DNA from: Frigoribacterium sp. PhB160
Lineage (GTDB): Bacteria; Actinomycetota; Actinomycetes; Actinomycetales; Microbacteriaceae
Direction: 5' to 3'
Length of the DNA: 64,000 nt
Assembly: GCF_003751785.1 (NCBI RefSeq)
Contig: NZ_RKIE01000003.1
Span: forward strand, 310,001-374,000
Each line of letters begins with the position of its first letter. Position 1 is the first letter of the stretch. This document shows positions 1 to 64,000 of the stretch, piece by piece. The position numbers were made by a program, and so were the translations under genes. The notes below the pieces were generated by a model that was given only the letters and a program-made list of their open reading frames with translations, made no database searches and was not told the DNA's origin.

Positions 1-545
1 ACATCCGCGCCCGGGCCCTCATGCACAGCGACCCCGGGACGTGGGAGGCGCTCCTCACCTGGGCCGCGGACGTCACCGGCCAGTTCCTCCGCGCGCAGGT
101 GCTCGCCGGCGCCAGCGCCGCGCAGCTCTTCGACTCGTGGGTCGGCAGCCTCTCGCTCGCCGACTACCAGGCGCACGTCGCGCCGTTCTCGGCCCGGGCC
201 CTGTCGCACGTGGCGGGCCTCGGCGTGCCGACGATCCACTTCGGCGTGGGCAGCGGCGAGGTGCTGAGCGCCATGCACGGCGTCGGCGTCGACGCGGTCG
301 GCGTCGACTGGCGCATCCCGCTCGACGAGGCGTCGCGTCGCCTCGGCGGCGGCGTGCCCGTGCAGGGCAACATCGACCCGGCGATGCTGCAGGCGCCCTG
401 GCCCGTGCTCGAGGAGCACGTCCGCGACGTGGCGCGGCGCGGCCGCTCGGCCCCCGGCCACGTCCTCAACCTCGGCCACGGGGTCAGCCCCGAGACCGAC
501 CCCGACGTGCTGACGCGCATCGTCGAGCTGGCCCACAGCCTGTAG
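1..545 (+). CDS. hemE: Uroporphyrinogen decarboxylase, C-terminal part (5' end outside window)
   Basis: The reading frame is open from base 3, so the gene begins upstream of the window; about 180 residues are visible, roughly the C-terminal half of a usual 350-residue HemE. The segment near the end reading NLGHGVSPETDP is the family's conserved C-terminal motif, and IHFGVGSG lies further upstream. HemE decarboxylates the four acetate side chains of uroporphyrinogen III to give coproporphyrinogen III in the cytosol. It is first in the visible heme run, with the next gene starting 13 nt after its stop. The family call is firm; the start cannot be judged. Confidence 0.95.
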   Translation, partial: IRARALMHSDPGTWEALLTWAADVTGQFLRAQVLAGASAAQLFDSWVGSLSLADYQAHVAPFSARALSHVAGLGVPTIHFGVGSGEVLSAMHGVGVDAVGVDWRIPLDEASRRLGGGVPVQGNIDPAMLQAPWPVLEEHVRDVARRGRSAPGHVLNLGHGVSPETDPDVLTRIVELAHSL

Positions 546-558
546 GAGGCGCGCCCCC

Positions 559-1959
559 GTGACCGAGGCGACCAGCGCCGCCGAGGCGACCGCTCCCGCA
601 GGCGCACGCCGCGCCTCCCCGGCTCCCGTCGGCCGGCCCGACGTCGTCGTGGTCGGCGGGGGCGTCGCGGGGCTCGTGGCCGCCCGCGACCTGGCCCTGG
701 CCGGTCGCCGCGTGGTGCTGCTCGAGCGCTCGCACCGGCTCGGCGGCGAGGTGGCCCGGCACACCGTGGCCGGCCTCGACCTCGACGCGGGGGCCGAGAG
801 CTTCGCGACGAAGGGCGGCGTGGTCGCGGCGTTCCTCGACGAGCTCGGGCTGGGCGCCGACGTCGTGCTGCCCGACCCGCGGGGCGCCTGGGTGCAGCAC
901 GGGGCGGGCGAGGCGTTCCCCCTGCCGCGCACCGGCCTGCTCGGCATCCCCGGCGACCCGACGGCCGACGACGTCGTCGCGGTCATCGGCCGGGCCGCAG
1001 CCGAGGAGGCCCTGCGCCTCGACTCCGCGGACCCGGCCGTGGGCGCCGACCACGACACGGTCGGGCCGTTCGTCCGGGCCCGCATGGGCGCCGCCGTGCT
1101 CGACCGGCTCGTCGCGCCGATCGTCGGCGGCGTGCACTCGGTCCACCCCGACGCGCTCGCGGTCGACCGCGTCGCGCCCGGCCTGCGCGCCGCCCTGGCC
1201 CGCGAGGGGTCGCTGGCCGCGGCCGTGCGGAGCGTCCGCGCCCTGGCGCCCGCCGGCTCGGCCGTCGCCGGGCTGCGCGGCGGCATGGCGCGGCTGGTCG
1301 ACGCGCTCGTCGACGACCTCGGGCGGCTCGGCGTCGACGTGCGGCTCGGCACCGACGTCGCCGCGCTCGACGCCCGCTCGGTCTCGCTGGCCACGGGCGA
1401 GGTGCTGACGCCGCCGCACGTCGTGCTCGCGGTCGGCGAAGGCGCTGCACGGGCCCTCGAGGGCCGGCCGCGACCCGCCGACGGCGGCCTCATCACCCTC
1501 GCGACGATCGTGCTGCGCGACGACCGCCTCGACGCCGCCCCGCGCGGCACGGGCGTGCTCGTCGCGCCGGGCGCCGTCGGCGTGCGGGCCAAGGCGCTCA
1601 CGCACGGCACCGCCAAATGGCCGTGGCTGGCCGAGGCCGCCCACGGTCGCCACGTGCTCCGGCTCAGCTACGACTCGCCCGTCGTCGACGCGGCCACGAG
1701 CGACGACGAGCTGCGCGCGCAGGCGCTCGCCGACGCGTCGGCGCTGCTCGGCGTCGAGCTGCGCGCCGGGTCGGTGGAGGGCACCGCGCGGGTGGTCTGG
1801 GACGCGCCCGTCCCCGAGGAGGCGCACCGCGCCTCCCCGTCGCCCCTCGACGGCGTCGTCCGCGTCGGCGGCGCCGTGGCCGGGCGGGGGCTCGCAGCCG
1901 TGGTCGTCCGCTCGCGCCGCACCGTCGCGGAGCTCGTCTCCGCCGCGACGACGGGCTGA
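559..1959 (+). CDS. hemG: Coproporphyrinogen III / protoporphyrinogen oxidase (FAD-dependent)
   Basis: A 466-residue FAD enzyme (HemY/CgoX type) that oxidises the porphyrinogen ring. In actinobacteria with HemQ the expected substrate is coproporphyrinogen III; that is from family knowledge. A short Ala-rich leader precedes the dinucleotide-binding motif GGGVAG at residues 33-38, followed by LLERSHRLGGEV; the C-terminus has the FAD-contacting stretch VVRVGGAVAGRGL. The GTG start is fixed by the upstream AGGAGG at 544-549. It follows hemE at once and is followed by three small membrane proteins before the pathway resumes with hemQ. Length is normal for the family. Confidence 0.93.
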   Translation: MTEATSAAEATAPAGARRASPAPVGRPDVVVVGGGVAGLVAARDLALAGRRVVLLERSHRLGGEVARHTVAGLDLDAGAESFATKGGVVAAFLDELGLGADVVLPDPRGAWVQHGAGEAFPLPRTGLLGIPGDPTADDVVAVIGRAAAEEALRLDSADPAVGADHDTVGPFVRARMGAAVLDRLVAPIVGGVHSVHPDALAVDRVAPGLRAALAREGSLAAAVRSVRALAPAGSAVAGLRGGMARLVDALVDDLGRLGVDVRLGTDVAALDARSVSLATGEVLTPPHVVLAVGEGAARALEGRPRPADGGLITLATIVLRDDRLDAAPRGTGVLVAPGAVGVRAKALTHGTAKWPWLAEAAHGRHVLRLSYDSPVVDAATSDDELRAQALADASALLGVELRAGSVEGTARVVWDAPVPEEAHRASPSPLDGVVRVGGAVAGRGLAAVVVRSRRTVAELVSAATTG

Positions 1960-2045
1960 GCCGGGCCGACGCGCCCGGACGCGCCCGGCCTGTCCGCTGG
2001 CGGCGGGTCGCCGCGCCCGGGCGGGCACCGGCGCTCGCGCCCGGG

Positions 2046-2051
2046 CTAGAT
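2046..2051 (+). promoter_or_regulatory. Candidate -10 box (TAGATT) for the small membrane-protein run
   Basis: TAGATT lies 57 nt before the ATG at 2108, in the 148-nt gap after hemG. It fits the actinobacterial TANNNT -10 pattern and implies a leadered transcript. No clear -35 is visible. Confidence 0.3.
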
Positions 2052-2107
2052 TGGACCGACGCGCCGGGCACCGGTCCGCGCGCGGACGACCACCAGGATG
2101 GAGCGAC

Positions 2108-2362
2108 ATGCGAGGCAAACTGATCTTCGTCGCCGGAGCAGCACTCGGCTTCGTGCTCGGCGCACGAGCCGGCCACGAGCGTTACGAGCAGATCTCGGGC
2201 AGGGCCTCGAAGCTCTGGCACAGCCGCGCGGTGCAGCGCCAGGTCGTCAAGGCGGAGGACTTCGCCGGCGCGAAGGCCGCCGACGGCGTCGACGCGATCG
2301 TCGTGGGCGTCAAGACCCTGCTCGTGAAGCTCGTCGGGGGCGGGCGGAAGAAGAAGCGATGA
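2108..2362 (+). CDS. Small YtxH-like membrane-anchored protein
   Basis: An 84-residue protein that begins with a Gly/Ala-rich hydrophobic segment (about residues 4-19, with FVLGARAGHERY after it) and ends in the basic run GGGRKKKR. The hydrophobic N-terminus followed by ARAGxxxYExI resembles YtxH-type stress proteins, but the match is by pattern only. The ATG at 2108 is chosen because it opens the hydrophobic segment. Its stop overlaps the next start (ATGA), so the two are probably translated together. Function unknown; the position inside the heme cluster may be only positional. Confidence 0.75.
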   Translation: MRGKLIFVAGAALGFVLGARAGHERYEQISGRASKLWHSRAVQRQVVKAEDFAGAKAADGVDAIVVGVKTLLVKLVGGGRKKKR

Positions 2363-2808
2363 CCGACTCCACCCGGAGCGACCGCGTCCGCCACGGCAAG
2401 GGCTCGCGGTCGCTCTTCGCGCTCGTGCAGGACCTGCCGACGCTCATCACCGACCTCGTCAAGGGCGAGCTCGCCCTCCTCAAGCACGAGGTCGTCGGCA
2501 CGCTCAAGGCGTTCGGCGTCGGCGCGGGCTTCCTCGTCGGGGCCCTGATCTTCGTGTTCGCCATGCTCGGCGTGCTGCTGACCGGCATCGTGCTGCTGCT
2601 CGCCATCTGGCTGCCGGGCTGGCTCTCGGCCCTGATCGTCGCGTTCGTGCTGCTGCTCGTCGCGGCGCTGCTCGCCTTCCTCGGCTACAAGAGCATCAAG
2701 AAGGGGCTGCCGGCCGTGCCGGAGAAGACCCTCGCCAGCCTCAAGCGCGACCTCAAGGCCGTCAAGGGCGTGGGCACCATCCCGAACGCCAGCCTCGACG
2801 ACCGCTGA
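2359..2808 (+). CDS. Phage-holin-superfamily-III-like membrane protein (Actinobacterial Holin-X type)
   Basis: A 149-residue membrane protein. Residues 1-45 are polar and amphipathic (SLFALVQDLPTLITDLVKGE), followed by two long hydrophobic helices at about residues 52-78 and 82-108, then a basic amphipathic tail. This is the layout of the actinobacterial holin-like family (Phage_holin_3_6), which is chromosomal and not normally part of a prophage. It overlaps the preceding gene by 4 nt and is followed 44 nt later by a DUF3618 gene, a common trio in Microbacteriaceae. Physiological role unknown. Confidence 0.8.
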   Translation: MTDSTRSDRVRHGKGSRSLFALVQDLPTLITDLVKGELALLKHEVVGTLKAFGVGAGFLVGALIFVFAMLGVLLTGIVLLLAIWLPGWLSALIVAFVLLLVAALLAFLGYKSIKKGLPAVPEKTLASLKRDLKAVKGVGTIPNASLDDR

Positions 2809-2852
2809 CGCGCCTCCTCGCCCTTCCTCGCACCACCCGATCGGAGAACACC

Positions 2853-3080
2853 GTGAGCGACACCGACGACATCCAGGCCCGCATCGACCGCACCCGCGCC
2901 GAGCTCGCGGCGACGCTCAACGAGCTCGAAGACAAGCTGAACGTGCCGAAGCAGCTCGGCATGGCGGGCCACCGCGCCAAGGCGTCGTTCGAGCGCGACC
3001 GGGCCCCGTGGCTGGCCGGCGTGGGCGTCGCGGCGCTCGCCGTGGGCGGCATCGTCGTCGCCGCCGTCAAGAAGCGCTGA
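2853..3080 (+). CDS. DUF3618 domain-containing small membrane protein
   Basis: A 75-residue protein from a GTG start. The N-terminal part (IQARIDRTRAELAATLNELE, residues 6-25) is the DUF3618 helical signature, followed by a KLNVPKQL segment and one C-terminal transmembrane helix ending VVAAVKKR. The family is actinobacterial and uncharacterised. It is the third member of the small membrane-protein run set between hemG and hemQ. Confidence 0.85.
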   Translation: MSDTDDIQARIDRTRAELAATLNELEDKLNVPKQLGMAGHRAKASFERDRAPWLAGVGVAALAVGGIVVAAVKKR

Positions 3081-3189
3081 CCGCCTCGCCGGCCCTCCCC
3101 GGGCCCGGCCTCGGGCGTACCCCGGCGGGGACGTTCGAGGTCGAGGCTCCTGGTTGGGCTCCCAGCCGACGCAGGGAGAGAATGGAGCA

Positions 3190-3984
3190 ATGAGTTCCCC
3201 GTCCGACGTGCCGGTCCCCGACCTGCCGACGTCCGATCACCCGGCCGCCCCCGCGGGCGAGCCGTCGCACCACCGTCCCGACGCCGCCCCGACGCCCCAG
3301 GGCGAGGGCGACCAGGGCGCCGAGACCCTCGGCTACACGCTCTGGGCCGTGCTCCGCCGCGACCCGCAGAACCCCTACGCGCCCGACGAGGCCGACGTGC
3401 CGCAGCTCGACGAGCTGGTGGCCTCCCTCGCCGAGGAGGGCGTCGTCGTCCGCGGCTTCTACGACGTGAGCGCGCTGCGCGCCGACGCCGACGTCATGAT
3501 CTGGCTGCACGGCGAGGTGCCCGAGGCGATCCAGTCGGCGTACCGCCGCCTGCTCCGCACCGACGTGCTCGGCGGCCTGCTCCCGACGTGGAACGCGATG
3601 GGCATGCACCGCCAGGCCGAGTTCTCTCGCAGCCACAGCCCCGCCTTCATGCGCGGCAAGGAGCCCGAGGCGTGGCTCACCGTCTACCCCTTCGTCCGCA
3701 GCTACGAGTGGTACCTGCTGCCCGAGCCGGAGCGCCGCCAGATGCTGGCCGACCACGGCAAGCAGGGCGCGGCGCACCGTGCCGTGCTCACGAACACGGT
3801 CGCGAGCTTCTCGCTCGGCGACTACGAGTGGATCCTCGCGCTGGAGGCCCCCGAGCTCGTCCAGCTCGTCGACCTCATGCGCGACCTCCGCTACACCGAG
3901 GCCCGCCGCCACGTCCGAGAAGAGATCCCGTTCTACACAGGGCGACGGATCACCACCACCGAGATCATCGAGGTCCTGTCGTGA
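3190..3984 (+). CDS. hemQ: Coproheme decarboxylase (chlorite-dismutase family)
   Basis: A 264-residue ChdC/HemQ protein, which decarboxylates two propionates of coproheme III to give heme b, the last step of the coproporphyrin-dependent route. The first 45 residues are Pro/Ala-rich and disordered-looking. The core contains TVYPFVRSYEWYLLP, with the conserved Tyr region of ChdC, and MLADHGKQG, with the likely proximal heme His. The ATG at 3190 follows a purine-rich AGGGAGAG ribosome site. Its TGA overlaps the GTG of hemH. The presence of this gene assigns the operon to the actinobacterial/firmicute heme pathway. Confidence 0.93.
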   Translation: MSSPSDVPVPDLPTSDHPAAPAGEPSHHRPDAAPTPQGEGDQGAETLGYTLWAVLRRDPQNPYAPDEADVPQLDELVASLAEEGVVVRGFYDVSALRADADVMIWLHGEVPEAIQSAYRRLLRTDVLGGLLPTWNAMGMHRQAEFSRSHSPAFMRGKEPEAWLTVYPFVRSYEWYLLPEPERRQMLADHGKQGAAHRAVLTNTVASFSLGDYEWILALEAPELVQLVDLMRDLRYTEARRHVREEIPFYTGRRITTTEIIEVLS

Positions 3985-5204
3985 CCGACACCACCGGCAT
4001 CACCAACGGCGAGCTCGTCCGCGCCGCGACCCCCGCGGCCGCCCAGGGCCCCGAGCACGTCAGCGAGCCGACCGCGTACGACGCGATCCTGCTCGCCGGC
4101 TTCGGCGGGCCCGAGGGCCAGGACGACGTCATCCCCTTCCTCCGCAACGTGACGCGCGGCCGCGGCATCCCGGAGGAGCGCCTCGAAGAGGTCGCGACCC
4201 ACTACCGCCACTTCGGCGGCGTGAGCCCGATCAACCAGCACAACCGCGAGCTCAAGGCCGCCCTCGAGGGCGAGCTGTCGCGACGCGGCATCGACCTGCC
4301 CGTCATCTGGGGCAACCGCAACTGGGACCCCTACATGGCCGACGCCGTGCGCGAGGCCGACGAGCGCGGCTTCACGAAGCTCATCGCCGTCGCCACCAGC
4401 GCGTACTCGTCGTACAGCTCGTGCCGGCAGTACCGGGAGGACTTCGCCATGGCGCTCGAGGCGACCGGGCTCGAGGGCAAGCTGCAGATCGACAAGGTGC
4501 GGCAGTTCTTCGACCACCCCGGCTTCGTGCAGCCGTTCATCGACGGCGTGCGGAAGGGCCTGGAGGAGGCGCGGGCCGCCAACGCCGCCCTCGACCTGAC
4601 CACCGAGGTGCAGGTGCTCTTCGCCACCCACTCGATCCCGTCGTCCGACGCCGCGCGCAGCGGGCCGGAGGCACGCGGGTTCGACGACGAGGGCGCCTAC
4701 GCCGCCCAGCACAAGGCCGTCGCGGAGGTCGTCATGGCCGCCGCCGAGGCGGGTCTCGGCCTCGAGGCGCCCGCCGAGGGCGGCACGACCGTGCCGTGGC
4801 AGCTCGTCTACCAGTCGCGCAGCGGCCCGCCCTCGATGCCGTGGCTCGAGCCCGACATCAACGACGCGATCGACGCCCTCGCCGGCGGACCGACCCGTGC
4901 CGTCGTCATCGTGCCCCTCGGCTTCGTCAGCGACCACATGGAGGTCATGTGGGACCTCGACGAAGAGGCGCTCGAGACCAGCGAGAAGAACGGCTTCTGG
5001 GCGACCCGCACCCCCACCCCCGGCATCGACCCGAACTACGTGACGGGTCTCGTCGACCTCGTGCTCGAGCGGGTCGAGGGCACCCCGGCGGAGGACCGCC
5101 CGCACCTCACCGACCTCGGGCCCTGGTACGACGTGTGCCGTCCGGGCTGCTGCGAGAACGTCCGGCTCGGCTTCAAGCCCGCCGTCTCGGGACTGGTCCC
5201 GTAG
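3981..5204 (+). CDS. hemH: Coproporphyrin ferrochelatase
   Basis: A 407-residue ferrochelatase (CpfC), which inserts Fe2+ into coproporphyrin III. The signature YDAILLAGFGGPEG opens the domain at about residue 33, the active-site His is in ATHSIPSSD, and EVMWDLDEE lies late in the domain. SSCRQY plus the C-terminal VCRPGCCENV supply a Cys set like that used by actinobacterial enzymes for a [2Fe-2S] cluster. The GTG start overlaps the hemQ stop (GTGA), so translation is probably coupled; hemC starts 4 nt after its stop. Confidence 0.95.
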   Translation: MTDTTGITNGELVRAATPAAAQGPEHVSEPTAYDAILLAGFGGPEGQDDVIPFLRNVTRGRGIPEERLEEVATHYRHFGGVSPINQHNRELKAALEGELSRRGIDLPVIWGNRNWDPYMADAVREADERGFTKLIAVATSAYSSYSSCRQYREDFAMALEATGLEGKLQIDKVRQFFDHPGFVQPFIDGVRKGLEEARAANAALDLTTEVQVLFATHSIPSSDAARSGPEARGFDDEGAYAAQHKAVAEVVMAAAEAGLGLEAPAEGGTTVPWQLVYQSRSGPPSMPWLEPDINDAIDALAGGPTRAVVIVPLGFVSDHMEVMWDLDEEALETSEKNGFWATRTPTPGIDPNYVTGLVDLVLERVEGTPAEDRPHLTDLGPWYDVCRPGCCENVRLGFKPAVSGLVP

Positions 5205-5208
5205 CGGC

Positions 5209-6192
5209 GTGGCGACACTGCGAGTAGGGACGAGGGCGAGCGCGCTGGCGGTCGCCCAGTCGACGACGGTCGCCGAGCGCCTGGCGGCCGCGACGGGGCA
5301 CGACGTCGAGCTCGTCCGCGTGCACACAGAGGGCGACCGCACCCAGGCGACGGGCGAGTCGCTCTCGCTCGGCGGCACCGGCGTGTTCGCCAGCGCCCTC
5401 CGCGAGTCGCTGCTCGCCGACGGGTGCGACGTCCTCGTGCACTCCCTGAAGGACCTGCCCACCGCCTCCCACCCGGGTCTCGTCATCGGCGCGATCCCCG
5501 GTCGGGCGGACGCCCGCGACGCCCTCTGCGCGCGCGACGGGCTCACGCTCGAGACCCTGCCCGAGGGGGCGAGGGTCGGCACCGGCTCGCCGCGGCGCGT
5601 GGCGCAGCTGCTCACGCGACGGCCCGACCTCGAGGTCGTGCCCATCCGCGGCAACGTCGACACGCGCCTCCGCCGGGTCGACGACGACCTGCACGCCGTC
5701 GTCCTGTCGGCGGCGGGCCTCGAGCGCCTGGGCCGCTCGTCGGCCGTCACCGAGCTGCTCGGGCTCGGCCCGTGGCCCAGCGCCCCGGGCCAGGGGGCCC
5801 TGGCCGTCGAGGTGCGCGAGGGCGACGCCGACGACGACCTCGCCCGCGGCCTGCGCGCGCTCGAGCACCTCGAGACCCGCCTCGTCGTCACCGCCGAGCG
5901 CGAGGTGCTCTCGGCCCTCGAGGCCGGCTGCTCGGCGCCGATCGGCGCCACGGCCGTCGTCGACGCGGGCCTGCTGCTGCTCAGCGCGACGGTCTACCGG
6001 CCCGACGGCACCGCCCACGTCAGCGCGTCGCACGCCGTCTCGCTGGAGGACGGCCCCCTGGCAGTCCAGCTGACCGACGTGCACGAGGTGGCCGGCCGCG
6101 TCGTCGCCGAGCTGCTCGAGCTCGGCGCCGCCGACCTCGCCCCGCTCGGCGACGGCCCCGGCGGCGGCGACCCGATCGGCAGCGCCTCGTGA
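5209..6192 (+). CDS. hemC: Hydroxymethylbilane synthase (porphobilinogen deaminase)
   Basis: A 327-residue HemC, which polymerises four porphobilinogen units into hydroxymethylbilane. The N-terminus [15 protein letters not shown], the VHSLKDLPT motif and [11 protein letters not shown] are diagnostic. Cys241 in [10 protein letters not shown] is the expected attachment point of the dipyrromethane cofactor. It uses a GTG start 4 nt after the hemH stop, and its TGA overlaps the hemD GTG. Confidence 0.97.
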
Positions 6193-6995
6193 CCGCCGTG
6201 AAGCCCCTCAAGGGCACGCGCGTGCTCGTGCCGCGCGGCGGCACCTGGGGCGACAACGTCTCCGCCTCGCTGCGGTCGTTCGGGGCCTCGCCCGTCATCG
6301 CCCCGATGATCAACTTCGCCCCGGCCGAGACGCCCGAGCTGCTCGCCGCGGCGCTGGCCCGCCTGCAGGCCGGCGTCTACGAGTGGCTGGTCGTCACGAG
6401 CGCCACCACCGTCGACGTGCTCGTCGGCAACGGCATCCGCCCGCCGGCCGAGACGCGCGTCGCGGCCGTCGGCGAGACCACCGCGGCGGCCCTGACGCTC
6501 GCGGGCTACCGCGTCGACTTCGTGCCCGAGGGCGACAACTCGGCCCGGGGCCTCGTCAAGGAGTGGCCGCGCGAGTCCGTCGCGGGTCGCGTGCTCGTCC
6601 CGCAGTCCGACCTGGCCGAGCCGACGCTCGTGGCAGGCCTCTCCGAGCGCGGCTTCGACGCCGAGTTCGTCTCGGCCTACCGCACGGTCGGCGTGCCCGT
6701 CTCGTCCGAGGTCGTCGACGGCGTCGCGTCGGGCGACATCGGCGTCGTGCTCGTCACCTCGGGCAGCGTCGCCCGCCAGATCGCGGCCCAGCTCGCGCCC
6801 CTGCCCGAGGGCACGGTCGTCGCGTGCATCGGACCGCGCACCGCCTTCGACGCCCGTGCCGCCGGCCTGCCGGTGCACCTGATCGCCGAGACCCGATCGG
6901 CCGCCTCGCTCGTCGAGGCCGTCGTCGACCACGCCGTGGCGCTCCGCGCCGAGGCCGACCCCGGGGCCGACGGCCTCGACGAGGTCGACCGGTAG
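6189..6995 (+). CDS. hemD: Uroporphyrinogen-III synthase
   Basis: A 268-residue HemD, which cyclises hydroxymethylbilane with inversion of ring D to uroporphyrinogen III. The family is weakly conserved; visible anchors are [15 protein letters not shown] near the N-terminus, [13 protein letters not shown] in the first lobe and [14 protein letters not shown] in the second. The GTG start overlaps the hemC stop (GTGA). Position between hemC and hemB supports the call. A 92-nt gap with no evident hairpin separates it from hemB. Confidence 0.93.
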
Positions 6996-7087
6996 GTCGC
7001 CGACGCGACGGCCCGCCCGTCGCGCCGCCCTCCACCCGACCGCCCGCCGCTCGTCCGCCCGGCGGTCACGATCCACCCGAGAAGGCC

Positions 7088-8077
7088 ATGTCACAGTTCC
7101 CCCGCGTCCGTCCCCGCCGCCTCCGCGCCACCCCGGCCATGCGCCGGCTCGTCGCCGAGACGCGGCTCCACCCCGCCGACCTCGTGCTGCCGATGTTCGT
7201 CCGCGAGGGCATCGACGAGCCGAGCCCCATCGCGTCGATGCCGGGCGTCGTGCACCACAGCCTCTCGAGCCTGCCGCGGGCGGTCGAGGAGGCCGCGGCC
7301 GCGGGCGTCGGCGGGGTCATGCTCTTCGGGGTGCCGCTCGAGAAGGACGCGATCGGCTCGGGCGCGACCGACCCCGAGGGCATCCTCAACGTCGCGACGC
7401 GCGTCGCGGTCGACGCGGCGGGCGGCGCCCTCGTGGTGCAGACCGACCTCTGCCTCGACGAGTTCACCGACCACGGCCACTGCGGCGTGCTCGCCGCCGA
7501 CGGCTCGGTCGACAACGACGCGACCCTCGCCCGCTACGACGAGATGGCGGTCGTGCAGGCCGAGGCCGGCTCCGAGCTGATCGGCATGAGCGGCATGATG
7601 GACGGCCAGATCGGCTCGGCCCGCGAGGCCCTCGACGACGCCGGCCACGGCGGGACCGCGCTGCTCGCCTACGCCGCCAAGTACGCCTCGGCGTTCTACG
7701 GCCCGTTCCGCGAGGCCGTGCAGTCCACGCTCGTCGGCGACCGCCGCACCTACCAGCAGGACGCCGCGAACGGGCGCGAGGGCATCCGCGAGGTCGAGCT
7801 CGACCTCGCCGAGGGCGCCGACGTCGTCATGGTGAAGCCGGCGATGAGCTACCTCGACGTGCTCGCCGAGACCGCGGCGATGAGCCCGGTTCCGGTCTGG
7901 GCCTACCAGATCAGCGGCGAGTACGCGATGATCCAGGCCGCCGCCGCGAACGGCTGGATCGACGCCGACGCCGCCTCGTACGAGAGCGTGCTGTCGATCA
8001 AGCGTGCGGGGGCCGACACGATCCTGACGTACTGGGCGACGGAACTGGCCACGCGCCTCCGGAAGGGACTCATCTGA
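7088..8077 (+). CDS. hemB: Porphobilinogen synthase (delta-aminolevulinic acid dehydratase)
   Basis: A 329-residue HemB, condensing two 5-aminolevulinate molecules to porphobilinogen. The two Schiff-base lysines lie in [13 protein letters not shown] and [11 protein letters not shown]. The metal region [14 protein letters not shown] keeps two of the Cys positions of zinc-type enzymes but has Asp at the middle one (CxD...C), a variant rather than the full three-Cys site. The ATG at 7088 opens [12 protein letters not shown], typical for the family. Its TGA overlaps the hemL ATG. Confidence 0.97.
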
Positions 8078-9414
8078 TGAGCGAGAGCAACGAGCAGTAC
8101 TTCACGCGGGCCAAGCGCTCGATCCCGGGCGGGGTCAACTCGCCCGTGCGCGCGTACGGCAGCGTCGGCGGCACGCCGCGCTTCCTCGTCGGGGCGCACG
8201 GCGCGCACGTGACCGACGCCGAGGGACGCGACTACGTCGACCTCGTCGCGTCGTGGGGCCCGGCGATCCTCGGGCACACGCACCCCGAGGTGCTGCGTGC
8301 CGTGCAGGAGGCCGCCGCGCGTGGTCTCTCGTTCGGCGCCTCGACGCCCGCCGAGACCGAGCTCGCCGAGCTGGTGCGCGAGCGCGTCTCCGTGGGCGAC
8401 GCACGGCCGATCGGCAAGATCCGCATGGTGTCGACCGGCACCGAGGCGACGATGACGGCCATCCGGCTGGCCCGCGGCTACACCGGCCGCGACCTGCTGG
8501 TGAAGTTCGCCGGGCACTACCACGGGCACTCCGACTCGCTGCTGGCCGAGGCCGGCTCCGGCGTCGCGACGCTGTCGATGCCGGGGTCGGCGGGCATCAC
8601 CGCCGAGACCGCGGCGCAGACCCTCGTGCTGCCCTACAACGACCTCGACGCCGTGCGCGCGGTCTTCGACGAGCACGGGCCGCGCATCGCGGCGGTGATC
8701 GTGGAGGCAGCCGCCGCGAACATGGGCGTGCTCGCCCCCCAGCGCGGCTTCAACCGCAGCCTGTCGGAGATCACCCGTCGCGCCGGGTCGCTGCTCATCA
8801 TCGACGAGGTGCTCACCGGCTTCCGCGTCGGACCCGCCGGCTGGTGGGGCCTCGAGGCCTCCCGCGTCGTGCCCGACGGGGCCGGCTGGGAGCCCGACCT
8901 CATCACCTTCGGCAAGGTCATCGGCGGCGGCATGCCGCTCGCGGCGCTCGGCGGCCGGGCCGAGGTCATGGACTTCCTCGCACCGCTCGGGCCCGTCTAC
9001 CAGGCGGGCACGCTGAGCGGCAACCCGGTCGCGGTCGCGGCGGGCATCGCGACCCTCCGCCTCGCCACCCCCGAGGTGTACGCGAAGCTCGACTCGCTCG
9101 CCGACCAGCTGTCGACGGAGGTGTCGTCGGCCCTCTCGGCCGAGGGCGTCGCCCACACGGTGCAGCGGGCCGGCTCGCTCTTCTCGTTCGCCTTCGCCGA
9201 GACGGCGCCGACGAACTACGACGACGTGCGTGCGCAGCAGACCTGGCGCTACCCGCCGTTCTTCCACTCGATGCTCGACTCGGGGGTGAACCTGCCGCCG
9301 TCGGTGTACGAGGCGTGGTTCGTCACGGCGGCGCACGACGACGCGGCGGTGTCGCGCATCGTCGACGCGCTGCCCGCGGCGGCGAGGGCCGCGGCGGCGG
9401 CGACCGCCGCGTAG
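8077..9414 (+). CDS. hemL: Glutamate-1-semialdehyde 2,1-aminomutase
   Basis: A 445-residue PLP enzyme converting glutamate-1-semialdehyde to 5-aminolevulinate. The start [20 protein letters not shown], the substrate-loop segment [18 protein letters not shown], the PLP-Asp in [10 protein letters not shown] and Lys280 in [11 protein letters not shown] (PLP Schiff base) are all present. It overlaps hemB by one nucleotide and is the last gene of the heme run. An Ala-rich tail (about 14 residues) follows the domain. The 122 nt to the convergent ABC gene contain GC-rich repeats but no clear hairpin. Confidence 0.97.
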
Positions 9415-9536
9415 CAGGCGCGGAGCGGGCGCGGCGCGGGCCCCCGGCGGCCCGGGGCTCGGAGCCGGCCCACCGCACCGCGGTGCGCGGCCCTCGCGGT
9501 GCCGGCGCGACGGGTGCAGGCGCCCGCCCGGCGGCC

Positions 9537-10358
9537 TCAGCCGCGGCGCGTCCGCGCCAGCCAGCGCCCGTCGAGCCGCTCGATCGTCAGCGGGTGGTCG
9601 AACGCGCCCGACACGAGCTCGCTCGTCAGCACCTCGTCCGCCGTGCCCGTCGCGAAGACCCGGCCGTCACGCAGCAGCATCGCGTGCGTCGTGCTCGCCG
9701 GCAGGTCCTCCAGATGGTGGGTGACGGTGACCGACGCGACCTCGGGGTGCTCCCGGCGCAGCAGGTCGACCGTGTCGAGCAGGTGCTCGCGGGCGGCGAC
9801 GTCGAGCCCCGTCGCGGGCTCGTCGAGCAGCAGGAGGGCCGGCTCGCCGACCAGCGCCCGGGCGATGAGGGCCCGGCCGCGCTCGCCCTGCGAGAGCAGG
9901 CTCCAGCGGCTGTCGCGCCGCGCCTCCAGCCCCACGGAGGCGCGGAGCAGGTCGGCCCGCTCCTCCTGCTCCCGGCTCGGTCGCCACCGCAGCTCGGGGT
10001 CGCTCGAGCCCGTCAGCCCGGTCAGCACGACCTCGTGCACCGTGTTGTCGCGGACCATGCGGTGCCGCGGGTCGACGTGGCCGATGTGTCGGCGGAGCTC
10101 GCGCAGCTCGACCCGGCCGAGTCGGCGCCCGAGCACCTCGACGGTGCCGCCGGACGGGTGGCCGAGGGCCCCGCAGAGCGTGAGCAGCGTCGTCTTGCCC
10201 GCCCCGTTCGGGCCGATCAGGGCCCAGTGCTCACCGGCACGGACGGTGAGCGAGACGTCGCGCAGCAGGTCGCGGCCCGAGCGGGTGACGCGGGCGTCGA
10301 CCACGTCGAGCACCGGGGCGGTGTCCCCCGGTGCTGCGACGTCGTCGGAGGAGGTCAC
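9537..10358 (-). CDS. ABC transporter ATP-binding protein
   Basis: A single-domain ABC ATPase of about 273 residues from a GTG at 10358. Walker A is GPNGAGKTT, the signature is LSQGERGRA (Gln for the usual second Gly of LSGGQ), Walker B is ALLLLDEPATGLD, and the H-loop is VTHHLED. No permease gene is adjacent, so it is an orphan ATPase whose partner and substrate are unknown; layout resembles ModF/YbbA-like solitary ATPases. It follows the GntR gene with an 11-nt gap on the same strand and may share its transcript. A longer non-ATG start is possible. Confidence 0.85.
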   Translation of the reverse strand: MTSSDDVAAPGDTAPVLDVVDARVTRSGRDLLRDVSLTVRAGEHWALIGPNGAGKTTLLTLCGALGHPSGGTVEVLGRRLGRVELRELRRHIGHVDPRHRMVRDNTVHEVVLTGLTGSSDPELRWRPSREQEERADLLRASVGLEARRDSRWSLLSQGERGRALIARALVGEPALLLLDEPATGLDVAAREHLLDTVDLLRREHPEVASVTVTHHLEDLPASTTHAMLLRDGRVFATGTADEVLTSELVSGAFDHPLTIERLDGRWLARTRRG

Positions 10359-10369
10359 GTCGTCGGTGC

Positions 10370-11059
10370 TCAGGAGCGGTAGACGCCGGCCTCGCGGACG
10401 GCCGCGTAGAGCCCCTCGAAGCGCGCGGGCTGCATGCGGACGGCCTCGGCGGCGGCCGCGGCGTCGTCGGCCTTGACGGCGTCGCGCAGTGTGGTCGTGA
10501 ACGAGGCTGCGACGTCGAAGTCGAAGATGCCGTTCGCGGACGGGCGGCGGAGCAGCAGCAGCAGGCGCGGTCCCGTGTTCGACCACAGGCGGTCGAGCGC
10601 GGTGCTGTCGGCGGCCTGGAGCAGGATCTCGTTGAGGCGGATCAGCCCCGGGATCTCCTCCTCCTTCTTCGACTTGAACGCCTTCGCGCGGGCGTCGAGC
10701 AGCTTGACGACCTCGGCGCGCTGGCCCTTGTCGAGCTTCGGCACGGCGCGCTCGACGAGCAGCGACCAGACGGCGTAGCCGACGTCGACCGTGTCGACGA
10801 ACTCGTCGTACGACGGGTCGACGATGCGCGTGTAGCGGTTGGCCTCGATGTCGACGAGGGCCTGGTCGGCGAGCTTGGCGATGGCCTCGCGGACGGGGGT
10901 GCGCGAGACGCCGAGCCAGGCGACGAGCTGGTCGTCGTTGAGGCGCTCCCCGAACTCGAGGGTGCCGTCGATGATGGCGTTGAACATCTTGTCGTAGACG
11001 ACGTCGCGCAGGAGGCGACGCGGTGCCGGCGGCTGGTCGGTCAGCGTGGGGATGGGCAT
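10370..11059 (-). CDS. GntR-family transcriptional regulator (paralog 1 of 3)
   Basis: A 229-residue regulator. The N-terminal winged helix at about residues 15-80 carries GERLNDDQLVAWLGVSRTPV followed by REAIAKLADQALVDI, the GntR signature; the C-terminal part is helical and FCD-like in length but shows no clear metal-binding His set. The ATG at 11059 is preceded by AAGGAGC, preferred over in-frame starts further upstream. It shares strong similarity with the regulators at 17800-18510 and 18546-19196. An 18-bp imperfect palindrome lies upstream at 11141-11158. Ligand unknown. Confidence 0.9.
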   Translation of the reverse strand: MPIPTLTDQPPAPRRLLRDVVYDKMFNAIIDGTLEFGERLNDDQLVAWLGVSRTPVREAIAKLADQALVDIEANRYTRIVDPSYDEFVDTVDVGYAVWSLLVERAVPKLDKGQRAEVVKLLDARAKAFKSKKEEEIPGLIRLNEILLQAADSTALDRLWSNTGPRLLLLLRRPSANGIFDFDVAASFTTTLRDAVKADDAAAAAEAVRMQPARFEGLYAAVREAGVYRS

Positions 11060-11140
11060 CGAGGGTGCTCCTTCGTCGGGTGAGGGGGGAGGCGGCGCGG
11101 CGCGGTCGCAAGCATGTGCCACCTCCAATGCGCTGAGGAT

Positions 11141-11158
11141 GTATCGGGTATCCGGTAC
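11141..11158. promoter_or_regulatory. Imperfect palindrome upstream of GntR paralog 1 (candidate operator)
   Basis: GTATCGGGTATCCGGTAC has 9-nt half-sites matching at 7 of 9 positions and sits about 80 nt upstream of the GntR start, where an autoregulatory site is expected. Assignment to this regulator is inference. Confidence 0.4.
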
Positions 11159-11212
11159 TTCAGACGACCCTAGTACGCCGGGGCCGAGTGTGCGGCGATG
11201 CGCCGCCGCGCG

Positions 11213-12253
11213 TCAGCCGCCGACCCGGACGACGGTGCGTCCGCGTACCTGGCCGGCCACGATGCGGGGCCCCTCGGCGATCACGTCGTCGAGGTCGACC
11301 TCGACCGTCATCGAGTCGAGCAGGCCGAGGTCGAGGTCGGTCGCCAGGCGGCCCCACGCCTCGCGGCGGAGCGCGAGGGGCGCGTCGACCGAGTTGACGC
11401 CGGCCAGGGTGACCGCGCGCAGGATGAACGGGATCACCGTCGTCGGCAGGTCGGCCCCCTGGGCGAGCCCGCAGGCCGCGACCGTGCCGCCCCATGACGT
11501 CTGGGCCAGCACCGACGCGAGGGTGGTGCTGCCGACGGAGTCGACGCCGCCGGCCCAGCGCGGTCGCTGGACGGGCTTGCCCGCCTCGGCGAGCTCGGCC
11601 CGGTCGACGACGGTCGTCGCACCGAGCGAGAGGAGGTAGTCGCCCTGCTCGTCGACGCGACCCGAGGAGGCGGTGACCGAGTACCCGAGGCCGCTCAGCA
11701 GCGCGATCGCCACCGACCCGACCCCGCCGGCGGCCCCCGTCACGACGATCTCGCCGTCGTCGGGTCGGACGTCGCGCTCGAGGCGGAGGACGCTCAGCAT
11801 CGCCGTGAACCCGGCGGTGCCGACGGCCGCCGCCTGCCGGGGCGAGATGCCCGCGGGCACGGCGACGAGCGACCCCGCGTCGACGACGGCCCGCTCGGCG
11901 AACCCGCCGTGGCGGGTCTCGCCGAGGCCGGCGCCGTTCAGCACGACGAGGTCGCCCGGCGCGAAGCGGGACGACGCCGACGTCGCCACCGTGCCCACGA
12001 GGTCGATGCCCGGCACGAGGGGGCTGACCCGGGCGACGCCTCGGTCGCCCGCGAGGGCCATGCCGTCCTTGTAGTTCAGGCTCGACCAGGCGACGTCGAC
12101 CACGACCTCGCCACCGCCCTCGCCACCGTCGTCGCCACCACCGTCGTCGCCTCGGCCGCCCTCGGCGCCGACGTCGGCGGGGCCCCGCAAGAAGGCCTCG
12201 TCGACCTCCTCCACGCTCGCAGGACGGTCTCTCTCGACGACGACGGCACGCAT
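11213..12253 (-). CDS. MDR-family NADPH-dependent oxidoreductase, YhdH/AcuI-like
   Basis: A 346-residue zinc-independent medium-chain reductase. Visible are VAWSSLNYKDGMALAGD at the substrate side, VPGIDLVGTV, and the nucleotide-binding segment VTGAAGGVGSVAIALLSGLG; near the end ILRAVTLAGVNSVDAP is typical of the YhdH/AcuI group, whose characterised members reduce acrylyl-CoA or related enones. An acidic/Gly-rich insertion (EGGRGDDGGGDDGGEGGGE) near residue 36 is unusual. The ATG at 12253 has TAGCCT 7 nt upstream and looks leaderless. Exact substrate not assignable. Confidence 0.85.
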   Translation of the reverse strand: MRAVVVERDRPASVEEVDEAFLRGPADVGAEGGRGDDGGGDDGGEGGGEVVVDVAWSSLNYKDGMALAGDRGVARVSPLVPGIDLVGTVATSASSRFAPGDLVVLNGAGLGETRHGGFAERAVVDAGSLVAVPAGISPRQAAAVGTAGFTAMLSVLRLERDVRPDDGEIVVTGAAGGVGSVAIALLSGLGYSVTASSGRVDEQGDYLLSLGATTVVDRAELAEAGKPVQRPRWAGGVDSVGSTTLASVLAQTSWGGTVAACGLAQGADLPTTVIPFILRAVTLAGVNSVDAPLALRREAWGRLATDLDLGLLDSMTVEVDLDDVIAEGPRIVAGQVRGRTVVRVGG

Positions 12254-12260
12254 GGCTGCG

Positions 12261-12266
12261 AGGCTA
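12261..12266 (-). promoter_or_regulatory. -10 box TAGCCT for the YhdH-like gene
   Basis: TAGCCT ends 7 nt before the ATG at 12253 on the minus strand, the spacing expected for a leaderless mRNA. Confidence 0.45.
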
Positions 12267-13673
12267 CGCCGCGTCGCCGCGGGGCGGCTCGCCCGCGGCT
12301 GCCCCGGCCCGTCCGCCGAGGAACCCGCCCAGGGCACCGACCAGGTCGAGGCCCGTCGTCGCCTTGACGACGTCCTGCAGCTGCGTCATGTTGTTCGCCA
12401 CCGACTTCGTGAGCTCGTTCGCCCCGTCGGTCGAGACGACCGTGAGGGCGTCGATGTTGCCCATCGGCGCCGCCATCTCGCGCGCGATGTCGGGCAGGCG
12501 CGAGATGACCTGCGAGGCGAGCGCGGCCTGGCCGAACTTGCCCTGCGCCTCGGCCAGGGCGTCGACGGCCTCGGCCTCGGCGAGGCCCTTGGCCTTGATC
12601 GCGGCGGCCTCGGCCCGGCCGGCGGCCTCGACCGCGGCGGCCTCGTTCTCGGCCGCCGCCCGGGCGGCGTCCGCGAGCTGCGTGCGGCGGAACGCCTCGG
12701 CCTCGACCGCGGCGTTCGCGGCGTCGCGCTCGGCCTCTGCGTTCTGCACCGACGCGTAGGCGGCGGCCTCGGCGGGCTGGCGCACCTCGATGTTCAGGCG
12801 CTCCTGGTTGACCTTCGCCTGTTCGGCGACCGCGATGCTCTCCTGCTCGGCGACGAGCTTGTCCTGCATGGCACGGGCGAGCTCGCCGGCCGCGGCGGCC
12901 TCGGCCTGGGCCCGGTCGGTCTCGGCCTTGATCTGCGCCTGGCGCACGTCGAGCTGCAGCTGGCGCTCGGCGGTCTGCTGCGTGTTGCCGATGCGGGCGA
13001 GCGCCGCGATCCGCTCGGCCTCCGCCTCGGCGACGTCGGCGTTCTGCTTCGCGACGGCGGCCTCGGCCCGCCCACGGTCGGCGAGGTACGTGCTGCCGGG
13101 CGTCTCGATCTCGCGGATGTTCATCGTCTCGATCTGGAGGCCCAGCTCGGCGAGCTCGCCCTTCGTCTCGTTGACGGCGTCGGCCGCGAGCCGGGAGAAG
13201 TTCTTGACGAGGTCGTCGACCGGCTGCCCGCCGATCAGGCCGCGGATCGACCCCTCGAGCGACTGCTGCACGATGACGGGCAGCTGCTGCTGCTGCAGCA
13301 GGTAGCGCTGGGCGGCCCGGCGGACGCCGTCCTCGGTTCCCGTGACCTTGAAGTTGACCGTGGCCTTGACCGCGGTGCGGATGTAGTTGGCGTCGATCGC
13401 CTGCACCTCGACCGGGGTCTGGTACTGCTCGAGGCTGAGCGTGAAGCCCTCCTGGAAGATCGGCCAGACGAACGTGCGCCCGCCGATGATCACCTTCTGC
13501 GGGCTCGAGATGCCCCCGCCCTCCGACCGTTCGGCCCCGCGGCCGACCACGATCAGCGCCTCGTTGGGCGGCACGCGGCGCACGCGGCTGGCGACGAACG
13601 AGACCAGGGCCAGGACGATGACGACCGCGACGACCACGGCCACGACGCTGATGTTCTCGGAGATGAAGTCCAC
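12264..13673 (-). CDS. Flotillin-like SPFH-domain membrane protein
   Basis: A 469-residue flotillin family protein (FloT/YuaG/YqiK type). One N-terminal transmembrane helix at about residues 9-29 is followed by RVPPNEALIVVGRG, the start of the SPFH domain, and then a long Glu/Ala-rich coiled coil (about residues 190-390) with repeats such as AEAAVAKQNADVAEAEAER; the end is Gly/Ala-rich. Flotillins scaffold membrane microdomains. The start is GTG at 13673. An NfeD-family gene lies immediately upstream on the same strand (66-nt gap), the usual partner. Confidence 0.92.
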   Translation of the reverse strand: MDFISENISVVAVVVAVVIVLALVSFVASRVRRVPPNEALIVVGRGAERSEGGGISSPQKVIIGGRTFVWPIFQEGFTLSLEQYQTPVEVQAIDANYIRTAVKATVNFKVTGTEDGVRRAAQRYLLQQQQLPVIVQQSLEGSIRGLIGGQPVDDLVKNFSRLAADAVNETKGELAELGLQIETMNIREIETPGSTYLADRGRAEAAVAKQNADVAEAEAERIAALARIGNTQQTAERQLQLDVRQAQIKAETDRAQAEAAAAGELARAMQDKLVAEQESIAVAEQAKVNQERLNIEVRQPAEAAAYASVQNAEAERDAANAAVEAEAFRRTQLADAARAAAENEAAAVEAAGRAEAAAIKAKGLAEAEAVDALAEAQGKFGQAALASQVISRLPDIAREMAAPMGNIDALTVVSTDGANELTKSVANNMTQLQDVVKATTGLDLVGALGGFLGGRAGAAAGEPPRGDAA

Positions 13674-13739
13674 AGGGCTTCCTTTCGGTGGGGGTCAGGG
13701 GTGGGGCCGTGCCCGCGGGCGCCGACCCCGAGGCGGGGA

Positions 13740-14267
13740 TCAGGAGGCGCGGGGCACGGGGCCGGGACCGCCGCCGGCACCCGGCACGGCCGGGTCGCCG
13801 CCGAGCGGCACCACCTCGACGCGCGGACCCGACTCGGCGACGACCCGCACCCGCACGCCGCGTTCGATGCGCCCGGGGCTGACGGCGAGGCGCCGTTCGA
13901 GCTCGCGGGCGTCGTCGAGGCGCACCTCGCCGCCGGTCGGGGTGGTCGTCTCGGTGGTGGTGCCGACGAAGCCGACGGGCGACCAGTGGCCGCCGCTGTC
14001 GCGACGCGTGACGTGGCGGACGGCGGCCTGCACGACGACGAGGGCCACGGCGGCCATGACCGCGGCGACGACCCAGGTCAGGGCGGGCGCGAGGCCCGCC
14101 TGCTGCGTGACGACGCCCGACAGCCCGAAGATCGACAGCGCCGAGCCGACGGCGACGCCCGACACCAGGCCGTCGCCGACGTCGAAGGCGTCGAGCAGGT
14201 CGCCGACGACGATGCTGAGCAGCAGCAGGACGAGTCCCACTGCCCCCACGACGATGAACGTGATCAT
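13740..14267 (-). CDS. NfeD-family membrane protein
   Basis: A 175-residue protein with hydrophobic segments at about residues 3-20, 32-50 and 62-85 and a C-terminal soluble domain (GHWSPVGFVGTTTETTTPTG then RGVRVRVVAESGPRVEVVPL) that fits the OB-fold NfeD domain. NfeD proteins are genetically paired with flotillins, and one follows directly downstream. The role is presumed accessory to the flotillin. The Gly/Pro-rich tail has no known function. Confidence 0.82.
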   Translation of the reverse strand: MITFIVVGAVGLVLLLLSIVVGDLLDAFDVGDGLVSGVAVGSALSIFGLSGVVTQQAGLAPALTWVVAAVMAAVALVVVQAAVRHVTRRDSGGHWSPVGFVGTTTETTTPTGGEVRLDDARELERRLAVSPGRIERGVRVRVVAESGPRVEVVPLGGDPAVPGAGGGPGPVPRAS

Positions 14268-14396
14268 CCGTCGAGCCTGCCAGGAGGACCGGGCGGGCGC
14301 ATCGGCTGCGCGACGGACCGGGGAGACCGGCTCCGCGCCTCCGACGGGGGAAGGACGGTTGGCGAGGCCGCGGTGGAAGGGCGGACGCGCCCCGGC

Positions 14397-15422
14397 TCAG
14401 CCGAACAGGATGGACGCCTCGTCGTACCGGTGCTGCGGCACGACCTTGAGGCTGTCGAGCGCCTCCTCGAACGACACGTGCACGATCTCCGTGCCGCGCA
14501 GCGCCACCATGCGGCCCCACCGGCCCTCGACCACCGAGTCGCTCGCGGCCATGCCGAGCCGGGTGGCGAGCACGCGGTCGTACGAGGTGGGCGTGCCGCC
14601 GCGCTGGATGTGGCCGAGGGTCGTGGCGCGGGTCTCGATGCCCGTGCGCTCCTCGATGATCGGGGCGAGCCGCTCGCCGATGCCGCCGAGCCGCGGGCGG
14701 CCGAACGCGTCGAGCCCGCGCTCGGAGTGCGCGTCGCTGCCGTGGTCGGGCACGAAGCCCTCGGCCACGACGACCAGCGGGGCGCGGCCGCGGTCGTAGG
14801 CCGACTTCACCCACGCGACGATCTGGTCCATGCTCGTCGCCTGCTCGGGGATGAGGATGGCGTGCGCGCCGGCGGCCATGCCCGAGTGCAGGGCGATCCA
14901 GCCGACGTGGCGGCCCATCACCTCGGCCACCATGCACCGGCTGTGCGAGTCGCCGGTGGTGCGCAGGCGGTCCATCGCGTCGGTCGCGATCTGCACCGCG
15001 GTGTCGAAGCCGAACGTGTAGTCGGTGGCGCCGAGGTCGTTGTCGACCGTCTTCGGCACGCCGACGATCTTGAGGCCCGCGTCGGTGAGGCGCTTGGCGG
15101 CGGCCAGGGTGCCCTCGCCGCCGATCGCCATGATCGCGTCGATGCCGAACCGCTCGAGGTTCTCGCTGATGCGCTCGACCCCGCCGTCGCCCTCGAAGGG
15201 GTTCGTGCGGCTCGTGCCGAGGATCGTGCCGCCCTGCTTGGCGATGCCCTGGATCTCCTTGCGGGTCAGGGGCATGACGTCGCCGTCGACGACGCCACGC
15301 CAGCCGTCGCGGAAGCCCACGAACTCCTGGCCGTGGATGGTCGTGCCCTTGAGCACGGCGCCGCGGATGACCGCGTTCAGGCCGGGGCAGTCGCCGCCGC
15401 TGGTGAGGATTCCGATTCGCAT
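14397..15422 (-). CDS. pfkA: 6-phosphofructokinase, ATP-type (group III)
   Basis: A 341-residue PFK phosphorylating fructose-6-phosphate. MRIGILTSGGDCPGLNAVIR is the N-terminal nucleotide site; GGEGTLAAA has Gly at the position that is Asp in pyrophosphate-dependent enzymes, indicating ATP use, while PKTVDND has Lys where E. coli PfkA has Gly, the mixed pattern of actinobacterial group III enzymes. Other anchors are MVAEVMGRHVGWIAL and LGHIQRGGTPTSYDR. The ATG at 15422 has CGGAGC upstream. Confidence 0.95.
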   Translation of the reverse strand: MRIGILTSGGDCPGLNAVIRGAVLKGTTIHGQEFVGFRDGWRGVVDGDVMPLTRKEIQGIAKQGGTILGTSRTNPFEGDGGVERISENLERFGIDAIMAIGGEGTLAAAKRLTDAGLKIVGVPKTVDNDLGATDYTFGFDTAVQIATDAMDRLRTTGDSHSRCMVAEVMGRHVGWIALHSGMAAGAHAILIPEQATSMDQIVAWVKSAYDRGRAPLVVVAEGFVPDHGSDAHSERGLDAFGRPRLGGIGERLAPIIEERTGIETRATTLGHIQRGGTPTSYDRVLATRLGMAASDSVVEGRWGRMVALRGTEIVHVSFEEALDSLKVVPQHRYDEASILFG

Positions 15423-15537
15423 CGCACTGCTCCGTCGCATGTCGGGCCCGAGGGCCGGCCGAGATCGCCTCCATCATGGCGCACCGGGGTCGACGCCCGG
15501 TGCGGTCGACGCCGGGGAGGTCGCCGGGAGCCGGTAC

Positions 15538-15543
15538 TACCCT
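15538..15543 (+). promoter_or_regulatory. -10 box TACCCT for the DUF4190-like gene
   Basis: Six nucleotides separate TACCCT from the ATG at 15550, indicating a leaderless transcript and supporting that start. Confidence 0.45.
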
Positions 15544-15549
15544 CGACCC

Positions 15550-16215
15550 ATGACCGATCAGCCCGCGTCGCGACCGCCGTCCCCGTGGGCGCGCTTCCGC
15601 CGGCCCGAGCCGGGCGAGCAGCGGCAGCGGCCCGAGGCGTCGCCGCCGCCGACGGCCGGGGTCGTGGGCGACGGCTGGACCGCGAGCGCAGGAGGCGCGT
15701 GGCCGGCAGCCGCCACCGCCGCGCCTCCGTACGCCGCGCCTCCCCAGGCGCACGACCCCGTCTCCGCGCCGTCGGGTGCCGCGACGGCCGGCACCGCGGC
15801 GACGGGCACGGCGTCCGTCTGGGCTCCTCAGCCCTCGGGCGACTGGTCGGCCCCGACCTCGTCGCCCTCGTTCGGCTCGTACTTCGGTCAGGACGACGAC
15901 GACTCGTGGGCGGACCCGCGCCCCGTCGACGACGACCCGGGTCGCGGCCTGGCGATCGCCTCGGTCGTGTTCGGCGTCTTCTTCGCGCCGCTCGGCCTCG
16001 TCTTCGGGCTCGTGTCGGCCCGGCGCTCGCGGGCGGCCGGCCGGCCGGCCGGGCTCGCGCTCGTCGGCATGGTCGTGGCCAGCGTCATGATCGTGCTCGG
16101 CCTCGTGTACGGCATCGCCGTGCTCGACTGGGTCTCGCGCCTGTCGACGGCCTGCGCGCAGCTCGGCCCCGGCGACTACGTCGACGCCTCCGGCCGCGGC
16201 GTCACCTGCCGCTGA
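15550..16215 (+). CDS. DUF4190-like membrane protein with disordered N-terminus
   Basis: A 221-residue protein. Residues 1-120 are Pro/Ala/Ser-rich and probably disordered; two hydrophobic helices follow at about residues 134-155 and 168-190, with RGLAIASVVFGVFFAPLGLV and the RSRAAGRPAGLALVG linker typical of DUF4190 proteins. The C-terminus has two Cys (STACAQLGPGDYVD...GVTCR) that could form an extracytoplasmic disulfide. Function unknown. It stands alone between pfkA (divergent) and a convergent PNPOx gene. Confidence 0.78.
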   Translation: MTDQPASRPPSPWARFRRPEPGEQRQRPEASPPPTAGVVGDGWTASAGGAWPAAATAAPPYAAPPQAHDPVSAPSGAATAGTAATGTASVWAPQPSGDWSAPTSSPSFGSYFGQDDDDSWADPRPVDDDPGRGLAIASVVFGVFFAPLGLVFGLVSARRSRAAGRPAGLALVGMVVASVMIVLGLVYGIAVLDWVSRLSTACAQLGPGDYVDASGRGVTCR

Positions 16216-16256
16216 CCCGCGGCGTCCCGCCCCGCCCCGCCTTGCGCGGGCGGCGG

Positions 16257-16286
16257 GCGGCGAGCGGCGAGCGGCGAGCGGCCAGC
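16257..16286. repeat. Short tandem repeat, GCGAGCG-type 7-bp unit
   Basis: About four copies of a 7-bp GGCGAGC unit (last copy altered) lie in the 114-nt convergent gap. Slippage-prone low-complexity DNA; no function implied. Confidence 0.6.
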
Positions 16287-16329
16287 GACCGCACCAGGCT
16301 CTGAACCCCGGCCCGCCGCCGGCCGCGAC

Positions 16330-16824
16330 CTACAGCTGCACCGTGCCCGTGTCGGCCACGTGCTCGGGGTGGCCGCCGGTCAGGGCGGCCTTCGCGTACT
16401 TGAGGTAGGTGACGGCCTTCGGCTCGTTGCTGACCCAGTACTCGGCCGACTCGACGTCGACCTCGATGAGCGCGACGGTCGGGTCGTCCCGGCCCTGGTC
16501 GAACCACGCCTCGGCGCCGGTCGACCACATCTGGTCGACGAGCTCGCGGTCGTGGGTGACCGCCGCCTTTCCCGAGAGCGAGAGGTAGCCCTTGCCCGAC
16601 TCGACGGCGACGTTGACCTGCGCGTGGGCCTTGATGTCGTCGACCTTGGGCGACGGGTCCTGCGTGAAGAAGTAGACCTTGCCGTCGAAGTCGCGGTCGA
16701 CGATCGCGAGGGGGCGGCTGACCAGGTGCTGGCCGTGGCTCTGGGTGGTGAGGATGCCGATGCGGCTCTTCTCGAGCACCTCGGCGACCTTGCTGATGTC
16801 GTTCGTGTCGTTCGTGTCCGTCAT
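16330..16824 (-). CDS. Pyridoxamine 5'-phosphate oxidase-like flavin-binding protein
   Basis: A 164-residue PNPOx-like split-barrel protein resembling general stress protein 26. Visible segments are [40 protein letters not shown] and [15 protein letters not shown], consistent with FMN binding at a dimer interface. It begins with a Thr/Asp/Asn repeat (TDTNDTND). Its ATG overlaps the trhO stop (ATGA), so it is co-translated with trhO. Substrate unknown. Confidence 0.9.
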
Positions 16825-17714
16825 GTGCCGGACGCTACGCCGGAGGCGCGGTGCGCGTCACACGTGATCGCCCCGGCCTCCGAGCACCCCGGGCACGCCA
16901 CCAGCTGCGCCCGGCACTGCACGTCGACGCAGTTCTGCATGCGCGAGGTGGGGGCCGAGCAGGCGACGCACGTGCCGATCACGGCCGCGTGGTCGGAGAA
17001 GGCGACCGAGCCGCGTCGGTCGAAGACGTAGAGGGAGCCCTCCCAGAGGCCGTCGTCGCCGTAGGCCTCGCCGTACCGCGCCACGCCCCCGTCGAGCTGG
17101 TAGACCCGCGAGAAGCCACGGGCCGTCATCAGCGACGAGAGCACCTCGCAGCGCACCCCGCCCGTGCAGTACGTCACGACCGGTGCGTCCTTGAGGTGGT
17201 CGTACCGCCCGCTGTCGAGCTCCGCGACGAAGTCGCGCGTCGTCGCCACGTCGGGCACCACCGCCCCCCGGAACCGGCCGATGCGCGACTCGAACTCGTT
17301 GCGTCCGTCGAGGAACGTCACGTCCTCCCGCTCGACGAGCTCGTGCAGCGCCCGGGGCGAGAGGCGCTCGCCGCCCCCGACGACCCCGCCCTCGTCGACC
17401 ACCAGCTCGTCCGGCGCCCCGAAGGTGACGATCTCGTCGCGCACCTTGACCGAGAGCCGCGGGAAGTCGTCGCCGGTGCCGGCGCTCCACTTCACGTCGA
17501 GGTCGCGGAACGGCGCGTAGCCGTGCGTCGCCCGCAGCCAGCGCTTGAGGTCGTCGAGCTCGCCGCCGAGCGTGCCGTTGAGGCCGTGCCGGGACAGGAG
17601 GAGGCGCCCCCTCAGCCCTAGCGATCCGCACAGCTCCTGCTGCCACAGCCTCACGGCCTCGGGATCGGCCAGCGGCGTGAAGACGTAGAAGAGCAGGATC
17701 TTGGGGACGGCCAC
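16821..17714 (-). CDS. trhO: tRNA uridine(34) hydroxylase (rhodanese-like)
   Basis: A 297-residue YceA/TrhO protein, which hydroxylates U34 of certain tRNAs. The N-terminal ferredoxin-like part ([27 protein letters not shown]) is followed by the rhodanese domain with LDGRNEFES and the active Cys in [15 protein letters not shown]. The C-terminal region is Cys-rich ([28 protein letters not shown]), matching the zinc-like extension seen in many homologs. It is followed by a PNPOx-like gene overlapping by 4 nt. Confidence 0.93.
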
Positions 17715-17765
17715 CGAACGAGTGTAATTGCTCCATCCCTCGCCTTGCCGTGCATGTATGCCCTA

Positions 17766-17776
17766 ATGTGACACAT
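17766..17776. promoter_or_regulatory. Perfect palindrome upstream of GntR paralog 2
   Basis: ATGTGACACAT is an 11-bp perfect palindrome 23 nt before the GTG at 17800. It shares AATGTGA with the region upstream of GntR paralog 3. A candidate regulator site by position only. Confidence 0.35.
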
Positions 17777-17799
17777 CAGTGCTCTCAGAGGAGGTCCCC

Positions 17800-18510
17800 G
17801 TGCCGGTCCCCACGACGTCGACAATGCGCATCCCGCGCCGGCTCCACCGAGACGAGGTCTACGAACGGCTGCTCGAGGCCATCTCCGACGGGACGCTCGC
17901 GCCGGGCGAGCGCATCCGCGACCGCGACCTCGAGGTCTGGCTCGGCGTCTCGCGCACGCCCATCCGCATGGCGCTCGCCCGGCTCGAGGACCTCTCGCTC
18001 GTCGAGACGACCAGCCAGCGCGCGACGCGCGTCAGCCCCGCCCGCCCGGCGTTCGTCGCGGGGCTCGCCCGCACGGCGGTGCTCGTCTGGGGCCGGGTCG
18101 CCCCCGAGGTCGTCCGGGCCGACGCCGCTCGTCGCAGGCGGGTCGTCGACGCCGTGCGCCGGGCCGAGCGTGCCTGGGCCGTCGGCGCCGTGACGCCCTC
18201 CCCCGACGCCGGCCCTCCCCCGCAGGAGGCGCGGCTCGGCTCCCCGACGCCCGCCCCCGCCGTCGAGGCCTTCGTGTCGCTCGGCGAGTCGATCGTGTCG
18301 TGCTCCCCGAGCGCGGTGGTGCCGGGGGTGGCCCGTCATCTCGGCCTGCTCGTGCAGCACCACTCGGCGACGACGACGGGCGGCCTCGACGTGGCCGCCG
18401 CCGGCGCCGTCGTGGGACCCGTGGCCGACGCCGTGGCGCGCGTCGACGCCGAGGCGCTCGTCGACGCGGTCGAGCGCCTGGCGACGGCGTTCGCGCCCTG
18501 CGGCCGCTAG
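17800..18510 (+). CDS. GntR-family transcriptional regulator (paralog 2 of 3)
   Basis: A 236-residue regulator. The winged-helix signature DGTLAPGERIRDRDLEVWLG, then VSRTPIRMALARLEDLSLVE, lies at about residues 30-70. The C-terminal half is unlike a standard FCD domain and rich in Ala/Val/Asp. The GTG at 17800 is preferred over 17779 because AGAGGAGG sits 5 nt upstream. It is divergent from trhO and convergent with GntR paralog 3, whose end is 35 nt away. Confidence 0.85.
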   Translation: MPVPTTSTMRIPRRLHRDEVYERLLEAISDGTLAPGERIRDRDLEVWLGVSRTPIRMALARLEDLSLVETTSQRATRVSPARPAFVAGLARTAVLVWGRVAPEVVRADAARRRRVVDAVRRAERAWAVGAVTPSPDAGPPPQEARLGSPTPAPAVEAFVSLGESIVSCSPSAVVPGVARHLGLLVQHHSATTTGGLDVAAAGAVVGPVADAVARVDAEALVDAVERLATAFAPCGR

Positions 18511-18545
18511 CCCCTCGCCAGCCGGTCGGCGCCGGCCCGACGGCG

Positions 18546-19196
18546 TCAGCTCGTCGGCGTCGCCGGCACCGGCGCGAGGCTGTCGCGCGCGAGCAGGGTC
18601 GTCACCGCGCGTCCGGCGTCGACCCATCGGCGGTCACGCAGGGCCTCGTCGGCCTCGGTCACGACGTCGTGCAGGTCCGCGACGGGCAGGGCGACGTCGA
18701 GATGGCGCAGGAGGAAGGCCGCCCGGTTCTCGAGCGGCTCGGACGCCTTGCGCGTCAGCGGGTTGGCCGACAGCTCGACGAACGGCGCCGTGGCGTCGAG
18801 CAGGTCGTGGCAGCTCGGCGCGGGCGCGGTCACGGCGGCCCGGAGCGCGTCGGCCAGCACCGAGGCCTCGGCGACGGGTGCGGTCTCCGCCGAGCGGACG
18901 GCTTCACCGTGCAGCAGTCCCAGCAGCTCGAGGGTGTCGAGCAGGTCGGCGTGGGAGACGGCGGCGACCCGGGTGAACCGGTTGGCCTGGATGTGGACGA
19001 GGCCCTGCGTCGCCAGGCGGGCCAGCGCCTCCTTCACGGGGGTCTTCGAGACGCCGAGCCAGGTGGCGACGTCGTCCTCGAGGAGGCGCTCGCCGGGACG
19101 GAGCGTGCCGTCGGTGATCGCCCCGAGGACGGAGTCGAAGGTGAGGTCGCGGAGGAGTCGGCGGGGTCCGCGCGCGGGACGGTCAGGAACGGGCAT
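18546..19196 (-). CDS. GntR-family transcriptional regulator (paralog 3 of 3)
   Basis: A 216-residue GntR protein. DGTLRPGERLLEDDVATWLG and VSKTPVKEALARLATQGLVH form the winged helix; the remainder is an all-helical effector-like domain. The ATG at 19196 follows GGAGAG, chosen over in-frame starts upstream. It shares the RRLLRD...GAITDGTL opening with paralog 1 at 10370-11059. An inverted repeat TGTGA-N13-TCACA (19208-19230) overlaps the likely promoter. Confidence 0.87.
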   Translation of the reverse strand: MPVPDRPARGPRRLLRDLTFDSVLGAITDGTLRPGERLLEDDVATWLGVSKTPVKEALARLATQGLVHIQANRFTRVAAVSHADLLDTLELLGLLHGEAVRSAETAPVAEASVLADALRAAVTAPAPSCHDLLDATAPFVELSANPLTRKASEPLENRAAFLLRHLDVALPVADLHDVVTEADEALRDRRWVDAGRAVTTLLARDSLAPVPATPTS

Positions 19197-19207
19197 GCTC
19201 TCTCCAA

Positions 19208-19230
19208 TGTGAGGAACAACAAATATCACA
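19208..19230. promoter_or_regulatory. Inverted repeat TGTGA-N13-TCACA upstream of GntR paralog 3
   Basis: The 5-bp arms lie 12-34 nt upstream of the GntR start, within an AT-rich stretch likely to contain the -10. The spacing differs from a CRP site (N6). Candidate operator by position. Confidence 0.3.
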
Positions 19231-19282
19231 GAGTCGGCCGTGCTCGGGACGGAGGGCACGTCAGGACGTCGGAGGCGCGGGT

Positions 19283-19288
19283 TACCAT
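19283..19288 (+). promoter_or_regulatory. -10 box TACCAT for the DNA glycosylase gene
   Basis: TACCAT lies 6 nt before the ATG at 19295, the leaderless spacing seen repeatedly in this window. Confidence 0.45.
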
Positions 19289-19294
19289 CTCGAC

Positions 19295-20275
19295 ATGTCC
19301 GACCTGCCGTCCGCCGCGCCCCGCCCGACGACGGGCGACGTCGACGGGCCTCGCGACGCGACGCCCGACGCCGAGACGACCTACCGGCCGTCGCTGCCGG
19401 TCGACGTCCTGGCGACGGTGCGGCCGCTCTCCCGCGGCGCGGGCGACCCGAGCTTCCGAGTCGTGGCCGGCCGCGTCTGGCGCGGCGTCCGCACGCCGCG
19501 GGGCGCCGCGACCCTCTGCCTCACCCCGGGTCGCGCCGAGGTGCACGCCGCGGCCTGGGGCCCCGGTGCCGAGTGGGTGGTGGCGTCGGTGCCCGAGATG
19601 CTCGGCGCGGGCGACGACTGGTCGGGTCTCGACGTCTCGGCGAACGCGTTCCTCGCCGCGGCCCGGCACCGCTCGCCGGGGCTGCGCCTGACGCGCAACG
19701 ACCTCGTCGTGCAGATGCTCGTGCCGGCCGTGCTCGAGCAGAAGGTCACGAGCCGCGAGGCGTGGCGCGCCTGGCGCGAGCTCGTGCGGCGCCACGGCGG
19801 GCCCGCGCCCGGTCCCGCGCCCGAGGGCCTCGTCGTGCCGCCCGACGCCGCGACCTGGCGACGGGTGCCGAGCTGGGAGTGGCACCGGGCCGGCGTCGGG
19901 CCCCAGCGCTCGGCGACGGTCATGCGCGTCTGCGCCGTCGCCGACGCCCTCGAGCGCACCCTCTCGCTCGGCCGCGGCGGGGCCGAGGTCGAGCGGCGCC
20001 TCCGGTCGGTCGCCGGGGTGGGCGTCTGGACGGCCGCCGAGACGATGCAGCGGTCGCACGGCGACCCCGACAGCCCGAGCGTCGGCGACTACCACCTGCC
20101 GGCGCTCGTCGGGTGGGCCCTCGTCGGGCAGCCCGTCGACGACGACGGCATGCTCGAGCTGCTCGAGCCCTGGCGCGGCCACCGCGAGCGGGTCATGCGG
20201 CTCATCACGGCGAGCGGGTTCTCGAAGCCGAAGTTCGGCCCCCGGATGACCATCCAGGACCACCGCTCCCACTGA
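19295..20275 (+). CDS. DNA-3-methyladenine glycosylase II-like (AlkA/HhH-GPD family)
   Basis: A 326-residue base-excision repair glycosylase. The N-terminal 30 residues look disordered; the HhH-GPD core includes MLVPAVLEQKVTSREAWRAW, the hairpin VAGVGVWTAAETMQRSHGD and the catalytic Asp in SVGDYHLPALVG. Family members excise alkylated purines. It appears to be monocistronic with a leaderless promoter. Assignment to the family is strong; substrate range is not determinable. Confidence 0.9.
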   Translation: MSDLPSAAPRPTTGDVDGPRDATPDAETTYRPSLPVDVLATVRPLSRGAGDPSFRVVAGRVWRGVRTPRGAATLCLTPGRAEVHAAAWGPGAEWVVASVPEMLGAGDDWSGLDVSANAFLAAARHRSPGLRLTRNDLVVQMLVPAVLEQKVTSREAWRAWRELVRRHGGPAPGPAPEGLVVPPDAATWRRVPSWEWHRAGVGPQRSATVMRVCAVADALERTLSLGRGGAEVERRLRSVAGVGVWTAAETMQRSHGDPDSPSVGDYHLPALVGWALVGQPVDDDGMLELLEPWRGHRERVMRLITASGFSKPKFGPRMTIQDHRSH

Positions 20276-20330
20276 CGCCGCCCGTCCGCCCGCAGCGGGA
20301 CGCCGGCCCGGGTCCCGGCCCCGGCCGGCC

Positions 20331-20813
20331 TCAGGCCCGGGCGACCGCGGGGGCGTCAGGGGAGGCGTCGTCGCCGATGCCCTCGAGCACCCGTCGCGAG
20401 AAGCCGAGCACGACCGCGTCGTCGCCGGCCAGGGCGTCGACGAAGTAGCGGCGGATCGCGGCGGTGTGCCCCCGGGTGGCCGAGAGCATGGTGCGGCGGC
20501 CCTCGGGGGTCAGCTCGACCCACGTGCCGCGGGCGTCGGAGGCGCAGTCCGAGCGGCGGACGAGCCCGCGGCGCTCCATGCGCGTGACCTGGTGGCTGAC
20601 GCGGCTCTTCTCCCAGCCGATCTGCTCGGCGATGTCGCGCACCCGCAGGCGGCGGTCGGCGCTGCGGCCGAGCCCCACGAGGATCTCGTACTCGGGGGCG
20701 GAGATGCCGGCCCCGTCGTGGAGGCGCAGCTCGAGCACGCGGTCGAGCCGCCGACGCATCGCGTAGAACTCGTCCCAGACGACCCAGTCGTCGTCGGAGA
20801 GGTGCTCGGCCAT
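20331..20813 (-). CDS. MarR-family transcriptional regulator
   Basis: A 160-residue winged-helix regulator. APEYEILVGLGRSADRRLRV, then RDIAEQIGWEKSRVSHQVTR and MERRGLVRRSDCASDARGTW, match MarR. The ATG at 20813 has TACACT 6 nt upstream (minus strand). It is divergent from putA with only 41 nt between the two starts, so it may control putA or itself; ligand unknown. Confidence 0.9.
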   Translation of the reverse strand: MAEHLSDDDWVVWDEFYAMRRRLDRVLELRLHDGAGISAPEYEILVGLGRSADRRLRVRDIAEQIGWEKSRVSHQVTRMERRGLVRRSDCASDARGTWVELTPEGRRTMLSATRGHTAAIRRYFVDALAGDDAVVLGFSRRVLEGIGDDASPDAPAVARA

Positions 20814-20819
20814 TCGCCC

Positions 20820-20825
20820 AGTGTA
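20820..20825 (-). promoter_or_regulatory. -10 box TACACT for the MarR gene
   Basis: Placed 6 nt before the MarR ATG on the minus strand; it lies back-to-back with the putA -10 at 20843-20848. Confidence 0.45.
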
Positions 20826-20842
20826 GGGACGGTGGTGCGGCA

Positions 20843-20848
20843 TATCCT
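20843..20848 (+). promoter_or_regulatory. -10 box TATCCT for putA
   Basis: TATCCT ends 6 nt before the putA ATG at 20855. Its -35 region must overlap the start of the divergent MarR gene. Confidence 0.45.
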
Positions 20849-20854
20849 CGTCGC

Positions 20855-23800
20855 ATGCCCGAAGTGCGTCCCGCCGACCTCACCCAGCAGGCCGTCCAGA
20901 CCGCACGCCGCTGGCTCGCCGAGGCGGCCGCCGCGCCCGTCGACCGCGACGCCCGCCGCCTGGCCGCCGTGCTGCGCGACCCCGAGGGCCTCGACTTCAC
21001 CGTCGGCTTCGTCGACCGCGTCATGCGCCCCGAAGACCCCTCGGTCGCGGCGGCGAACCTCGACCGCCTGAGCCGGTCGACGCCCGCCTCCCTGCCGTGG
21101 CACATCCGCGCCGCCGTGGCCGCCGGCGGCGGCTTCGGCCCCCTCGCCCCGCGCTCGGTGATCCCCGTGGCGCGTCGCGCCTTCCGCGGGCTCGTGCAGC
21201 ACCTCCTGCTCGACGCGACGCCAGACAAGCTCGGCCCGGCGCTGGCCGCGCTGACGAGCGCCGAGGGCGTCCGACCCGTCCTCGCGCCGCTCGGCGAGGC
21301 CGTGCTCGGCGACGCGGGCGCCGACCGGCGCCTCGCCGAGGTGCGGTCCCTGCTCGAGCGCGACGACGTCGAGCACGTCTCGATCCCGGTGGCGTCCGTG
21401 GTCGGGCCGCGCTCGCCGTGGGGCACCGACGAGACGAGCGCAGCCGCCGTCGAGCGACTCACCCCCCTCTACGAGCTCGCCCTCGCCTCGAGCCCGCCGA
21501 AGGTGATCGACCTCGACCTCGGGGCGTACCGCGACCTCGACCTCACCATCGACGTCTTCACGCGCCTCCTCGACCAGCCCCAGCTCCTCGACCTCGAGGC
21601 GGGCATCGTCGTGCAGGCCCACCTGCCCGACGCGTTGGCGTCGGTGCAGCTGCTCACCGACTGGGCCCGGGGCCGGGTCGCGCGCGGCGGCTCGCCCATC
21701 CGGGTGCGCCTCGTGACCGGCGCCGACCGAGCCCTCGAGCTCGTCGAGTCGAGGCTCACCGGCTGGCCGCTCGCCACCTACCGCACCGTCGTCGAGACCG
21801 GCGCCAACGTCAAGCGCGTGCTCGACTGGGCCCTGCGCCCGGTCAACGCCGAGGTCGTGCACATCGCCGTGGCGACCCACGACCTCTTCGACGTCGCGCA
21901 CGCCTGGGCCCTCGCCCGGCAGCGCGAGGTCACGCACCTCGTGAGCTTCGAGATGCCCCTCGGCGTCGCCACGGCCGCGGCGGAGGCGGTCCGTCGCGAG
22001 ATCGGCGCGATCGACCTCTACGCCCCGGTCGTCCGGCCCGGCGAGTTCGACACGGCCGTCGGCTACCTGGTCCGACGGCTCGACGAGCTGACGGGCCCCG
22101 GCGACCACGACGCCGCCGACGGTGCCGACGACGGCGCCCACCGCGCCGCCGACGACCCGCGCGACGGCGCCGCCGACGACAGCGCGGCCGACTCCACGGC
22201 GCCCGACGAGCAGCGCTACCTCGACGCGTGCGCACTGCTCGAGGCCCAGGGCGGCGCCGACGTCAACGCCCCCGGGCCCGCCCGGCGCCAGGACCGCACG
22301 AAGCCCGCGCGACGCCCGGCCGCGCTCGGTGCCCCGGGCCAGGCCGCGGCCGCAGACCCCGCCGGAGGCGCGCGGCCCGTCACCGAGCCCGCCACCGACC
22401 CGGCCCTCGAGCGCAACCGCACCTGGGCCCGGCGGCTGCTCGTCGCGTCGCGCACCTCGCACGCGGGCGTCGAGACGGTCGGCGCGTCTCGGGTGCTCGA
22501 CGCGGCGCAGCTCGAGGCCGTCGTCGCGGCGACCGCGCAGGCCGGCGCGAGCTGGGGCCACGAGCCCGCGGCGGCCCGCGCCGAGCTGCTCGACCGCGTC
22601 GCCGACGCCCTCGCCGCGCACCGCGCCGACCTGATCGAGGTCATGACGAGCGAGGTCGGCACCACGGTCGGGGAGGGCGACCGCGAGGTCGGCGAGGCGA
22701 TCGACCTCGCGCGCCTGCACGCCCGGCTCGCCCGCGAGCTCGACGACGTGACCGGGGCGCGCTGGGCGCCTCCTCGCCTCACGGTCGTCGTGCCGCCGTG
22801 GGCCTCGCCCGTCGCCGTGCCGTCGGGCGGCGTGACGGCCGCGCTCGCCGCCGGCAGCGGCGTCGTGCTGAAGCCCGCGCCCCAGGCACGCCGCAGCGCC
22901 GCCGTGCTCGCCGAGACCCTGTGGGGGGCGGGCGTCCCGCGAGAGCTGCTCGCGCTCGTCGAGCTCGACGAGGACGAGCTGGGCCGCGACCTCGTCGCCC
23001 ACCCGGCCGTCGACCGCGTCGTGCTCACCGGCACGTTCGAGACGGCCGAGACGTTCCGTGCCTGGCGTCCCGACCTGCCCCTCGCCGCCTCGACCGCCGG
23101 GGGCGGCGGCAGCGTCGTCGTGACGCCCGCCGCCGACCTCGACCTCGCCGTGGCCGACGTCGTCGAGGGGGCCTTCGGGCGGGCCGGCCAGAGCTGCACG
23201 TCGGGCGGCCTCGTGATCCTCGTGGGCTCGGCGGCGCGCAGCGACCGCTTCCGCCGCCAGCTCGTCGACGCCGTCGCCAGCCTCGTCGTGGGCTGGCCCG
23301 ACGAGCCGACGACCCAGGTCGGGCCGCTCGTCGACCCCGCCGAGGGGCGCGTGCTCGAGGCGCTGACCGTGCTCGCGCCCGGCGAGAGCTGGCTCGTCGA
23401 GCCGCGACAGCTCGACGACGAGGGGGTGCTCTGGTCGCCCGGCGTCCGCGACGGCGTGCTCCCCGGCAGCGCCGCGCACCTCGACCAGGCGCTCGCGCCC
23501 GTGCTGGGCGTCATGCACGCCGAGACCCTCGACGAGGCCGTGCGCCTGCAGAACCAGCTCGAGCGAGGCCTCGTCGCCGGTCTCCACTCGCTCGACGTCG
23601 ACGAGGTCGCGCGCTGGCTCGACGGGGTCGAGGCCGGCACGCTCGCCGTCGACCGGCCCGTCACGGGCGCCGTCGTCGGTCGTCGTCCGGTCGCGGGCTG
23701 GGGGCGCGCCACCGTCGGACCGGTCGTCTCGGTGGGCGGGCCCAACGCCGTGATCGCCCACGGCACCTGGTGGGCGGTCGCCCGCGAGCCGCACCCGTCG

Positions 23801-24553
23801 CTGCGCCTGACCGGAGTCGGCGACCGCGTGGTGGCCGTCATCGAGGCCGCGCGCTCGGGTCTCTCGTTCGAGCAGTTCGACCGCGTCCGGGCCGGCGCCG
23901 CCAGCGACGAGCTGGCCTGGCAGGCCGAGTTCGGGGTCTCCCGGGACGCGGCGGGGCTCGAGGTCGAGCGCGACGTGCTCCGCTACCGGCCGGTGCCCGT
24001 CGTGCTGCGCCTGTCGGAGGGGGCCGACCCGGCCGACCTCGTCCGCCTCGTCGCGGCGGCCGCTCGCGTGCGCGCGCCGATCAGCATCAGCGCCGCCGAG
24101 CCCGTGACGTCGTCGCTCGTGCAGCTCTTGCGCTCGCCGTCGTCGCCCGTCCGCCTCGGCGAGGTCACGGTCGAGGGCGACCAGGCCTTCCGCGACCGCG
24201 CCGCCGCGGGGCTGCTGCAGTCGGGGCAGGGCAGGGCCGCCGCCCCCGACGACCTCGAGCTGCTCGCTCTGGCGACCGGTGCGGGCGGCGCCTCGACGAC
24301 GGCCGACCCGGAGGCGCGGGCCGAGTCCGCCGCCCCGGTCGCCCACCGAGGCCTCCGCATCCGCCTCGTCGGCGGCGACGCGCGAGCGCTGGCCGCGGCT
24401 CTCGGCGGCGACCCCGACGTGACCGTCTGGTCGGGCGACGTGACCGAGGCCGGGCGCGTCGAGCTGCTGCCGTTCCTGCGGGAGCAGTCGGTGTCGCTCA
24501 CAGCGCACCGCTTCGGGGCGATCGATCCCGAGTTCCGCGACCTCCGTCTCTAG
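20855..24553 (+). CDS. putA: Bifunctional proline dehydrogenase / 1-pyrroline-5-carboxylate dehydrogenase
   Basis: A 1232-residue PutA-type enzyme oxidising proline to glutamate. The FAD-dependent proline dehydrogenase barrel spans about residues 60-410 (VKRVLDWALRPVNAEVVHIA and REVTHLVSFEMPLG are visible). An Ala/Asp/Pro-rich linker near 415-510 leads to the aldehyde dehydrogenase domain (about 515-1000) with the Glu region VLTGTFETAETFRA and catalytic Cys781 in AGQSCTSGG. The last ~230 residues are a C-terminal extension of the long PutA type. No DNA-binding domain is seen; the divergent MarR and the convergent Lrp gene are possible regulators. Confidence 0.94.
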   Translation: MPEVRPADLTQQAVQTARRWLAEAAAAPVDRDARRLAAVLRDPEGLDFTVGFVDRVMRPEDPSVAAANLDRLSRSTPASLPWHIRAAVAAGGGFGPLAPRSVIPVARRAFRGLVQHLLLDATPDKLGPALAALTSAEGVRPVLAPLGEAVLGDAGADRRLAEVRSLLERDDVEHVSIPVASVVGPRSPWGTDETSAAAVERLTPLYELALASSPPKVIDLDLGAYRDLDLTIDVFTRLLDQPQLLDLEAGIVVQAHLPDALASVQLLTDWARGRVARGGSPIRVRLVTGADRALELVESRLTGWPLATYRTVVETGANVKRVLDWALRPVNAEVVHIAVATHDLFDVAHAWALARQREVTHLVSFEMPLGVATAAAEAVRREIGAIDLYAPVVRPGEFDTAVGYLVRRLDELTGPGDHDAADGADDGAHRAADDPRDGAADDSAADSTAPDEQRYLDACALLEAQGGADVNAPGPARRQDRTKPARRPAALGAPGQAAAADPAGGARPVTEPATDPALERNRTWARRLLVASRTSHAGVETVGASRVLDAAQLEAVVAATAQAGASWGHEPAAARAELLDRVADALAAHRADLIEVMTSEVGTTVGEGDREVGEAIDLARLHARLARELDDVTGARWAPPRLTVVVPPWASPVAVPSGGVTAALAAGSGVVLKPAPQARRSAAVLAETLWGAGVPRELLALVELDEDELGRDLVAHPAVDRVVLTGTFETAETFRAWRPDLPLAASTAGGGGSVVVTPAADLDLAVADVVEGAFGRAGQSCTSGGLVILVGSAARSDRFRRQLVDAVASLVVGWPDEPTTQVGPLVDPAEGRVLEALTVLAPGESWLVEPRQLDDEGVLWSPGVRDGVLPGSAAHLDQALAPVLGVMHAETLDEAVRLQNQLERGLVAGLHSLDVDEVARWLDGVEAGTLAVDRPVTGAVVGRRPVAGWGRATVGPVVSVGGPNAVIAHGTWWAVAREPHPSLRLTGVGDRVVAVIEAARSGLSFEQFDRVRAGAASDELAWQAEFGVSRDAAGLEVERDVLRYRPVPVVLRLSEGADPADLVRLVAAAARVRAPISISAAEPVTSSLVQLLRSPSSPVRLGEVTVEGDQAFRDRAAAGLLQSGQGRAAAPDDLELLALATGAGGASTTADPEARAESAAPVAHRGLRIRLVGGDARALAAALGGDPDVTVWSGDVTEAGRVELLPFLREQSVSLTAHRFGAIDPEFRDLRL

Positions 24554-24574
24554 TCGGGCGGCCGACCGGCGACG

Positions 24575-25021
24575 TCAGGCCGGCTGTCGGCTGATCAGCT
24601 TCGACAGCACGATGGCGCTGCGGGTGTGGTCGACGTTCGGGGCGTTGCGGACCCGCTCGAGCGCCTCCTCGAGGGAGGGGATGTCGCGGCTGCGCATGTG
24701 CACGATGGCGTCGGCGCTGCCGGTCACGGTGCCGGCGTCGACGACCTCGGGCACGGTGCTGAGGATGCGCTGCAGCTCGGCCGGCGAGACCGTCCCGCGG
24801 CAGAAGAGCTCGACGAAGGCCTCGGTGCCGAGGCCGTCGACGGCGGGGTCGACCTGCACGGTGAAGCCCTTGATCACGCCGTCGGCGACGAGGCGGTCGA
24901 CGCGGCGCTTGACGGCGGACGCGCTGAGGCCGACCGACGACCCGATGTCGCCGTAGCCGGCCCGGGCGTTCTGGCGCAGCAGGTCGATGATGCCGTAGTC
25001 GAGGTTGTCCACATCGGGCAT
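24575..25021 (-). CDS. Lrp/AsnC-family transcriptional regulator
   Basis: A 148-residue regulator with helix-turn-helix DIGSSVGLSASAVKRRVDRL (about residues 26-45) and an AsnC-type ligand domain with AGTVTGSADAIVHMRSRDI. Start choice is open: the ATG at 25021 overlaps a TAGGAT -10 box, whereas a GTG at 25012, giving VDNLDYGIIDLL, sits 7 nt after that box and looks leaderless. It is divergent from the dimethylargininase-like gene, a pairing that suggests local amino-acid-responsive control. Confidence 0.9.
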   Translation of the reverse strand: MPDVDNLDYGIIDLLRQNARAGYGDIGSSVGLSASAVKRRVDRLVADGVIKGFTVQVDPAVDGLGTEAFVELFCRGTVSPAELQRILSTVPEVVDAGTVTGSADAIVHMRSRDIPSLEEALERVRNAPNVDHTRSAIVLSKLISRQPA

Positions 25022-25025
25022 CCTA
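25020..25025 (-). promoter_or_regulatory. -10 box TAGGAT for the Lrp-type gene
   Basis: The box overlaps the ATG at 25021 and precedes a GTG at 25012 by 7 nt, favouring the shorter, leaderless reading of the Lrp-type protein. Confidence 0.4.
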
Positions 25026-25116
25026 CGCGCAAATGTTGCGCACAGCCTGTGCTAGACGCTGAATCGTTGCGTACGGAGCGGCCACCGTGCGCGAGAGGGG
25101 TGTGACACTGGCAGGC

Positions 25117-25983
25117 GTGAGCATCGAGACCCCCACGAGCCAGCCGTCCGCCCCCGCCACCGCCCGTCGGGCCACCGAGCGCACCGTGCTCATGTGCCGA
25201 CCCGACCACTTCACCGTGAGCTACAGGATCAACCCCTGGATGGACCCGCGGGTGCCGACCGACACCTCGCTCGCCGTGCAGCAGTGGACGACTCTCTACG
25301 ATACCTACGTTCGGCTCGGCTTCACCGTCGAGCTGATCGACCCCCTCGAGGGCCTGCCCGACATGGTCTACTCGGCCAACGGCGGCTTCACGCTCGACGG
25401 CAAGGCCTACGGCGCGAGCTTCACCTATCCCCAGCGCCAGCCCGAGGGGCCGGCCTACATGGACTGGTTCCGCGACGCGGGCTTCGAGGTCGTCGTGCCG
25501 GAGGAGGTCAACGAGGGCGAGGGCGACTTCCTCCTCGTGGGAGACGTGATCCTCGCCGGCACCGGCTTCCGCAGCGCGTCCGACTCGCACGCCGAGATCG
25601 CCCGGGTCTTCGGTCGCGAGGTCGTCGGGCTGACGCTGGTCGACCCGAGCTTCTACCACCTCGACACGGCGATCGCGGTGCTCGACCCCGAGCCCGTCGA
25701 CGGGAAGCACAACATCGCCTACCTCGAGAGCGCCTTCGACGAGGCGTCGCTCGCCGTGCTGCGCGAGCGCTTCCCCGACGCGGTCCTCGTGGGCGAGGAG
25801 GACGCGAGCATCCTCGGCCTCAACTCGTACTCCGACGGCTACAACGTCGTCATCGCCGCGAAGGCGACGGGTTTCGAGCGTCAGCTGCGCGAGCGGGGCT
25901 ACAACCCGATCGGCGTCGACCTCTCCGAGCTGCTGCTCGCCGGCGGCGGCGTCAAGTGCTGCACGCTGGAGCTGCGCCGCTGA
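25117..25983 (+). CDS. Dimethylargininase-like / arginine deiminase-superfamily amidinohydrolase
   Basis: About 288 residues of a guanidino-group-modifying enzyme. LMCRPDHF, FTVSYRINPWMDPRVP and YSANGGFTLDGKAY open the fold, EGDFLLVGDVILAGTGFRS contains acidic substrate contacts, the catalytic His is in FYHLDTAIAVLD and the nucleophile Cys in GGGVKCCTLELRR. Homologs hydrolyse dimethylarginine to citrulline or act on ornithine/arginine; the substrate is not certain. In-frame GTGs at 25087, 25102 and 25117 all lack a good ribosome site; 25117 was chosen because it gives the least unusual N-terminus. It is divergent from the Lrp-type gene. Confidence 0.85.
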   Translation: MSIETPTSQPSAPATARRATERTVLMCRPDHFTVSYRINPWMDPRVPTDTSLAVQQWTTLYDTYVRLGFTVELIDPLEGLPDMVYSANGGFTLDGKAYGASFTYPQRQPEGPAYMDWFRDAGFEVVVPEEVNEGEGDFLLVGDVILAGTGFRSASDSHAEIARVFGREVVGLTLVDPSFYHLDTAIAVLDPEPVDGKHNIAYLESAFDEASLAVLRERFPDAVLVGEEDASILGLNSYSDGYNVVIAAKATGFERQLRERGYNPIGVDLSELLLAGGGVKCCTLELRR

Positions 25984-25990
25984 CGAGCGG

Positions 25991-27514
25991 TCAGCCCCGC
26001 CCGCCCGGTCGCAGGAAGAGGTAGACCACCGAGCGACCTGTGCGGTGCTCCTGTGCGACCTCGAAGCCGAGGGCCCCGAGCTGCCGCTGGTCGGCCGCCG
26101 TGAGCACGTCGGCCTGGCGGCGCACGATCCAGAGCCGGTCGACGTCCTCGAGGCGGTCGACGAGCTCGTCGGCCTCGGCCTCGACGTCGAGCTGCAGGGT
26201 GACGTCGGTGTACCGGCCGTCGGGCACGCCCGACCGGACGAACGCGACGTCGTCGAGGCCGGCGAACCGCTGTGGGTAGGCGTAGAGCGCCTGGCGGGGC
26301 CTCGTCGAGACCGTGCCCGACGCCTCCAGCAGGAACGCGTCGCCCGGGCGCGCCTGGTGCTCGACGTAGCTCGAGAGCTGAGCGAGGTCCGAGCCGCCGC
26401 CCTTGCCGGTGGGCTGGCGCTGCAGCACCCAGGTCGGCGCCGAGGCGGCCACGAGCACCCCGACGAGCACGAGGCTGATCCACCGTCGACGGAACCCGGT
26501 GACGGCGACGGCGAGCAGCAGGCACATGCCCGGCGCCGTCCAGGCGACGAGCCGGGCCTGGAAGAGCGGCGCGCCGGCCACGCCGACGAGCAGCAGCAGC
26601 CCGGTCGGCAGCACGACCCACAGGGCGCCGAGCAGCACCACGCTGCCGGGCGTGCGCGAGCGGTCGCGGAGGCGCGTGCCGAGCAGGATCAGCAGGGCCG
26701 CCGCGACCACGGCGAAGGGTGCCGACGTCGCGAACCAGGGCTCGACGAGCACCGAGTACCAGGTGACGTCCGCGCCCGTCGAGGGGTCGTCGGCCCCGAG
26801 CAGCCGTGCACGCTCGCCGATCACGGTGCCGATGGCGGGAGCCGTCACGAGCAGGGCGCCGCCCGTCGAGATCGACCAGCCGAGGAGGCGGTGGCGGGCT
26901 CCCCGACGCCGACGCTGGGCCGGTGCCAGCAACAGGAACACCCCGTGCACGACCACCACGGAGACCATCGGCACGAACACCGCGACCGACGCCGCGAGAC
27001 CGGCGCCGTAGCCGGCCCACCACCAGCGGCTCTGCCGTCGGGAGGCGACGAGCACGAGCACCGTGAGCCAGACGGCCAGGGCCGCGTGCACCGCGTAGGG
27101 CCGGGCCTCGATCGCCTCGAGGGTCAGGCGCGGCAGGACGGCGTAGACGACCGCCGCGATCACCGCGGTGGTGCGGTTGGTGAGCATGCGGGTCAGGACG
27201 AGGAGGCCCGCCGCGCCCGCACCCACCGCCAGGGCGCTCGGCAGCCGGGTCGCGAACTCGCCCTCGCCCGCCAGCGAGGTCCACGCGTGCATCGCCAGGT
27301 AGTAGGCCGAGTGCACGGCGTCGCGCTGGTGCAGGAAGGCGAGCAGCTCGTCCCACGGCAGCCGCGCGGCCTGGAGCGTCGTGCCCTCGTCGCTCCAGTA
27401 CGACGGCACCCACGAGGCGACGACCCCCACGACCAGGGCGAGCAGGCCGGCGAGCAGCGGGTCGAGCCAGCTGCTGCGGGGGTGCGCGACCGCGGGGTCG
27501 TGGCCGATGCTCAC
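25991..27514 (-). CDS. Polytopic membrane glycosyltransferase (GT39/mannosyltransferase-like)
   Basis: A 507-residue integral membrane protein with about 10-11 hydrophobic segments. The early SYWSDEGTTL motif has an acidic pair after the first transmembrane helix, as in polyprenyl-phosphate-sugar glycosyltransferases; EAIEARPYAVHAALAVW is a typical second loop. A soluble C-terminal region of about 130 residues follows the last helix. The start is GTG at 27514 without a clear ribosome site. It probably glycosylates an envelope polymer or protein; the donor and acceptor cannot be read from sequence. Confidence 0.8.
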   Translation of the reverse strand: MSIGHDPAVAHPRSSWLDPLLAGLLALVVGVVASWVPSYWSDEGTTLQAARLPWDELLAFLHQRDAVHSAYYLAMHAWTSLAGEGEFATRLPSALAVGAGAAGLLVLTRMLTNRTTAVIAAVVYAVLPRLTLEAIEARPYAVHAALAVWLTVLVLVASRRQSRWWWAGYGAGLAASVAVFVPMVSVVVVHGVFLLLAPAQRRRRGARHRLLGWSISTGGALLVTAPAIGTVIGERARLLGADDPSTGADVTWYSVLVEPWFATSAPFAVVAAALLILLGTRLRDRSRTPGSVVLLGALWVVLPTGLLLLVGVAGAPLFQARLVAWTAPGMCLLLAVAVTGFRRRWISLVLVGVLVAASAPTWVLQRQPTGKGGGSDLAQLSSYVEHQARPGDAFLLEASGTVSTRPRQALYAYPQRFAGLDDVAFVRSGVPDGRYTDVTLQLDVEAEADELVDRLEDVDRLWIVRRQADVLTAADQRQLGALGFEVAQEHRTGRSVVYLFLRPGGRG

Positions 27515-27558
27515 GCGGTCGGGGTGGTGGTCTCGGGCAGGGCGGCCTTAAATGAGGC

Positions 27559-27580
27559 AGGCCCCGCCGAGACGGGGCCT
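27559..27580 (-). terminator. Hairpin downstream of the tRNA cluster
   Basis: AGGCCCCG and CGGGGCCT form a perfect 8-bp stem with a 6-nt loop just past tRNA-Phe on the minus strand. The T content after the stem (CCTCATTTA) is only modest. Confidence 0.65.
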
Positions 27581-27584
27581 TGCG

Positions 27585-27657
27585 TGGCTGGACACGGCAT
27601 CGATCCGTGGACCTTTCGATTTTCAGTCGAACGCTCTACCAACTGAGCTACCCAGCC
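27585..27657 (-). tRNA. tRNA-Phe (GAA)
   Basis: 73 nt on the minus strand, starting GGCTGGGTAGCTC and ending CCAGCCA. The acceptor stem pairs throughout with one G-T pair, the anticodon loop reads CTGAAAA (GAA), and CCA is not encoded. It is last in the Glu-Asp-Phe cluster. Confidence 0.97.
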
Positions 27658-27742
27658 GTGGAAGCCGGAGCCTCCGGAAGGGACGGGCCCTCCAGGCGAG
27701 ACGATCGTCTCGACAGATTCGCGATGACGACACTCACCTCAG

Positions 27743-27816
27743 CGACCCTGACCGGACTTGAACCGGCGACCTCCGCCGTGACAGGGCGGCGCGCTAACCA
27801 ACTGCGCTACAGGGCC
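27743..27816 (-). tRNA. tRNA-Asp (GTC)
   Basis: 74 nt on the minus strand, starting GGCCCTGTAGCGC, with anticodon loop CTGTCAC and discriminator G73, as expected for tRNA-Asp. The T-arm GGTTCAAGTCC is intact and CCA is not encoded. Confidence 0.97.
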
Positions 27817-27865
27817 AAACAATTGCTTCTGATACTACCCGGACTCGAGACCATTTCTGGAATCG

Positions 27866-27938
27866 TGACCCCAACGGGATTCGAACCCGTGCTGCCGCCG
27901 TGAAAGGGCGGTGTCCTAGGCCACTAAACGATGGGGCC
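27866..27938 (-). tRNA. tRNA-Glu (TTC)
   Basis: 73 nt on the minus strand, starting GGCCCCATCGTTTAG, with anticodon loop CTTTCAC and T-arm GGTTCGAATCC. First of the tRNA cluster. Its product is also the entry substrate for the heme pathway via HemA, whose gene is not in this window. Confidence 0.97.
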
Positions 27939-27974
27939 CCGGTGATCCAGGAATCACAGAGCAACCGAGGCAAG

Positions 27975-28003
27975 AGCATACGGATGCGCGAGGCATAATG
28001 CAA
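27975..28003 (-). promoter_or_regulatory. Promoter of the tRNA Glu-Asp-Phe cluster
   Basis: On the minus strand TTGCAT (-35) is followed after exactly 17 nt by TATGCT (-10), about 37 nt upstream of the tRNA-Glu 5' end. It is the best sigma-70 two-box promoter seen in the window. Confidence 0.65.
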
Positions 28004-28111
28004 AACGAGGTCGTCCCACGGTCGGTGACGCGCCTCCGCGGTCCGTCGTCGGCGGCGCGCGAGGGGCTCGCCACTCCGCCGCCGCTGCCGGGCCCCGGCC
28101 GCGGGGGCGGC

Positions 28112-28117
28112 TAGGTT
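28112..28117 (+). promoter_or_regulatory. Candidate -10 box TAGGTT for the LytM peptidase gene
   Basis: TAGGTT lies 74 nt upstream of the ATG at 28192 and implies a leadered mRNA. No convincing -35. Confidence 0.3.
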
Positions 28118-28191
28118 CGGGTCGTCCTCGACCGGCGACCCGGGACCCGTCCCGCCCCGCACCGCTCACGACCTCGACTGATCGGGAACCG

Positions 28192-29490
28192 ATGATCCAC
28201 CCCCAGACCGCCCCGCGACCGCGCCGCGCGCTCGGCGTCGTCGCGACGGCCCGCAGCCGGGCGGCGCGCGTCGTCACCGGCGTCGCGGCCCTCGCGCTGG
28301 TCGTGAGCGTCGGCGTTCTCGCCGCCCCCGCACCGGCCCTCGCCGCCGACTACCCCTCGTGGGACGACGTCATGGCGGCGCAGACCGACGCCAACGCCAA
28401 GACCAACGAGATCACCAACGTCAAGCAGCTGCTGGCCGGCCTCGCCACCGACCTCGACGCGAAGAACGCCGACGCGGTCGCCAAGGGCACGGCCTTCGAG
28501 AAGGCGCAGACCGAGTACGACCAGGCCGAGTTCAAGCTCGGCCAGCTGCAGCAGCAGGCGGATGCCGCCAGCGCGGTGGCCGCCGCCAGCGAGGAGCGCG
28601 CTGGCCAGCTCGCCGCCCAGCTCGGGCGCTCGTCGGGCGGCAACGACATCAGCAGCAGCCTGATCTCCGACCCGGGCGACGCCGGGCAGCTGCTCTACAA
28701 GATCGGCGCGATGTCGAAGCTGACGGAGCAGGCCGACGGCATCTACTCGCAGGCCACGCAGGACCGGAACACCGCCCAGTCGCTCAGCGACCAGGCAGAC
28801 GTCGCCGCCAAGGCCCTCAAGGTGCTCGCCGACAAGGCCGAGGCTGCCCTGGCCGCCGCGAACGAGGCCGCCCAGGCCGCCGCCGACGCCGTCGCCGAGC
28901 AGGAGGCCAACCAGAGCACGCTGGAGGCGCAGCTCGCGACCCTCGAGACCAACGTGCGCCACACCGCGGACGAGTTCGAGAAGGGCGAGGCCGAGCGCCG
29001 CGCCGCTGAGGCCGCCGCGGCCGCCGAGGCGGCGCGCTACGGCAGCCCGACGAACGGCACCCCGGCCGGCGTCGTCTCGAGCGCGGGCTGGACCCGCCCG
29101 GCCGGCGGCAACATCTCGTCGGGCTTCGGCATGCGGGTGAACCCCGTCACGCACGCCTACATCCTGCACGCGGGCACCGACCTGGCCGCGGGGTGCGGCA
29201 CGCCGATCTTCGCCGCGGCGAGCGGCACCGTCTCGTACGCGGGCTGGTACGGCGGCTACGGCAACTTCGTGCTGCTCGACAACGGCGGCGGCGTCACGAC
29301 CGGGTACGGCCACCAGCCGAACGGCGGCATCGCCGTCAGCGTCGGCCAGCACGTCGAGGTCGGCCAGCTGATCGGGCACGTCGGGTCGACCGGCAACTCG
29401 ACCGGGTGCCACCTGCACTTCGAGACGCGCATCGGCGGCACGCCCGCCAACCCGGTCGCCTTCATGGCGCAGCGCGGCATCACGCTGTAG
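28192..29490 (+). CDS. Secreted M23-family peptidoglycan endopeptidase with coiled coil
   Basis: A 432-residue exported LytM-type metallopeptidase. The basic N-terminus and hydrophobic core (about residues 28-48) end at APALA, a likely signal peptidase site near residue 52. Residues 60-280 are heptad-rich (Ala/Glu/Gln), as in NlpD/EnvC-like and actinobacterial cell-wall hydrolases. The M23 domain covers about 310-432 with zinc ligands His326 and Asp330 (HAGTD) and the HLHFE motif at 407-411. It probably cleaves peptide cross-links of the wall during growth or division. Confidence 0.93.
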   Translation: MIHPQTAPRPRRALGVVATARSRAARVVTGVAALALVVSVGVLAAPAPALAADYPSWDDVMAAQTDANAKTNEITNVKQLLAGLATDLDAKNADAVAKGTAFEKAQTEYDQAEFKLGQLQQQADAASAVAAASEERAGQLAAQLGRSSGGNDISSSLISDPGDAGQLLYKIGAMSKLTEQADGIYSQATQDRNTAQSLSDQADVAAKALKVLADKAEAALAAANEAAQAAADAVAEQEANQSTLEAQLATLETNVRHTADEFEKGEAERRAAEAAAAAEAARYGSPTNGTPAGVVSSAGWTRPAGGNISSGFGMRVNPVTHAYILHAGTDLAAGCGTPIFAAASGTVSYAGWYGGYGNFVLLDNGGGVTTGYGHQPNGGIAVSVGQHVEVGQLIGHVGSTGNSTGCHLHFETRIGGTPANPVAFMAQRGITL

Positions 29491-29499
29491 CGACCGCCC

Positions 29500-29549
29500 C
29501 GCACGACGGAGGGCCCGACACCATCCGGTGCCGGGCCCTCCGTCGTGCG
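29500..29549. terminator. Bidirectional terminator between the M23 gene and ppa
   Basis: An 18-bp perfect stem (GCACGACGGAGGGCCCG and its complement, plus a closing C-G) encloses a 14-nt loop between two convergent genes. No T-tract follows in either direction, so strength is uncertain. Confidence 0.75.
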
Positions 29550-29562
29550 TGGTGCGGAGGGG

Positions 29563-30054
29563 TCAGTGGCCTTCCTCGGCGAGCTTGACGATGCCGGCCT
29601 CGACGATGGCCTCGGCCTCGGCGGCGTCGCCCCAGCCCTCGGTCTTGACCCACTTGCCGGGCTCGAGGTCTTTGTAGTGCTCGAAGAAGTGCTCGATCTC
29701 CTTGCGGAGGTACTCGGGCACGTCGGTGACGTCCTGGATGTGCTCCCAGCGCGGGTCCTTCGCCGGGACGGCGATGACCTTGGCGTCGCTGCCGCCGTCG
29801 TCGGTCATGTTGAAGACGCCGACCGGGCGCACCTTGACGCCGACGCCGGGGAAGAGCGGGTAGTCGAGCAGCACGAGCACGTCGACGGGGTCGCCGTCGA
29901 GGCCCAGGGTGTTCTCGAAGAAGCCGTAGTCGGTCGGGTACACGAAGCCGGTGAAGAGCACGCGGTCGAGGTAGACGCGACCCGTCTCGTGGTCGACCTC
30001 GTACTTGTTGCGGCTTCCCTTGGGGATCTCGATCACGGCGTCGTACGCGGCCAT
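29563..30054 (-). CDS. ppa: Inorganic pyrophosphatase (family I)
   Basis: A 163-residue cytosolic family I pyrophosphatase hydrolysing PPi to phosphate. [31 protein letters not shown] and [12 protein letters not shown] carry the metal and phosphate ligands of the family. The ATG at 30054 gives the usual N-terminus; longer in-frame starts only read antisense to tilS. It is divergent from tilS with 69 nt between starts. Confidence 0.97.
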
Positions 30055-30111
30055 GGGTGCTCCTGGTTCAGTCTGGGGGCGGTGCCGACCGGACCGGTCG
30101 GCGGCTGGCGA

Positions 30112-30117
30112 TAACGT
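30112..30117 (+). promoter_or_regulatory. -10 box TAACGT for tilS
   Basis: TAACGT ends 6 nt before the tilS ATG at 30124, leaderless spacing. Confidence 0.45.
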
Positions 30118-30123
30118 TACAAG

Positions 30124-31116
30124 ATGCCCGACAGACCGCGTCTGACGCCCGCCGTCGCCGATGTGCGACGCGCGGTCCGCGCCTCCCTCGGCGACCTCCG
30201 TGCCGACGACCTCGTGCTCGTCGCGCTCAGCGGCGGCGCCGACTCCCTCGCCCTGGCCGCGGCCACGGCCTTCGAGGCGCCGCGTGCCGGGCTGCGCGCC
30301 GGCGCGGTCGTCGTCGACCACGGCCTCCAGCCCGGCTCGGCCGAGGTCGCGGCCGCCGCCGCCGCGCAGGCGACGGCGCTCGGTCTCGCCCCGGTCGAGG
30401 TGCGCCGCGTCGCCGTCGGCACCGAGGGGGGCCCCGAGGCCGCCGCGCGGGAGGCGCGCTACCGGTCGCTCGGGGAGGTCGCCTCCTCGACCGGCGCCGT
30501 CGCCGTGCTGCTCGGCCACACCCTCGACGACCAGGCCGAGACCGTGCTGCTGGGGCTCGCCCGCGGCAGTGGCCCGACGAGCCTGCAGGGGATGGACGCG
30601 GTGGCGGGGCCGTGGCGACGGCCGCTGCTGGCGGTGCGGCGGGAGGCGACCCGCGTCTCCTGCGCCGATCTCGGGCTCGAGCCCTGGGACGACCCGCACA
30701 ACGACGACCCCTCCTACGCCCGGGTGCGCGTGCGCACGACGGTGCTGCCGGTGCTCGAGCGCGAGCTCGGCCCGGGCGTCGCGGAGGCGCTCGTCCGCAC
30801 CGCGGCGCAGCTGCGCGAGGACGCGGAGGCGCTCGACCACTTCGCCGAGGAGGTCGCGGAGGAGGTCGCCGACCACGCCGAGGCGGGCATCTCGCTCGAC
30901 GTCCGCTCGCTGGCCGCCAACCCGGCCGCGCTCCGCCAGCGCCTGATCCGGCTGGCCGTGTCGAGCGAGTTCGCCCTCACCCTCAGCCGGGCCCAGACCC
31001 TCGAGGTCGCCCGGCTCGTGACCGACTGGCACGGCCAGGGAGCGGTGTCGTTGCCGGGCGTTACAGTTGTCCGCACGGGAGGCGCGCTGCACTTCGCCGC
31101 GACCGCCGCTTCCTGA
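30124..31116 (+). CDS. tilS: tRNA(Ile)-lysidine synthase
   Basis: A 330-residue TilS, which converts C34 of the CAU-anticodon tRNA-Ile to lysidine. The PP-loop ATP motif SGGADS is at residues 36-41; [20 protein letters not shown] and [15 protein letters not shown] are further family anchors. It lacks the long C-terminal domains of E. coli TilS, as usual for actinobacteria. It is followed by hpt (47-nt gap) and ftsH, a conserved gene order. Confidence 0.95.
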
Positions 31117-31163
31117 CGACCCCCACCCCCCGCACCCCTCACCGCCCAGGAGGCACGTCCGCC

Positions 31164-31715
31164 ATGGAACTCAGCGACATCGAGAGCGACCTCACGAGCG
31201 TCCTCTACACGGAGGAGCAGATCCACGCGAAGATCGCGGAGGTCGCCCGGGTGGTCGAGGCCGACTACGCGGGTCGCGACCCGCTGCTGGTGGGCGTGCT
31301 CAAGGGCGCCGTCATGGTCATGGCCGACTTCGCGCGCGAGCTCAAGCTGAACGCCCCGATGGACTGGATGGCCGTGTCGTCGTACGGCTCGGGCACGAAG
31401 TCGTCGGGCGTGGTGCGCATCCTGAAAGACCTCGACACCGACCTGCACGGCCGCGACGTCATCATCGTCGAGGACATCATCGACTCGGGCCTGACCCTGT
31501 CGTGGCTGCTCGACAACCTCCGCACGCGCGGCGCGGCCTCGGTCGAGATCTTCGCCCTGCTGCGCAAGCCCGAGGCGGCGAAGGTGCACGTCGAGGTCAA
31601 GTACGTCGGCTTCGAGATCCCCAACGACTTCGTCGTCGGCTACGGCCTCGACTACGACGAGAAGTACCGCAACCTGCGCGGCGTCGGGGTGCTGGCTCCG
31701 CACGTCTACAGCTAG
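31164..31715 (+). CDS. hpt: Hypoxanthine phosphoribosyltransferase
   Basis: A 183-residue purine salvage enzyme transferring PRPP phosphoribose to hypoxanthine/guanine. The PRPP loop [16 protein letters not shown] and the N-terminal [18 protein letters not shown] are typical, as is [16 protein letters not shown]. The ATG at 31164 is preceded by AGGAGG. Set between tilS and ftsH. Confidence 0.96.
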
Positions 31716-31793
31716 TCCGCGCCTCTCACCCCAGTAGGGGGCCGCGCAGCCCGCTCAGAGCGAACACCCATGGGCCACATGGGGGGCTCGTTG

Positions 31794-31799
31794 TAGCCT
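31794..31799 (+). promoter_or_regulatory. -10 box TAGCCT for ftsH
   Basis: TAGCCT occurs in TTGTAGCCTTTCG, 50 nt before the ftsH ATG, with a GAAAGGTGA ribosome site in the leader. It implies that ftsH can be transcribed apart from hpt. Confidence 0.45.
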
Positions 31800-31849
31800 T
31801 TCGCTCACGTTCTTCCTGCAGAAAGGTGACGGGCCGCGCCCGTACTGAC

Positions 31850-33841
<1,992 letters not shown>

Positions 33842-33845
33842 CGCC

Positions 33846-33879
33846 CGAGGGGGCAGGGGCATCCGCCCCTGCCCCCTCG
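33846..33879 (+). terminator. Strong hairpin between ftsH and folP
   Basis: A 15-bp perfect stem (CGAGGGGGCAGGGGC and complement) with an ATCC loop starts 5 nt after the ftsH stop. Immediately downstream is TACGCT (33881-33886), a possible -10 for the folate genes. Confidence 0.75.
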
Positions 33880-33925
33880 CTACGCTGGGCACCCGTCCCG
33901 TGGCCCTGATCGGAGGAACCCCGTC

Positions 33926-35635
33926 GTGACCGACATGCCGTCGAGCGGGCAGCCCCGCGACGCGTCCGCCCCTCTCGGCGACGCGTCCTCCGTCGACGCA
34001 GCCTCGACCGACGGGGCCTCGAACGACGCAGCTTCGAACGGCGCGGCCTCGGGCGACGCCGTCGCCGCCTGGAAGCGGCCTCGCGGCCGCCGCCGGTACA
34101 CCGAGCCGGTCGTCGTCGACGCTCCTCCCGCCAGCGCCCCCGCGGGGGAGACCGAGCGACGCCTCGCCATCGCCCGCGACGAGCGGGCCGCGGTCCTGCC
34201 CCCGGCGCAGCTGCCGCCGGTGACGCACACGCCGGCCACGCGCAGCCCGGCGACCCGCACCCCGGCAGCGCCGACGCCGGCCACGAACGTGCCGGCCGCG
34301 CGCCCGGCGACGGGGGCGGGCGCGGGGGAGCCGACCCGCGCCTCCTCGCGTCGGCTGGTCGTGGGCGGACGCTTCGACGGGCCGTTGCCGGAGGGCGACC
34401 GCACCGAGGGGCGCCTCGGGTCGCACGCGGCACCGGGGCTCGTCGACGGGCCGACGCGGCCGTCCGCCACGCCGCCGCGCGTGCTCCGCGAGCGGCAGCG
34501 CGTCGGGTCGCACGCGGCCCCGCCCGAGGCCCGCGCCGAGCTGGCCGAGCTCGAGGCCGAGCAGGCGGCCCGCGCGGCCGCCGGTGCCGCCGCTTCCGCG
34601 CCCGCCGCCCTGGCGCCTGCCGCCCTGGAGCCCGCCGCCCTGGAGCCCGCCGTCGTCGCCGGCGTCACGGGGGACGCCGGCCCGGCGCTCGCCTCCCGCG
34701 CCCGCCGGGCCGCGCCTCCGGTCGTCGTCGCCGGGCGGACGCTCGTCATGGGCATCCTCAACGTGACGCCCGACTCGTTCAGCGACGGCGGCCGCTTCAC
34801 CGAGGTCGACCGCGCCCTGGCCCACGCCCGCGAGCTGCTCGCCGTGGGTGCCGACGTGATCGACGTCGGCGGGGAGTCGACGCGACCGGGCTCCGTGCGG
34901 GTCGACCCCGTCGAGGAGCGGCGCCGGGTGCTGCCCGTCGTCCGCCAGCTCGCCTCGGAGGGGGTGCGCGTCAGCGTCGACACCATGAACGCGGCCACGG
35001 CCGCCGCCGCCGTCGAGGCCGGCGCCGAGATCGTCAACGACGTCTCGGGCGGCCTGGCCGACCGGCAGATGGCCCGGGTCGTCGCCGAGACCGGTGCCAC
35101 CTTCGTCGCCATGCACTGGCGCGGGCACCTCGGGCCGGGCCGCCTCGGCGCGGCCCACGTCGGCACGGGGCACCTCGGGCTCGAGCGCCTGCTCGACGTC
35201 GGCCGCGGCGCCGGCCCCGACGACGAGGCCCTCGGCGACATGGCCGGGCTCGTGCGCGACGAGCTCGAGGCCCGCGTGGCCGACCTCGTCGCCCAGGGCG
35301 TCGACCCCGCGAGGGTCGTGGTCGACCCGGGCGTCGGCTTCTCGAAGGACGCCGCGCAGAACTGGCAGGTGCTCGCGGGCCTGCCCGAGCTCGCGCGCCT
35401 GGGCTTCCCCGTGCTGGTGGGGGCGTCGCGCAAGCGGTTCCTCGGCGAGCTGCTGCCCGACGGCGCCCCGGCCGAGCAGCGCGACCCGGCGACCGCGGTC
35501 GTCAGCGTGCTGGCGGCGCAGGCGGGGGCCTGGGCGGTGCGCGTGCACGACGTCGCGGCGACCCGCACGGCGCTCGACGTGTGGCGGGCGTGGGAGCGGG
35601 GAAGCGCCTCCGGACGTCCGGCGAGGCACGCGTGA
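33926..35635 (+). CDS. folP: Dihydropteroate synthase with a ~270-residue N-terminal extension
   Basis: The C-terminal ~300 residues are a complete dihydropteroate synthase: VMGILNVTPDSFSDGGRF, DVIDVGGESTRPGS, VSVDTMNAATAAAAVEAGAE and FPVLVGASRKRFLGEL. It joins 6-hydroxymethyl-dihydropterin pyrophosphate to p-aminobenzoate. The first ~270 residues are Ala/Pro/Thr/Ser-rich, repetitive (e.g. ALEPAALEPA, TPATRSPATRTPA) and probably disordered, roughly doubling the usual 270-300 length. The GTG start at 33926 has GGAGG at 33912-33916, so the extension appears to be translated. Its TGA overlaps the folB GTG. No folE precedes it. Confidence 0.93.
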   Translation: MTDMPSSGQPRDASAPLGDASSVDAASTDGASNDAASNGAASGDAVAAWKRPRGRRRYTEPVVVDAPPASAPAGETERRLAIARDERAAVLPPAQLPPVTHTPATRSPATRTPAAPTPATNVPAARPATGAGAGEPTRASSRRLVVGGRFDGPLPEGDRTEGRLGSHAAPGLVDGPTRPSATPPRVLRERQRVGSHAAPPEARAELAELEAEQAARAAAGAAASAPAALAPAALEPAALEPAVVAGVTGDAGPALASRARRAAPPVVVAGRTLVMGILNVTPDSFSDGGRFTEVDRALAHARELLAVGADVIDVGGESTRPGSVRVDPVEERRRVLPVVRQLASEGVRVSVDTMNAATAAAAVEAGAEIVNDVSGGLADRQMARVVAETGATFVAMHWRGHLGPGRLGAAHVGTGHLGLERLLDVGRGAGPDDEALGDMAGLVRDELEARVADLVAQGVDPARVVVDPGVGFSKDAAQNWQVLAGLPELARLGFPVLVGASRKRFLGELLPDGAPAEQRDPATAVVSVLAAQAGAWAVRVHDVAATRTALDVWRAWERGSASGRPARHA

Positions 35636-36036
35636 GCGGCGGCCCCGGCGAGGCGCCCGCCCTCGCGGCGCGCGGCCTCGACGTGCTGCGGCTGACCGGC
35701 GTGCGGGCGACCGGCCACCACGGCGTCTTCGACCACGAGCGGCGCGACGGACAGGAGTTCGTCGTCGACGCGGTCGTGCACCTCGACGTCCGTGCCGCGG
35801 CCGCGGGCGACGACCTCGACCGCACCGTCCACTACGGGGTGCTCGCGGAGGAGATCGTGGCCGCGATCGAGAGCGACCCCGTCGACCTGATCGAGACGCT
35901 CGCCGAGCGCATCGCGGGCGTCGTGCTCGCCCACCCGGCGGCCGCGATCGCCGAGGTGACGGTGCACAAGCCCGGAGCGCCCATCACCGTCCCGTTCGGC
36001 GACGTGTCGATCACGATCGTGCGGGAGCGGGCGTGA
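35632..36036 (+). CDS. folB: Dihydroneopterin aldolase
   Basis: A 134-residue FolB, cleaving dihydroneopterin to 6-hydroxymethyl-dihydropterin and glycolaldehyde. LRLTGVRATGHHGVFDHERR is the substrate-loop motif, DRTVHYGVLAEEI is also conserved, and PVDLIETLAERIA carries the catalytic region; VTVHKPGAPI is the C-terminal Lys region. GTG start and stop both overlap its neighbours by 4 nt, so folP-folB-folK is translationally coupled. Confidence 0.95.
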   Translation: MSGGPGEAPALAARGLDVLRLTGVRATGHHGVFDHERRDGQEFVVDAVVHLDVRAAAAGDDLDRTVHYGVLAEEIVAAIESDPVDLIETLAERIAGVVLAHPAAAIAEVTVHKPGAPITVPFGDVSITIVRERA

Positions 36037-36680
36037 GCGGCGGCACCCGCCGGGCCGTCGTCGCGCTCGGCTCGAACCTCGGCGACCGCGCCGAGCTGCT
36101 GCGCGCGGCCGTGGCCGAGATCGACGCGACGGCGGGGGTCTCGGTGGTCGCCGCCTCCGCGCCGGTCTCGTCGGTGGCCGTCACGCTCGAGGGCCCCGAC
36201 GAGTCGAAGCCCGAGTACCTCAACGCCGTGCTGATCGCCGACGTCGACCTCGAGCCCCTCGAGCTGCTCGACGCCCTCGCCGCGATCGAGCAGCAGCACG
36301 GCCGCGTGCGCGACGAGCGCTGGGGCGACCGCACGCTCGACCTCGACATCGTCGCGCTCGGCGACGTCGAGCTCGCCACCGAGCGCCTCACGCTGCCGCA
36401 CCCGCGTGCAGCCGAGCGCGCGTTCGTGCTCGAGCCCTGGCTGCAGGTCGACCCGGAGGCGCGGCTCGGCCGAGCAGGACGCGTCGCCGACCTCCTCGAG
36501 CTCCTGCCCGACCGCACCCGGGTCGTGCCGGGCGCGGGTCGGCTCGACCGGCCCCCGACCGCGCGGCCCGAGCCCGACGTCGAGCCGACGCCGCCCGACC
36601 CGACCCCGACCGCCTCGACCTCGACCCCGACCACCTCGACCCCGACCACCTCGACCCCGACCCTCGGAGGACCCGCGTGA
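36033..36680 (+). CDS. folK: 2-amino-4-hydroxy-6-hydroxymethyldihydropteridine pyrophosphokinase
   Basis: A 215-residue FolK, pyrophosphorylating 6-hydroxymethyl-dihydropterin. VVALGSNLGDRAELL at the start and RWGDRTLDLDIVALGD plus LPHPRAAERAFVLEPW are the HPPK signatures. The last ~40 residues are a Thr/Pro/Ser tail (TSTPT repeated) beyond the normal domain, encoded by a 15-bp repeat. It overlaps folB and the following DUF3180 gene by 4 nt each. Confidence 0.95.
   Translation: MSGGTRRAVVALGSNLGDRAELLRAAVAEIDATAGVSVVAASAPVSSVAVTLEGPDESKPEYLNAVLIADVDLEPLELLDALAAIEQQHGRVRDERWGDRTLDLDIVALGDVELATERLTLPHPRAAERAFVLEPWLQVDPEARLGRAGRVADLLELLPDRTRVVPGAGRLDRPPTARPEPDVEPTPPDPTPTASTSTPTTSTPTTSTPTLGGPA
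36610..36665 (+). repeat. 15-bp tandem repeat in the 3' end of folK
   Basis: CCACCTCGACCCCGA occurs twice in perfect tandem (36631-36660) with a degenerate copy before it, encoding repeated TSTPT. In-frame unit changes would only alter tail length. Confidence 0.75.
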
Positions 36681-37150
36681 GGCACACCCGCCCCGGCACC
36701 CTGATCGGCCTCGCCGCCGTCGCGCTGGCCGTCGGCTTCGTCCTCGACGCGGCGCTCGTCGCCTCCGGCAGCCCCGCGGTCGTGCCGCCCGCCGCGCTCG
36801 GCCTCGTGCTGATCGCCCTCGGCGCCGTCATCGTCACCCTCGCCCTGCCCGTGCGCCGGGTGGCCAAGGGCACGAGCACCGAGCGCGTCGACCCGTACTA
36901 CGCGACGCGCGTGCTGCTGCTCGCGAAGGCCAGCAGCCTCTCGGGCGCGCTCTTCGGCGGGGCCGCCGGCGGGGTGCTGCTCTTCGTCCTGACCCGCGGC
37001 GTGGGCCTCGCGCTAGGCTCCGTCGTGCCCACGGTCATCGCCGTCGTGGGGGGCCTCGCCCTCCTCGTGGCGGGGATCGTCGCCGAACGCATGTGCACGG
37101 TGCCGCCCGGGGACGACGACGAGGGCGGACCCGGGGCGCAGGCAGCCTGA
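36677..37150 (+). CDS. DUF3180 membrane protein
   Basis: A 157-residue actinobacterial protein with four hydrophobic segments (about residues 8-28, 36-56, 82-104 and 112-134) and the loop RVDPYYATRVLLLAKASSLS between the second and third, which is characteristic of DUF3180. GTG start within an overlap with folK. Its place right after folK is conserved in the family; function unknown. Confidence 0.88.
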   Translation: MRHTRPGTLIGLAAVALAVGFVLDAALVASGSPAVVPPAALGLVLIALGAVIVTLALPVRRVAKGTSTERVDPYYATRVLLLAKASSLSGALFGGAAGGVLLFVLTRGVGLALGSVVPTVIAVVGGLALLVAGIVAERMCTVPPGDDDEGGPGAQAA

Positions 37151-37194
37151 CGCCGCCCGACCACCGCCGACAGCACGCTCCCGGAGGACCCGCC

Positions 37195-37674
37195 ATGGAC
37201 CGACTCGACGTCGACGACGCGACCTGGACGGGCATCTCGCCCCGCTACGTCTGGCCCGAGGTGGTCGGCTGGCTGGTCACGGGCCTGCTCGTCGCCGCGG
37301 CCACGATCCCGCTCTGGTTCCTCGACGCGTGGCAGTGGCGGCTGATCACGGTCGCCCTGGTCGTCGCGACGCTCGTCACCTGCGCGTTCGTGCCGCGCCG
37401 GGTGCGGTCGATCCGGTACCAGCTGCGCGAGGACGACCTGCTGCTGCGCAAGGGCATCCTCTTCCTCCGCTTCGTGGCCGTGCCCTACGGCCGCATGCAG
37501 CTCATCGACATCAACCGCGGCCCGGTCGTCCGGGCGCTCGGGCTCAGCGACCTCAAGTTCGTGACCGCGGCCGCCGCGTCGGCCGTGACGATCCCTGGCG
37601 TGCCGGAGGCCGAGGCCGAGGCCCTGCGCGACCGCCTGGTCGAGCTGGCCGAGTCGAGGCGGGCGGGGCTGTGA
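37195..37674 (+). CDS. Bacterial PH (bPH2) domain membrane protein, YdbS-like
   Basis: A 159-residue protein. Two transmembrane helices (about residues 20-42 and 47-66) are followed by a bPH2 domain (RSIRYQLREDDLLLRKGILF, VAVPYGRMQLIDINRGPVVR, LKFVTAAAASAVTIPGV). The ATG is preceded by GGAGG. Its stop overlaps the GTG of a larger PH-domain gene, the YdbS/YdbT pair known in many Gram-positives and of unclear membrane function. Confidence 0.88.
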   Translation: MDRLDVDDATWTGISPRYVWPEVVGWLVTGLLVAAATIPLWFLDAWQWRLITVALVVATLVTCAFVPRRVRSIRYQLREDDLLLRKGILFLRFVAVPYGRMQLIDINRGPVVRALGLSDLKFVTAAAASAVTIPGVPEAEAEALRDRLVELAESRRAGL

Positions 37675-39539
37675 CGGCGGCCGGTCCCGGCGGCGGCGAC
37701 GCGCCTCCTCGTGTCCCCGGACCGACGGCGGCGCCGGCGGAGGTCGCCGCGCTGACCGACGGCGAGTGGCACCGGCTGCACCCCGCGACGCCCCTGCTCA
37801 AGGGCGGCATCGCCCTGGTGATCCTGCTCGGCATCGTCGTCAACAACGCCCGCGAGTTCGTCGTCGGGGCCTTCGTGCCGGGCGAGCGCGGCGACGGCGA
37901 GGGCGACCCGTTCGGGTACGTGCTCGGCCACGGCCTGCTCCTCTGGATCCTGCTCGGCATCGTCGGCTTCGTCGCCCTGCTCGTCGCGGTGTTCTGGCTG
38001 TCGTGGCGGATGAACACGTTCCGCGTGACCGACGACACGGTCGAGGTGCGGAGCGGGGTCGTCTTCCGCACCAACCGCCGGGCGCGGCTCGACCGGGTGC
38101 AGGGCATCAACATCCAGCGGCCGGTCGTCGCGCGGGTGTTCGGCGCCGCCAAGCTCGAGATCAGCCAGGCGGGCGACGACGCGAACGTCACGCTCGCCTA
38201 CCTGCGGAGCGCCTCGGCCGACGACCTGCGCCGCGAGATCCTGCGGCGGGCGTCGGGGGCGCAGCGGCGCGACGACGAGGGCCCCGGCGCGACCCACGCC
38301 CCCTCGCTGGCCAAGGGCGGCTTCGTCGGGGTCGTCGAGCAGCGCGCGCAGGAGTTCCTCCGCGACGGCGACGGACCCGAGGAGGCGCCCCCCGCGTCGG
38401 TCGTCAAGGTGGACGTCCGCCGCCTGGTCGGCTCGGTCGTGCTCAGCGGCTTCACCCTCTTCATCGTCGCGGCCGTCGTCGCGGTGATCGTCAGCGTGCG
38501 GCTGACGGGCGAGTTCTTCCTGCTGTTCGCCCTGCTGCCCGCGGCGCTGAGCACCGGGCCGTACTACGTGAGCCGCGTGACGAAGTCGCTGCGGTACAGC
38601 ATCGCGGGGACGCGCGACGGCATCCGCATCGGCTACGGGCTGTTCTCGACGACGAACGAGACGCTGCCCCCGGGCCGCATCCACTCGGTGCGGGTCAGCC
38701 AGCCGCTGCTCTGGCGGCCGTTCGGCTGGTGGCAGATCTCCATCAACAAGGCGTCGCGGTCGAAGGCGGGCGACGCGGCGGCCCAGCAGAGCGGGGCGAT
38801 CCTGCTGCCGGTCGGCGACGAGGGCGACGTGCGGCGGGTGCTCGAGCTCGTGCTGCCGGAGCTCGTCGGCGTCGGCGCCGCGGAGGCGGAGCTGGCGGCG
38901 GGTGCCGCGGGTGCGGGCGCCGGGGGCGCGGGTGCCGCGGGCGCGGCGGGTGGTGTCGACGAGTCGGCGCCCACGCCCGAACGCGCGCCGGAGCCGCTCG
39001 TGCTCGCGAAGGAGGTCGGCGAGGCCGCCGACGACCACGCCTCCCACACCCTCCGCCTCGTCGAGGACGGCCTCACCTCGCGGGGCGCCGACGGCGGCTT
39101 CACGACCTCGCCCCGTCGGGCCGCGGTGCTGCGCTGGTTCTCCTGGCGGCGCAACGGGTTCCGGGCCGCGCCCGGAGCGGTGCTGCTGCGCAAGGGGGCG
39201 ATCTGGCGCGAGCTCGTCATCGTGCCCCTGCCGCGAGTGCAGAGCGTCGGACTGCACCAGGGCCCGCTGCTGCGCCGGATGCGCCTCGCCGCCGTCCACC
39301 TGCACACCGTCGCGGGTCCGATCACGGCCCATGTCGGGGCGCTCGACGAGCACGACGCGATGACGTTCTTCCGCGACACGGCGCGCGACGCGGTCGCGGC
39401 CGCGCAGGCCGACCGCACGCACCGCTGGCTGTCGGCCGCCGTCGGCGACCCGGCCCGCGCCTCCGCGTCCCCCGCCCCGGCCGCCGACGCCGACCCGCAC
39501 GACCCCACCCACCCGCACCCCGACGGAGGCCGCCCATGA
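37671..39539 (+). CDS. Multi-PH (bPH2) domain membrane protein, YdbT-like
   Basis: A 622-residue membrane protein with repeated PH-like units: VTDDTVEVRSGVVFRTNRRA (first), YSIAGTRDGIRIGYGLFSTT (second) and APGAVLLRKGAIWRELVIVP (third), each next to paired hydrophobic helices (near residues 43-63, 80-105, 256-300). A low-complexity Gly/Ala linker (about residues 405-425) separates the second and third units. GTG start overlapping the YdbS-like gene; its stop overlaps the next ATG. Probably acts with the YdbS-like protein at the membrane. Confidence 0.87.
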   Translation: MTAAGPGGGDAPPRVPGPTAAPAEVAALTDGEWHRLHPATPLLKGGIALVILLGIVVNNAREFVVGAFVPGERGDGEGDPFGYVLGHGLLLWILLGIVGFVALLVAVFWLSWRMNTFRVTDDTVEVRSGVVFRTNRRARLDRVQGINIQRPVVARVFGAAKLEISQAGDDANVTLAYLRSASADDLRREILRRASGAQRRDDEGPGATHAPSLAKGGFVGVVEQRAQEFLRDGDGPEEAPPASVVKVDVRRLVGSVVLSGFTLFIVAAVVAVIVSVRLTGEFFLLFALLPAALSTGPYYVSRVTKSLRYSIAGTRDGIRIGYGLFSTTNETLPPGRIHSVRVSQPLLWRPFGWWQISINKASRSKAGDAAAQQSGAILLPVGDEGDVRRVLELVLPELVGVGAAEAELAAGAAGAGAGGAGAAGAAGGVDESAPTPERAPEPLVLAKEVGEAADDHASHTLRLVEDGLTSRGADGGFTTSPRRAAVLRWFSWRRNGFRAAPGAVLLRKGAIWRELVIVPLPRVQSVGLHQGPLLRRMRLAAVHLHTVAGPITAHVGALDEHDAMTFFRDTARDAVAAAQADRTHRWLSAAVGDPARASASPAPAADADPHDPTHPHPDGGRP

Positions 39540-40297
39540 GCCCGCAGCAGAGCGGCCGCCTCGGCATCGGGATCGTCGGGGCCGGACACGTCGGCCCCGT
39601 GCTGGGCGCCGCGCTCGCCGCGGCCGGCCACGCCGTCGTCGGCATCTCGGCCGTCTCCGAGCGCAGCCGCGACCGGGCCGAGGCGATGCTGCCCGGTGCC
39701 CCCGTGCTGACGGTGCAGGAGGTGGTCGAGCGCAGCGAGCTCGTGCTGCTCGCCGTGCCCGACGACCAGCTCGAGGGGCTCGTGCAGGGCCTCGCCACGA
39801 CCGGCGCCTGGCAGGCCGGGCAGCTCGTCGTCCACACGTCGCCGGTGCACGGGCTCGAGGTGCTGCGCCCGGCGCTCGGGGCGGGGGCCATCCCGCTCGC
39901 GATCCACCCGGCGCTCACCTTCACCGGGACGACGATCGACCTGGTCCGGCTGCGCGAGGCGTGGTGTGCGGTCACCGCTCCCGTGCCCGTACAGCCGATC
40001 GGCCAGGCGCTCGTCGTCGAGATGGGCGCCGAGCCGGTGCTCGTCGCCGAGGCCGACCGGCCCCGCTACGCCGAGGCGGTCGCGACGGCCACCGAGTTCT
40101 CGGCCGCGATCGTCACGCAGTCGGTCGCGATGCTCGCCGAGCTGGGCGTCCCCGAGCCGGGCCGGGTCATCGCGCCGCTCGTCCGGTCGGCCATGGACCG
40201 CGCCCTGGGCGTGGCCGAGGCGTCGGTGGGCCCCGGTACCATCGACGTGGCCGGGTCCGTCCACCCGCCGACCGCGTTCGGCGGCTCCGGCGCCTGA
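39536..40297 (+). CDS. Rossmann-fold and DUF2520 domain protein
   Basis: A 253-residue protein with a dinucleotide-binding start [17 protein letters not shown] (GxGxxG at about residues 15-20), the [15 protein letters not shown] strand, [13 protein letters not shown] and the DUF2520 domain with [10 protein letters not shown]. Resembles ketopantoate reductase-type enzymes. In many actinobacteria this gene precedes panC; here it is followed directly by lysS. Likely an NAD(P)-dependent reductase with unknown substrate. Confidence 0.88.
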
Positions 40298-40364
40298 GGG
40301 CACCGCGCCTCCTCGTCTCCACCTCCCCCCGTTCGTCGCCACCTCGCAGGAGCACCTCACCGCC

Positions 40365-41942
40365 ATGACCGACGCCCCCGAGACTCCCGACACCGCTCCC
40401 GCGACCGGCACGGCCGGCGCCGCTCCCGCGACCGGCACCGCTCCCGCCGACGACGCAGCCGCCCAGGCCGCCGCCGCGGCGGAGGCGTCCGAGCAGAAGC
40501 AGGTGCGGCTCGAGAAGCGCGAGCGGCTGCTCTCCTCGGGGCGCGAGGCCTACCCCGTGGGCGTGCCGGTCACCGACACGATCCCCGCGGTGCGCGCGCG
40601 CCACGCCGAGCTCGAGGCCGGCGCCGAGACCGGCGAGGTCGTCGGCCTCGCCGGCCGCGTCGTCCACGCCCGCAACACGGGCAAGCTCTGCTTCGCGGCG
40701 CTGCAGGCCGGCGACGGCTCGCGCATCCAGGCGATGGTGTCGCTCGCCGAGGTGGGCGACGAGTCGCTCGCCGAGTGGAAGGAGCTCGTCGACCTCGGCG
40801 ACCACGTCTTCGTCAAGGGCCAGGTCATCTCGTCACGGCGCGGCGAGCTGTCGATCATGGTGAGCGAGTGGTCGATCGCCGCGAAGGCGCTGCTGCCGCT
40901 GCCGAACCTGCACTCCGAGCTCAGCGAAGAGACGCGCGTGCGTCAGCGCTACCTCGACCTGATCGTCCGCGAGCAGGCCCGCACCACGGTGCGTGCCCGC
41001 GCCGCCGCGGTCTCGTCGCTGCGTCGCACCTTCGACTCGTACGAGTACCTCGAGGTCGAGACCCCGATGCTGCAGACGATGCACGGCGGCGCCGCGGCCC
41101 GGCCGTTCCGCACGCACAGCAACGCCTTCGACACCGAGCTGTTCCTCCGCATCGCGCCCGAGCTCTTCCTCAAGCGGGCCGTCGTCGGCGGCATCGACCG
41201 CGTCTTCGAGATCAACCGCAACTTCCGCAACGAGGGCGCCGACTCGACGCACTCGCCCGAGTTCGCGATGGTCGAGGCGTACCAGGCCTACGGCGACTAC
41301 GAGCAGATGGCCCGCCTCACCCAAGAGCTCGTGCAGGACGCGGCCATGGCGGTCTCCGGCTCGCACCTCGTCACCCTCAGCGACGGCACCGAGTACGACC
41401 TCGGCGGCGAGTGGGAGCGCGTGCCGATGTACGAGTCGCTCAGCGCCGCCTCCGGCACCGAGGTCACGCCCGAGACGAGCGTCGCCGACCTGCAGGCCCT
41501 CGCCGCCACGGTCGACCTCGTCGTGCCCCACGAGACCCACGGCAAGCTCGTCGAAGAACTGTGGGAGCACTTCGTCAAGCCCTCGCTCGACCGCCCGACC
41601 TTCGTCGTCGACTTCCCCGTCGACACGAGCCCGCTCGTCCGCCAGCACCGCTCGAAGCCCGGCGTGGTCGAGAAGTGGGACCTCTACGTGCGCGGCTTCG
41701 AGCTCGCCACGGCGTACTCCGAGCTCGTCGACCCCGTGATCCAGCGCGAGCGCTTCGTCGAGCAGGCCGCCCTGTCGGCCCGCGGCGACGCCGAGGCGAT
41801 GCGGCTCGACGACGACTTCCTCCAGGCGCTCGAGCACGGCATGCCGCCGAGCGGCGGCATGGGCATGGGCATCGACCGCCTGCTGATGGCGATCACCGGC
41901 CTCGGCATCCGCGAGACCATCCTGTTCCCGCTGGTCAAGTAG
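40365..41942 (+). CDS. lysS: Lysyl-tRNA synthetase (class II)
   Basis: A 525-residue class II LysRS. An Ala/Thr/Pro-rich ~45-residue leader precedes the helical start [20 protein letters not shown] and an OB-fold anticodon domain ([20 protein letters not shown]). Motif 2 is [19 protein letters not shown] and motif 3 [17 protein letters not shown]. The ATG follows CAGGAG. Substrate specificity is clear from the motif set. Confidence 0.97.
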
Positions 41943-42038
41943 CCCGCACGCCCGGCCCCGGCCGCGCCACCACGCCTCGAGCGCCGGAGGCGCGGGGCGG
42001 CTCCCGAGGCTCGGTGCCCGTTCACGGGTCCGACCGCT

Positions 42039-42044
42039 TACGCT
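42039..42044 (+). promoter_or_regulatory. -10 box TACGCT for the small membrane protein gene
   Basis: TACGCT is 6 nt before the GTG at 42051, leaderless spacing. Confidence 0.45.
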
Positions 42045-42050
42045 TGCCGG

Positions 42051-42254
42051 GTGCCTGAGACATTCTGGGGAGCTGCCGTCTTCGCCGTGACGCCGACCAT
42101 CGTCGTCGGCCTGATCTTCTGGTTCGCCGTGCGAGCCCTGCTCCGCGCCGACCGCACCGAGCGCGCCGTCTACTCGCAGATCGAGGCGGAGGAGCGCGCG
42201 AAGGCCGAGGCCGAGGAGCGCGCCGCGTCCGGCGAGAGCCGCACCACGGCCTGA
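42051..42254 (+). CDS. Small single-pass membrane protein
   Basis: A 67-residue protein with one transmembrane helix (about residues 10-30, VTPTIVVGLIFWFAVRALLR) and a charged cytoplasmic tail rich in Glu/Ala/Arg likely to form a helix. No family recognised. It sits between lysS and the sigma factor and is followed by a strong terminator, so it seems to be its own transcription unit. Confidence 0.75.
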   Translation: MPETFWGAAVFAVTPTIVVGLIFWFAVRALLRADRTERAVYSQIEAEERAKAEAEERAASGESRTTA

Positions 42255-42590
42255 CCAGCCGACCCCCTGCGTGACGGAGGCGCGGTGCCGGACGGGCACC
42301 GCGCCTCCGGCGTTCCCGCCTCTCGAGGGTTCTCGCCGACGTTCCCTCACGTGCGTGTACCCCGGGTCGTCGGCGCTCGGCGTACACCCGCGCGTCGCCT
42401 GCCGTCAAAGTTGACAGCCTCACGTCCCCCGAATCCGTCGAAACCCTGGACGCGTGCTCCGAACAAGCTTGCGAACGGCCTGAGTGGCTTCTGTACGACT
42501 ATGCGGCTGCGCCAGAGTGGTCACACGCCGAAGAGCTTCACGAACTATTCGACATGACAAGAACGTCTGTATTCGAGCAGGGAGAGAACG
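42255..42590. other. 336-nt intergenic region upstream of the sigma factor
   Basis: Holds a terminator (42275-42309), the inverted repeat GTCAAAGTTGAC (42404-42415, overlapping a TTGACA), and the 11-bp palindrome CGAACTATTCG (42541-42551) 40 nt before the ATG. No gene is supported; a long 5' leader for the sigma factor or regulatory sites are the likely content. Confidence 0.5.
42275..42309 (+). terminator. Strong hairpin after the small membrane protein gene
   Basis: A 15-bp perfect stem (CGGAGGCGCGGTGCC and complement) with a GGACG loop, 20 nt after the stop. No T-tract. Confidence 0.75.
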
Positions 42591-43619
42591 ATGACTGCTG
42601 TCACCACCACCCGCACCACCAGCGAGACCACGAGCGCCGCTGACGACACCGAGGTCGAGGTCCTGTCGCAGGTCCGCGGCGCCTCCACCGACCAGGTCGG
42701 CGACTACCTCCGCCACATCGGCCGCATGCCCCTCCTCGACGCCGCGGAGGAGACCGAGATCGCCCGTCGCATTGAGGTCGGCCTCTTCGCCGGCGAGAAG
42801 ATGAAAGAGCTCCAGGCGGCCGACGCGGTCAAGAAGAACCGCACCAAGGCCCACGCCGAGATGCTCCGCGACCTGCGCTGGCTGCAGCACGACGGCGAGC
42901 GTGCGAAGGACCGCATGATCACCGCGAACCTCCGCCTCGTCGTCAGCATCGCCAAGCGCTACACGCAGCGCGGCCTCCCCTTCATGGACGTCATCCAGGA
43001 GGGCAACCTCGGCCTCGTCCGCGCCGTCGAGAAGTTCGACTACACGCAGGGCTACAAGTTCTCGACCTACGCCACGTGGTGGATCCGCCAGGCCATCGCC
43101 CGCGGCCTCGCCGACAAGGCGCGCGCCATCCGCATCCCGGTGCACACGGTCGAGCGCATCAACCGCATCTCGCGTGCCGAGCGCGACCTCACCGTCGACC
43201 TGGGCCGTGCGCCCACCGTCGAGGAGGTCGCCGAAGAGGTCGCCATGGAGGTCGCCGACCTCGTCGAGCTCAAGTCGCGCTCGCACGAGCCCGTCTCGAT
43301 CCACACCGTCGTCGGCGACGCGGAGGACAGCGAGCTCGGCGACTTCATCGAGGACGAGGAGACCCCCTCGCCCACGGCCGCCACCGAGAACGCGCTGCTC
43401 AACCGCGACATGCACGCCCTCGTGGCGACGCTGCCCGAGGACGAGGCCCGCGTGATCCGCATGCGCTTCGGCCTCGACGACGACCAGCCGATGACCCTCG
43501 ACGAGATCAGCAAGCGCGTCCACAGCTCGCGCCAGGCCGTCTCGCGCGTCGAGAGCCGCGCCCGCCTGCGCATGTTCGCCAAGGCCGTCTCGCAGGACCT
43601 GCAGCTCTACCTGCAGTAG
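42591..43619 (+). CDS. sigB: Group 2 (primary-like) RNA polymerase sigma factor, SigB/HrdB-like
   Basis: A 342-residue sigma-70 factor without the long N-terminal region of the principal sigma. Region 1.2 starts at DQVGDYLRHIGRMPLLD; region 2 is ANLRLVVSIAKRYTQRGLPF to YKFSTYATWWIRQAI; region 3 includes IPVHTVERINRISRAERDL; region 4 ends with TLDEISKRVHSSRQAVSRVE. Promoter recognition should resemble that of the housekeeping sigma. GGGAGAG precedes the ATG. The family is sure; the exact SigB/SigA label is less so. Confidence 0.9.
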   Translation: MTAVTTTRTTSETTSAADDTEVEVLSQVRGASTDQVGDYLRHIGRMPLLDAAEETEIARRIEVGLFAGEKMKELQAADAVKKNRTKAHAEMLRDLRWLQHDGERAKDRMITANLRLVVSIAKRYTQRGLPFMDVIQEGNLGLVRAVEKFDYTQGYKFSTYATWWIRQAIARGLADKARAIRIPVHTVERINRISRAERDLTVDLGRAPTVEEVAEEVAMEVADLVELKSRSHEPVSIHTVVGDAEDSELGDFIEDEETPSPTAATENALLNRDMHALVATLPEDEARVIRMRFGLDDDQPMTLDEISKRVHSSRQAVSRVESRARLRMFAKAVSQDLQLYLQ

Positions 43620-43630
43620 GCCGCAGCTGC

Positions 43631-43666
43631 CGAAGGGCCGCTTCCCCGTGGGGGAGCGGCCCTTCG
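43631..43666 (+). terminator. Terminator after the sigma factor gene
   Basis: CGAAGGGCCGCTTCCCC pairs with GGGGAGCGGCCCTTCG through a stem of about 17 bp including one G-T pair. It begins 12 nt after the stop and also lies downstream of convergent nadK. Confidence 0.7.
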
Positions 43667-43756
43667 TCATGCCCGGGCCGAGGTGGGCGACGAGTGTCCA
43701 CGAACCGTCGCCAGCCCGGTCCGGGCGCGACCATCCACCCGCAGGCCTCGGCCGGG

Positions 43757-45076
43757 TCAGGACGGGACGTGAGCGTGGGAGGCGCGGTCGATGTCGTCGG
43801 GGTCGCTCGCGTCCTCGAGATCGGGCGCCGCGCCTCCGCGGGTCGCCGTGTCGTCGAGGGCGGCACCCTCGTCGAGGGCACCCGTCGCGTCGCCGTCGGC
43901 CGTCGACTCGTCGACGACCTGGTCGTCGAGCTCGACGTCGTCGCCGCGCGCGTCGAGCCCGACGACGGGGTCGCCCTCGGGCACCGCGAGCGGGCCCGGG
44001 CCGAGGCCGAGCGACGGACGCTTGTGCGCGGTGCGCGCCTTGAAGCGGGCGCGGACGTCGCTCGGGACGAGCTCGAGCAGCTGGTCCTCGCGCAGGGGCA
44101 GGTCGAGCAGGCTGAGCTTGAGGCGGCCCTTCGTCTGGTGGCGTCCGGCGTCGAAGCGGATGACCTGGCCGGCCTCGCGGCGCAGCCGCATCGAGACGAC
44201 GCAGCCCGCGCTGACGTCGGCGACCACGCGGCCGTCGACCTCGAGCCCGGCCGACTGCGTGCCCGCACCGATCTGGAAGCGCAGCGCCTCGCCCGGCCCG
44301 AGCACGACCGAGCGGTCGATGCCCGACATGGGCGCGACGGGGGTGATCAGCGTCGCGGCGACGGCGGGGGAGAGCACGGGCCCGCCCGCCGCGTAGTTGT
44401 AGGCGGTCGAGCCGGCGCTGGTCGCCGCGATGATCGCGTCGGCCTTGTAGTAGCCGTAGGGGGTCTCGTCGACGACGAGGTCGGCCGTCACGACGCCCTC
44501 GCCGGGGCGGCGCGCGATCGAGACGTCGTTGAAGGCGAGGTAGCGGCTCTCGGAGCCGGACGTGGTGTGGACGACCTCGATCGCGTGGTGCGGCTCGAGC
44601 GAGAACCGCTTCTCGCTCATGCGCTCGAGGGCGTCGGTCAGCTCGGCGGGCTCGACCTCGACGAGGAAGCCCACGTTGCCGTAGTTGACGCCGAGCACCG
44701 GCACGGGCCGACCGGCCACGAGCCGCATGGCCCCGAGCATCGTGCCGTCGCCGCCGAGGGCCACGACGACGTCGACGCGGTCGCGGAAGGTGGCCTCGTC
44801 GACGAGCTCGACCCCGCTGTCGCGGCCGCCGTCGCCGGCGGACACCCGGTCGGCGTCGGAGGCCCGGGCGACGAGGGAGACCTGCTTGCGCGCCGCCGCG
44901 TCGGCGTCGCCTGTGCCTGCGCCGGCGCCTGCGCCCGACGCGCCGCCCACGCCGGCCGCCCCGCCGTGCGGGACGCTGCCGGGCACGCCCGCGGCCTTCC
45001 ACGCGCAGAGGATGTCGATCGACTCGCGGACGGACTTGGTGGGGTGGGGGACGAGCCCGACGGTGAAGGTGCCCAT
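43757..45076 (-). CDS. nadK: NAD kinase with acidic C-terminal tail
   Basis: A 439-residue ATP-NAD kinase, the sole known source of NADP. VVVALGGDGTMLGAMRLV, VLGVNYGNVGFLVEVEP, YLAFNDVSIARR and ATSAGSTAYNYAAGGPVLSP are the family motifs. Near residue 45 there is a Gly/Ala-rich insertion (GGASGAGAGAGTGDADAAA), and after the core (~residue 350) comes an approximately 85-residue acidic, Asp/Ala-rich tail not part of the enzyme fold. TACGGT lies 6 nt before the ATG, so the mRNA is probably leaderless. Confidence 0.94.
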   Translation of the reverse strand: MGTFTVGLVPHPTKSVRESIDILCAWKAAGVPGSVPHGGAAGVGGASGAGAGAGTGDADAAARKQVSLVARASDADRVSAGDGGRDSGVELVDEATFRDRVDVVVALGGDGTMLGAMRLVAGRPVPVLGVNYGNVGFLVEVEPAELTDALERMSEKRFSLEPHHAIEVVHTTSGSESRYLAFNDVSIARRPGEGVVTADLVVDETPYGYYKADAIIAATSAGSTAYNYAAGGPVLSPAVAATLITPVAPMSGIDRSVVLGPGEALRFQIGAGTQSAGLEVDGRVVADVSAGCVVSMRLRREAGQVIRFDAGRHQTKGRLKLSLLDLPLREDQLLELVPSDVRARFKARTAHKRPSLGLGPGPLAVPEGDPVVGLDARGDDVELDDQVVDESTADGDATGALDEGAALDDTATRGGAAPDLEDASDPDDIDRASHAHVPS

Positions 45077-45082
45077 GACCAG

Positions 45083-45088
45083 ACCGTA
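45083..45088 (-). promoter_or_regulatory. -10 box TACGGT for nadK
   Basis: Lies 6 nt before the nadK ATG on the minus strand. Confidence 0.45.
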
Positions 45089-45120
45089 TGCGCCCCCTCT
45101 GACACCCGCCCGAGGACGTC

Positions 45121-45138
45121 GTCACGCCGCCAGCGAAC
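45121..45138 (+). promoter_or_regulatory. ClgR-box-like site upstream of clpC
   Basis: GTCACGCCGCCAGCGAAC contains CGC-N5-GCG followed by AAC, close to the published ClgR operator of actinobacteria (CGCYNANRGCGWWS, one core mismatch). It lies about 30 nt upstream of a TACTCT -10 (45167-45172) and 120 nt before clpC. Confidence 0.45.
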
Positions 45139-45166
45139 AGGGGATGTGGCCCCCAGGGCCCGTGGT

Positions 45167-45172
45167 TACTCT
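45167..45172 (+). promoter_or_regulatory. Candidate -10 box TACTCT for clpC
   Basis: TACTCT occurs in TTACTCTCTC, about 85 nt upstream of the clpC ATG; the leader contains GGGAGCTAG just before the start. Confidence 0.4.
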
Positions 45173-45257
45173 CTCTGTAGAACCGGTCCCACCCCCTGCG
45201 GGCACCGGCCGCACAACGGTGACGACACTCCCACCCCGTCACCGAGGGAGCTAGAAG

Positions 45258-47741
<2,484 letters not shown>

Positions 47742-47774
47742 GCACCACCCGCGGGCTCGTCCCGCACCACGCCC

Positions 47775-47806
47775 GAGGGCGGTCCGGCTCCGGCCGGGCC
47801 GCCCTC
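47775..47806 (+). terminator. Terminator after clpC
   Basis: GAGGGCGGTCCGGC pairs with GCCGGGCCGCCCTC (14 bp, one G-T) around a TCCG loop, 33 nt after the clpC stop. Confidence 0.7.
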
Positions 47807-47843
47807 CGGCGTTCCCCCCGCCAGGAGGCGCGGGGCCGGTGGG

Positions 47844-47849
47844 TAGGCT
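47844..47849 (+). promoter_or_regulatory. -10 box TAGGCT for the GNAT gene
   Basis: Six nucleotides before the ATG at 47856, leaderless spacing. Confidence 0.45.
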
Positions 47850-47855
47850 TGCCCG

Positions 47856-48389
47856 ATGACCACAGGCGACCAGCACGGCATCACGGTGCGCGACGCCGTC
47901 GTCAGCGACGTGCCGCACATCCAGCGGCTCTGCGAGCCCTTCGTGAAGCGTCGCATCCTGCTCGGCAAGGACCTCGTGACGCTGTACGGCGACGTGCAGG
48001 AGTTCCAGGTCGCGGTCGGCCCCGACGGGGTGCCGATCGGCTGCGGGGCGCTGCACGTCATGTGGGACGACCTCGCCGAGATCCGCACGCTCGCGCTCGA
48101 CCCGGCGTGGATCCGCAAGGGGGTGGGGCACCGCCTCCTCGACTCGCTGGAAGGCGCCGCCCGCCGCCTCGAGATCGGTCGCCTCTTCTGCCTCACGTTC
48201 GAGGTCGACTTCTTCGAGAAGCACGACTACCTCAACGTCGGTGACGAGGGGCTGGTGCCGCCGGAGGTCTACGCCGAGCTCGTACGGTCGACCGACGAGG
48301 GCGTCGCGGAGTTCCTCGACCTGGCCCGCGTGAAGCCGAACACGCTCGGCAACTCGCGCATGCTCAAGGCCCTGCCGTCGCTCGGCTGA
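47856..48389 (+). CDS. argA: GNAT acetyltransferase, probable short-form amino-acid (glutamate) N-acetyltransferase
   Basis: A 177-residue GNAT protein. DGVPIGCGALHVMWDDLAEI, then RTLALDPAWIRKGVGHRLLD carries the acetyl-CoA loop (RKGVGH), and the end LVRSTDEGVAEFLDLARVKP plus NTLGNSRML resembles the short N-acetylglutamate synthases of actinobacteria (Rv2747 type). That enzyme starts arginine biosynthesis. The GNAT fold is certain; the argA assignment rests on remembered C-terminal similarity. Confidence 0.8.
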   Translation: MTTGDQHGITVRDAVVSDVPHIQRLCEPFVKRRILLGKDLVTLYGDVQEFQVAVGPDGVPIGCGALHVMWDDLAEIRTLALDPAWIRKGVGHRLLDSLEGAARRLEIGRLFCLTFEVDFFEKHDYLNVGDEGLVPPEVYAELVRSTDEGVAEFLDLARVKPNTLGNSRMLKALPSLG

Positions 48390-48439
48390 TTCTCAGCGCA
48401 CACGCCGCCGCCCTCACCGGCCGGGCCGCCGCCCGCGCC

Positions 48440-48445
48440 TAGCCT
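48440..48445 (+). promoter_or_regulatory. -10 box TAGCCT for the membrane-anchored protein gene
   Basis: TAGCCT is 6 nt before the ATG at 48452, leaderless spacing. Confidence 0.45.
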
Positions 48446-48451
48446 GTGCGC

Positions 48452-49120
48452 ATGTCGACGTTCACGAATCCGACCGGGCCGCAGCCGCCGTCGGTGTACT
48501 GGCGTCGACGCGCGGTGCTCCTGCTCGGGCTCGTCGTCGTGGTGATCGTCATCGTGCTGATCGTCGTGCGACCGGGGTCGGGGGCGGAGCCCGGCGCGGC
48601 GACGACCACCACCCCCGCCGCCGAGGCACCCGCGCCCGAGCCGTCCGCGACCGGGACGGCACCCGCCGCCGACGCGACCGAGCAGGCCACCGACGCCCCG
48701 GCAGCCGGGGACGCCGCCGCGTGCGACGCGAGCGACGTCGAGCTGGTGCCGATCGCCGACAAGCAGTCGTACGCCTCCACCGAGCTGCCGCAGATCTCGA
48801 TGTCGATCACGAACACGGGCTCGACGGACTGCGTGCTGAACCTCGGGTCGTCGCAGCAGACGTTGACGGTGTCGAGCGGCGAGGAGCAGTACTGGTCGTC
48901 GAAGGACTGCCAGGTCAACGGCACCGACCAGGACGTCACCCTCACCGCCGGCCAGACGCTCACGACCCCGGCGATCGCCTGGGACCGCACGCGCTCGTCG
49001 GCCGACACCTGCGACAGCACCACCCGCACCCCCGTGACGGGAGGAGGCGCGACCTACCGCCTCTCCGTCAGCGTCGGCGACATCACGTCGACCGAGACCG
49101 CCCCCATGATCCTGAACTGA
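48452..49120 (+). CDS. Membrane-anchored exported protein with DUF4232-like C-terminal domain
   Basis: A 222-residue protein with one transmembrane helix at about residues 25-45, a Thr/Ala/Pro-rich spacer (50-90) and a C-terminal beta-rich domain with four Cys (AACDASDVELV, STDCVLNLGSSQQTLTV, SKDCQVNG, ADTCDS). The ITNTGSTDC pattern fits extracytoplasmic Ig-like/DUF4232 domains, a resemblance rather than a firm match. It is followed 3 nt later by an SseB-family gene. Confidence 0.72.
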   Translation: MSTFTNPTGPQPPSVYWRRRAVLLLGLVVVVIVIVLIVVRPGSGAEPGAATTTTPAAEAPAPEPSATGTAPAADATEQATDAPAAGDAAACDASDVELVPIADKQSYASTELPQISMSITNTGSTDCVLNLGSSQQTLTVSSGEEQYWSSKDCQVNGTDQDVTLTAGQTLTTPAIAWDRTRSSADTCDSTTRTPVTGGGATYRLSVSVGDITSTETAPMILN

Positions 49121-49123
49121 GCG

Positions 49124-49558
49124 ATGACCGACCCTGCTTCCCCCCGTTCCGAGGCGCTCGAGCTGGCCCTGGCCAGCCAGGACGTCGCCGCCGTCGCGTT
49201 CGCGCTGCGCCACGACGTGGTCGTGGTGCCGAAGCTGGTCGTGCCGCCGGCCGACGCCTCAGCCGACGCCTCAGTCGACGCCGACTCGTCCGAGCCGGTG
49301 TTCGGCGCGGCCGAGCAGGTGCGCGTCTTCGGGCGCGAGAACACCGACAAGCGCATCCTGCTGCTGTTCTCCTCGAAGGAGGCGTACGCCGCGATGGTGC
49401 CGGACGACCCCGACCTCGAGGTCATGCTCTACGACAGCGACGCGCTGCGGGCCTTCATGGAGGTGCACCTCGACGTGCTCGAGCAGGTCTTCTTCGACAT
49501 CGCCGGGCCGCACACGATGGCGGCCGCGCCCGAGGACCTGCTCAAGGCCCTGCGCTAG
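49124..49558 (+). CDS. SseB-family protein
   Basis: A 144-residue protein with SseB N-terminal-domain features: FALRHDVVVVPKLVVPP, RILLLFSSKEAYAAMVPDD and AFMEVHLDVLEQVFFDIAGP. The segment ASADASVDADSSEP is a short low-complexity insertion. ATG start 3 nt after the previous stop. Despite the name, chromosomal actinobacterial SseB-domain proteins have no assigned role. Confidence 0.82.
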   Translation: MTDPASPRSEALELALASQDVAAVAFALRHDVVVVPKLVVPPADASADASVDADSSEPVFGAAEQVRVFGRENTDKRILLLFSSKEAYAAMVPDDPDLEVMLYDSDALRAFMEVHLDVLEQVFFDIAGPHTMAAAPEDLLKALR

Positions 49559-49696
49559 CCGCTGGCGCGGCCGGGCCGCCGCCGGGCTTTCGTCCCGAGA
49601 CACCGTCGACGGGACGGGACACGCTCGGGCCCGGGCGTGCATCGTCCCCCGGGCCGTGTTTCCTGGCCGCCTGCGCGGGTCAGGCCGGCAGCCTGG

Positions 49697-51061
49697 CTAG
49701 AACGCGCCGTCGAGCTCGCGTTCGCGCGGCGTGGACGCCGCGCTGAAGGCGAGCCGCAAGGCCTCGCGCAGGTTGCCGCTCTCGGAGTCGACGAGCTGCG
49801 TGAAGCCGAGCCGACGGGCCTCGGAGGCGCGCTGCTTCGGCGACGAGACGGGTCGGATCTCGCCGGCGAGGCTGATCTCGCCGACGGCCGCGAGCGTGTG
49901 CGGGAAGCTCTTGTCGCGGCTGGCGCTCGCCAGGGCCAGCGCGATGGCGAGGTCGGCGCCGGGCTCGGTGATCTTGATGCCGCCGACGGTCGAGACGTAG
50001 ACGTCGGCGTCGCCGAGGCGGATGCCCGCGCGGCGCTCGAGCACGGCGAGCAGCATGGCGACGCGCGACGAGTCGACACCGTTGACGACGCGTCGGGGCT
50101 GCGGCGTGCTGCTCGCGACGATGAGGGCCTGAACCTCGACGGGCAGGGCGCGACGCCCCTCCATGGCGACGGTGATGCAGGTGCCGCTGACGGGCGGGCC
50201 GCCGCGCGACATGAAGAGGCCGCTGGGGTCGGCGACCTCGGCGATGCCGTCGCCGGTCATCTCGAAGCAGCCGACCTCGTCGGTCGGGCCGAAGCGGTTC
50301 TTGTGGGCACGGATGAAGCGGAGCGCGGTCTGCCGGTCGCCCTCGAACTGGCACACGACGTCGACCAGGTGCTCGAGGAGGCGCGGGCCGGCGATCGTGC
50401 CGTCCTTCGTCACGTGCCCCACGAGCAGCACCGGCAGGTTGCGGTCTTTGCTGACGCGGATGAGCGTCGACGCGACCTCGCGCACCTGCGAGGTGCCGCC
50501 GGCGATGCCGTCGATCGACGACGACGAGACGGTCTGCACGGAGTCGACGATGACGAGCTGCGGGTCGACCTGGTCGATCTGCCCGAGGATGACCGAGAGG
50601 TCGACCTCGGCCGCGAGGAAGAGGTTGTCGTGCATGGCCCCGGTGCGCTGGGCGCGCAGCCGCACCTGCGAGGCGCTCTCTTCGGCCGTGACGTAGAGCA
50701 CGCGGGCACCGGTGGCCGCGGCGCGCGAGGCGACCTCGAGCAGGAGGGTCGACTTGCCGACGCCGGGCTCGCCGCTGAGCAAGATGGCCGCGCCCGGGAC
50801 GATGCCCCCGCCGAGCACCCGGTCGAACTCGTCGATGCCGCTCGGCCAGTAGGCGACGCTGTTCGCCTCGACCTGGGTGATGGGGCGGGCGACGCGGTCG
50901 GTGCCGACGGTGACGGCGGCGGTGCCGCGGGCGCTGACGAGGGCCGAGGTGACGTCGACGACGGTGCCCCACCGTTGGCACTCGCCGCACCGGCCGGCCC
51001 ACTTGAGGCTGGTCCAGCCGCACTCGGTGCAGCGGAAGGAGGGGGAGGTGGAGCGGGCCAT
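49697..51061 (-). CDS. radA: DNA repair protein RadA
   Basis: A 454-residue RadA, a RecA-like branch-migration helicase. An N-terminal zinc finger has Cys at 11, 14, 25 and 28 (RCTECGW...GRCGECQRWG); Walker A is GEPGVGKST near residue 96; the RadA-specific motif is HKNRFGPTDEVG; the Lon-like C-terminal domain includes VYVSTVGGIKITEPGADLAI. TACCCT is 6 nt before the ATG at 51061. Confidence 0.97.
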   Translation of the reverse strand: MARSTSPSFRCTECGWTSLKWAGRCGECQRWGTVVDVTSALVSARGTAAVTVGTDRVARPITQVEANSVAYWPSGIDEFDRVLGGGIVPGAAILLSGEPGVGKSTLLLEVASRAAATGARVLYVTAEESASQVRLRAQRTGAMHDNLFLAAEVDLSVILGQIDQVDPQLVIVDSVQTVSSSSIDGIAGGTSQVREVASTLIRVSKDRNLPVLLVGHVTKDGTIAGPRLLEHLVDVVCQFEGDRQTALRFIRAHKNRFGPTDEVGCFEMTGDGIAEVADPSGLFMSRGGPPVSGTCITVAMEGRRALPVEVQALIVASSTPQPRRVVNGVDSSRVAMLLAVLERRAGIRLGDADVYVSTVGGIKITEPGADLAIALALASASRDKSFPHTLAAVGEISLAGEIRPVSSPKQRASEARRLGFTQLVDSESGNLREALRLAFSAASTPRERELDGAF

Positions 51062-51067
51062 GGGTCC

Positions 51068-51073
51068 AGGGTA
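51068..51073 (-). promoter_or_regulatory. -10 box TACCCT for radA
   Basis: Placed 6 nt before the radA ATG on the minus strand. Confidence 0.45.
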
Positions 51074-51116
51074 GGTGGACCCACCGACAGAGGGGGCGCC
51101 TCCGGACGGGGTGGGG

Positions 51117-51992
51117 TCAGTCGGCGGCGAGGGGTCCGGTGCCGCGGCGGGAGGCTCGTCCGGCGGCACGTTCGGCGGCCCGGGCCGTGGTGCCCGCGGC
51201 GGCCGAGTCGTGCACGGTGGCGTCGGCGTCGGAGACCGCGCGGTCGGCGGCGATGCGGGCGACGCGGGCCGCGATGGCGGGCTCGAAGGCCGAGGCCCAG
51301 ACGCGGTAGCCGCGGTCGTTGGGGTGGAAGAGGTCGCCGGCCGAGTTGCGGTACGTGCGGAGGAAGCCCTGCGCGCGCGTGGTGGCGTAGAGGGGGGCGA
51401 CGGTGAGGCCGTGCTCCTCGGCGACGCGGCGGAGGACGGCGTTGGCGTGGGCGACCTTCTTCTCGCGGTCGGGGATCCACATGCAGGGCAGGTCGGCGAC
51501 GATCGCGTGGCTCGGCAGGGCGGCGTAGACGTGGCGGATGTTGCGCTCGAACGCCTCGGGGTCGTAGTCGATGATGTCGTTCGCACCGATCGCGCAGGTG
51601 ACGATGTCGGGCTCGTACTTCTCGAGCTTCGGCAGCTGGTCGCGGCGGCAGAGCCAGGTGGTGGCGCCGCTGACGCTGAGGTTGACGACGCGCAGCGACG
51701 AGTGGGTGGCGGCGCGGAGGCGGGTGGAGAGGCGGCCGACGTAGCTGCGTCCGGGGCTCGAGGCGCCGATGCCCTGCGCGGCGGAGTCGCCGAGCGCGAC
51801 GTAGAGCAGGGCGCCCTTGTGGTCGAACCGGGCGCGCCACCAGGCGGAGTGCACGGGCAGCAGGTCGTTCAGCTTCGCGGCCTCGGCGCGCTGGTGGCGG
51901 GCGAGGCGGCGGTACGTGGCGAAGAGCGCGGAGCCGACGGCGAGGGTGCCGGCGACCCCCGAGAGAGCGGCGAGCGACGGGCGGAGAGGCAT
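51117..51992 (-). CDS. SGNH/GDSL-type hydrolase with N-terminal membrane segment
   Basis: A 291-residue hydrolase. An N-terminal hydrophobic segment (about residues 4-24) suggests a membrane anchor or signal. SGNH blocks are VALGDSAAQGIG (nucleophile Ser), SVSGATTW (Gly block), CAIGANDIID (Asn block) and DLFHPNDRGY (Asp/His). Acts as an esterase or lipase on an unknown substrate. TACTCT lies 6 nt before the ATG at 51992. The last 40 residues are Ala/Arg-rich. Confidence 0.88.
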   Translation of the reverse strand: MPLRPSLAALSGVAGTLAVGSALFATYRRLARHQRAEAAKLNDLLPVHSAWWRARFDHKGALLYVALGDSAAQGIGASSPGRSYVGRLSTRLRAATHSSLRVVNLSVSGATTWLCRRDQLPKLEKYEPDIVTCAIGANDIIDYDPEAFERNIRHVYAALPSHAIVADLPCMWIPDREKKVAHANAVLRRVAEEHGLTVAPLYATTRAQGFLRTYRNSAGDLFHPNDRGYRVWASAFEPAIAARVARIAADRAVSDADATVHDSAAAGTTARAAERAAGRASRRGTGPLAAD

Positions 51993-51998
51993 GAGCGG

Positions 51999-52004
51999 AG
52001 AGTA
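51999..52004 (-). promoter_or_regulatory. -10 box TACTCT for the GDSL hydrolase
   Basis: Six nucleotides before the ATG at 51992 on the minus strand. Confidence 0.45.
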
Positions 52005-52134
52005 CGCCCGGGCGGCCACGCGTCCGCTGCGGGTCGGCTGCGCTCCCGCTGGGCGACACGGGGAGGCGCGGGTCGGCCCCGCTGCCTCGCTCCCGATTTC
52101 GACAACCCCCCGCGGATGTACTAATCTCTCTCTC

Positions 52135-52224
52135 GGTACCGTGTCCGAGCGGCCGAAGGATCATGTCTCGAAAACATGTGTGGGGGAGACTCCACCGTGG
52201 GTTCAAATCCCACCGGTACCGCCA
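52135..52224 (+). tRNA. tRNA-Ser (CGA)
   Basis: A 90-nt class II tRNA including an encoded CCA end. GGTACCG pairs with CGGTACC, the anticodon loop reads CTCGAAA (CGA), the variable arm is long (TGTGGGGGAGACTCCAC region), and the T-arm is GGTTCAAATCC. It marks the sharp change from GC-rich core sequence to the accessory region, a usual integration target for mobile islands. Confidence 0.97.
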
Positions 52225-52273
52225 AAGGGTTGTTTGCGCTTCGTTCGAAATTCGTTTGCGGAACTCAGCCCGA

Positions 52274-52308
52274 GAAGAAAGCCCCCGAGTAGTTCGGGGG
52301 CTTTCTTC
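52274..52308 (+). terminator. Terminator downstream of tRNA-Ser
   Basis: GAAGAAAGCCCCCGA and its exact complement form a 15-bp stem with loop GTAGT. The descending arm ends CTTTCTTCC, giving a T-rich tail. One of the clearest terminators in the window. Confidence 0.85.
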
Positions 52309-52404
52309 CGTTTCGGGCCTAGAAGCGCTTGCCGAAGAGGGTTTCGAGGCTGTTGAGCGGCTCTTTTCGAACCATCGAGGGCCCCGTCGGCTTAAACGAC
52401 GAAG

Positions 52405-52428
52405 CGGCGCGCCCTTGTGGGCGCGCCG
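52405..52428 (-). terminator. Hairpin downstream of the transposase-like gene
   Basis: CGGCGCGCCC-TTGT-GGGCGCGCCG is a 10-bp perfect stem 67 nt past the end of the minus-strand transposase-like gene. T-content is low on both sides. The 270 nt from tRNA-Ser to 52494 hold only the two hairpins. Confidence 0.55.
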
Positions 52429-52494
52429 AATTACATCGTGAGCGTTGGGGTAGAGCTGAAAGCTCGGGTGTTGTGTCTTGGAACGAGCCTGGGC

Positions 52495-54399
52495 CTACGT
52501 TCGCGGAGGTGGGTCGTCGGCGGGTCCGCTCGTCGGGAACGGGGAGAGTTCGGGCCGGACGTAGTCGGCGCGGTAGTTGCTCATGCCTTCGGCGTCACGA
52601 CGGCGGGTGCGCCGGGCAGGCGTCGGCGTCAGGCCTTTCGCGACGCGGCGGTCGCGGTCCTTCGGCGCTCGGTGCTTGGCCGCCAGGAAGGTGACGATCT
52701 TCCGGATGTTCGCGGCCGTCGCGAGCATGGCCAGAAGGAACTGCTGAGCGGCAAGACCTCGCAGGCGCCGCGCGCTGGAGTCGGCGATGCGCTCGGGGCC
52801 TGTCTTGATGAATGCGTTGAAGCTCTCGATGCTGTTGCGGTCGCGGCGGTAGGTCTTGGACCATTCCTTGCTGCCGTAGGGCAGCATCTGGTTCATCTTC
52901 TCGCCGTCCTCTGGGCGCACGGTGATTGAGGTCTGGCAGCAGACCTTGTCTTTCTGCTTTGGGACGTTGCCCTGCAGCACCTGCCGGCGTTCCTTGTCCG
53001 GGGATGCACGCTTGTCGAGCTGGCGGAGAGGGCACTCGACCGTCGCACTCGGGCCGAGGGCTGGGCAGCGCATCTTCACGTTGCCGTTGGCGTCGGGACC
53101 CTCCTTCTTGTGGAGTCGGTATGCGTCACGCTCGTCGATCTGCTGGGACCACTCGACGTTGTCGATCTCCTTGTTGTTGCGCCGCACCGTCGCGTCGAGG
53201 AGTCGCTTCGGGGTGCCGGGGCAGAACTGACCGCCCTCGACGAGCTTGGCTCCACCGACCTGGCCCCGGACACCGGTCTGATTCGCGCGGTTGTAATCGA
53301 AGACGAGGCCGACGCCGAGCTCTCTCATCGGACGGTGGAAGTCCTCCATGGTGAGACCCGCCGAGTATCCGAGGTCGGACGAGAGGCGCGCGATGTCATA
53401 GCCGCGTTCCTGGATGTTCTTCACGAGCTCGACGGTGTGGAAGCCGATGCCTTTGTTCGGCGTAGTCAGGCTTGCTCCACGGATCAGCTGTGGTGCTTCG
53501 GTGGGGTCACCTGATGGGTCCTCGTTGACGTCGATGATGAGGTTCGCCGTGTAAGCGAGCAGCCACCGGCTCCGTGCTTGCTTGACGCTGGCTTTGCCGT
53601 CCTCCTTGGTGTGCTTGCTGAAGACCCGTTCTTTCTCGCCCTTGTCGATGGGGTAGAGGTCAGCCTCGAGCTCCATTGCGTACTTCGGCTGTTCTTGGTC
53701 TGTGCCTGCGATGAACATGGGCTGCTCGACGCCGTTCTCCCGCGGCCAACGATTCTTCTGGCTCGGCGCACGCAGCACCGTCTGGTCGACGGAGAGCGCA
53801 AGACGCTGACGCCGCACGGCTCGAGGCAGGTTCTGGGCGGTGGCCTCCAGCAGCGTGTTCGTGAAGGTCATGCTGCGCTCGTGTGCCCGGCGTTCGATGT
53901 TCTTGTCCCGGAGCGCGTCCAGGCTGCTCCGCTCCTCGTGAGTGAGGAGCCGGCGCGGTGCCGGCCAGGCATCCCAGAGGTCGATGATGCGGTGCATGGC
54001 CCGCCATGCCAGGAAGTACCAGTCGTTGGGCTTGTCGTTGTCGTACAGGTGAGCGATGCCGAGCTCGCGACGGGCTTCATCGTCGAGACGGTGTTCAAAG
54101 ACGCGGCCCATCTCGCGCACGAAGATCATGGACTGCTCCGACAGGAGCATCATCACCACGGTCAGGATGGCCAGGTCATCGATCTTTGCCTTGGCGCCGC
54201 CCGGAGCTTTCTTCTGGCGGTCCTCCGCGCGCCAGGTCGCGAGGAGCTCGATGACGCCGGATGAACGGAGGAAGGTCATCCACTCTCGGGCGTCGGCGCC
54301 GCGGAATTTGGTGGTCTTGGTCGATCCGCTGATGATTCGGTCGGCTGTGTAGATGCCGTTGAAGAACTCCTCGTCGTGGAAGGAAGATTCGCCAGTCAC
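52495..54399 (-). CDS. DDE-transposase-like protein (IS1182-like layout)
   Basis: A 634-residue protein. Candidate DDE residues are Asp205 (ALSVDQTVL), Asp342 (LSSDLGYS) and Glu525 (RRDRNSIESFNAFIK); the C-terminus RRLRGLAAQQFLLAMLATAA, then NIRKIVTFL resembles the end of IS1182/IS4-type transposases, and a Cys-containing segment (MRCPALGPSATVECPLRQLD) precedes it. The GTG start overlaps the stop of the recombinase-like gene upstream (GTGA), which is unusual for an insertion-sequence transposase. No convincing terminal inverted repeats were found. It may be domesticated or part of a composite element. GC is lower than in the core genes. Confidence 0.7.
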   Translation of the reverse strand: MTGESSFHDEEFFNGIYTADRIISGSTKTTKFRGADAREWMTFLRSSGVIELLATWRAEDRQKKAPGGAKAKIDDLAILTVVMMLLSEQSMIFVREMGRVFEHRLDDEARRELGIAHLYDNDKPNDWYFLAWRAMHRIIDLWDAWPAPRRLLTHEERSSLDALRDKNIERRAHERSMTFTNTLLEATAQNLPRAVRRQRLALSVDQTVLRAPSQKNRWPRENGVEQPMFIAGTDQEQPKYAMELEADLYPIDKGEKERVFSKHTKEDGKASVKQARSRWLLAYTANLIIDVNEDPSGDPTEAPQLIRGASLTTPNKGIGFHTVELVKNIQERGYDIARLSSDLGYSAGLTMEDFHRPMRELGVGLVFDYNRANQTGVRGQVGGAKLVEGGQFCPGTPKRLLDATVRRNNKEIDNVEWSQQIDERDAYRLHKKEGPDANGNVKMRCPALGPSATVECPLRQLDKRASPDKERRQVLQGNVPKQKDKVCCQTSITVRPEDGEKMNQMLPYGSKEWSKTYRRDRNSIESFNAFIKTGPERIADSSARRLRGLAAQQFLLAMLATAANIRKIVTFLAAKHRAPKDRDRRVAKGLTPTPARRTRRRDAEGMSNYRADYVRPELSPFPTSGPADDPPPRT

Positions 54400-55265
54400 T
54401 GAGTCGCTCCCGTTGAGCGGAGAAGCGCGTGAAGCTCAGCCTCAGGCATGACCTTGGCCTGTGGCGCGTATCGAAGGAGCGACGAGACGTTCTTGAATCC
54501 GGCCGCGTAGACGATGCTCGCTAGGGGCAGAACGTTGATCTGGTCCACGATCCAGGTGATGCGAAGGCGGCGAATAGCAGGGCCCTCGTATCGGGCGCCG
54601 TAGTGCATCAGCGCGATCTCCCGGGAGGACTCCTTGCGGTGAGGAATGACCGCATAGTCATCGTCGTCAAGGCCCTCGAAAGCGAGGTCCGCGTAAGAAT
54701 CCCACCCGATACGGATGGGGATGCTTCGCGGCGCCTTCCCGGTCACGCGGACGACCCAGCCAGCCGGAGTGCGCGTCAAGTCTCGGCCACGGACCGCGGC
54801 GATCTCGGTCGCTCCGAGGCCTGCGCCACCGGCAAGCGCGAGAAGCCCGTATGAATCACGGCGGGCTCGGTCGGTGGACCTCGACGCGGCCCAGCTCTCG
54901 AAGGCGGGAAGCTCTGCAGGTGAGAAGGGTCGTATCTCCCGGCTCTGCTTTCTAAGGCGGTGAGGAGACGGTTCGTAGCCGAGCGCTTCAGCGAGGTTCA
55001 GGAGTCTGGCTTCGGCCAGCTGCTGCGTCTTGGCGCTGGGGTAGGTGCGTGCGAAGCGGTAGATCATGGACGGGTAGAAGAGGTCATCGCGGCGCAGGTC
55101 CGCACCGGCCTCGTGGAACGCCCACACGACGTACCGGCTCGCGAAGGTCAGGAGGATCCTCGTGTAGAGCATGTCGTGAGGTTTAGCGTCGAGGACGCAC
55201 GCGAGCGTGAAGTCCCGAACGGGCAGCCACTTGGTCGGGGCGATGCGGCGCGGGTGGTATCGCAA
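54396..55265 (-). CDS. Degenerate tyrosine-recombinase-like protein (copy 1)
   Basis: About 289 residues from a TTG at 55265, or 328 from a GTG at 55382. The TTG has a perfect AGGAGG 5 nt upstream and begins just where similarity to the second copy starts; the GTG at 55382 has no ribosome site. The fold is inferred from LLALAGGAGLGATEIAAVRG (box I, Arg replaced by Gly), RRLRITWIVDQINVL (box II, no His before the Arg) and AGFKNVSSLLRYAP with a possible Tyr. Catalytic Arg I and His look lost. Its stop overlaps the DDE-like gene start. Function unknown. Confidence 0.6.
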   Translation of the reverse strand: MRYHPRRIAPTKWLPVRDFTLACVLDAKPHDMLYTRILLTFASRYVVWAFHEAGADLRRDDLFYPSMIYRFARTYPSAKTQQLAEARLLNLAEALGYEPSPHRLRKQSREIRPFSPAELPAFESWAASRSTDRARRDSYGLLALAGGAGLGATEIAAVRGRDLTRTPAGWVVRVTGKAPRSIPIRIGWDSYADLAFEGLDDDDYAVIPHRKESSREIALMHYGARYEGPAIRRLRITWIVDQINVLPLASIVYAAGFKNVSSLLRYAPQAKVMPEAELHALLRSTGATQ

Positions 55266-55293
55266 GATCGCCTCCTGAAGCTCCAGCGTGGCG

Positions 55294-55311
55294 TGGTCAT
55301 TAGATTGACCA
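55294..55311. promoter_or_regulatory. 18-bp inverted repeat before recombinase-like copy 1
   Basis: TGGTCATTAGATTGACCA has 6-bp perfect arms. It matches the repeat at 56838-56855 at 16 of 18 positions and lies 28 nt upstream of the TTG at 55265. Candidate operator or binding site shared by the two cassettes. Confidence 0.6.
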
Positions 55312-55444
55312 AAGTGTGCTACTGCACGCTCGAGTTGGGAAGGGGGGAAAGTCGCAGGCTGTGTCTCGTCAGGGGTGGTCACGAGAGATGGACATGAGAC
55401 AAGACGGGGTCATCAAGCAGTCATATGCGCTCTTAGCGCACATC

Positions 55445-55450
55445 TAAACT
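55445..55450 (+). promoter_or_regulatory. -10 box TAAACT for the first XRE-type gene
   Basis: TAAACT is 6 nt before the GTG at 55457, leaderless spacing, supporting this small gene. Confidence 0.45.
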
Positions 55451-55456
55451 ATCGGG

Positions 55457-55765
55457 GTGCCCGATCCACGTTTTGAGCCGCGGTCGTACCTGCGTGAGCC
55501 AAGCCGTTTCGGTCGCGACCCTGAAGCTCAATGGGTCTCGACGGTGTCGTTCTCGTCAGGCCAGCTCGACCAGTGGGGTGCTTCGCGCATCCAGCACCGC
55601 CTCGCCTGCAGCATCAGAGCCGCAATAGCGACGCGGTTTCGCTCGGTCGGGAACTACGCGGCTGCGTCTGGGCAAAGCCCTGAACGGTTGGGGCGTCTCC
55701 TCAGGGGTGAGGTCGTGATGCGTCTTGAAGATGTGGCCAGCGCCCGTCGCCACCTAGGCGTCTGA
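55457..55765 (+). CDS. Small XRE-like helix-turn-helix protein (cassette 1)
   Basis: A 102-residue protein. The C-terminal half has an XRE-type helix-turn-helix pattern (SVGNYAAASGQSPERLGRLL, then EVVMRLEDVASARRHLGV). The N-terminal half is not recognised. The leaderless promoter supports the GTG start. It is divergent from recombinase-like copy 1, the same arrangement as the XRE gene at 56916 beside copy 2. Likely a DNA-binding regulator of its cassette. Confidence 0.6.
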   Translation: MPDPRFEPRSYLREPSRFGRDPEAQWVSTVSFSSGQLDQWGASRIQHRLACSIRAAIATRFRSVGNYAAASGQSPERLGRLLRGEVVMRLEDVASARRHLGV

Positions 55766-55843
55766 GCTGGCCTGAGCGACGTGGGGTGTGCTGGCTGTGT
55801 CTCGGCCAGAGCGCTGCCTCGGCTCATGCTGGAGCGGCAGTCG

Positions 55844-56818
55844 TCACCGGAGCAATTCCCGCCGCGGGTCGTCGTCCGACCTCGCGACATAGGGCAGGAG
55901 TCGGTCGAGCGCTTCGGCCGACTGCAAGCCGGCGACCTCGAGCAGGAGGTCTAGGGGTGTCCCGCGTCGCAGGTGTTCGACGATCCAAGTCGCGCGCATG
56001 CGTCGTGATTGGAGTTCGACCGACGGACGCGGAATTCGACTGACGAAGTCGGTGACGAGATTGATGTTCCCGCCTCGCTGCCCACTGCGGAATGCCCATC
56101 GGGATGCGGCCCTGGACGCCGTTCGGCGCGTCAGGAGGGGCGCCCACTGGCTGAGTACCGGGACGTCTCTCGCGTCGTCACCCGACACGTGCACCACGAC
56201 GCCCCGATCATCTGTCGTGACGTCCGCAAGTTCGAGATCGATGATCTCCCGCCCCGTCAGTCCCGCCCCGAGGCCCAGAGCGAGGAGCGCACCGGCGCTG
56301 GTCGTCCGTTCCTCGTCGTGCTGGCTACTGGCCCACGACAACAACGAAGCCACCTCGCTCGGGGTATACGGACGTGACGCCTCAGCCTTGCCTAGGGCTC
56401 GGAATGTGCCGGCAGCCTCGTCGCCCAAGAGTGCCTCCGACGTGCGTCTCAGGCGAGCGCGCAGGGTGTTTTTTCCGGCCCTGCTGTACTGCCCGAGGTG
56501 ATGTTGCACGAAGCGGTTGATGAACCTCGGGTCGAAGACGTTGTCATCTTCGAGGGGGACGCTTGCTGTCGCCCAGGCGAACAAGGCGAGACGGGAGACG
56601 GCCGGGTAGAGCTCCTTCTCGGAGTACGGCGTTCTGGGGGCGGTGTCTCGAACGACGCGCTGCACGTAGGGGCGGATGGCGTCCCACTGATCAGCGGGCA
56701 TCTTCGGCGTGTAGTCGTAGTGAGCCGCGGCCGGCGCCTCGGGCTGTCTCTCTGCCATGCGCCTCACCACCTCGAGTTGCCGCTCGCGGCGTTCGTCAGC
56801 CCCATCGCTCACCGGCAC
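55844..56818 (-). CDS. Degenerate tyrosine-recombinase-like protein (copy 2)
   Basis: A 324-residue paralog of the gene at 54396-55265. The N-terminal half is helical (core-binding-like); box I reads LLALGLGAGLTGREIIDLEL with Thr in place of the usual Arg, box II reads SRRMRATWIVEHLRRG, and LDRLLPYVARS has a Tyr aligned with that of copy 1. The GTG start has a GGAG site and is 19 nt downstream of the shared inverted repeat. It is not followed by a DDE-like gene. Recombinase activity is doubtful; a DNA-binding role is the alternative. Confidence 0.62.
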   Translation of the reverse strand: MPVSDGADERRERQLEVVRRMAERQPEAPAAAHYDYTPKMPADQWDAIRPYVQRVVRDTAPRTPYSEKELYPAVSRLALFAWATASVPLEDDNVFDPRFINRFVQHHLGQYSRAGKNTLRARLRRTSEALLGDEAAGTFRALGKAEASRPYTPSEVASLLSWASSQHDEERTTSAGALLALGLGAGLTGREIIDLELADVTTDDRGVVVHVSGDDARDVPVLSQWAPLLTRRTASRAASRWAFRSGQRGGNINLVTDFVSRIPRPSVELQSRRMRATWIVEHLRRGTPLDLLLEVAGLQSAEALDRLLPYVARSDDDPRRELLR

Positions 56819-56837
56819 TCATCTCCAAGCTCGAATG

Positions 56838-56855
56838 TGGTCATTACAATGACCA
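56838..56855. promoter_or_regulatory. 18-bp inverted repeat before recombinase-like copy 2
   Basis: TGGTCATTACAATGACCA has perfect 8-bp arms around AC. It sits between copy 2 and the divergent XRE gene and matches the site at 55294-55311 at 16 of 18 positions. Confidence 0.65.
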
Positions 56856-56903
56856 ATTTGGGACACGTTCGACGGGGCGGCCGTGCGCTCGAGCCGGCAC
56901 GCC

Positions 56904-56909
56904 TAGCCT
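56904..56909 (+). promoter_or_regulatory. -10 box TAGCCT for the second XRE-type gene
   Basis: TAGCCT is 6 nt before the ATG at 56916, leaderless spacing. Confidence 0.45.
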
Positions 56910-56915
56910 TGCGGC

Positions 56916-57191
56916 ATGGGTAGAACAGCGCGCGCGAAACCAGCCGCGCTAGCTCCGTCCCCGTGGCCGGACGTCCACTCGGACGACCCGATCGGGGAAG
57001 TGGCTCGCAGATTCGCCCAGAACCTTCGTCAGGCCGTCGGCAGTCGCAGCATCCGGTCGGTGGCCGAAGCTTCAGGCGTCACCCATACGACTCTTTTGAG
57101 CGTCCTGGCGGGCCAGGTGTGGCCGGACCTCGAAACGATCGCGAAGCTCGAGCGGGGGCTCGGCGTCGGTCTATGGCCACGGGGCCATTGA
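56916..57191 (+). CDS. Small XRE-family helix-turn-helix protein (cassette 2)
   Basis: A 91-residue protein whose C-terminal 60 residues form a clear XRE-type domain: RSIRSVAEASGVTHTTLLSV then LAGQVWPDLETIAKLERGL. The first 25 residues are Pro/Ala-rich. It is divergent from recombinase-like copy 2, with the inverted repeat between them, so repression of copy 2 (and possibly copy 1) is a natural guess. It ends 13 nt before the end of the convergent unknown gene. Confidence 0.72.
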   Translation: MGRTARAKPAALAPSPWPDVHSDDPIGEVARRFAQNLRQAVGSRSIRSVAEASGVTHTTLLSVLAGQVWPDLETIAKLERGLGVGLWPRGH

Positions 57192-57204
57192 CGGCCGTCT
57201 TCGG

Positions 57205-57759
57205 TCAACTTCCCGGGTTCTTCTTCCCCTTCGCAGAACTCGTCTCCGACGGGGGTGAAGCCGTCTCAGGAGCGTCCACCATGGTCACCTCGCTTGCTTT
57301 TGGTATCCGCGAGAAGCGCTGTCGGTCGAGAGCGGGCAGATCGGCGAGCCACGTGGCTCCACGTGCGGCGAGTCGTGCTCGAAGCGATGTGCCTGTGATG
57401 CCTCCTTCTAGGTCCGTGATCGGTGTGGCCTCGAGCTGGAATTCGCCGAGCTTCAAGCACAAGCTGATGTAGGCCAGGTAGGTCTTCCTCACATGCGCCG
57501 TCAGGGACACCGGGGCGTCATTGGTGCTTTCCTCATGAAAGGCCTCGTCGGGCGAAATCCAGGTGACCGAGGCCTCGTGCTCGCCGGCCTTCGCGCTCAG
57601 GCCGTGGATGGCGCCTTCTGGGTGAGCGCGCCAGATGACCCTCGGGTTGACGGTGTCGGTCAGCGAGTCGCTCAGGTCGAGGACACGGCCTTGCGCCGTG
57701 ACGATGCCAAACGCCTTGCTCTTGGGAGGAATCGCCTCATTTTCTGCGCTCATGGTCAT
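57205..57759 (-). CDS. Unknown protein, head-to-head with a distant relative (member A)
   Basis: About 184 residues (ATG at 57759; 57753 and a GTG at 57771 are alternatives). No family recognised. Visible parts are FGIVTAQGRVLDLSDSL, then VIWRAHPEGAIHGLSAKAG, and a helical VRKTYLAYISLCLKLGEFQL, ending in a polar disordered tail (SPPSETSSAKGKKNPGS). The WRAxPxxxIxG motif and the following layout recur in the divergent gene at 57804-58235. Low-GC codon use compared with the core. Function unknown. Confidence 0.6.
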   Translation of the reverse strand: MTMSAENEAIPPKSKAFGIVTAQGRVLDLSDSLTDTVNPRVIWRAHPEGAIHGLSAKAGEHEASVTWISPDEAFHEESTNDAPVSLTAHVRKTYLAYISLCLKLGEFQLEATPITDLEGGITGTSLRARLAARGATWLADLPALDRQRFSRIPKASEVTMVDAPETASPPSETSSAKGKKNPGS

Positions 57760-57803
57760 AACTATTACCACTTCGACCGGCTTCGTGCCAGGATCGCGAC
57801 GAC

Positions 57804-58235
57804 ATGAAACGAGGTGGTGGCATGCACGCGATAGGCCTGAGGGACGGCCAGGTCGAGATCACGGGCCTGAGCTCGAGCCCCGCGAGCGTCGCCGTGTGGC
57901 GAGCGGACCCCGGCCGCGAGATCTCCGGGTGGCACTTGGACACGGTCGACCTGAGCATGAAAGACGGCAGGCCCTTCGGGTACGTCACCTTCGTAGAACC
58001 AGGGGCCGGCCGTGAAGCTCAGGTAGCCGTTCGTTGGGATCATGTGCACGACCAGCTCCAGTGCTTCGCAACGGACCGGAACATCGGCAAAGAGCGAGGC
58101 GAACTCGAGCGGGACGTTCGTCATCGAGTTGGCGCGCTGATGGCTGCCTACGCCCAGCTGGGCCTGTCGATCGCAACTAGTTACGTTGCCGCCGAGGCAT
58201 TGCGGACCGCGGCCAATCTGGCGCCCCATCGCTAG
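57804..58235 (+). CDS. Unknown protein, head-to-head with a distant relative (member B)
   Basis: A 143-residue protein. GLRDGQVEITGLSSSPASVA then VWRADPGREISGWHLD mirrors the VxxLS...VxWRAxPxxxIxG stretch of the divergent gene, and RHRVGALMAAYAQLGLSIAT mirrors its helical region. The two starts are about 45 nt apart. No known family; the pair could form a heteromer. The start ATG at 57804 lacks a clear ribosome site, so the true start may differ. Confidence 0.58.
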   Translation: MKRGGGMHAIGLRDGQVEITGLSSSPASVAVWRADPGREISGWHLDTVDLSMKDGRPFGYVTFVEPGAGREAQVAVRWDHVHDQLQCFATDRNIGKERGELERDVRHRVGALMAAYAQLGLSIATSYVAAEALRTAANLAPHR

Positions 58236-58491
58236 CTGCTCTCAGCCCCCGGGTACGGGGAGAGCGTGGTATCGGAGTCCGGACCGCAGCGCCCCCGCTC
58301 GTCGGAGAGCCGAATTGCGGTCAGACTCTTTGAAGCCAACACAAAGGGGCGCGACTGCCCATGGCGTCGTCAAGTACGCCTCGGTGAAGAAGCGAGCCGG
58401 GGGCTTGGCCCAGCAGAGCGACTGGGGCGCCGAGTCGACGAGCGTGGCCCGGCGCGGCATGAGAGAGGGCGGTGCCACGGTTTGGGGCCGT
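58236..58491. other. 256-nt convergent gap
   Basis: Between member B and the 650-residue gene. Short open frames exist on both strands but none has a start signal or recognisable product. Nothing further seen. Confidence 0.4.
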
Positions 58492-60444
58492 TCAGCGGCG
58501 GATCTTGTCCGTCGAACTTGACGGAAGGTGTTCGCCTATGTGGCCGATGTAGATGCATCCGTCGTTAGAGACCTGGTCGTAATAGTGGATTCGAAGCTTT
58601 TGCTGCGCTGACCAGCTGTGCGGCTTGAAGTGAGACCACATATGCACGTGCCCAGTAAGGTCGACCTCCTTCGGCACGGGAAGGAGGCGATGATCGCCGA
58701 ATCGCGCGCGGGTGTCGCTTGTTTCGTCTCGGGCGTGCTTGTTCGGTGGGACGTGGAACCGGTCAGCAGGACCGGATTCGCAGAACGCGTGCACGCTGCT
58801 GTCCCACACCCCATCGAGGCGCGACGCCCGGTAGGCAGCCATAGTGCCCAACGCGTCCCAGGCCGCGCGGAGCCCGGCTTGGTCGAGGTCGAGCGCTTTC
58901 ACCGCTTTTACCGTCCGTAGGTTCCCGGTGATGACGAGTTGGTGGGTGGCGAGTCTGGGATCGGTGAGGAGGGCGTCCCAGTCGGCGGGGCTTGAGCCGA
59001 GCGGGTTCGCCGGTCCGTTGTCGTCCACCCAGCTGTACGCGTTCGCTGGGTCATGCTCGATCACCTTGCTGCGTAGGAATGCGGCCTCCCGGTTCTTTGC
59101 CGCGAACTGCACGTCAAGGCGATCCCGTTCTCGGGTGACCGCAGCAGCATCGGATCGTTCGCCCTCCAACGTGTCCTCCAGCAACTCGACCTTGCCGCGG
59201 AGTTCGTCGTTGTCCGAGAGCAAGCGCTGAACCGATTCTGCGTCCGGCACGGTTCGTGTCGCGGCATCAAGTAGTTCGAGCAACGTCGACTCGAGGAGAT
59301 CCGGCAGGCCGAGGAAGTCTTGCAGCTCCATCAGCTGGCGGAGAGCCTCTGCTCGCGCGGAATTTGCGGTCGCTACCTCGGTGCGGAGCGCGACGATGAC
59401 ATCCGCCGAGAGGTCTTCCGCCGCTACTGGCGCTACCGCGGGAACGGATAGGCCAATCGTATCGACCATGGTGGGCTTCAACGCCGGTCGCGCAGCCTGT
59501 CGGGCTGCGACGCGTTCGCTTAGCGGCACGGCATTTGGTTCGACCGCGGAACGGAGCCGCTGCGCGGCGGTGCGGTCGAAGGCCCTGTTCCACTCTCGAA
59601 CCGTCGGGGGCAGTGGCTTCTGGTACTGACGAACGAACCGCTCGACGGTCCGTTCGATGTCAGCATCCAGTCCGGCGAGGGTCCGCGTCGTCAGCCAGCG
59701 CGCCGCGGCTTCAGTGGCGGGGTCGTCTAGATCCACGTCCGGTGGGTAAGTCCGTAGCGTCCCAGCCCCCACGGCACGCCGACCGTGCAGAGCGCGAAAC
59801 TGCTCAGCGGAGATTGGGTCGAGCGAGACCACATGTGCGATGCCCGCGCATCGTCGAGTCCACCGGCGCACACCCTGCATCCACTGTTCGAATTCGATCC
59901 CGTCGATGGGTGCGGCGACAAGGACCGGGAGACGACGAGTCCGGTCATCAATCAGTTCCTGAAGCTCCTTGAGCCCGGCGTTCGATACGTGCCGCACACC
60001 GGTGCGGACGGGACCAACATCTGAGAGATCAACGACGTCGAGGATCATGTCCGCGACCTTCGGTTTCGCTGCCCGTCGCCGGTCAGAGGAAGCCGTCCGG
60101 ACGCTGACCCATCCTCCACTCGGGCCGTCCACAGCGACGATGGTCACAACAAACGTTGTTCCCCGATTTGTGTTCCACGCGCGGACCCGGACCCCGTCCT
60201 CGCGTCCTGCGCGACGGTGCAAGACTTCGACTCGGCGTGTTGGGGGTGAGCCGACTGCTTCGCCTTCGACACCCGGGTCAATTTCGACCCCGAGCTTGTC
60301 TCTACTCCACGCGGCCACCTCGTCGAGCACGCGGCGCAACCAGTTGCTACTGCCCTGGGTGGTCCAGTACGCCTGATAGTCGTGATCCGCAGGTGCGGCA
60401 GTCTCCGTTTGGCTAACGTCCGTGCGCTCATCCGTGGTCGTCAC
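58492..60444 (-). CDS. Large multi-domain protein of unknown function with central coiled coil
   Basis: A 650-residue protein from a GTG at 60444 with AAGGGTGG upstream. No family recognised. N-terminal third: a mixed alpha/beta region with VRTASSDRRRAAKPKVADMI and LPVLVAAPIDGIEFEQWMQG, then SLDPISAEQFRALHGRRAVG. Residues ~345-480 are helical with heptads (SADVIVALRTEVATANSARA, RLLSDNDELRGKVELLEDTL). The C-terminal ~110 residues carry HVHMWSHFKPHSWSAQQKLR and IYIGHIGEHLPSSSTD, which read as a compact conserved domain. No signal peptide. Next to an IetAS-like pair, so defence is possible but unproven. Confidence 0.65.
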   Translation of the reverse strand: MTTTDERTDVSQTETAAPADHDYQAYWTTQGSSNWLRRVLDEVAAWSRDKLGVEIDPGVEGEAVGSPPTRRVEVLHRRAGREDGVRVRAWNTNRGTTFVVTIVAVDGPSGGWVSVRTASSDRRRAAKPKVADMILDVVDLSDVGPVRTGVRHVSNAGLKELQELIDDRTRRLPVLVAAPIDGIEFEQWMQGVRRWTRRCAGIAHVVSLDPISAEQFRALHGRRAVGAGTLRTYPPDVDLDDPATEAAARWLTTRTLAGLDADIERTVERFVRQYQKPLPPTVREWNRAFDRTAAQRLRSAVEPNAVPLSERVAARQAARPALKPTMVDTIGLSVPAVAPVAAEDLSADVIVALRTEVATANSARAEALRQLMELQDFLGLPDLLESTLLELLDAATRTVPDAESVQRLLSDNDELRGKVELLEDTLEGERSDAAAVTRERDRLDVQFAAKNREAAFLRSKVIEHDPANAYSWVDDNGPANPLGSSPADWDALLTDPRLATHQLVITGNLRTVKAVKALDLDQAGLRAAWDALGTMAAYRASRLDGVWDSSVHAFCESGPADRFHVPPNKHARDETSDTRARFGDHRLLPVPKEVDLTGHVHMWSHFKPHSWSAQQKLRIHYYDQVSNDGCIYIGHIGEHLPSSSTDKIRR

Positions 60445-61278
60445 TGATCCACCCTTCGCTTAGTGAGAGAAGCTTACCTAGGGAAGGTGTCGTCATGCGC
60501 TGGCTCCCTTTCGGTTCTCGGCATCGATCCCAGCACGGTCCGCTGATGGTCACGGCCATACCGGCCCTATGCGGGCACGTCGGCCATGTCCGGCATCGAC
60601 GTCCTACCTCGCCACCGGTTGTGCACTACTCGCTAACCGTTTCCGCCCCCGGGGTACAAAGCTGGTTCAGGCCGTTGACTCGGCATCGTCGGACCAGGTG
60701 GACGGATGCTTCACCTTCCGGATCAGCGGCAGGGGGATGCATCACGGGAACTTTTCGTCTCTCCCAGCGGCTCATGACGTCAAACGCGTCGCTGACATCG
60801 CGGTCGCCGCAAGGTGCTGCCTCCAAGTCCACAAGTGGACGCCCGCTGTGCCCACTTCTGGGGCGACAGGCGGGGCGGGGCATCCACCTCGACCTCCACA
60901 TTTACGCTCGGGCGGCTCTAGCCGCCCCGCTCACCCGGTGGCGGCCAGGTTCTGCCGGCGCCTCCACTTCTCGGGGTCGTTCGCCTGCTCGCAGAGGGGG
61001 TTGGAGGAGGGCCGAATAGCGACCGCCGTGGTCGATCCAAGGCTGCTCGTCAGGCCTGGTGAGTTCGCAACTAACGCGCTATGTCGTTCCGGGCGAGCCC
61101 TTGGTTCCACATCGCATTGCGCACCTGCTTGATCGTGTCCGAGTGGACGCGAGAGGCTCATTCTCGACGTTTGGGCAAGCCCAAATGAGACCCAAGTGGG
61201 TGTGTGGCTGTCTCTCGTTGTGCGCAACGTGTCCCTCAGCTCGTCAGAAATGTCTGATCGGGGTCTTACTATGTCCGT
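60445..61278. other. 834-nt region without a convincing gene
   Basis: Divergent gap between the 650-residue gene and the AAA+ gene. It contains the inverted repeats GTCCACAAGTGGAC (60827-60840) and GGGCGGCTCTAGCCGCCC (60910-60927), and several overlapping open frames (for example 60495-61019 plus, 60626-60901 and 60931-61353 minus) with no start signals or recognisable motifs. Possibly decayed genes or an untranslated RNA. Confidence 0.45.
61267..61272 (+). promoter_or_regulatory. -10 box TACTAT for the AAA+/protease operon
   Basis: TACTAT is 6 nt before the ATG at 61279, leaderless spacing, and fixes the start of the AAA+ gene. Confidence 0.5.
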
Positions 61279-62466
61279 ATGGAGCACTTCTCGATCGTCA
61301 AGGCCATCGGCCGCGCCGCGCTGGCGGCGGATAACCGGGAGGTCGTTGCTCATCAGCTGGTTCGCCTCGAGGCCGCGCTTCGCAGTTCTGGTGACGGCGA
61401 CGCTGATGCCCTTCAGAAGATGATTTCTGCCGCTTCCCGCCCTCGCCGAGCTGCGCCAAGCCGCGTTGCTCGAAGCGCAGTCTCCGCGTTGGAACGTATG
61501 GCGGTGGGTGTGCCGGTGCCGGTTGATCCAGAGAGCGCGGCCCCGCTTGCGATGGTTGTGTTCCCTGAGCAGAACACCGCGAGTCGACCTATCTTCAACG
61601 ACGTCGTGACGGAGATGGTGCAGTCACTGACCAAGGAATGGGATCATCAGGAGCAATTACTGCAGGCTGGCCTGCATCCGTCATTGACCGCGTTGGCCTA
61701 CGGCCCGCCCGGGACAGGAAAGACATCGCTCGCGCTTTGGCTCGCCAAGGAGCTAAATTTGCCGGCAGTTGTTGCCCGTCTTGACGGTCTTATCAGCTCT
61801 CTGCTCGGGACAACAGCGCGCAACCTCGGCTCGTTGTTTGAGTTCGCAAACAGGTACGAGTGCGTCCTCATTCTCGACGAGTTCGACGCCATAGCGAAGC
61901 TTCGAGACGACCCCAACGAAGTTGGGGAGATCAAACGAGTTGTGAACGCGCTCCTACAGAACATGGATGGACGCGCCGCGATCGGCATCACTCTGGGATT
62001 GACCAACCACGAAGCGCTCCTTGATCCAGCAGTTTGGCGTCGGTTCGAGGTGCAGGTGCCGATCCCCGTACCTGCCGTTCCCGAACGAATTGCCATTGTC
62101 GCCGCAGCTTTGGGCGACACCCCCGGCATCGAGGCGGAAGCGAAGCTCATCGTCTGGATGACCGATGGCTTTTCAGGGGCGGAGGTGACCACGGTGTGCA
62201 AGAAATGGCGGAAGCGCCAAATTGTGGACGGTCTAGCCCGCACCGACGCAGTGCAATTGATCATGCAGGTCACGGCTTCCACTGCAGCGCGTTTTGGTGC
62301 AGCGGATCGTCCTGAGTGGCCGAACCGTGAAGCTCTCATCGCCGATCTAGTCCTGAGTGACACTCTTCACTTCTCCCAGGGTGAACTGGCACATTTGTTC
62401 GGCATCAGCACCAAGACCGTAAGCCGCCTAGTGAATAAAATTCAGAGCGAGGATGGCAATGCCTAA
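61279..62466 (+). CDS. ietA: AAA+ ATPase paired with a subtilisin-like protease (IetA-like)
   Basis: A 395-residue AAA+ ATPase. Residues 1-120 are a helical N-domain; Walker A is GPPGTGKT at 142-149, Walker B LILDEFDAI (Asp200, Glu201), a sensor-1-like region is GITLGLTNHE, and an arginine-rich WRRFEVQVPIPVP follows. The C-terminus FSQGELAHLFGISTKTVSRL is a helix-turn-helix-like segment. It overlaps the protease gene by 8 nt, so the two are translationally coupled. The ATPase plus S8 protease layout is that of IetAS anti-phage defence; the name is by architecture only. Confidence 0.75.
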   Translation: MEHFSIVKAIGRAALAADNREVVAHQLVRLEAALRSSGDGDADALQKMISAASRPRRAAPSRVARSAVSALERMAVGVPVPVDPESAAPLAMVVFPEQNTASRPIFNDVVTEMVQSLTKEWDHQEQLLQAGLHPSLTALAYGPPGTGKTSLALWLAKELNLPAVVARLDGLISSLLGTTARNLGSLFEFANRYECVLILDEFDAIAKLRDDPNEVGEIKRVVNALLQNMDGRAAIGITLGLTNHEALLDPAVWRRFEVQVPIPVPAVPERIAIVAAALGDTPGIEAEAKLIVWMTDGFSGAEVTTVCKKWRKRQIVDGLARTDAVQLIMQVTASTAARFGAADRPEWPNREALIADLVLSDTLHFSQGELAHLFGISTKTVSRLVNKIQSEDGNA

Positions 62467-64000
62467 CCAGCCAGTCCAGATCGTCACAAACCCGCAGCGG
62501 CTGACGCAACGGCGCGACAAACCGTCCCCAAATTCCGCCGGTACCGATTTTTTCGCAGGCAATGACGCTGGATTTGCTCGCCATCAGGTGCGGTTGACGA
62601 CGCAACTCGCCAGCATCATTAGCGCACTAGAAGTGCCTACGTACATGAATGATTACAATGGCTTGGGTTTTGTAATCGTCAAGATGAGTTCCCAAGCCAT
62701 CGCTAAAACACACCGGCCGCAGATACGCCTGTTCAAGAAGAATGCAGTTCCTCATGTGGCCACGCGGGGCATTGGAGAACCAATCTTCGCCTGTACCCCG
62801 GAGACGCTTCGTGGAGTCCTTGAGCGGCTCCGTCAAGCTGAACTCAGCGTCGGTACCAAAACGCTAAAAACTGGAGAGATCGTCGCGAACCCGACGAGAG
62901 CCCGGTGCGAAGCGTCTGCAATCGCGAGCATTGAGCTGTGGTCTGTCGCAGACAAGCGTGCCTTCGATGCTGAGGATGGGGTTGCGTGGCTGAGTCGGTC
63001 CGGGTCGGGTGGCAGATACCACGTGGAGCTCTTCCCATTTGGTGGGGTGTCAGCACCGGCATCTCTGACACGTGCTGGCCAGAGCGCAGCGCGAGCGCTC
63101 GAGAACGACCTCACCAACGTCTCCGTTGACATAAATGCGCAAGCGGCTCGCGGGGTGGGCGGCCCGCTTGCTCTGTCTGTGGCTGTGCTTGAACCAGGCG
63201 TCCCCGGGCGTACTGAACTCGGAATCACACTCGAGGAAGTCGGAACCGCGCTTCGAAGCCGCGGGAACCCAGCCCCCAACGTCGACGTCGACGAACATGC
63301 GCGTGTTCTCAACGCTCTCGAACGCAACCCGCTCGTACGCTCCATCACGCTCCCGCCGCTCCCCTCAGCCACGCAGGGAGAGGCTGCAGCCACCGGCGCC
63401 CTGGCCTTGCCCGTCCTCCCGGGCCCCGACGAACAGACCCTGCCGATCATCGGTGTACTGGATGGGGGCGTTGGGTCCGTGCTCGACCCTTGGGTTGTCG
63501 ACCGCTGGACGGTGATAAGTCCATCGGACACGGACGCGGAGCATGGCACGTTCATCAGTGGCCTCCTGATCGCGGCAGGACCGCTTAACCCGTCGCTTTT
63601 GGATTCAGCACGTCCGGCCTGCCGGATACTGGACCTTAAGGTGTTACCAGCGGACCCTGGAGGCACTGGTGTCAACTTTGGCCGCTACTACCCCGGTGGA
63701 GCCGCGGAGTTTCTCGACGAAATTGAAGACGCTGTCCGAGATGCCAGGAAACGGTATGACGTCCGAATATTTAACTTAAGCGTAAATTTTGACGGGCCCG
63801 GCGACGACGCGCGTTACGGCTTCGCGGCGCAGCGTTTGGACGAGATAGCGCGACAGCACGACGTCATATTTGTGATATCCGGCGGCAACCTTGTGCCAAG
63901 TGATCAACGTGCCGAGTGGGGTACGAATCCTGACCGAAACCTTGCTGCGCTGGTTCGGGAGACAAGGACGACGGTCTCGGAACCCGCTGAGAGTTTGTTT
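62459..64000 (+). CDS. ietS: Subtilisin-like serine protease (S8 family), 3' end outside window (IetS-like)
   Basis: The frame is open from ATG 62459 to the window end (514 residues visible). Residues 1-325 are an N-terminal region with no known motif. The S8 domain begins about residue 325: Asp335 in IIGVLDGGVGS, His362 in DAEHGTFISGLL, the strand FNLSVNF, and Asn477 in VIFVISGGN as oxyanion residue. The catalytic Ser should lie 50-80 residues further, beyond the window. No signal peptide, so it is cytoplasmic, which suits an intracellular defence protease regulated by the AAA+ partner. Confidence 0.8.
   Translation, partial: MPNQPVQIVTNPQRLTQRRDKPSPNSAGTDFFAGNDAGFARHQVRLTTQLASIISALEVPTYMNDYNGLGFVIVKMSSQAIAKTHRPQIRLFKKNAVPHVATRGIGEPIFACTPETLRGVLERLRQAELSVGTKTLKTGEIVANPTRARCEASAIASIELWSVADKRAFDAEDGVAWLSRSGSGGRYHVELFPFGGVSAPASLTRAGQSAARALENDLTNVSVDINAQAARGVGGPLALSVAVLEPGVPGRTELGITLEEVGTALRSRGNPAPNVDVDEHARVLNALERNPLVRSITLPPLPSATQGEAAATGALALPVLPGPDEQTLPIIGVLDGGVGSVLDPWVVDRWTVISPSDTDAEHGTFISGLLIAAGPLNPSLLDSARPACRILDLKVLPADPGGTGVNFGRYYPGGAAEFLDEIEDAVRDARKRYDVRIFNLSVNFDGPGDDARYGFAAQRLDEIARQHDVIFVISGGNLVPSDQRAEWGTNPDRNLAALVRETRTTVSEPAESLF

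What the first reader, a model, noticed from the sequence alone, without database searches (positions are those of the whole stretch)
61279..64000. AAA+ ATPase coupled to a cytoplasmic subtilisin: IetAS-like anti-phage candidate
An AAA+ ATPase with intact Walker A/B overlaps by 8 nt a subtilisin-fold protease that has Asp335, His362 and Asn477 in correct order and no export signal. A two-gene AAA+ plus S8 operon is the architecture of the experimentally described IetAS defence system. It sits in a lower-GC island next to unknown genes. The C-terminal helix-turn-helix-like tail of the ATPase is an added feature.
Basis: partly seen in the sequence, partly recalled or inferred. Interest (0 to 1): 0.78.

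Follow-up and report, generated by a model that had tools for sequence, protein, structure and literature searches.

The report
Phage-defence protease pair with DNA-repeat promoter
Two linked genes, an ATP-driven protein-handling motor and a protein-cutting enzyme, form a complete member of a known bacterial phage-defence and gene-addiction pair (IetAS), and its promoter carries evenly spaced short DNA repeats that the motor's DNA-binding tail probably reads to control the pair.

Summary
IetA (61279-62466) and IetS (starts 62459 or 62453, ends 987 nt past the window) match PADLOC IetA PDLC02195 and IetS PDLC02199 over nearly their full length. The missing catalytic Ser is there (GTSFAAP). Both fall far below NCBIfam's equivalog cut-offs, so this is a divergent branch of IetAS.

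The pair is cargo of a tRNA-Ser island bounded by a 20-bp repeat. A second Frigoribacterium carries the same cargo at 98.7% identity amid core DNA 78-90% identical.

The HTH tail is not an added feature: all 80 relatives kept by one scan have it. New here: four TGTCY boxes, exactly 21 bp apart, lead up to the ietA start (61209, 61230, 61251, 61272). Promoters of 64 non-redundant long-branch members show 20/21-bp periodicity (lag 21: 244 against 26.7 +/- 6.4 shuffled). The repeated word follows the HTH type; 73 of 80 promoters have three or more boxes, shuffled 1 of 4000.

Best reading: IetAS works as a toxin-antitoxin-like defence pair, in which IetA both restrains or feeds the protease and binds its own promoter as a phased array. 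DNA binding and anti-phage activity were not tested.

The parts
61279..62466 (+). ietA: AAA+ ATPase, 395 aa. N-terminal three-helix bundle (4-53), AAA+ core and lid (108-335), C-terminal tri-helical HTH (350-394)
   Evidence: PADLOC IetA PDLC02195 1-392/395, E 3.7e-134; AlphaFold model mean pLDDT 85, residues 351-390 at 88-92; best PDB sequences p97/VCP; p97, FtsH, PAN folds
62459..64000 (+). ietS: cytoplasmic S8 subtilase, 842-844 aa; alternative ATG at 62453; ends at extended coordinate 64987 (L002:4987), outside the window
   Evidence: PADLOC IetS PDLC02199 3-840 of 844, E 7.1e-247; Pfam Peptidase_S8; D/H/N/S and the Met at 62459 invariant in 29 of 29
61209..61213 (+). repeat box 1, TGTCT
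61230..61234 (+). repeat box 2, TGTCC, 21 bp after box 1
61251..61255 (+). repeat box 3, TGTCT, 21 bp after box 2
61272..61276 (+). repeat box 4, TGTCC, 21 bp after box 3; 7 nt before the ietA ATG
   Evidence: boxes at -28 and -7 occur in all 7 actinobacterial loci listed (window, L035-L040)
61267..61272 (+). possible -10 element TACTAT, overlapping box 4 by one base (would imply a leaderless or near-leaderless mRNA); inferred by eye
   Evidence: sequence; the sigma-70 consensus scan found nothing here
52135..52224 (+). tRNA-Ser(CGA), integration target of the island
   Evidence: ARAGORN
52219..52238 (+). left 20-bp direct repeat (att); right copy at extended 68182-68201, outside the window
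52495..58235 (.). integration module of the island: DDE-like transposase (634 aa), two tyrosine-recombinase-like genes, two small HTH genes, two small unknown genes
   Evidence: same order beside tRNA-Ser in 6 other genomes of the genus; weak Pfam Phage_integrase and IS1182 hits

Best explanation
The two genes are a complete IetAS operon (long, HTH-bearing IetA branch) carried by a tRNA-Ser mobile island in a Frigoribacterium. SHOWN by sequence: intact ATPase and protease catalytic residues, conserved pairing, an HTH tail in all 80 relatives kept, and a 21-bp-phased direct-repeat array ending at the ietA start whose repeated word follows the HTH type. INFERRED: IetA forms an AAA+ ring of the p97/FtsH/PAN type that threads proteins and, in the resting cell, restrains or sequesters the otherwise toxic cytoplasmic subtilase IetS. 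Its HTH tail binds the phased boxes, all on one face of the helix (21 bp is two turns), covering the promoter and setting the dose of the pair. Phage infection, or loss of the element, upsets the IetA:IetS balance; IetS then cleaves host or phage proteins, and infection is aborted or cells without the element are lost.
For: Full-length PADLOC IetA/IetS matches. Catalytic residues D/H/N/S in 29 of 29 IetS. IetS-like DNA by tblastn in 80 of 83 loci; a downstream ORF over 350 aa in 74 of 80, with the Ser motif in 66 of 80. AAA+ fold near p97/FtsH/PAN, with an aromatic pore-loop residue (SS[FY]LG) in 77 of 80 (motif role recalled). Confident C-terminal HTH. Array: lag-21 autocorrelation z 34 over 64 non-redundant promoters; own-type word, three or more boxes, in 73 of 80 against 1 of 4000 mononucleotide shuffles and 0 of 160 tests with another type's word. 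Motif-free 4-mer chains of three or more at 20-22 bp in 45 of 64, shuffled mean 5.5%, against 1 of 13 short IetA without the HTH (L009-L021). Held-out loci: lags 20 and 21 sum to 16 and 14 in 7 loci (near copy L189 left out), other lags mean 1.1, maximum 4. Acidobacterial L050 with the proteobacterial HTH type has the proteobacterial word, so the word follows the protein rather than the host phylum. In the own genome the triple pattern occurs only here and in one tandem repeat on C1. Passages of PMC5006074 report that the related SGI1 pair acts with the protease as toxin and the ATPase as antitoxin.
Against: No binding, toxicity or phage assay was possible. The array is mainly a trait of the long IetA branch: of 8 more distant HTH-bearing IetA (L145-L152) only 2 had a three-copy 4-mer chain (L146, L148), 1 by the stricter 5-mer test, and L008, also HTH-bearing, had none; so an HTH tail does not always go with an array. 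In the held-out set L191 and L192, with changed recognition helices, lack the known words. 19 of 64 long-branch promoters have no exact 4-mer chain of three. Passages of PMC9927553 report that the sgiAT promoter is strong and that SGI1 presence seemed to raise its activity in some strains, which does not fit simple autorepression there. The window copy and two relatives have Leu instead of the aromatic pore-loop residue. The clade words were chosen by eye on the same data that were then counted; the autocorrelation, the 4-mer chains and the held-out set avoid that.
Confidence: 0.6

Rival explanations
1. IetAS here is mainly an addiction (toxin-antitoxin) module that keeps the island in the chromosome; phage defence is secondary or absent.
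For: PMC5006074 (passages): SGI1 sgiAT is a functional TA pair similar to pTiC58 IetA/IetS and stabilises SGI1. Here the pair sits on a tRNA-Ser island with att repeats and a recombinase module.
Against: Neighbours of 21 relatives include many defence-family matches compared with 41 chromosomal control proteins; PADLOC and NCBIfam file the family as anti-phage. The two roles are not exclusive.
Confidence: 0.25
2. The phased boxes are read by something other than IetA (a host regulator, nucleoid protein or sigma factor), and the HTH tail serves protein contact or phage sensing.
For: No binding data; in the window the last box overlaps a -10-like element, so part of the conservation could be promoter sequence. 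Most distant HTH-bearing IetA tested have no such array.
Against: The word changes with the HTH type and is shared by distant hosts with the same HTH type; one period of 20-21 bp is kept with different words. A host factor would not be expected to give this. Short IetA without the HTH show 1 of 13.
Confidence: 0.2
3. The array is a centromere-like or iteron site used for stability or incompatibility of the element rather than a transcriptional operator.
For: Iteron-like geometry, up to 7 boxes from about -148 to -22 in proteobacterial-type members; the title of Yamamoto 2009 (seen only in reference lists) ascribes stability and incompatibility of pTiC58 to this kind of pair.
Against: The array also lies upstream of ietA on long contigs that look chromosomal (contig lengths); the boxes run close to the start codon, over the likely promoter region.
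Confidence: 0.1
4. Not a defence or TA pair: a housekeeping AAA-protease couple.
For: The AAA+ domain resembles p97, PAN and FtsH.
Against: Sporadic: this IetS type in 3 of 299 sampled genomes of the family and 2 of 16 of the genus; island-borne and recently transferred.
Confidence: 0.03

Closest known systems
IetAS (IteAS) anti-phage system; PADLOC IetA/IetS, NCBIfam NF042959/NF042956
   Same: Two genes in the same order, AAA+ then S8 protease; full-length PADLOC profile matches; NCBIfam models also match (E 3.3e-82, 1.1e-78)
   Different: Scores are well below the NCBIfam equivalog cut-offs (276.6 of 510 bits; 265.4 of 900 bits): a divergent branch, with a phased promoter array that I did not find described in the searches listed
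Toxin-antitoxin pairs ietAS of pTiC58 and sgiAT of SGI1
   Same: AAA-ATPase antitoxin and subtilisin-like toxin in one operon on a mobile element (PMC5006074, passages)
   Different: Chromosomal tRNA-Ser island of an actinobacterium; toxicity untested. The pTiC58 and SGI1 sequences were not fetched, so no direct comparison was made
Iteron or phased-operator autoregulation (recalled from general knowledge of plasmid Rep proteins and TA antitoxins)
   Same: Short direct repeats at two-helical-turn spacing upstream of the gene for an HTH protein
   Different: Here the HTH is fused to a AAA+ motor paired with a protease

Membership tests
IetAS | IetA profile match over the whole protein | tested here: met
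   PDLC02195 1-392/395, E 3.7e-134
IetAS | IetS profile match over the whole protein | tested here: met
   PDLC02199 1-824/826, E 7.1e-247
IetAS | Intact Walker A/B and S8 Asp/His/Asn/Ser | tested here: met
IetAS | Adjacent genes, ATPase first, often overlapping | tested here: met
   8-nt (or 14-nt) overlap; in relatives a downstream ORF over 350 aa in 74 of 80, and 4 of the 6 without one have under 1 kb of contig left
NCBIfam equivalogs IteA/IteS | Score above the curated cut-off | tested here: not met
   276.6 against 510 bits and 265.4 against 900 bits: relative, not equivalog
IetAS | Protects against phage | not testable with these tools
   needs plating assays
Toxin-antitoxin system | Protease toxic alone and neutralised by the ATPase | not testable with these tools
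   reported for SGI1 sgiAT (passages), not for this pair
Self-regulated operon (HTH reads the promoter) | HTH domain plus repeated sites over the promoter that co-vary with HTH type | tested here: inconclusive
   sequence pattern met in the long branch; HTH type and clade are partly confounded, most distant HTH-bearing IetA lack an array, and binding is untested

The most novel reading that the evidence does not exclude
IetA is a DNA-anchored AAA+ ring. Its HTH tails dock on 3-7 boxes spaced two helical turns apart, so the array is an assembly platform that counts or holds IetA subunits and keeps the IetS protease inactive. Events that strip or titrate IetA from the array (phage takeover of transcription, replication, invading copies of the array) would release the protease. 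That would join plasmid incompatibility, addiction and phage defence in one DNA-sensing mechanism.
Probability: 0.18. Interest if true: 0.82.

Novelty: new variant of a known kind. Interest (0 to 1): 0.52.

Why it matters
A paper read here in passages says that the mechanism of IetAS is unknown (PMC11878078). The phased promoter array gives the HTH tail a specific predicted target and makes regulation by the ATPase directly testable with one gel-shift. It could explain why the same kind of pair has been reported as a toxin-antitoxin, an incompatibility factor and a phage-defence system.

Tried and rejected
Inverted-repeat operator: of 31 loci listed, only 2 (L057, L089) had an upstream palindrome beaten by at most 5% of shuffles; looking at those regions revealed the direct repeats instead. 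Sigma-70 consensus scan at 60900-61400: nothing. Defence-only element: 10 proteins downstream of the module in 4 of the 6 sister regions were metal P-type ATPases, transporters, redox and other enzymes, with one protein unassigned; the only PADLOC hit at E 1e-3 was a weak one to a desaturase model. The right ends of those sister elements were not determined, so some of these genes may be core DNA. Universality of the array in all IetA: rejected. My first control on short IetA (4 loci) used a 5-mer count too insensitive to see the window's own array (1 at lag 21; its boxes alternate TGTCT/TGTCC), and one search has the same weakness; one search repeats both with a 4-mer chain test that does find the window array (4 boxes; 3 or more in 1 of 100 shuffles): 1 of 13 short IetA without HTH (L009-L021, some of them near copies; L022 not parsed) and 2 of 8 distant HTH-bearing loci were positive. 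In the far-upstream control lag 21 was also raised (55 in 60 regions; the promoter shuffles gave about 27), partly from a few loci. Held-out set: L189 shares 80% of its 8-mers with L074 of the first set, so it was left out of the recount; L186 was dropped because only 74 nt lay upstream. Exact 4-mer chains of three occur in 4 of the 8 held-out loci, L189 among them. The clade labels are operational, by HTH regex: the 'alph' set holds alpha-, beta- and gammaproteobacteria and one acidobacterium; the 'bact' set is mostly Bacteroidota with one alphaproteobacterial MAG (L070), which gave 0 boxes by the final regex and 3 by a looser one. L035 was dropped from the promoter counts as a near copy of the window. 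IetS shortened or missing: L047 and L095 have no long downstream ORF despite about 9 kb of sequence; L051, L054, L066, L083 and L085 have short ORFs. Papers: listings; passages only of PMC5006074, PMC11878078, PMC10194956, PMC4231840 and PMC9927553; I saw no mention of the repeats in them. The 2020 phage-defence paper that I recall as the origin of ietAS and the 2009 pTiC58 paper are not held, so a description there cannot be excluded.

Full report
WHAT IS THERE. The window lies at G000:C3:310001-374000 of a 3.34-Mb genome. A locus with a 100% identical IetA comes from a record titled Frigoribacterium sp. VKM Ac-2836 (L035); its tRNA-Ser coordinates agree with genome G306 of the window's genus, so the window is inferred to be a Frigoribacterium. 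ietA is 61279-62466. ietS continues past the window to extended coordinate 64987 (844 aa from the ATG at 62453). PADLOC: IetA PDLC02195 E 3.7e-134 and IetS PDLC02199 E 7.1e-247, both over nearly the full profile. NCBIfam equivalogs IteA and IteS match at E 3.3e-82 and 1.1e-78 but below their cut-offs. It is therefore an IetAS member of a divergent branch.

THE PROTEINS. The IetA model (31-sequence alignment, mean pLDDT 85) shows a three-helix N-terminal bundle, an AAA+ core with lid, and a tri-helical HTH at 350-394. By sequence profile the best 60 of 220 PDB hits are p97/VCP and other classical AAA proteins; by fold p97, FtsH, PAN and Vps4 are among the best. Walker B and the WRRF arginines are present in 80 of 80 relatives, and the pore-loop word is SSFLG or SSYLG in 77 of 80; the window copy and two relatives have SSLLG. 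The IetS model was made from the L035 copy (99% identical to the window's in the alignment), since the complete protein is not inside the window; mean pLDDT 82. Its best fold matches are subtilases such as 3afg. The N-terminal third had no named domain in Pfam at E 0.01. No N-terminal hydrophobic stretch is visible by eye, so a cytoplasmic location is inferred.

DISTRIBUTION. IetS-like DNA is found by tblastn in 80 of 83 loci. A downstream ORF over 350 aa follows in 74 of 80, with the Ser motif in 66 of 80; of the 8 without the motif 5 are short ORFs, and of the other 3 (L071, L106, L107) L071 and L106 keep the aligned Ser. In the sampled family, PDLC02199 at E 1e-30 is found in 3 of 299 genomes; in the genus ietS is in 2 of 16.

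THE ISLAND. A 20-bp exact repeat lies at the tRNA-Ser 3' end (52219) and at extended 68182. L035 carries window positions 57926-68187 at 98.7% identity beside the same tRNA-Ser, while its core blocks match the window at 78-90%; its similarity ends within the right repeat, at CCGCCA. This shows recent transfer of the cargo. L035 lacks the recombinase module and part of the adjacent small gene. The seven-gene module (transposase-like, two recombinase-like, two HTH, two unknown) lies in the same order beside tRNA-Ser in six further genomes of the genus; the genes that follow there differ and include metal and transport genes (10 proteins of 4 regions scanned), though the right ends of those elements were not determined. 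To the right of the repeat the window genome keeps a degenerate second copy of part of the module.

THE PROMOTER ARRAY. In the window TGTCT/TGTCC/TGTCT/TGTCC stand exactly 21 bp apart, the last one 7 nt before the ATG. The three-box pattern, one mismatch allowed, has 2 matches in the window (both in this array) with none in 100 shuffles; exact, it occurs once elsewhere in the genome, in a tandem repeat on C1. Without assuming a motif, 64 non-redundant promoters (260 nt) out of 80 (79 relatives plus the window) show 5-mer autocorrelation at lag 21 of 244 against 26.7 (sd 6.4), at lag 20 of 152 against 26.2, and harmonics at 40-42 and 62-63; the control 1 kb upstream gives 55 and 19 (n = 60). 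Lag 20 or 21 is non-zero in 62 of 64 (control 36 of 60). An exact 4-mer recurs three or more times at 20-22 bp in 45 of 64 (shuffled mean 5.5%), in 2 of 8 distant HTH-bearing IetA and in 1 of 13 short IetA without the HTH. With one word per HTH type, three or more boxes occur in 5 of 6 actinobacterial, 47 of 48 proteobacterial-type and 21 of 26 Bacteroidota-type promoters; mononucleotide shuffles 1 of 4000; the other types' words in these regions 0 of 160. Proteobacterial-type arrays reach 6-7 boxes between about -150 and -22. The words were picked on the same data. Held-out test: 8 further long-branch loci (7 plasmid, 1 viral contig) gave lags 20, 21 and 42 of 16, 15 and 13 against a mean of 1.5 at other lags; five of eight have three or more boxes by the proteobacterial-type regex, one has two, and two with changed recognition helices have none. 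One of the eight, L189, is a near copy of a first-set promoter; without it lags 20 and 21 are 16 and 14, other lags mean 1.1 and maximum 4.

MECHANISM. Shown: architecture, conservation, array. Inferred: the HTH tails of IetA bind the array; occupancy of boxes that run up to the gene start regulates transcription; IetA restrains or feeds IetS; phage or element loss releases toxicity. The TA behaviour is taken from passages on SGI1 sgiAT (PMC5006074). A contrary hint is that SGI1 presence seemed to raise, not lower, the sgiAT promoter in some strains (PMC9927553, passages); that pair was not compared here.

DEFENCE CONTEXT. 120 neighbours of 21 non-redundant relatives matched 198 PADLOC models at E 1e-10 (25 listed), among them type I specificity subunits, CapP and E1-E2, PtuA/PtuB, DpdF and PDC-S05; many of the models are redundant, and each listed one matched 1 or 2 of the 120 proteins. 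41 chromosomal proteins of the window genome matched 5 models, the best being mad3 at 6e-51 in two proteins. The control is from one genome only. In the window genome the island also carries a SIR2-like and a CHAT gene just right of ietS, and the SIR2 gene accompanies ietAS in Curtobacterium too (L036, 65% identity).

VERDICT. The operon is a new member, in a divergent branch, of a known system. The phased array, probably read by the HTH tail, is the new part; it was not found in the searches named in Tried and rejected, but the founding papers were not readable here.

Noticed in passing
L002:5242-7817 (extended 65242-67817, just right of the window): A SIR2-like gene (466 aa, Pfam SIR2_2, weak ThsA and Dsr1 similarity) and a CHAT-protease-like gene (364 aa, N-terminus matches PADLOC PDC-S66) lie side by side on the minus strand after ietS; SIR2 also follows ietAS in Curtobacterium (L036), and CHAT recurs in the tRNA-Ser regions of two other genomes of the genus. 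A possible second defence unit.
   Followed up: partly
window 52495-58235: Conserved seven-gene integration module beside tRNA-Ser (DDE-like transposase, two tyrosine-recombinase-like proteins whose catalytic boxes look degenerate by eye, paired small HTH genes) in the window and six other genomes of the genus, followed by different genes: perhaps an undescribed class of integrative element (literature not searched).
   Followed up: partly
window 58492-60444: A 650-aa unknown protein with only partial, weak PADLOC similarity (HEC-07 mid-region, NsnC C-terminus), part of the transferred cargo.
   Followed up: no
window 57804-58235 and L002:9091-9522: Paralogous small proteins (63% identical) at two tandem module copies; the right copy also keeps fragments of the HTH and 188-aa genes: a decayed second element.
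   Followed up: partly
L191, L192 (upstream of ietA): Two plasmid IetA with changed recognition helices lack the GCAHC boxes; L191 shows GAATCG twice at 21 bp, possibly a switched word.
   Followed up: no
L148 and L146 upstream of ietA: A Hymenobacter IetA (AGAAAC...ATTTT copies) and a Dongshaea IetA (TTCA copies) from the more distant branch also have three copies 20-22 bp apart, so phased arrays may exist beyond the long branch.
   Followed up: no
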